Below the pieces are notes generated by a model. It was not told the DNA's origin. It did no database searches and was given only the letters and a program-made list of their open reading frames with translations. The position numbers and the translations under genes were made by a program. From the IMG/VR virus record IMGVR_UViG_3300027608_000176, positions 1-22,030 of that record: DNA of 22,030 nucleotides. One strand, written 5' to 3'. Shown one piece after another: positions 1-22,030 of the stretch (positions are counted from its first letter, which is position 1; each line of letters starts with the position of its first letter). This DNA comes from a virus.

Positions 1-987
1 GGTAGAGAAGTCAGCCACTGTGTCCAATTGAGCTTGTGTGTAATCGCTGTTGGCTGCGTCTGTAAAGTCTGTATTAACCAGGTCATCAGGAGTTACTGGT
101 CCAGTCACAACGTTATTGTTGTTGCCACTACCTGGGATGGTCACAAGATTACCATTTACACCATTGTTGATGCTGCCACTTAAATTATCTACGTAGTTAT
201 TGACCAGGGTTGAATCGCCGGGTATAACACTTGCGGCAGCATCTCGTTGTGCTTGTAAATCAGCAGCTCTTTGAGCATCAGCCTGTCGTTGCCATTCTCT
301 TTGATTGGCTTCATTGGCCAATCTATCTCTTTCGTCTGCTTGTCGTTGCCATTCTGCTTGATTGGCTTCATTGGCCAATCTATCTCTTTCGTCTGCTTGT
401 CTTTGCCATTCAGCGGCTTGTGCATCTGCTTGTTGTTGTGCTAATGCATCTGCTTGTTGTTGTGCTAATGCATCTGCTTGTTGTTGTGCTAATGCGTCTG
501 CTTGTTGTTGTGCTAATATGTCTGCGGCACTTGGGCCTGTGTCTACTGGTGTGTCATCTACTGGAACTACTGGACCTGTCAAATCAGGTGGTGTCATATC
601 TGTTGGGGGTAAAGGTAGTTGATTAATTACTTGACCACCTGTGTCTCCACCTAATCCACCACCTGTGTCTCCACCTAATCCACCACCTGTGTCTCCACCA
701 TAGTCGCCACCACCATAGTCGCCACCACCATAGTCGCCGCCACCATAATCATATTCATATTCAAAGCCGCCATCGCCGCCATCACGATTGACAAAACCCC
801 ATGAGTCGTCTCCAAAAGCATACTCTATTAGGCCTGTTCGAGGATTGATTTTGCCGGAACCGCCCATGCGTTTTAACATAGCAGCTTCGCGAGGATTGAT
901 GTGTGCTATCATGGTGTCGCCATTGCGTCCCATTCTAGCCAGTTGGGCCAGTTGCTGCGGTGATATTGGTTGTAATTTATTTGGCAT
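1..987 (-). CDS. Repetitive virion-like protein, 3' end outside window (partial)
   Basis: Reading from ATG at 987 the frame stays open to base 1, giving 329 residues and no stop, so the C-terminus is missing. The start follows AAGG seven bases upstream. Layout: N-terminal MPNKLQPISP and a segment with NPREAAMLKRMGG (about 1-75); four DYGGG-type repeats (about 79-97); three GGDTGGGL repeats (about 97-118); a Pro/Asp/Thr linker; four LAQQQADA repeats (about 158-189); two 19-residue repeats starting EWQRQADERDR plus part of a third (about 192-233); then a Gly/Asn/Thr-rich tail. The Gln/Ala/Arg part should form a long helix or coiled coil. I do not recognise the family. Its place at the end of the tail genes suggests a virion, internal or fibre-associated protein. 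That role is inference. Confidence 0.8.
   Translation of the reverse strand, partial: MPNKLQPISPQQLAQLARMGRNGDTMIAHINPREAAMLKRMGGSGKINPRTGLIEYAFGDDSWGFVNRDGGDGGFEYEYDYGGGDYGGGDYGGGDYGGDTGGGLGGDTGGGLGGDTGGQVINQLPLPPTDMTPPDLTGPVVPVDDTPVDTGPSAADILAQQQADALAQQQADALAQQQADALAQQQADAQAAEWQRQADERDRLANEANQAEWQRQADERDRLANEANQREWQRQADAQRAADLQAQRDAAASVIPGDSTLVNNYVDNLSGSINNGVNGNLVTIPGSGNNNNVVTGPVTPDDLVNTDFTDAANSDYTQAQLDTVADFST
293..415. repeat. 57-bp tandem repeat, two copies plus a partial third
   Basis: The sequence starting TTGATTGGCTTCATTGGCC at 301 recurs at 358, a 57-bp period. It encodes the 19-residue helical repeat EWQRQADERDRLANEANQA. Copies are nearly identical at DNA level, with only a few substitutions, which points to recent duplication or gene conversion. 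Confidence 0.85.
422..517. repeat. 24-bp tandem repeat, four copies
   Basis: Four head-to-tail copies of a 24-bp unit beginning GCATCTGCTTG lie at 422-445, 446-469, 470-493 and 494-517. The last has one substitution (GCGTCTG). The unit encodes LAQQQADA on the minus strand and keeps frame. There are no spacers. Confidence 0.92.
636..750. repeat. Gly/Asp-coding tandem repeats (24-bp and 15-bp units)
   Basis: From about 636 to 696 a 24-bp unit (CACCTGTGTCTCCACCTAAT and four more bases) is repeated, coding GGDTGGGL. From about 694 to 750 a 15-bp unit containing CACCATAGTCGCC is repeated, coding DYGGG. Both stay in the reading frame of the partial gene. Confidence 0.85.
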
Positions 988-1003
988 GTTTTACCTTGTT
1001 GTA

Positions 1004-1010
1004 TATTTAC
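1004..1010 (-). promoter_or_regulatory. Weak late-promoter-like site AGTAAATA
   Basis: The minus strand reads AGTAAATA across the stop codon of the 289-aa gene. With T4 late spacing, transcription would start near 998, leaving an 11-nt leader that holds AAGG before the ATG at 987. It differs from the better sites by one base (G for C) and overlaps a coding stop, so this is only a candidate. Confidence 0.3.
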
Positions 1011-1876
1011 TGCTTGACCACTTGAGTAGTCATGCTACGTAGGCCTGTTTCACATTGTGTAACTTGTAAATCGCCGCCTGTCTGTTCAAATTTAAAACTC
1101 AATATGTACCAATAGTATCCTGGACTAATGTCTGTGTCTGGGAATGTGCTGAATATAGATTCCAATGGCGACAAACTGCCAGTGCCTGTGAGACCTGGAT
1201 ATTGATATTGTCTAAAAGCCACTGTCTCATCAAAATTAAAAAGAAATCCTGGATTTACTGGATCTGAATTGGGAAAGCCTTTGTATCGGTCAATAAACAC
1301 TGACACTGTGAGATCACTTGACACAGTGGCAGTATAACTGATTATGGCATTTATTTGTGAACTAATGAACACTCGATCAGTGCCGCCAGTGATCACAACT
1401 TTTACATTGCAGTCAGTGCTTTCATCTTGTGCCATGCTTGACAATGATGCAGTGCCGCCTGTGCTTGGTGGTTGAATTGGAAAAAACTCACCTGCTGAAC
1501 GCACAATAACTGAAGTTGTGGTACATGACACCACACCAATTCTAGTATACGTGTCGTTGTAATAGGGATCAGCCACACCCGAAAAGGTCACCCCTTGACC
1601 AGGCACAAATGGTGGTGGCACCTGTGCGGCTGCAAATGTATATTCAAAAGTATCGCCAGACAATTGAGCAGCAGTGGCCAGATTGATAGGTGCAACATAT
1701 AGACTGGCAGGAATGGTGCTGCTGTAAGGTAATCGAAAATTTCCTGTAATATACCCTGTGGCAAAACTACTAAACCCGCCAAAGTCTTGACCAAGACCAC
1801 TGGGACCACTCAAGAGATTGTTTACTGCATCTATAACACCTGATGTGTCTGATGATTCTACAGGATAACTGGCCAT
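1007..1876 (-). CDS. Virion-like beta-rich protein, 289 aa, function unknown
   Basis: The ATG at 1876 overlaps the stop of the upstream gene as TAATG, with GAGGA about 10 bases upstream, so translation is probably coupled to the nozzle-like gene. I do not recognise a named family. Residues about 75-145 hold a Gly/Thr/Val-rich segment around PYYNDTYTRIGVVSCTT that resembles segments in the nozzle-like and adaptor genes of this window. The C-terminal half is beta-strand-like, including SPGYYWYILSFKFEQ. No membrane segment or signal peptide is evident. Its place after the nozzle-like gene suggests a tail-tip or tail-fibre accessory protein, by inference. Confidence 0.8.
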   Translation of the reverse strand: MASYPVESSDTSGVIDAVNNLLSGPSGLGQDFGGFSSFATGYITGNFRLPYSSTIPASLYVAPINLATAAQLSGDTFEYTFAAAQVPPPFVPGQGVTFSGVADPYYNDTYTRIGVVSCTTTSVIVRSAGEFFPIQPPSTGGTASLSSMAQDESTDCNVKVVITGGTDRVFISSQINAIISYTATVSSDLTVSVFIDRYKGFPNSDPVNPGFLFNFDETVAFRQYQYPGLTGTGSLSPLESIFSTFPDTDISPGYYWYILSFKFEQTGGDLQVTQCETGLRSMTTQVVKQ

Positions 1877-3849
1877 TATCTGTCGTCCTCAACTTGTGTG
1901 ATTTGCCATGTGGTAGCTGTACACATCCAGATGTCATTGTTTGAAGTGTTGCTTAATTTTATGGAATTCACACGAAATGCATTTTGGTTGATCTGTGCCC
2001 AGGGATTCTGGTTGTATGATCCATCAGCGTCAATAGGTATTGTTACTGCAATAATGCCACCATTTCTATCTGATGGGGCTGAACCTAATGAGTTGGCACC
2101 TTCTATTGTGACAGTGATATTGCCTTTGTGAGTGCTGGTTGCAGGATCCACAGGCAATTCATCATCGCCGCTGTCAGGAGCCGCACCCAGGTTTACTACA
2201 CTGGGCAAGATACGATGCACCATGAGTTTGCCAGAATAGTCTTTGAGCAGTCGGATATTGTCTCTGCGGAATATGCTTTCAATGGCTTCATCATCATACC
2301 AGGCAAAGCCTTGATCTTTTTGTATCAACTGCTGATCCTCCACACCACGAGCATACACCACTGTTCTTGAAGCCAGACTAGGCTCATAATTGGGCAGGCT
2401 GGAGTCTGCTATGGTGGCCCAGATGGGAGATTCACAAGCCATGGTGGCTGAATAAACTTCTCTTGGTGAGTTCCAGCAGTCAATGTCATATCTATAACTC
2501 AACATGCGATTGGGCACACCATTCACAATGGGATTGGTTGCTGTGGCATATTGTGGTTTGGTTGTGTAGTAAATTTCTATTTGATTTTTTTGACTGTTCA
2601 CTTCCATGTACACACGATCATAGTAGTCTTGATCCAATTGGTCATAGAACCAGTTTTTCACACGTTGATTGCCAATGCCAGTAAAGTCATTGCCATCAAA
2701 CACCCAGATATCTCTAGCATCAATGCCATACACCAGTTTGTCTGTGTTGGCCCAGCAGTTAGAACTCAATAGGCCACGACCCTGATTGAACAGTCGCACA
2801 CCCAGGATAGGCGCTGATGTTGTGGAGTAGTTTAAGGGTGAGAACACCACTGTGTCCCAGTAGCTACACAGGAAGAATTGACCATTACAAGGAAAACCGT
2901 CCAGGGCAGGTCCACGAAGCGGAACTTCCAGCTGATTGGCCACATTGGTTATGGTTGGCGCCCAAGTTAATGGTGCTTGGTCAAGACCAAATGCCTGACT
3001 CCATTGCACAGTGGTTCCGTAGTTTTGTAAACTACTGTCGTCTTCTAACGCAGTGAGATTGCCTGCAATCAAGATTGAGCCCACATTGGGTGTGCTATAC
3101 AAGCGCATGAAGTTGGCTGTGTAACTCTGCCATGAAGTGTTTACATTCCAGTTGTATTGAGGTCTGACTTGGCCTCCTCCAGGATAGGCTGCAGCCGGCA
3201 CTGCTAGATATATCAAACTACTGGTGGTGCACGAAACCACTTCAAATGATCCATCATAGTAGGTGCCTACGTCTACAATTTCTATCCGATCACCTGTGGT
3301 ATAAGGCGCTGTGGTTTGTGTGGCAAATGTCATGAGTTGTGTGGTGGGCGAATTGTACGCAATACTGGCAATGTCAATAGGCAAGGTATTTGAATACATG
3401 ATCAGTCTTGGATCACCAGGCGTGTCGGGCAAGAACATGGGCGGATTTAGTGTGTCATTGAAAAATACCACTTGTCCATTCCAAGATTCAGTGATGTTGG
3501 TATTCTGCTGGTAGCCTGAAAACGGCACAGCAGGATTGGGATTAATATTGTGCCAGTAGTCATCTGTGCCATCACTGGCCCACCAGTAGCCTTCTGTTGT
3601 GGCCACAATAAACCAAAACACTTGTCCGTTGCCTCTAAATCCGCCTGTGACAAAGGTTGGTGTGCCTGGTACAGTGGCCAAGATGGCTTGATCGCCTGCC
3701 ATGCTACGAACACCACGTGCATCTGTTTCTACATTGATGCCGTCGTTGTATTCATTGGGTTGCAGTGCGCCACTGGGCACATCTGGAGTAAAGCTCATCT
3801 TGGCAAATGGAACATTTACTTCTTGATATGCTGAATTTATATTTGCCAT
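1876..3849 (-). CDS. Putative tail nozzle / P22 gp10-like stabilisation protein, 657 aa
   Basis: I choose ATG at 3849 (MANINSAYQEV) because AGGA stands about seven bases upstream. The frame can be extended to a TTG at 3894, but that would overlap the upstream gene. The N-terminus has FTPDVPSGALQPNEYNDGINVETDARGVRS, written here in pieces: residues about 19-28, then 29-38, then on to about 48. This resembles the openings of phage tail-tube/nozzle-type proteins I have seen, followed by aromatic-rich beta-propeller-like repeats (GQVFWFIVATTEGYWWASDG). Residues about 160-230 contain a recurrent beta module (GDRIEIVDVGTYYDGSFEVV). Its position between adaptor and fibre genes and its length suit the protein that closes a short tail. 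The assignment rests on pattern memory, not a search; another neck or tail-hub protein is possible. Confidence 0.6.
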   Translation of the reverse strand: MANINSAYQEVNVPFAKMSFTPDVPSGALQPNEYNDGINVETDARGVRSMAGDQAILATVPGTPTFVTGGFRGNGQVFWFIVATTEGYWWASDGTDDYWHNINPNPAVPFSGYQQNTNITESWNGQVVFFNDTLNPPMFLPDTPGDPRLIMYSNTLPIDIASIAYNSPTTQLMTFATQTTAPYTTGDRIEIVDVGTYYDGSFEVVSCTTSSLIYLAVPAAAYPGGGQVRPQYNWNVNTSWQSYTANFMRLYSTPNVGSILIAGNLTALEDDSSLQNYGTTVQWSQAFGLDQAPLTWAPTITNVANQLEVPLRGPALDGFPCNGQFFLCSYWDTVVFSPLNYSTTSAPILGVRLFNQGRGLLSSNCWANTDKLVYGIDARDIWVFDGNDFTGIGNQRVKNWFYDQLDQDYYDRVYMEVNSQKNQIEIYYTTKPQYATATNPIVNGVPNRMLSYRYDIDCWNSPREVYSATMACESPIWATIADSSLPNYEPSLASRTVVYARGVEDQQLIQKDQGFAWYDDEAIESIFRRDNIRLLKDYSGKLMVHRILPSVVNLGAAPDSGDDELPVDPATSTHKGNITVTIEGANSLGSAPSDRNGGIIAVTIPIDADGSYNQNPWAQINQNAFRVNSIKLSNTSNNDIWMCTATTWQITQVEDDR

Positions 3850-3859
3850 TGTTTTCCTA

Positions 3860-4750
3860 TTATGTTGCTGATGAGACTGCTGGATTACTATCAAAATGCA
3901 TCAACAAGTTGGTTATAGTGTCCACTGTAAACGGAGCAGTTGGCACCACATAACTGGTATACTGATCATCGTATCTCCAACCAGAACTTGCACATAGTTC
4001 ATCTACCCAGCCCAGTAAAGGCTCTGTTCCTGCAGTGTTTGGAGGATTTAAAGGATAAAACAAAGCACTATTTGCAATGCTTATGCCAGTGTCAGATCCA
4101 GATATTGGCACTCCAACAGACGGAAAATTAAATCCCAATGCTGTGGTGCCGGTAGGACTTGGTAATGTTTGTAGTCTACGTCCGTCGGCCCAGAAACTGA
4201 TGATTCCGGTATAATCGCCAGTGCCAGGGTATTTGTATTTTCTTTGTGCGGCAAAATGCACCCATCGATTTCTTGGCCAGGTATACTCGGCATATTCACA
4301 AGCCGCTCTACCTCTTGGAAATATGCCTAAATAGTTCATACCAGTGGTGCCTGCTTCATAGCCTAATCTAATGCCCAAACCGCCACCTGTGGTAATTGGA
4401 GGCGGCGTCGGAGTGGCTGAAGTAGATTCATTGTTCACACAAACAACAGCAGTGTCAGTGCTGGATCTACCGCTGGGTATCCATAACCAACCTTCAATGC
4501 AAAAATCAGTATTTTCACTGTGTGGCCATAAATCAAGTCTTTCCACAGGAGGATCGCCTACAAACCAACTGACCATGCTGTTGGGTGATGTGGCATTTAA
4601 ACTGGCAACACCAAATTGTGATTTTGCTGTAGAAACACCAGCACCATTAACATTGTCAAAAGTAATTGTGCTGTTGGTGGCAGCGGCTGTGGTTCTACGT
4701 TGAGTGCTCCACACTGCTGAATCCCAGGCTGTTCTTGCGGCTCCTAACAT
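3860..4750 (-). CDS. LamG / concanavalin-like domain protein, probable fibre or decoration
   Basis: 296 residues. ATG at 4750 overlaps the fibre stop as TAATG, with GGAG about nine bases upstream. The sequence has the landmarks of a LamG jelly-roll domain: STAKSQFGVASL (about 40-51), FCIEGWLWIPSG (about 83-94), NRWVHFAAQRK (about 161-171), IISFWADGRRLQT (about 183-195) and GWVDELCASSGWRYDD (about 247-262). Such folds bind glycans in many phage adsorption proteins, so a surface-binding role is likely but inferred. The C-terminus PFTVDTITNLLMHFD (about 273-287) looks like the beginning of a next LamG repeat that then stops. It sits directly after the fibre gene and before the nozzle-like gene. 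Confidence 0.75.
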   Translation of the reverse strand: MLGAARTAWDSAVWSTQRRTTAAATNSTITFDNVNGAGVSTAKSQFGVASLNATSPNSMVSWFVGDPPVERLDLWPHSENTDFCIEGWLWIPSGRSSTDTAVVCVNNESTSATPTPPPITTGGGLGIRLGYEAGTTGMNYLGIFPRGRAACEYAEYTWPRNRWVHFAAQRKYKYPGTGDYTGIISFWADGRRLQTLPSPTGTTALGFNFPSVGVPISGSDTGISIANSALFYPLNPPNTAGTEPLLGWVDELCASSGWRYDDQYTSYVVPTAPFTVDTITNLLMHFDSNPAVSSAT

Positions 4751-7700
4751 TATACAAACTCCGGTGACACAGTGGTTAGATACAGAGTGCTGCCTGTGGC
4801 ATTACCCAGTGATTTCATTGCTGTGATACTGACCATTGTAACTGAATTGGCAGTTGTGCCTACAGTTGTGGCATTTCCAACATATTTGATTGACGCATTA
4901 CCTGTTGGCATGGTCACAGTGTAAGGAGTTGCACCTTGCTGAATGATTAAAGTAACTGTGTCTGTCTGTAGGTCATTGTTGGTGCCATCATTGGCCACAC
5001 TCACAAAGTTTTGGTAATCTCCAATGGTGACATTGGCAGTGGGAGATATAAACTGCACCTGTGCGTTGTTCTTGTCAATGTTCACTGTGCCTGAAGTGTT
5101 GGCAATGTGTTGATATTCATTGTAACTGCGTAGTGATCCCAGTTTGATCTGTGCCACATCATCAGCGTTGTAGAAAGCATAGTATCCAGGTGCTGACCTG
5201 GCCACATTGTTGACTGAAATGCCTGTGGTGCTTAAAGTGGTGTTGCTGCCGTGATACATGCCATACACATTGCCTGTGACCGTTCCACTCATCAGGTTCA
5301 GTTGTGATGCAAATCCCATGTAATTGGTCACTGTGCCACCGTTGTTCACAGCAGGTATCATGCCATAAGCATGGGTTACTGTGGATCCTGCAGCAGGTGT
5401 AATAAAACCACCATTAAGCACTGCCTGACTTACGGAGGTGTTGCCCAGGAAGTATGGTGATGCATTGCCCACATCAAGGTTGGGTTGCAAAGCAGCCACA
5501 CTAAAAGTTGATCCTGCGGTCAAAGTTAAATTTATGGTGTTGGCAGCGGCACCGCCACCAATACGCAGTCGTGCTGCCACAGCTTGTTGACGGAAAGCGC
5601 CGCCTGTGACATTGCCTGTCAAACTAACCTGTGTGTCTGAAGCAAACAATTGCATGGCATTGTTGGCAGTGGCTGACCTTGTTACACTGTCATTCACATA
5701 CAGTCGATGTTGAACAGCAGAGTGTGCATTGTTGCCGTTGAATCCTGTGCCAATCAACACACGACCGCGTTGGGCAGTTGTGGCATCTCCACCATCTGGA
5801 GCAAACAGCATGTCTGTAGCAATGTTTTTGCCGGACATCACAATGTTGCCTGTTGAACCGTTGTTGGCAGTGCCCACAATAGTTTGCTGTGTGCTAGTTA
5901 GGTTGGCTGTGGCCACAAGATTGGCACCCGTGATGTTGCCAGTGGCAGTGATCAGGCCAGGTGTGATTAGATTGCCACCTGTGATGTTGCCACTGGCTGA
6001 TATTGAACTTACTGGACTGATATTGCCCTGTACTGAAAGATCAGTGCCAACAAACAAGGTGGCTTGCACTGAAAGATTGTGTTCTGGATTGGCATTGCCT
6101 ATGCCCACATTGCCGGTGTTTAGAAACACCATTTGAGCAGCACCAGCAGTAAATCGCATGTTACCCACAAGCCCTGTGCCTGCCGCAGTGGCTTCAAAAT
6201 TCATTCTATTGCCAAACATCTGTATGCGGCCAAATGCTGAATTACCAACATCAGCACCGTTGGCAAACAGGTTGAGTTGACTGCTGAAAGCAGTGTTGCT
6301 GGTGGTGTGATTTGGCCCTGGTATGGCAGTAAGGCTGGTGGCAGCACTATTGCCTGTGGCGGTGGTCTGAAACGCAGTGCGTCCTGACGCAGTGCCTGTG
6401 GTAAAATCTCCATAATAGCGACCATTAACAGGCACTATGACATTTCCTCCTGACACATTGCCGGTGACTGCCAGGGCATTTGAAGTTTTGTCAAACGTCA
6501 AGCCAGCAGTGCCATTCAATAAGTTATTGTCATTAAACTGAACTTGTGTGTTTGCACCACCTGCTACAACATTGCCAGCAATATTTCCAATAAAGTTTGG
6601 TGCTGTGATGTTGCCTATGCTGGTTATGGTGCCGTTGTTATTGATGTTGCCACTGGTAATATTACCTGACACACTTACACTGGTGAGTATGCCAACTGAA
6701 GTAATGTTGGCTTGTGCTGCATCTGTTACTGTGTTTGCTGTGATCGCAGTTGTTGCTGATCCTGCTGTGGTAGCATAGGCAGCGTTGGCCACAGTGCCTG
6801 TTACATTTGCACCAGCAACTGAATTGGCTATGTTTGCGTAGTTGGCTTGAACAGCGTCAGTAGCATACGTGGCAGAATTAGCATTAAGTGCGTAGGTAGC
6901 ATTGGCCACAGTGCCTGTTACATTTGCACCTGTAAGACTTGACAAGCCTAACCCGTTGCCGTTAATGTTGGCACCTGTGATATTGCCAACAACTGCTACT
7001 GCATTAGATGTTTTGTCAAAGGTAAATCCTGCTGTGCCATTGGTAACGCCAGCATCATTAAATTGCACTTGGGTGTTGGCACCAGCGGCTGCAGTAGCAA
7101 CACCAGTTAGTTGGCTACCATTACCTATAAAATAACTTGCTGTGATATTGCCAACAGCACTGATATTGGCCAAACTGTTGACATTACCACCTGTGATGTT
7201 ACCACTTGCACTCAATGCTGTGAGTATGCCAACACTGGTAATGTTGGCTTGTGCGTTAGCAGTAACAAATTGTGCCAGATTAGCCGTTCCAGCCGAACCT
7301 GCTGTGGTTGCAAAAGTGGCATTAGCCACATTGCCTGTAACATTGGCACCTGTTATGCTTGTGAGTGCTGAACCATTGCCAATAAAATATGCAGCAGCAA
7401 CATTGCCCACCACACTTGTATTGCCTGGTATTAAAGTGTTGCCAGCGGCATCCAACAGTGTTAGAGAACGTAATAAAGTTGTAAATGGGCCACTGATACC
7501 GCCAGTGTATTGGCGAACATAAATTGGTTCTGTGCCGGCATCTGCTGTGGCAATTTCAACAAATCCATCGTCTACAATGCCACCTACTAAAATTCTAAAT
7601 GTGTCATCAGTGGCCATTCGTGCTGTCAACACAGCCACATTGGCGCCAGCAGCAACTTCTGAAAATACATTGCCTACCAATAGGCCTGTGCCTGATGTGA

Positions 7701-8082
7701 CAACATTGCCACCTGTGATATTGCCTGTAACAGCAAGCGCACTGGTAGCTGAATTGAATGTAAAGTCTGAATCAGCACCCAGCACACCTGCATTGTTGAA
7801 TTGTACTTGTGTGTTGCTGCCTGCGGCTGCAATATTGCCCACAATGTTGGCTGCGTTGACATTGCCAATAAAGTATGCTGCTGTGACATTGCCAGTGGCT
7901 GAAATGTTGCCAATGGTGTTGCCACCATCTGTGCCCACTGCCAACAAGCTCACAACATTGGCATTGCCATAGGCCTGTTGTGGATTGATTGCGCCTGAAC
8001 CCGAATACAGCGTGGTAAAGTTTTGGCTGGCCACATTGGCATTGCCTGGTGTTGATGAATATAAACTTGTTGAACTTGGCAT
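4750..8082 (-). CDS. Long repeat-rich tail fibre, 1110 aa
   Basis: ATG at 8082 follows AAGGA about six bases upstream and lies 9 nt after the adaptor stop. The protein is Gly/Asn/Thr/Ala-rich, almost without Cys, and built of degenerate repeats. GNITGGN or similar occurs dozens of times. NTQVQFN appears near residues 90, 337 and 511, each followed by an FTF or LTF strand. YFIGN appears near 70, 232 and 317. QANITSVGILT appears near 279 and 458. A GNVGIGNANPEHNLSV motif near 657-672 is typical of trimeric fibres. The last 120 residues are less repetitive and may be the tip. I see no S74 peptidase (chaperone) signature. Role: host-receptor contact, inferred from composition and position. Confidence 0.85.
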   Translation of the reverse strand: MPSSTSLYSSTPGNANVASQNFTTLYSGSGAINPQQAYGNANVVSLLAVGTDGGNTIGNISATGNVTAAYFIGNVNAANIVGNIAAAGSNTQVQFNNAGVLGADSDFTFNSATSALAVTGNITGGNVVTSGTGLLVGNVFSEVAAGANVAVLTARMATDDTFRILVGGIVDDGFVEIATADAGTEPIYVRQYTGGISGPFTTLLRSLTLLDAAGNTLIPGNTSVVGNVAAAYFIGNGSALTSITGANVTGNVANATFATTAGSAGTANLAQFVTANAQANITSVGILTALSASGNITGGNVNSLANISAVGNITASYFIGNGSQLTGVATAAAGANTQVQFNDAGVTNGTAGFTFDKTSNAVAVVGNITGANINGNGLGLSSLTGANVTGTVANATYALNANSATYATDAVQANYANIANSVAGANVTGTVANAAYATTAGSATTAITANTVTDAAQANITSVGILTSVSVSGNITSGNINNNGTITSIGNITAPNFIGNIAGNVVAGGANTQVQFNDNNLLNGTAGLTFDKTSNALAVTGNVSGGNVIVPVNGRYYGDFTTGTASGRTAFQTTATGNSAATSLTAIPGPNHTTSNTAFSSQLNLFANGADVGNSAFGRIQMFGNRMNFEATAAGTGLVGNMRFTAGAAQMVFLNTGNVGIGNANPEHNLSVQATLFVGTDLSVQGNISPVSSISASGNITGGNLITPGLITATGNITGANLVATANLTSTQQTIVGTANNGSTGNIVMSGKNIATDMLFAPDGGDATTAQRGRVLIGTGFNGNNAHSAVQHRLYVNDSVTRSATANNAMQLFASDTQVSLTGNVTGGAFRQQAVAARLRIGGGAAANTINLTLTAGSTFSVAALQPNLDVGNASPYFLGNTSVSQAVLNGGFITPAAGSTVTHAYGMIPAVNNGGTVTNYMGFASQLNLMSGTVTGNVYGMYHGSNTTLSTTGISVNNVARSAPGYYAFYNADDVAQIKLGSLRSYNEYQHIANTSGTVNIDKNNAQVQFISPTANVTIGDYQNFVSVANDGTNNDLQTDTVTLIIQQGATPYTVTMPTGNASIKYVGNATTVGTTANSVTMVSITAMKSLGNATGSTLYLTTVSPEFV

Positions 8083-8091
8083 CAGTAGTCC

Positions 8092-9072
8092 TTATTTGAT
8101 GTTGTATTGGCGATACTGTCGTGGTTGCCATACTGACGTAAAGCGGGTGTGTCCACCAGACCACTTGCCTTTGTTGTTTTGATCTTCCACTTGATCCCAG
8201 GCATTGTCAAACTTGGCCTTAAAGTTGGCAGCGTCTTCGGCATTGTGACGCTTGAGGTAGTATTCCATTAGTGTGGCATACACATAGCCTTCTGGCCATG
8301 TTTGTAGCACAGCATTTGACTGCACTGTTTGATTGGTTATGCTCACATTAGTAACTGTGCCTGCTGTGGGCGTGGTGCCTCCAGTGGCTGTGAATGTGAT
8401 ACTTGTGTTGCCAGGGATAGTGGCCACAGTGTAAACACCTGCTCCGCCACCTAGACTGCCTGTGCCTGCTGTGGCCACAATTTGATCACCCACAGTTAAT
8501 CCTGTTGTGGTGCTCATGCCTGTAATGGTAGCTGTCCAGGGACCTGCACCAGAGATTGAACCCACTGTGCCTGTTGTAGAAATCACAGTGTCATCTGCAG
8601 GAGCAAACAACAAGGGCCAGGCCTTGTAGTAGTACAGGTTAATTTCAGCGCCAGCACCAACCCAGGGCAGGAAGTGATACTTGTCAGCCACTTCTGAAAA
8701 CTTGCCACGGATCACTGCCGGCACATTCACAGGTGAAAGATACAACTGCGCAATCATGCCTTGTGTGATGATGTCTCTGTCGCCAATGCGATCATACACA
8801 ATCCACGGACCTGTTTGAGTGGGAGTAGAGCCAGATTGATTAAAGAACAATATGGGTTTGTTCATGTCTGCTGGGATAGGAACATAACCATTTGAATCTG
8901 CAACACCAATATTTTCTGCAGCGTAAGGATCACTCCGCAAGGCCGGCAGCTCAACGTTACGCATGGTGAGTTCTGCTAGAAAGATACACTGCTTGATTTC
9001 AGTATCATTGGTACTACCAGTAAAGTCTTGGATATAGTCAACTAGATCATCACCTGTGGGAATTACAAACAT
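8092..9072 (-). CDS. Head-to-tail adaptor (gp4 / tail tubular A-like), 326 aa
   Basis: ATG at 9072 has AGGA about nine bases upstream and starts 2 nt after the upstream stop. The N-terminal helical part (LVDYIQDFTG, KQCIFLAELTMRN, residues about 10-40) and the C-terminal part (WPEGYVYATLMEYYLKRHN, about 259-277, then FKAKFDNAWDQVEDQN) match the pattern of adaptor proteins that dock on the portal, in which a small substrate-like N-terminal helix bundle is followed by an 'lyyyka-p' strand (INLYYYKAWPLL, about 144-155). Residues about 158-250 are a Gly/Thr-rich beta insertion that interrupts the adaptor fold. Its gene lies upstream of the fibre and nozzle genes, as expected for a short-tailed phage. 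Confidence 0.65.
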   Translation of the reverse strand: MFVIPTGDDLVDYIQDFTGSTNDTEIKQCIFLAELTMRNVELPALRSDPYAAENIGVADSNGYVPIPADMNKPILFFNQSGSTPTQTGPWIVYDRIGDRDIITQGMIAQLYLSPVNVPAVIRGKFSEVADKYHFLPWVGAGAEINLYYYKAWPLLFAPADDTVISTTGTVGSISGAGPWTATITGMSTTTGLTVGDQIVATAGTGSLGGGAGVYTVATIPGNTSITFTATGGTTPTAGTVTNVSITNQTVQSNAVLQTWPEGYVYATLMEYYLKRHNAEDAANFKAKFDNAWDQVEDQNNKGKWSGGHTRFTSVWQPRQYRQYNIK

Positions 9073-9074
9073 TT

Positions 9075-9662
9075 TTAATGTCCTTTAAAGAATCGTTGTT
9101 GTCCTGCCTTGGTAGGATATGGCACATCAATTGGAATTGGTAGCTTGCCACCTGGATAACACACGTACTGGTTGTATTCTCTTTCTACAACTCTATAGAA
9201 CTGTGCTTTTAACACACGATCATGCTTGATGGCTGCCCAGGGCATGCCACCAAAATACTGATCACTGATACGGATGCTCACAACATTGGGCAAGTCCATC
9301 CATTTGTAAGTTAGTTTGCCATCATCGCCAATGGGCGCCAAGGGGTCATGGTGCCCTGCTTCTGATGCTTTACGATAGGCTTGACAACGACGGGCCACAG
9401 CTTCTGCGTTCTTTTGTTCTCGCTTGATGTAGAACTTGCCATCTTCACGACCAGTAGTGGTTATGATGTTTTGGCTGCCGCTTAAACTGGTTCGTTGCCA
9501 ATCGCCTTTCATGGCATTGTATAACTTGTCGTTTTTTAGCAGGGCATCTGCTACACCATTGTGGCTGGTTACTATGCCACCATGGTCTTGACGCCAGTAG
9601 TCCATGTTGCGTTCTGGATCCGCATCGTTTAGGTATTCGGGTTTATTTTGATCATCACTCAT
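9075..9662 (-). CDS. Structural-module protein, 195 aa, function unknown
   Basis: ATG at 9662. AGGAGG lies at 9677-9682, 14 bases upstream of the ATG, which is unusually far. Between them sits ACTAAATA, a late-promoter-like site. The protein is hydrophilic and mixed in charge: an Asp/Glu-rich N-terminus (SDDQNKPEYLNDADPERNMDYW), a Lys/Arg-rich middle (KFYIKREQKNAEAVARRCQAYRK, about 76-98, shown here only as a landmark) and a C-terminus with NQYVCYPGGKLPIPIDVPYP. No transmembrane segment is visible and I do not recognise a family. It sits between the capsid terminator and the adaptor, so a neck, head-completion or internal protein is plausible. Confidence 0.8.
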   Translation of the reverse strand: MSDDQNKPEYLNDADPERNMDYWRQDHGGIVTSHNGVADALLKNDKLYNAMKGDWQRTSLSGSQNIITTTGREDGKFYIKREQKNAEAVARRCQAYRKASEAGHHDPLAPIGDDGKLTYKWMDLPNVVSIRISDQYFGGMPWAAIKHDRVLKAQFYRVVEREYNQYVCYPGGKLPIPIDVPYPTKAGQQRFFKGH

Positions 9663-9667
9663 ACAAG

Positions 9668-9674
9668 TATTTAG
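9668..9674 (-). promoter_or_regulatory. Late-promoter-like ACTAAATA, predicted leaderless start
   Basis: The minus strand reads ACTAAATA, then five bases (CTTGT), then ATG at 9662. If the motif works like T4 TATAAATA (-13 to -6), +1 falls exactly on the A of this ATG. It stands just after the capsid-gene hairpins, where a new transcript would be useful. Confidence 0.5.
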
Positions 9675-9705
9675 TGCCTCCTAGAAATACAGGGGTGAAC
9701 TCAAG

Positions 9706-9729
9706 ACAAAAGGGCCGAAGCCCTTTTGT
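9706..9729 (-). terminator. Intrinsic terminator-like hairpin after the capsid gene (UUCG loop)
   Basis: A perfect 10-bp stem (ACAAAAGGGC / GCCCTTTTGT) closes a four-base loop. On the transcribed minus strand the loop is TTCG closed by C and G, the very stable UUCG tetraloop. The 3' arm ends in TTTTGT, supplying the U-run. It begins about 22 nt after the capsid stop, the usual place for a rho-independent terminator or an mRNA 3' stabiliser. Confidence 0.8.
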
Positions 9730-9734
9730 GTGGT

Positions 9735-9751
9735 ATCACTCGACGAGTGAT
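9735..9751 (-). terminator. Short hairpin overlapping the capsid stop codon
   Basis: ATCACTCG, one base, then CGAGTGAT form a perfect inverted repeat that starts on the last base of the capsid stop codon. With a realistic three-base loop the stem is 7 bp. It stands 5 nt ahead of the UUCG hairpin, so the capsid mRNA would end in two consecutive hairpins. There is no U-run of its own, so it more likely stabilises or slows than terminates. Confidence 0.5.
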
Positions 9752-10923
9752 TATACGTAGCTGTCGCCTGCGCCAAAGTTCACACGCTGTACGAATGTGC
9801 TTGAACGCGGTGCTGTTACAGCAGCGCCTGTTGCAGAGATGTTGTGTAACACACCAACTCCGGCTGGGTTACGCACAATTAGTGTGCCTTCCATCAGGAA
9901 CTGGTCCAGACTGGCGTCGGCGTTGCTAAAAACTTCATTATTAGGTCCTAGGTCACGCAGGGAGCCCCACTGAACCACATCTTCGTTCAAGAAGTAGATC
10001 TGATCGCTTACACCTGCAGAGTCCATGATCCATGAATCATAGATTTCATATGTGTAATTGAAGTCGCCTTCATAAGTTTGGATTGTGTCACCACGCTCAA
10101 CGTTACGACGGTTGATACTAGTGTTGCTGTTCACAATGTTGTCAGAGATCATGGTACGCAGGCTTGTTGGAACTACCATTGTGCGGATCTTGGCATTGTA
10201 GCGTTGTTCAGCTGTGGTTACCAATTGCTTGTATAACACAGGCTGGAACAATTGGTTGGTAAATGTGCCAGTGTAGAATTCAGTGCCATTGGCGCTGATG
10301 TTTAGATTACCAACGTTGGCAGCTGTGGTGTCAGCACTTGCACTTGTGGTGTTTGTGGTGATGTTAGCATTGGCAGCACTGGTTGGGTTGAACGAATGAG
10401 TTCCAGCAAAGCTGTTCAGACTACCCATACGACGACCTTCTGTCTGATCAGTAGCAGGGCTAATGGCAGTTCCAGCTTGTCCAGAGTATTGTGTGCCGAT
10501 TTGGTCAGCGCGAACCAGTTGCATCTCAACGTCGAACATGAGTTCAATCAGCTGTTTTACTTCTTGGTATGCTTGTGGGTCTCCACCAGCCTGCATCACA
10601 GCACGAGCTGTTCCGGACGCAGCAATTGTGGTCTGGAAAATCTGTGTGTAGTTGCCTAGGTTGTAGCGTGAATTAGATTCAGCGTTGGCTGTGGATACAG
10701 CAGCACCTTCTTGCACAGCTTGAGCAGCTGGCAGTCGATAGATGTCATCAGTCCACAAAGGTAGCGTGGAGTTGACCTTGCGCTTTTTGCTCATACACAT
10801 GTTTAGAACAGGTGTATCGTCTTTTACACGATTGGATACGTCTAGATCCAGATCCTTGACAACGATGTCCGAGCCGTATGCTGTAGTACCGTTACCAATT
10901 TGACTTGTTGTAATTTCTGCCAT
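9751..10923 (-). CDS. Major capsid protein (SU10/DUF5309-like), 390 aa
   Basis: ATG at 10923 has a strong AAGGAG seven bases upstream, one of the best ribosome sites here, fitting high expression. After a short N-arm (AEITTSQIGNGTTAYGSD) comes the TPVLNMCMSKKRKVNS segment and then NYTQIFQTTIAASGTARAV (about 91-109), a pattern I recall from DUF5309/SU10-type capsid proteins, which have the HK97 fold. The middle (about 180-215) is Asn/Thr/Ala-rich, probably an inserted surface loop or domain. The gene follows the scaffold gene directly and is followed by two hairpins. Known role of the family: icosahedral shell. The assignment to that exact family is from memory. Confidence 0.85.
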   Translation of the reverse strand: MAEITTSQIGNGTTAYGSDIVVKDLDLDVSNRVKDDTPVLNMCMSKKRKVNSTLPLWTDDIYRLPAAQAVQEGAAVSTANAESNSRYNLGNYTQIFQTTIAASGTARAVMQAGGDPQAYQEVKQLIELMFDVEMQLVRADQIGTQYSGQAGTAISPATDQTEGRRMGSLNSFAGTHSFNPTSAANANITTNTTSASADTTAANVGNLNISANGTEFYTGTFTNQLFQPVLYKQLVTTAEQRYNAKIRTMVVPTSLRTMISDNIVNSNTSINRRNVERGDTIQTYEGDFNYTYEIYDSWIMDSAGVSDQIYFLNEDVVQWGSLRDLGPNNEVFSNADASLDQFLMEGTLIVRNPAGVGVLHNISATGAAVTAPRSSTFVQRVNFGAGDSYV

Positions 10924-10947
10924 AATATTCTCCTTGAATGTTGGCTA

Positions 10948-12093
10948 TTATCTCCTGCCGCCGCGTATTTGTTGTAAACGCTGCACCAGTAAGTTGTCTC
11001 CGGCTTTTTTATCGCCGGTGTTGGCTTGTTCACGAAGTTTGCTTATGCTATCTTCAGTTGATCTTGAAGTGGATGATCCTCCTCGGCGTTGTGTCAAGGC
11101 TGCCATTGAGCTGCCTGCTGACTTTGTGGTAGATCTAGATCTAAACTTTAGACCATCTCTCACCAACGCTAGTAAATTTTCATCCGAACTGATCAAATCA
11201 ATATTGGCAATGCCAGGAATAATCTCGCTATGTGCTTGTGGCCAAATCTTCACGACTTTGTCACGCAGTTCGTTATAGACATATTCGTTTCTCAACTCCT
11301 TGTCCTGGAACGACTTCCGTGCAGAATCTAATCTTTCACTCACTTGTTGCTGACGAACTTGTCGAAATTGATCCACTGCGGGTTTCAGTTGTCCAATTAT
11401 GCCTTGCTGTTGACGAATGTATTGCTCATTCTGTCGCATACTAGCTTGAATCCTGGCTTGTTGTCCGGGATCTTGCGTTCTGGCAAGCTGTTGTTGGAAC
11501 GTGGTCTGATAACCTTGCGTTTTCACAATTTCATCGTAGGCACCTTGCAAGCGTGGTTCTACCGTAAACTCCATAGCCAGTGTTAGTCCTTCTTGTTGAG
11601 CACGTTGAGCTTGAAGATATTCATCAAACTCACTTCGCTCAACCTTTAACTGGCGTGCTTCTTCGTGTATTGCTCCACCTTGACCTAGAATACTTGCGGC
11701 TTTTTTGGCGTCAATCACAACTTCTTTACCGTTCTTCATGAACTTGAACTTGGCATTGGGGTTAGTCTCTGCAAATTCAATAAAGTCTATTAGATCTTCA
11801 CCAGTGTTTTCTGTTGCGTCAGTGCTTACCTCTTCAGGGGCCTCTGATTCCACAGTGTCGTCTTGGTATTCTGTGTCGCTGGCATCAGCAACTTCTGGCT
11901 CTACACTCTCGTGGGCCACAGGCTCTTGTGTGCCTGCTGCAGTCTGCTCGGTTGCACGAAGTAGATTACGCTCGGTCTGCTCTCGCATGGCGGTCATCTT
12001 GGTTGCAATTGAGTCCAGGCTAGGGACTGCTGGGTTGTCATTGGCCGCTGCGCCGACTGGGTCAGTGCTGTTAGGCGTGATCATGGTTGTCAT
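10948..12093 (-). CDS. Capsid assembly scaffold protein, 381 aa
   Basis: I choose ATG at 12093 (MTTMITPNSTDP) with AAGGA six bases upstream. A longer frame begins at a TTG at 12111, but that would contain its own Shine-Dalgarno sequence as codons. The protein has the classic scaffold layout: a disordered, very acidic N-terminal third (HESVEPEVADASDTEYQDD and on), a long Gln/Arg/Glu-rich predicted coiled coil (about 140-270, QQARIQASMRQNEQYIRQQQ), and a basic C-terminus (KFRSRSTTKSAG to RLQQIRGGRR) like the capsid-binding ends of other scaffolds. It is directly upstream of the capsid gene with a 24-nt gap. No protease domain is visible, so removal after assembly would need another activity or exit through pores. 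Confidence 0.75.
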   Translation of the reverse strand: MTTMITPNSTDPVGAAANDNPAVPSLDSIATKMTAMREQTERNLLRATEQTAAGTQEPVAHESVEPEVADASDTEYQDDTVESEAPEEVSTDATENTGEDLIDFIEFAETNPNAKFKFMKNGKEVVIDAKKAASILGQGGAIHEEARQLKVERSEFDEYLQAQRAQQEGLTLAMEFTVEPRLQGAYDEIVKTQGYQTTFQQQLARTQDPGQQARIQASMRQNEQYIRQQQGIIGQLKPAVDQFRQVRQQQVSERLDSARKSFQDKELRNEYVYNELRDKVVKIWPQAHSEIIPGIANIDLISSDENLLALVRDGLKFRSRSTTKSAGSSMAALTQRRGGSSTSRSTEDSISKLREQANTGDKKAGDNLLVQRLQQIRGGRR

Positions 12094-12140
12094 TAAAATT
12101 CCTTGTTTCAAACCGGGGCCGAAGCTTACCGTTGTTGAGA

Positions 12141-12147
12141 TATTTAG
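12141..12147 (-). promoter_or_regulatory. Late-promoter-like ACTAAATA for scaffold-capsid
   Basis: The minus strand reads ACTAAATATC in the 76-nt gap after the 115-aa gene. With T4-like spacing +1 is near 12135, giving a leader of about 42 nt that ends in AAGGA before the scaffold ATG. It would give the scaffold and capsid genes their own transcript, ended by the hairpins at 9706-9751. Confidence 0.6.
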
Positions 12148-12169
12148 TCCAGGTGATTAAAATACCAGT

Positions 12170-12517
12170 TTATTGATTCTGTTTTGGAGCTGATTCCCAC
12201 TCCAGTATCCGGTTGCGCATGAACACAGCTTGTTTAAGGCTGCCAATAAACGCATCAATGCCTGTGAGTTGATTGGCCACTGCCACTCTGTGTGCATTGG
12301 CTTCATCACTATGGCTCACAATTGTCAGCAGGATATCACTCAATGTAAATTTAAAGTGATGAACGAACAAGGCCAGTTCACGATTCTTCAGCAGTGCTTC
12401 TGCATCGCTACCGTACTGCTTGGCCTGATCCCGTTGTGCTGGTGTAAACTTTTTGTAGTTGTTAAAGTCCACTGTTAGGCGTGTGTTAAACGCTTGTATT
12501 GTTGCATCATCTATCAT
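12170..12517 (-). CDS. Small helical protein, 115 aa, function unknown
   Basis: ATG at 12517 overlaps the methyltransferase stop as ATGA, with AAGGA upstream, so the two are translationally coupled. The sequence reads as mostly helix (AFNTRLTVDFNNYKKFTPAQ, then LLKNRELALFVHHFKFTLSD, then SLKQAVFMRNRILEWES at the end). No Cys, no signal peptide, no recognisable motif. It is the last gene before the scaffold promoter. It may belong with the methyltransferase as a cassette or be a head-assembly helper; the sequence does not decide. Confidence 0.75.
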   Translation of the reverse strand: MIDDATIQAFNTRLTVDFNNYKKFTPAQRDQAKQYGSDAEALLKNRELALFVHHFKFTLSDILLTIVSHSDEANAHRVAVANQLTGIDAFIGSLKQAVFMRNRILEWESAPKQNQ

Positions 12518-13290
12518 AACCGTTCCTTTGGTATAAAAAATCTGTCCATTGCGCTGTTTCGTTGCCCTGCAGCCCGTGCAAGTGCTTTGTTCCAGCGTCC
12601 GTGTGCGTCCCAGGCAATTGTATCGCCTGCGTTGTTTGTTTGCACATAGTCAATGCTGTGAAAATAGTCCAGCATGTGTTGATTGTGCAAGCCCAGGCGT
12701 TTTTCCCAGTTCCAAAACTCTACTTCCACTACAGGACGACACTGTTCAATAGTTTGCTGGGCGCCTTGTATTACCAACCATTCAGTGCCTTCAGTATCAG
12801 CTTTGATAATGTCAACATCCTGCCACCCATAGCTGTCAATAGTTGCTGTTGTGCATGCTTGGTCGCCAGTATCATAACGCACAAAGTCAGCAAGTCCAGC
12901 TTCGCGGTGATTTACGTATGCTGTTGCACACCGATCCATTAGTGCTGTTTTGTGTGTTGTTATTGTGCCTGTGATGTCTAGCGCACTGTAGGGGTACCAG
13001 GGCTTGCCGCCCTGACGCTGACGATTAGCAGCAATGTTTTGCTGTAGCAATTGGTAAGTTATGTCGCTGCATTCAAATGCTTCTACATTTTGTGCCCAAG
13101 TTGCGTATTCAATAGTGTTGGTGCCAACATTAGCGCCAACATCAACTATGCGTCTAGCTGTAGGCACTAACTTACGCAGGTAGCGCAAGCTGCCCACTTG
13201 ATATATGCCAGAGCCAAACGCACGATCCACTACACTGTGCTGTTGCACATTGTAAACACGATTGTGTCTGTTTGTTATTTGCACTATCAT
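12514..13290 (-). CDS. FkbM-family SAM-dependent methyltransferase, 258 aa
   Basis: Class I methyltransferase. Motif I is VDVGANVGTNT (about 49-59); the acidic ribose-binding position follows in VEAFECS (about 69-75). The FkbM signature KADTEGTEWLVIQGA (about 163-177) is followed by PVVEVEF (about 186-192). Family members O-methylate sugars or related hydroxyls on glycans and natural products; the substrate here is unknown. Its ATG at 13290 overlaps the stop of a 46-aa ORF as ATGA, and its own stop overlaps the next start as ATGA. It sits among head genes between portal and scaffold, an odd place for an enzyme, so it looks like a moron-type insertion. Possible targets are virion or host-surface glycans; this is inference. 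Confidence 0.85.
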   Translation of the reverse strand: MIVQITNRHNRVYNVQQHSVVDRAFGSGIYQVGSLRYLRKLVPTARRIVDVGANVGTNTIEYATWAQNVEAFECSDITYQLLQQNIAANRQRQGGKPWYPYSALDITGTITTHKTALMDRCATAYVNHREAGLADFVRYDTGDQACTTATIDSYGWQDVDIIKADTEGTEWLVIQGAQQTIEQCRPVVEVEFWNWEKRLGLHNQHMLDYFHSIDYVQTNNAGDTIAWDAHGRWNKALARAAGQRNSAMDRFFIPKERL

Positions 13291-13427
13291 TTTGGAACGC
13301 AGTCCAAGTAATGGTCAAAAGTTGGGAACATTTGTGTTTTTTGCTCCGCTGTAAGTGTAGCAAGCCATGTGTTAAAACTTGCTGGGGTCATTAACTTACA
13401 AAAAGTTATTAGTTGTGTGTGTTGCAT
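13287..13427 (-). CDS. 46-aa ORF coupled to the methyltransferase
   Basis: ATG at 13427 begins MQHTQLITFCKLMTPASF and runs 46 codons to a TGA whose bases overlap the methyltransferase ATG as ATGA. It lies downstream of a promoter-hairpin leader; TTGGA stands about six bases before the ATG, a weak ribosome site. The peptide contains FNTWLATLTAEQKTQMFPTF, a compact, possibly two-helix sequence. Its function is unknown: it could be a real small protein or a leader peptide whose translation delivers ribosomes to the enzyme gene. The stop/start overlap and the matching promoter are the evidence that it is translated. Confidence 0.6.
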   Translation of the reverse strand: MQHTQLITFCKLMTPASFNTWLATLTAEQKTQMFPTFDHYLDCVPK

Positions 13428-13453
13428 ATAAAGTCCAATACATAAAAAAATTA

Positions 13454-13484
13454 ACACAACAAAACAACTGTTGCTTTGTTGTGT
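13454..13484 (-). promoter_or_regulatory. 5'-leader hairpin, copy A
   Basis: A 31-base inverted repeat: ACACAACAAAGCAAC, a central base, then GTTGTTTTGTTGTGT on the minus strand, with a single G-U pair. It starts at the predicted +1 of the promoter at 13489-13495, so the mRNA would begin base-paired. It is identical in sequence to copy B at 13876-13906. Confidence 0.7.
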
Positions 13485-13488
13485 AAAG

Positions 13489-13495
13489 TATTTAG
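13489..13495 (-). promoter_or_regulatory. Late-promoter-like GCTAAATAC before the 46-aa ORF and methyltransferase
   Basis: CTAAATA on the minus strand followed by CTTTACACAAC. T4-like spacing puts +1 at 13483, one base inside the leader hairpin. The downstream genes are the 46-aa ORF, the methyltransferase and the 115-aa gene. Confidence 0.6.
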
Positions 13496-13501
13496 CACAG
13501 T

Positions 13502-13569
13502 AATGCCAGCACTAATATTTTTGCAATGTGTGCTACAATAGCGTTAGCAAAAATATTTGTGCCAGCATT
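13502..13569. repeat. Long imperfect inverted repeat after the 89-aa gene
   Basis: Two 23-base arms (AATGCCAGCACTAATATTTTT.. at 13502 and its near-complement ending GTGCCAGCATT at 13569) agree at about 20 of 23 positions around a 22-base loop. It lies between the 89-aa stop and the next promoter, so it could end the first transcript. Each arm holds one GCAAAAATATT-type box. Confidence 0.65.
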
Positions 13570-13579
13570 ATTGTTTACG

Positions 13580-13849
13580 TTATGCTAGCTGCTTTGCTGC
13601 GTATGTTTTTACTATAACATCCCAAGCAGCGTACAAGTCGTCAACTTGCACGTCATCAGTAATAGCCAGTGTAGGCCCTGTAATAACAAACACGTTGTCG
13701 TCGTTGTAAGTCCAGTGAGACACATTGTTTAAGTTTTGTCTAATAGCAGCGTCAACACTGCACACTAACATTGCAGCGTCTTGCACTGCTAACACATTTT
13801 TGTTTTGCATAACTTTTTGCAAAGTTTGCTGCGCTTTAATTTTTAACAT
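13580..13849 (-). CDS. 89-aa protein of the accessory cassette, function unknown
   Basis: ATG at 13849 (MLKIKAQQTLQKVMQNKNVL) is preceded by TGGAG about seven bases upstream and by the second copy of the promoter-hairpin leader. The protein has a helical first half rich in Gln and Ala and a second half with strands (NVFVITGPTLAITDDVQVDD) and a final helix (AAWDVIVKTYAAKQLA). It has no recognisable motif, one Cys and no signal peptide. Its leader is a duplicate of the one in front of the 46-aa ORF, so the two units probably arose by duplication of the control region, or share one regulator. Confidence 0.75.
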   Translation of the reverse strand: MLKIKAQQTLQKVMQNKNVLAVQDAAMLVCSVDAAIRQNLNNVSHWTYNDDNVFVITGPTLAITDDVQVDDLYAAWDVIVKTYAAKQLA

Positions 13850-13875
13850 TTAATACTCCAGTACATAAAAATATA

Positions 13876-13906
13876 ACACAACAAAACAACTGTTGCTTTG
13901 TTGTGT
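13876..13906 (-). promoter_or_regulatory. 5'-leader hairpin, copy B
   Basis: Same 31-base inverted repeat as copy A. Predicted +1 (13905) again falls one base inside the stem, so no unpaired 5' tail would be left on the mRNA. Confidence 0.7.
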
Positions 13907-13910
13907 AAAG

Positions 13911-13917
13911 TATTTAG
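13911..13917 (-). promoter_or_regulatory. Late-promoter-like GCTAAATAC before the 89-aa gene
   Basis: CTAAATA on the minus strand with the same flanks as the site at 13489. The nearest GCAAAAATATT box lies 18 bases upstream, the same spacing as in copy A. Confidence 0.6.
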
Positions 13918-13930
13918 CTAGTTAACGTCA

Positions 13931-14064
13931 GTGCAAATATTTTTGCTATGTGTGCTGTGTAGTATTGTATGTGTTGCAAGTATCAGCACAAATATTTTTG
14001 CTATGTGTGCTGTGTGCTGTGTAGTATTGTATGTGTTGCAGTGTCAGTGCAAATATTTTTGCAC
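13931..14064. repeat. Three iterated GCAAAAATATTTG boxes with long direct repeats
   Basis: Boxes at 13931-13946, 13986-14001 and 14047-14064 each read GCAAAAATATTTG on the minus strand and are near-palindromic; the last is a 7-bp stem (GTGCAAA / TTTGCAC) around AATA. Between them a sequence containing ACACATACAATACTACACAG is repeated, with periods of 55 and 61 bases. This fills the 232-base gap between portal and the 89-aa gene, in which I find no convincing ORF. It may be a regulator-binding array or a recombination site. Confidence 0.8.
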
Positions 14065-14081
14065 TTGCACTGCTGCACATG

Positions 14082-16346
14082 TTAGCTGTAAACTTTTGGG
14101 TCACCAGCTGCCATTGACATAAAGTCCAATTGGCTTTCGGCATCCTCGCCTGCAACTTCTGCTTGTATTTGTCTTGCCCGAACATCTGCTAGGTTGGCAT
14201 CAGCCAGTTTCTTCTTGTCATCTGCTGATGGTTCTTTGTTCTTGGCAGCTTCTTGTGCTTGTGAGATCATTTGCGCAACTTCTTCGTCGCTAGGCAAGTA
14301 GGTGTCGCAATCTTTCACACCCAGTTGATACAAGGTATCCGCAAAAGGCTTCTTGACTTTCTTGAATATGTCTGGTGTTAGTGTGCCTGAACCAACCATG
14401 CCTTGCACTGTGTTGTATAATTCTGTTTGCACCTTTTGGATGATCTGTGTACGGGCCAGAGCATTCTCTTCTGACATCATGCCCAGTGCCAATTCAATGT
14501 GCACCTGCTTGCGATCACAAAAGTTCATGTCATCCCAGGCCAGATAGTCTAGGTAAACAGGCTGTTTGTCAGGGTGTGCGCTGGCTGCCAGCTTCTTGAC
14601 ACCATAGTCATCACCATACTGGATCAGAGTGCGCCACACCAACCACAAGGCTTCTCTCAAGCCTTCCGCACAGTTGCGCACTGTGTTGTCTTGAATGATC
14701 TGATTGGGTGTGAGTGCCATCTGTAGCTTGATGCCCGAGTTGCCAGGTGCCATAACTTCAGGGTTGAACACATCACTGGGTGTGGTCATGCCAATCATGC
14801 TCATGGTGTCTTGCTGAATACGGTTCATGGCCACTTCTAGGAACTGCAAGTTGCCTGACGGTGGTGGAATCTGATACACGTCTGTGGCAGGATTGAACTT
14901 TGAGTCCAGAATAAAAATGGCAGCTTCTCCATCCTGTAGCATTTCAAAGTCCAGTCTGTCAGGCTTCACGCCCAATCTTGGCGTTGCTGTCAAGAGGCCC
15001 AACTGTATTTCAGCTCTTGCGGCTGATGTTGCGTATTCCTGCATGGGAATCACTGACTCTGCAATGCTCATGCCGTAGAAGTTGCCGGGCAAGGGTTTGG
15101 GGCACATGTTGGCCACAGGGATAAACTCTACTTCACGTGCTGATATGATGTATGAGCCTGAATAGATTAGTTCTACCAGTTCCAATTCGCCATCGCCATC
15201 TATGTCGTAGCGGTTCCATACTGTGACAATTGATATCTGTCTTGAGTCTGGGTCAGCACTTGATGCTGAACTCACAGGGATACCCATAACAGGCACAGAG
15301 TCACGTGCGTGGATGGCCAGGTTGTTCAAGACAGATCCTGCTTGGTATGCACCGTTCATGTTGTATTCAGCGTGTGTTCTAAATTCTTCCAGATTGATAC
15401 TGGGATATAATTCCAAGGCCTCTTGTATGCTCATGGGGTCATAATAACCACAGAAAGGTTGTTCACGCATTTCAGCCACAGTGGGATCACAGATCCAGTA
15501 GTGCTGTGCAATAGGGTGAAACTTGATGTTGATGTTGTAGCCTGTGAGTTTGTACTTGGCAGTGTATATGGTGTTGCGATTGATGGCGTCTGTCAAGACT
15601 GATTGTTCAGCTTCCAGCACAGCAGCAGGCTGATCCATGGGCTCGTCTGTGTCTTCAGGGTCCAGGGGCAAGTTTTTGACCATGAGATCCAGTTGTGCTT
15701 CGTCAATTGCTGATCTTGCTTCGCCTAGATTCTGTTGTATCTCTGCCAGGGCTGACTGTAGATCCACACTGGTTCTGCGTCGGCTCTGACGCATAGCAGT
15801 GAGTCCAGAGTCAGCTGCTTGTTGTTCAAAAGCCAGCAACTGATCTGCTGTGCCTTCTGTGGTGACATAGCGCACAATCTGTTCACGAATGGGTTTGATC
15901 ATCATCATGCCGTTTTTGTGCATGGCAGCATCCATTACCCAGCGTTCCATGATAAAGTGCGGGTCATTCATTTGGTTCACAACCTTGCTCACCATGTCTG
16001 TGGCTTGTCTAGCAGCTACTTCATCTTCTTCAGAATCAGCCACAAACTCAAAGTTGATCTCGCCGTGTGGCACAAGCCCTTTGGTGATCACAGCAGTGGC
16101 ATAATCCACAGCAGGTTTCACAGTGGGGTGGATATAATCTATGCCGTTTACAGGCGCTGTGCTGTCCGTCACAGCCAGAACCAAGTAGTGGTAATCACTA
16201 GCACGGTTCACAGCGTTCTTGGTTCCTAGATAGCGTAGATAACTTGCCATCTTCACGTCCATTTGATTCTTCATGCGAACAAAGATAGCGTTTTGCTTTC
16301 GGTTCTGATTGATCTTTTCAATGGGTATATTTTTTATGTCCAACAT
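14082..16346 (-). CDS. Portal protein (P22/SU10-like), 754 aa
   Basis: ATG at 16346 follows GAGGA about eight bases upstream. The gene is directly downstream of the terminase gene and has the length of large podoviral portals, which form the 12-fold ring for DNA entry and tail attachment. Landmarks: the N-terminal MASYLRYLGTKNAVNRASDY (about 33-52), the HPTVKPAVDYATAVITKGL segment (about 74-92), a DIDGDGELELVEL stretch in the middle, AESVIPMQEYATSAARAEIQ in the helical core, and a long Ala/Glu/Lys-rich C-terminal helix (EVAQMISQAQEAAKNKEPS onward) that could form the barrel or crown. I have not seen a protease or other fused domain. The identification rests on context, length and overall pattern. 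Confidence 0.85.
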   Translation of the reverse strand: MLDIKNIPIEKINQNRKQNAIFVRMKNQMDVKMASYLRYLGTKNAVNRASDYHYLVLAVTDSTAPVNGIDYIHPTVKPAVDYATAVITKGLVPHGEINFEFVADSEEDEVAARQATDMVSKVVNQMNDPHFIMERWVMDAAMHKNGMMMIKPIREQIVRYVTTEGTADQLLAFEQQAADSGLTAMRQSRRRTSVDLQSALAEIQQNLGEARSAIDEAQLDLMVKNLPLDPEDTDEPMDQPAAVLEAEQSVLTDAINRNTIYTAKYKLTGYNINIKFHPIAQHYWICDPTVAEMREQPFCGYYDPMSIQEALELYPSINLEEFRTHAEYNMNGAYQAGSVLNNLAIHARDSVPVMGIPVSSASSADPDSRQISIVTVWNRYDIDGDGELELVELIYSGSYIISAREVEFIPVANMCPKPLPGNFYGMSIAESVIPMQEYATSAARAEIQLGLLTATPRLGVKPDRLDFEMLQDGEAAIFILDSKFNPATDVYQIPPPSGNLQFLEVAMNRIQQDTMSMIGMTTPSDVFNPEVMAPGNSGIKLQMALTPNQIIQDNTVRNCAEGLREALWLVWRTLIQYGDDYGVKKLAASAHPDKQPVYLDYLAWDDMNFCDRKQVHIELALGMMSEENALARTQIIQKVQTELYNTVQGMVGSGTLTPDIFKKVKKPFADTLYQLGVKDCDTYLPSDEEVAQMISQAQEAAKNKEPSADDKKKLADANLADVRARQIQAEVAGEDAESQLDFMSMAAGDPKVYS

Positions 16347-16367
16347 CGGGGTTTCCTCGGGATACAG

Positions 16368-16374
16368 TATTTAG
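16368..16374 (-). promoter_or_regulatory. Late-promoter-like ACTAAATAC before the portal gene
   Basis: In the 59-base gap after the terminase stop. Predicted +1 near 16362 gives a 16-nt leader carrying GAGGA, just enough for a ribosome site ahead of the portal ATG. Confidence 0.6.
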
Positions 16375-16405
16375 TGGCATCATAAAAAGCCAGGCTAATG
16401 CTGCA

Positions 16406-18013
16406 TTATTCTGGTGAGTATGATCGTTTCCAGGCAGGCCGGGTGGAGTCGTCTCTACGTACATAACGATCACGCTGTGCTGCCATGCGCTGTTGTGGTG
16501 TTCGGTTGTCCCAGGGTTCAGCAAGACCGTTTAGACAGCCCAGTATGGCATAACGAGCACTGTCAATGCAGTCATCAGGATCACTGAAGCGGCCTTGTTG
16601 ATCCACATAGTAGTTTTGTGCTTCACGCAGGAAATCCACACAGTTCTCGTTGATCATTAGACTACCAACTTCCAGCATTTGTCGCATTTGGTTGATGCCG
16701 TAGCTTTTGTGATTGGTCACTCTGCCTTCCGAGTCAGGTGGATTCATAATGGCCTTGGCATGCACATTGAGTTCATAAGATTCAAACAGTTCTCTTATGC
16801 TGGATGCACTCATGGTGTATCTGCCAGCAGTACTTGCGTCAGCAGGTAGCACAATAGGAGTGCCAAACACTTCAGGACGAAGTAAGTGATTGATATACTG
16901 TGTGGGCACAGCTTCTTCAATGCCTTGAACCAAGATCTGTTTGTGTAGGTATGCTGTTCGTTCATAAGGATCCCAATACATGAGACTGATCACAGTCTTG
17001 TCGTTGACCAAGCCCAAGTCAAGTGCAATAATTCTATGTATGTTGGGCAGGCTTCTAAAGTCAATTTCACTAGGCTTGTAGGTGGGCCAATCGCGGATCT
17101 GGAACACAGCACCTTTACCTTGAATGGGCTTGCCCTGCATACGTGCTTCACGCTCATGTGGCAGGTAGTCGCGTTCCAGTTGGCGTCGTGTTTCCATCAG
17201 CAAAAATGGTTCGCCCCAGGGATCATATTCAGGCACATCATCCCAGGCCACTCTAACATAATCGTAGCCCTCTTCTTTGTTCCAGAACTTTGACACCAGG
17301 CCGTTAAGACCCTTGAGTGGTGTAAAGCTGCACAGCACCATGCCTTGTGTGGTGGCAGTACGTGTTACTATTTCAGAGAAAAAGTCATCTGGAGGCTGCT
17401 CATCAAACACCGCAAGGTTAAGTTTGAATCCTTGCAGCTGACGCACCTCTTGTGTGTAGTTGGCAAACAACAAATAGCTCTTGCCACCTGTTGCATGTTT
17501 AATCTCTACACCAATACAGTTGGCACCATCACCTCGCATGGTGTCAATTATGATGGCGTCTCGGGGTATGGCTCCTGTGCCTAGTTGATCACGCAGTTTG
17601 ACATCTGGTGTGCCCAGCAGCTCTTGTTGTAGCACCAGCGCAACTTGACTCCATCCTTCGCCAGCCACCATTACAGTAATGGGCTTGTCAAAACGGTGTC
17701 CTGTCCACCAGTCGGGATATGCTCCTGTAAGGTGATAGGCAGTTTCATAACATGTTGATACTGTCTTACCAATCCTGTTGGCAGCCAAGATGCCTCTACG
17801 ATCTGTAGTGGTGTTGAAGAATGCTCGCTGATGTTCAAATGGTCTAAAGTATTTCAAACCATTGTAGCGCATGTCATCAGCTACAGCAATGGTCAAGTCC
17901 TGTAGCTTTTGTTGTGCATCTGTTGTGAGTGTGTGCCAGGCTTCAGAGGGGATGCTGTGCTGATCCATGACCCAGCGCAGGGCTCTACGCATGAGCACAA
18001 TGGGATCAAGCAT
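16406..18013 (-). CDS. terL: Terminase large subunit, 535 aa
   Basis: The DNA-packaging motor, with ATPase and nuclease domains. Walker A is AANRIGKT (about 77-84); Walker B is LNLAVFDEQ (about 198-206) with D204 and E205; the coupling motif is CSFTPLKG (about 228-235). The nuclease domain shows the three acidic sites: IIALDLG (D332), LPADAS (D392) and SDPDDCIDSARYAI (D478-D484). All expected active-site positions are present and the length is normal. ATG at 18013 overlaps the upstream stop as TAATG. In other phages this subunit works with a small subunit and docks on the portal, whose gene follows directly here. Confidence 0.95.
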   Translation of the reverse strand: MLDPIVLMRRALRWVMDQHSIPSEAWHTLTTDAQQKLQDLTIAVADDMRYNGLKYFRPFEHQRAFFNTTTDRRGILAANRIGKTVSTCYETAYHLTGAYPDWWTGHRFDKPITVMVAGEGWSQVALVLQQELLGTPDVKLRDQLGTGAIPRDAIIIDTMRGDGANCIGVEIKHATGGKSYLLFANYTQEVRQLQGFKLNLAVFDEQPPDDFFSEIVTRTATTQGMVLCSFTPLKGLNGLVSKFWNKEEGYDYVRVAWDDVPEYDPWGEPFLLMETRRQLERDYLPHEREARMQGKPIQGKGAVFQIRDWPTYKPSEIDFRSLPNIHRIIALDLGLVNDKTVISLMYWDPYERTAYLHKQILVQGIEEAVPTQYINHLLRPEVFGTPIVLPADASTAGRYTMSASSIRELFESYELNVHAKAIMNPPDSEGRVTNHKSYGINQMRQMLEVGSLMINENCVDFLREAQNYYVDQQGRFSDPDDCIDSARYAILGCLNGLAEPWDNRTPQQRMAAQRDRYVRRDDSTRPAWKRSYSPE

Positions 18014-18333
18014 TATTCAACCGCAGGCAAGCGCCAGTCTTGACGCACTTGGTTAAGGCTTTTGAGAGCCAGACTCAAGTTCAGGATGTCTTCTGTTGTG
18101 GCCAACCAGGTGGTGGTGTCAGTGAGCACTGTGTCAGCATCTTTGGTCAAGCATGCCTGCAAGCGTTCACTCACCAATCTCATGTGATGTTCTATCTGAT
18201 TGGGAAAGCGTTGGGTAAACGCTTCACGGTTCACAGCATTGACCTTTTGCAGGATCTTGGTATCATCCACACGCCGTGCTTCTACGGCTGCATGTATCTG
18301 ACCATCTCTTATGGCAGGATGTGTGTCGGCCAT
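18013..18333 (-). CDS. 106-aa protein upstream of terminase, function unknown
   Basis: I choose ATG at 18333 (MADTHPAIRDGQIHAAVEAR) because it overlaps the previous stop as TAATG. A GTG at 18411 extends the frame but lies inside the upstream gene. The protein looks all-helical: VEARRVDDTKILQKVNAVNR, then IEHHMRLVSERLQACL, then ILNLSLALKSLNQVRQDW. Its place immediately before the large terminase, with coupled translation, makes it a candidate small terminase subunit or packaging helper, but no DNA-binding motif can be pointed to. The GRPK protein at 21530-21907 is the rival candidate. Confidence 0.75.
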   Translation of the reverse strand: MADTHPAIRDGQIHAAVEARRVDDTKILQKVNAVNREAFTQRFPNQIEHHMRLVSERLQACLTKDADTVLTDTTTWLATTEDILNLSLALKSLNQVRQDWRLPAVE

Positions 18334-19124
18334 TATGCGTCCAGTTCCCAAGGATTGATAGCTGCCTTGTGATTGAGTGATATAAAGTCTCTGTCCACGT
18401 ACTTGACCCACTGATTTGTGGTGTTGTATCGGAATGTCTGCATCATGGCCTTGAGTCTGCGACCAATGGGTGTAAAGCTGCCATCAGGACGCTGCACAAT
18501 CTGTTCACCTGTTCTGGGGTCTACCCAGCGAATGATCTCGGGACGAATCTTGCCCCACTTGTCAATCTTTTCGCCATGTGCTCTGGGTTCAATAGGACCA
18601 ATCACTTCATAGGTGATCATACCATTCTTATACTTCTTGAATGTGCAGTGCATCTTGCGACCTTGAGAGTGATACTCCGCATCCGAGTGTGGCACAAATG
18701 CAGTGAAGAATTCATTCTGTAGATCTTCACGGCCAGGAATGGCAGGGTCTCTGGGTGGCAGGGTCTTGAGTGGATCTTCAGGCACCATATCTGTTTTGTC
18801 TAGATAAGGATTGTCTCGGCCAATGAACTTCTCTTCAACATTGATGCCGTTGAGTGTGTCCATGGCCACTTGATACTTCAGCTTGTTGGCACGACCTTTT
18901 AGGTTCAGCACAATGCCTGTTTCATCATACACAAAACGTTCAAGGTCTCGAGCTGTGGGAAAGTCTGTCATGAGACCTTCTAGATCAAAGTCTCGTTCAG
19001 GTGCAGACGGTGCTGCTGGCTTTTTTAGTTTAGGGGGTTTTGCATCAGGCTCAACTGGGGCTGCAGGTTCTACAGCGTCATCCCAGATGTTTTCTGCGGG
19101 TGCGGGGGTTGGTCGTTTGTTCAT
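18333..19124 (-). CDS. 263-aa protein, Pro/Ala-rich N-terminus, function unknown
   Basis: ATG at 19124 has AAGGA about seven bases upstream. The first 45 residues are a Pro/Ala/Lys linker (APAENIWDDAVEPAAPVEPD). The rest is a folded-looking domain with FPTARDLERFVYDETGIVLN, a charged middle (KFIGRDNPYLDKTDMVPEDP), AFVPHSDAEYHSQGRKMHCT and a C-terminus rich in aromatic and basic residues (WVKYVDRDFISLNHKAA). One Cys, no membrane segment. I do not recognise it. It lies in a coupled run with the 106-aa gene and terminase, so a packaging or head-related role is possible. Confidence 0.8.
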   Translation of the reverse strand: MNKRPTPAPAENIWDDAVEPAAPVEPDAKPPKLKKPAAPSAPERDFDLEGLMTDFPTARDLERFVYDETGIVLNLKGRANKLKYQVAMDTLNGINVEEKFIGRDNPYLDKTDMVPEDPLKTLPPRDPAIPGREDLQNEFFTAFVPHSDAEYHSQGRKMHCTFKKYKNGMITYEVIGPIEPRAHGEKIDKWGKIRPEIIRWVDPRTGEQIVQRPDGSFTPIGRRLKAMMQTFRYNTTNQWVKYVDRDFISLNHKAAINPWELDA

Positions 19125-19153
19125 GTCTTTTCCTTGTCAAAACAAATCTTGAA

Positions 19154-19178
19154 CTAGAACACACCCTGTGTGCTCTAG
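19154..19178 (-). terminator. Hairpin between the 108-aa and 263-aa genes
   Basis: On the minus strand CTAGAGCACA, a five-base loop (CAGGG), then TGTGTTCTAG: a 10-bp stem with one G-U pair. It lies just after the 108-aa stop. The following TTCAAGATTTGTTTT is not a clean U-run, so termination would be partial; an mRNA-processing role is equally possible. Confidence 0.5.
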
Positions 19179-19188
19179 TGGGGGTTGA

Positions 19189-19515
19189 TCAGTAGCCTGA
19201 ACTAGCGCCTAGTGCACCTCGACGGGCAGCACCTGATTTCTGTTGCTTGGCAGCGTTGCCTTTTGTGGGGCCACGACCAACATTCACAGTGGCCTTGACG
19301 GGCTCCACTGCTGGATCTCTAACACCACGCATGAGTTCACCGCGACGGGCCACAGCGTCTGTGACCATGTCAGCCAGTGCTGATTTCTCTGATCCTGTCT
19401 TGCTTTTCTCGCTCATGGCGTCTGCACGTTTGGATCCTGTGTTGTGGTTGCCTGTTGTGGGACCACGTGACTGGTTGATCTCTTTGGCCTGCATATTTTT
19501 AGTTGATAATCTCAT
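19189..19515 (-). CDS. Small basic protein with two RGPTxGN motifs, 108 aa
   Basis: ATG at 19515 has AAGGA about eight bases upstream and lies 10 nt after the preceding stop. The sequence is polar, Lys/Arg/Ser/Gly-rich and probably disordered. It contains RGPTTGN near residue 17 and RGPTKGN near residue 81, separated by a helix-like segment (SEKSALADMVTDAVARRGEL). A third RGPTVGN occurs in the 156-aa protein at 20656-21126. I do not know the motif's role; shared short peptides in separate phage proteins often mark a common binding partner or processing site. Confidence 0.75.
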   Translation of the reverse strand: MRLSTKNMQAKEINQSRGPTTGNHNTGSKRADAMSEKSKTGSEKSALADMVTDAVARRGELMRGVRDPAVEPVKATVNVGRGPTKGNAAKQQKSGAARRGALGASSGY

Positions 19516-19525
19516 TGGTGTTTCC

Positions 19526-20296
19526 TTATGCTACAGTGTAGCCTGATACTTGACTCACAGTGGCAGCGGCTGCTTGAATCTGTGCTGGCAGTCTAAATGG
19601 TGCACCATCCAGTGTGCTCACTCTTAAAGCCACATTCACAGCATTGGCTGTGGGGTTTAGAAAGGTAGTGCTTAATGGTATGCCTGCGGGTGCAGTTGGT
19701 CCAACAGCGGCATTGGTGTCCGTGTTGACCCAACCGTATGTGGCCGGCACACTTGTGACTTCAACATAGCCATTCAACTGATAAGCAATGTTGGCAACGT
19801 TGGCCAGGCCAAACACACCTGTTGTGACATTGGCAGTGATGGCAGTGCCCACATTGGCAGTGATGGCACTGAACACCACCTGTTGTGGTGATGTCACTGT
19901 GTCAAATTGCACAGCGCCTGTCACAGGAGGAAACACAGTGCCTGACGCCACAAAGCTCATGCCTGTTGTGCTTCCAGCCACAGTGATTACATTGGCTCCT
20001 GTAGGGGTAGTACTCAACACAAAGTTGCTGGACTGATTGGTTCCCACAATGTAGTAGGTGGTGGGATCAGTGTAGCCAGTGATTGAGCCTGTGCCACCTT
20101 GAGTGCCAGATACTGTCACAGTGTCACCCACACGGTATGAACGGAAACTGTTGGTAGTGAATCCACCGGCTGTGTTGGCTATCACAACGTTGCCTGGATT
20201 GATGCCTGGTGTGGTGGGTGTTGTGGTAATGGTGTAGAGATTCTGACTGCCTGTGTTGACCACAGTTTCTAGTGCGGCGGTTATTTGAGTTGGCAT
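19526..20296 (-). CDS. Beta-rich virion-like protein, 256 aa
   Basis: ATG at 20296 overlaps the previous stop as TAATG, with GGAG about eight bases upstream. The composition is Thr/Val/Ala/Gly-rich with no Cys. Residues about 45-117 (RVGDTVTVSGTQGGTGSITG ... VLSTTPTGANVITVAG) are another copy-like version of the beta module found in tail proteins of this window. The C-terminal half has strands such as AYQLNGYVEVTSVPATYGWV and ends in a helical AAAATVSQ stretch. It pairs with the 116-aa gene before it; both could be head-surface (decoration) or spike proteins. The function is inferred only from composition and context. Confidence 0.8.
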   Translation of the reverse strand: MPTQITAALETVVNTGSQNLYTITTTPTTPGINPGNVVIANTAGGFTTNSFRSYRVGDTVTVSGTQGGTGSITGYTDPTTYYIVGTNQSSNFVLSTTPTGANVITVAGSTTGMSFVASGTVFPPVTGAVQFDTVTSPQQVVFSAITANVGTAITANVTTGVFGLANVANIAYQLNGYVEVTSVPATYGWVNTDTNAAVGPTAPAGIPLSTTFLNPTANAVNVALRVSTLDGAPFRLPAQIQAAAATVSQVSGYTVA

Positions 20297-20646
20297 TATA
20301 GCACTCCTGGAGTAATAAACACATTGCCTGTGGCTGAATCACCTGCCACTGACACATAAAGGTTGCCTTGAACATAAGGCACTTGTGGTAGTCGAATCAT
20401 TGCTGTGCTGGAGGGACCAATCACAACGCCGATACCATTGGCACCAGATGTGGGTATGGTGGCATTGGTGTCTAGTGCGTCAAAGCTGGTGCTGACCACA
20501 ACCACATTGGCTGTGTCCACATTCACACAGTAAAGCACATTGGGCAAGCCTGCAGATCCAGGAGTGATAGTAATGCTGGTGTCTGTTGAATCATCTGTGT
20601 ATGGGGCAATGATACTACGACCAATGGGGGAAAAAGGCACGCTCAT
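20296..20646 (-). CDS. Beta-rich small virion-like protein, 116 aa
   Basis: ATG at 20646 has AAGGA about six bases upstream. The whole sequence looks like a compact beta barrel: TSITITPGSAGLPNVLYCVN, then NVVVVSTSFDAL, then GIGVVIGPSSTAMIRLPQV, ending in YVSVAGDSATGNVFITPGVL. Alternating hydrophobic residues, short turns and the small size suit a head-decoration or capsomer-cementing protein, but I recognise no specific family. It is translationally coupled to the 256-aa gene that follows. Confidence 0.78.
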   Translation of the reverse strand: MSVPFSPIGRSIIAPYTDDSTDTSITITPGSAGLPNVLYCVNVDTANVVVVSTSFDALDTNATIPTSGANGIGVVIGPSSTAMIRLPQVPYVQGNLYVSVAGDSATGNVFITPGVL

Positions 20647-20655
20647 GGTCAGTCC

Positions 20656-21126
20656 TTAATATTGGCTCTTGGGGCCGTAGTTGATGCCACCAGTTGAAGC
20701 CGGAGCCACAGGACGAGTGCCTTTGGTCACAGCACCATAACCTGGACCACCTGTTTGTTTGGCACGGATTGAATCAGGATTGCTAGGCTTCTTCACTGCC
20801 ATCATGGAGGCTGGACGAACCTGACTGCCACGGTTGATTGAATCACGCACACTACCTTGAGCTGGCAGCTTTGGTGTGCCACTCACTGGAGGACACACAT
20901 AAGGGTCTCGAGTTACTGAAGCGGAGGCTCCTGGACGACTGGCATCTTCACAACCCTGATTGCCCACAGTGGGTCCACGGCCTTTGTTGACCAAGCGGCC
21001 ATCGTTCATGTAGCCTGTGAATCGATTCACGTGCAAGCCACCACGCACCTTGCCTGTAGATTCCATGCCTGCGCCATCAAAGCCCAGTCCGGTATCCATT
21101 TGTGTTTTTGAGTTGGGTCTCATCAT
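20656..21126 (-). CDS. Polar, probably disordered 156-aa protein with RGPTVGN motif
   Basis: ATG at 21126 (a second ATG follows at 21123) overlaps the previous stop as ATGA, with AAGGA about eight bases upstream. The sequence is rich in Gly, Ser, Pro, Arg and Lys with little hydrophobic core. It contains KGRGPTVGN near residue 48-56, shared with the 108-aa protein, plus two Cys (GNQGCEDAS and DPYVCPPVSG) and ends in STGGINYGPKSQY. I do not recognise it. A flexible virion protein or nucleic-acid-binding head protein is possible. Confidence 0.72.
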   Translation of the reverse strand: MMRPNSKTQMDTGLGFDGAGMESTGKVRGGLHVNRFTGYMNDGRLVNKGRGPTVGNQGCEDASRPGASASVTRDPYVCPPVSGTPKLPAQGSVRDSINRGSQVRPASMMAVKKPSNPDSIRAKQTGGPGYGAVTKGTRPVAPASTGGINYGPKSQY

Positions 21127-21299
21127 TTTGTTTTTCCTTTTGATTTGGGTTTCTTTGCTGTCATTGCGCTCTTGCGAAAAGCCTCTGCTGTGGGCGCACC
21201 CTTGGCGCCTGTTCGACGCATACGCTCTCCAGACCCTGACTCAATGCGATCACGCTTGGCCTGGATGTTGGCATACAATCCTGCTGGTTTCTTTTTCAT
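21123..21299 (-). CDS. Lys-rich small phage protein, 58 aa
   Basis: I choose ATG at 21299 (MKKKPAGLYANIQAKRDRIE), 1 nt after the previous stop, with GGAA about nine bases upstream. A GTG at 21440 opens a longer frame but would overlap most of the upstream gene. The pattern NIQAKRDRIESGSGERMRRT followed by GAPTAEAFRKSA is one I have seen in many small phage proteins of unknown role. About one third of residues are Lys or Arg, suggesting contact with nucleic acid or the capsid interior. Its stop overlaps the next ATG. Confidence 0.7.
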   Translation of the reverse strand: MKKKPAGLYANIQAKRDRIESGSGERMRRTGAKGAPTAEAFRKSAMTAKKPKSKGKTK

Positions 21300-21300
21300 A

Positions 21301-21525
21301 TCAACACTTCCATCTTGCTCTAGCGGCCCGACCGCGCTCGCCAGTCCAACCTTTTGATCTAGCACAGAAACTGTCATGGCGTGCGCCTGTTGGCGTAGGT
21401 GCCTTAAGATTCGAGCCTGTCTCACGATTATACTTCTCACGACCCTTGGCTGTCAAACCTGCGCCTTTTGATACGGGCAGTTTCTCACCACGCTTGACTG
21501 ATAGTTTGACATTCTTCTTTGGCAT
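21301..21525 (-). CDS. Small FCARS...WKC protein (probable DUF6321), 74 aa
   Basis: I choose ATG at 21525 (MPKKNVKLSVKRGEKLPVSK); a TTG at 21549 extends the frame into the upstream stop. The motifs KGAGLTAKGREKYNRETGSN, then LKAPTPTG, then SFCARSKGW and the terminal RWKC match a small protein common in phages of aquatic bacteria that I recall as DUF6321; the label is unchecked. Two Cys at fixed positions could bind metal or form a disulfide. No Shine-Dalgarno sequence precedes the ATG. Instead ACTAAATA stands five bases before it. Confidence 0.75.
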   Translation of the reverse strand: MPKKNVKLSVKRGEKLPVSKGAGLTAKGREKYNRETGSNLKAPTPTGARHDSFCARSKGWTGERGRAARARWKC

Positions 21526-21529
21526 AGTG

Positions 21530-21907
21530 TTATTTAGTTGTGGCAGCAATTTCAGTTATCTTGGCCAAGGCGGCTGTGAACGCTGCTGACTTGGCATCAA
21601 CTTCATCTTGTGGATTACTCACTTCAATTGAGTTCATGGTGGCCATTACCTTGTTCAAGATTAGATTATGGTACTTGGCAGTGAGTCCCGAATCATTGCC
21701 TCTACGAGCAGCCAGGAAGTCTTGAGTCAGTAGGTCAGTGTAGCTTTGACCGCCTTGCAGTTCAATTGAGTCCAGCAAGGAACTGATGGTGACCTTGGCC
21801 ACTGAACCTTTTGGGCGTCCGGCATTAACTCTAACGCCTCCACGGCTTGACACCTTGGGCCGTCCCGTTTTGGCGTTGACTTTTTTTTGATTTGATTCCG
21901 TGCTCAT
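21530..21907 (-). CDS. GRPK-motif protein, candidate terminase small subunit, 125 aa
   Basis: ATG at 21907, 5 nt after the upstream stop; there is no clear Shine-Dalgarno sequence, so re-initiation is likely. The N-terminus has two GRPK motifs (AKTGRPKVSS and VNAGRPKGSV, about 12-37), AT-hook-like and typical of the opening of phage small terminases. A helical body follows (ISSLLDSIELQGGQSYTDLL, DFLAARRGNDSGLTAKYHN, LILNKVMATMNSIEV). Known role of such proteins: recognising viral DNA for packaging. The call is moderate because no structure or search supports it and the gene lies about 3.5 kb upstream of the large subunit gene. Confidence 0.75.
   Translation of the reverse strand: MSTESNQKKVNAKTGRPKVSSRGGVRVNAGRPKGSVAKVTISSLLDSIELQGGQSYTDLLTQDFLAARRGNDSGLTAKYHNLILNKVMATMNSIEVSNPQDEVDAKSAAFTAALAKITEIAATTK
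21531..21537 (-). promoter_or_regulatory. Late-promoter-like ACTAAATA, predicted leaderless start
   Basis: The motif overlaps the last codons of the 125-aa gene (ACT AAA TAA) and is followed by five bases and the ATG at 21525. T4-like spacing places +1 on the A of that ATG. The downstream gene has no Shine-Dalgarno sequence, which fits, though overlap with coding sequence weakens the case. Confidence 0.4.
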
Positions 21908-21912
21908 ATTGA

Positions 21913-22030
21913 TTACTTATGCGACTGCGCAAACACAATGGGTTTAGGCATGGGTTTTGTTAATTTTGCGTCCGCATACAGTTTGAGTTGCAGCATGAAC
22001 CATTGCTGACATTCCTTTTCCTTTATGCCC
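21913..22030 (-). CDS. C-terminal end of an upstream gene (partial)
   Basis: Reading the minus strand from 22029 gives 38 codons to TAA at 21913-21915: IKEKECQQWFMLQLKLYADA, then KLTKPMPKPIVFAQSHK. The frame enters from outside the window, so the start and family are unknown. It ends 5 nt before the next ATG, which supports this frame over a second short one that stops earlier. Confidence 0.55.
   Translation of the reverse strand, partial: GIKEKECQQWFMLQLKLYADAKLTKPMPKPIVFAQSHK

Follow-up and report, generated by a model that had tools for sequence, protein, structure and literature searches.

Two stretches of 45 bases in a viral genome fragment, at positions 13452-13496 and 13874-13918, raise the question of why a phage would place what looks like the start of a transcript at the foot of a hairpin, and would do so twice. 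The window, meaning the whole stretch of DNA analysed here, comprises 22,030 nucleotides of IMG/VR record IMGVR_UViG_3300027608_000176, and both blocks lie on its minus strand, which is also the strand of the late genes. An earlier sequence-only reading had described the two blocks as identical; direct comparison confirms this, and identity stops precisely at both block ends. The explanation preferred here, to which we give about even chances and which leans on analogy with characterised leaders, is that the twin repeats are duplicated late-promoter cassettes whose 5′-terminal hairpins would shield the mRNAs of accessory genes.

The twin leaders and the accessory block

On the minus strand each block is laid out as CTAAATA-CTTT-ACACAACAAAGCAACAGTTGTTTTGTTGTGT. 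The motif and the 31-base inverted repeat are thus present as first noticed, although the repeat does not follow the motif at once, as had been stated, since CTTT lies between the motif and the stem. Downstream of the hairpin both copies run through T-rich sequence to a TGGA(G) ribosome site, and the ATG stands 68 bases from the first base of the motif (Table 1).

The window derives from a freshwater phage with portal and capsid proteins of the SU10 type (PF23899, PF17236). Relatives of the portal protein are encoded by 466 candidate IMG/VR stretches, and several contigs of these relatives, at about 34-36 kb, approach full length. No relative of the portal was found in bacterial genomes, so that neither a prophage nor a host can be named, and the window contains no tRNA. 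The accessory block is situated between the portal gene and a gene of 115 amino acids (aa), and consists of an 89-aa ORF, a 46-aa ORF and an FkbM-type methyltransferase. Three contigs with nearly identical portal proteins (L002-L004, 98% identity) carry the methyltransferase alone of this block, and most other relatives are without the block. A homologue of the 89-aa ORF was not found outside the window's species, and a candidate homology between the 89-aa and 46-aa ORFs was dropped on inspection. A distant relative of the methyltransferase (36% identity) stands behind a TATAAATA motif on another phage contig (L279, 1361-1411).

Table 1 Positions of the promoter motifs, leader hairpins and genes discussed in the text
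Feature	Position in window	Strand	Remarks
Leader copy A, 45-bp repeat	13874..13918	-	Upstream of 89-aa ORF; identical to 13452-13496
Leader copy B, 45-bp repeat	13452..13496	-	Upstream of 46-aa ORF and FkbM methyltransferase
CTAAATA late-promoter motif (putative), copy A	13911..13917	-	
CTAAATA late-promoter motif (putative), copy B	13489..13495	-	
14-bp hairpin, copy A	13876..13906	-	Predicted +1 at 13906 (A) or 13905 (C)
14-bp hairpin, copy B	13454..13484	-	Predicted +1 at 13484 (A) or 13483 (C)
89-aa ORF	13580..13849	-	TGGAG ribosome site; ATG 68 nt from motif start
46-aa ORF	13287..13427	-	Stop overlaps methyltransferase ATG
FkbM-type methyltransferase (PF05050)	12514..13290	-	Accessory gene, missing from most relatives
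Imperfect palindrome, AATGCTGGCAC ... GTGCTGGCATT around GCAAAAATATT	13503..13570	-	Just upstream of copy B
CTAAATA upstream of portal gene	16368..16374	-	Conserved across family
CTAAATA upstream of scaffold gene	12141..12147	-	
CTAAATA upstream of 195-aa gene (9075-9662)	9668..9674	-	Sixth downstream base is the A of the ATG
GGTAA-stem-loop-CCC hairpin, scaffold/capsid leader	12111..12134	-	Conserved, compensatory changes
12-bp hairpin, leader of 263-aa gene (18333-19124)	19153..19179	-	Upstream of terminase genes

The duplication as a whole spans 111 bp, of which the core is identical at 45 of 45 positions and the 66 flanking positions at 76%; at the rate of the flanks an unchanged core would be expected with a probability of 0.76^45, or about 4e-6. 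The core has therefore been either selected or converted, and we infer that selection rather than gene conversion lies behind its identity. Related AT-rich hairpins occupy 13920-14075 upstream of copy A, including one at 14045-14072, and AT-rich palindromes around GCAAAAATATT recur some 18 bases ahead of both CTAAATA motifs in the accessory block.

CTAAATA as a probable late promoter and the predicted transcription start

The window contains seven copies of CTAAATA, where shuffled sequence has 1.6, and six of them lie on the late strand, where 0.9 would be expected. In nearly all of 79 relatives the portal start is preceded by CTAAATA at a distance of about 28-34 bases, and many scaffold genes and other late genes of these relatives are preceded by it as well. 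ATAAATA or TATAAATA takes its place in some relatives, and some genomes (for example G012) show no enrichment of CTAAATA. The comparison with relatives supports the view that CTAAATA is a single-element late promoter. Aeromonas phage Aeh1 has a published late promoter in which CTAAATA starts at -12 (PMC1524935), and the late promoters of phiEco32 likewise consist of a single element, tAATGTAtA, with transcription starting 6-8 bp downstream (PMC8948821).

The motif has much in common with the gp55-dependent late promoters of the T4 type (TATAAATA), and most of all with the CTAAATA of Aeh1: the same short single element, with a start predicted 6 bases downstream, is found before structural genes on the late strand, and TATAAATA itself is used by some relatives. 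The position upstream of late genes on the late strand is that expected of T4-type promoters, and a phage-encoded sigma factor of the gp55 family was not found in the genomes tested. The setting also differs, in that the present phages are small (~36 kb), have virion genes of the SU10 type and give no hit to gp55, Sigma70_r2 or Sigma70_r4 over the cut-off. The likeness to the gp36 late promoters of phiEco32 is of another kind, comprising related SU10/phiEco32-type portal and capsid proteins and the single element; the motif is different, and a recognisable phage sigma factor was not found in the present phages.

When the C of CTAAATA is counted as offset 0, offsets 11 and 12 correspond to the fifth and sixth bases after the motif. 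An A occupies offset 11 in 61 of 64 distinct portal promoters and offset 12 in 23 of 35 scaffold promoters, and for the 195-aa gene there are 19 sites at which the A of the ATG itself stands at offset 12. By the T4 rule the start had been placed at the sixth base, one base inside the stem; the geometry is correct, the fifth base (A) being the first base of the stem. The motif of Aeh1 implies the same start at the sixth base, and the conserved A residues at the fifth and sixth bases agree. From these comparisons +1 is inferred at offset 11 or 12, so that the RNA would begin with the outermost base of the stem, which is the conserved initiator A, or with the base next to it.

At the 195-aa gene of the window (9662-9674, minus strand) the predicted +1 coincides with the A of the ATG, an arrangement conserved in the family, and a leaderless late mRNA is likely there. 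A terminator-like hairpin at 9706-9729 lies behind the capsid gene, just before the CTAAATA of this gene.

Fold and distribution of the leader hairpin

The inverted repeat is predicted to fold into 14 base pairs with a three-nucleotide loop (CAG) at -15.3 kcal/mol. The stem is perfect and A-U rich, with G-C pairs at 4 of 14 positions and, when the transcribed strand is read, one G-U pair. A shuffled strand yields on average 0.1 perfect stems of 14 bp or longer; the three longest perfect hairpins on the late strand of the window are the two leaders and that of the 263-aa gene. In both twin leaders the ribosome site lies outside the stem. No gathering-level match was found in Rfam, which returned chance-level hits only.

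Among all viral contigs searched, only the window and one contig identical to it, which represent a single species, have the exact hairpin. A longer prefix of the leader was recovered only from the window's species and, without the hairpin, from L002-L004. In the latter the methyltransferase stands directly behind CTAAATACTTTACACAACAATGTATAGGACATGTAATG, which contains the promoter of the twin leaders and the beginning of the 5′ arm. Because the hairpin is confined to one species, covariation cannot test its function, and the evidence from the wider family applies to it by analogy.

Such a narrow distribution would suit a relic of recent duplication or recombination that has no function in the leader beyond the promoter. 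The repeats are specific to one species and flank the 89-aa ORF, and in L002-L004 the methyltransferase has the same promoter in front of it but no hairpin. A relic is nonetheless improbable: the complete identity of the core over flanks that have diverged speaks against it, even if gene conversion could have the same effect, and a stem of 14 bp is unlikely to have been placed at the initiator base by chance.

The bases that follow the stem allow for a different role, in which the hairpin and a U-rich run would form a partial intrinsic terminator or attenuator that throttles the accessory genes, stops read-through from the portal gene and leaves an RNA of about 40 nt. The stem is followed in both copies by 6 T in 8 bases, and compared with L002-L004 the leaders have both the 3′ arm and the T-run in addition. 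The stem itself is poorly suited to termination, being A-U rich with few G-C pairs, and the bases right after it are UAA or UAUA, which precede the T-run and make the proximal U-tract a poor one. The window has no more terminator-like sites than shuffles do (21 against 19.9), many leader hairpins of the 263-aa gene have no U-run, and a terminator right behind its own promoter would largely silence the gene. Since a T-run does follow the stem, attenuation keeps a place among the explanations, as an unlikely one.

Hairpins in other late leaders

Leader hairpins are found elsewhere on the late strand of these phages. An element of the form xxGGTAA-stem-loop-CCCxx is present in 58 of 58 distinct scaffold leaders, some 30-40 bases before the start, commonly with GCAA or TTCG loops. 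Two pairs of its upper stem are formed in 58 of 58 sequences, with four pair types each, against means of 38.5 and 27.5 and maxima of 46 and 40 in shuffles; the lower-stem pair next to them is formed in 54 of 58 (shuffle maximum 40). These counts are somewhat generous, because related sequences were compared and the parsing was biased towards pairing. Pairing was scored in each sequence separately, a MAFFT alignment having misplaced some stems. A stricter GGTAA motif occurred once, at the scaffold leader, in nine of ten genomes scanned and twice in G012; in the more distant Manatee Spring phage the GGTAA hairpin was not found. In phages without CTAAATA at this place the hairpin is kept inside the end of the 115-aa gene. 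Rfam gave no match to the GGUAA-stem-loop-CCC hairpin, which may act as an operator through which capsid synthesis is controlled autogenously.

Most of 52 distinct leaders of the 263-aa gene hold a stem of 8-14 pairs when about one mismatch is allowed, and their sequence varies while the pairing is conserved. A hand-picked and aligned set of 14 stems forms all 11 outer pairs throughout, and each pair occurs in two to five types. Where these leaders bear NTAAATA, perfect stems begin at offsets 7-14, some of them 3 to 5 bases before the predicted +1, and hairpins persist also without an adjoining promoter motif. The portal leaders have no more structure than shuffled sequences. A hairpin after every CTAAATA promoter was considered and rejected: stems of at least 9 bp occur at 12 of 304 distinct sites, mostly at the 263-aa gene and the twin leaders. 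Hairpin leaders, as far as the comparison reaches, go with particular genes and do not generally accompany the promoter; and as the hairpins of the scaffold and 263-aa genes persist without the motif beside them, hairpin function is not tied only to +1.

These observations are also those expected if the hairpins act in any transcript that crosses them, through processing of the RNase III type, as a barrier to decay between cistrons or as the operator of a protein, the promoter adjoining them merely because intergenic space is short. The scaffold and 263-aa hairpins are conserved whether or not NTAAATA adjoins them. There is precedent in T4 gene e and I-TevI, whose leader structures hide the ribosome site in long transcripts and have late promoters within them (PMC3014915). 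In the twin leaders, too, the 5′ strand of a leader RNA structure adjoins or contains a putative late promoter. A switch of the gene e type is not indicated, however, because the ribosome site is not enclosed by the stem. With its 14 bp the stem is moreover short for a typical RNase III site, and the foot of the stem coincides with the conserved initiator A, so that action in any crossing transcript appears rather unlikely as the explanation of the twin leaders.

The inverted repeat might also act as DNA, with a regulator of phage or host origin binding it as an operator at +1. The predicted start falls within the palindrome, and two identical copies would give joint control. Other leaders of the family, on the other hand, keep the pairing and change the sequence, G-U pairs included, which fits RNA better than a DNA-binding site, and a G-U pair is present in the transcribed strand of the twin-leader palindrome as well. 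A DNA operator is accordingly the most doubtful of the explanations weighed here.

A proposed 5′-terminal protective hairpin

If the twin repeats are indeed protective cassettes, each would act as a late promoter in which CTAAATA spans -12 to -6 and RNA synthesis begins at the fifth or sixth base beyond it, which is the outermost base of the 14-bp stem or the one next to that. The resulting mRNA would open with a hairpin that is blunt or nearly so, and a U-rich spacer, the ribosome site and the accessory gene would come after it. Duplication of the cassette would have placed copy A before the 89-aa ORF and copy B before the 46-aa ORF and the methyltransferase, with the core kept identical. The hairpin would shield the 5′ end from attack of the RppH/RNase E type or by a 5′-exonuclease and so prolong the lifetime of the mRNA.

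Stabilising stem-loops at the 5′ terminus are familiar from the ompA and papA leaders of Escherichia coli and from the gene 10 leader of phage T7. In these, as is predicted here, the hairpin sits at the extreme 5′ end and the ribosome site lies outside it; the present stem differs in being perfect and A-U rich, with a foot that is predicted to be the initiator base itself. In E. coli, 5′ hairpins impede RppH and stabilise mRNA, and the RppH of Bacillus subtilis requires at least two unpaired 5′ bases (PMC3997798). By this analogy the hairpin probably stabilises the mRNAs of the small accessory genes. Counting against a pure 5′-end cap are the family's stems that begin before the predicted +1, its hairpins without a motif and the hairpin-free promoter of the nearest relatives.

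Were the protective reading true, the stability of a late mRNA would be set at the promoter itself, the initiator base serving as the foot of the hairpin. The phages offer natural contrasts in this respect, namely a promoter with and without the hairpin (the window and the near-identical L002-L004), hairpins with and without a promoter, and a conserved gene that is apparently leaderless.

What reads CTAAATA

The promoter also poses the question of what recognises CTAAATA in genomes without a recognisable late sigma factor. Sigma70_r2 gave no credible hit over the cut-off in any genome tested, Sigma70_r4_2 gave one sub-threshold hit of 19 residues in a 555-aa frame and nothing credible, and a search with the T4 gp55 protein was empty. 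The phrog_234 profile detects T4 and none of 13 relatives, a result with which a very divergent factor is still compatible. In a near-complete genome of the same species, the ORFs of which were read by eye, replication and structural genes were recognised, and a polymerase or sigma factor was not.

A tentative generalisation, less likely than not, is that a widespread group of small freshwater phages uses T4-like single-element late promoters without a recognisable late sigma factor, by means of an unknown phage factor or one supplied by the host or a co-infecting phage, and has fused these promoters to a set of leader hairpins that includes a once-per-genome element of the capsid operon, perhaps an autogenous operator. 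Six near-complete relatives (G006, G011-G014 and G023) are phages of about 36 kb with T4-like late promoters in which a late sigma factor, gp55 or RNA polymerase was not detected. At three sites, L092 896 and G011 6671 and 34391, CTAAATA is followed by TGTTATAAT-like extended -10 sequences, which suggests that late and host-type promoters may be paired at small accessory genes.
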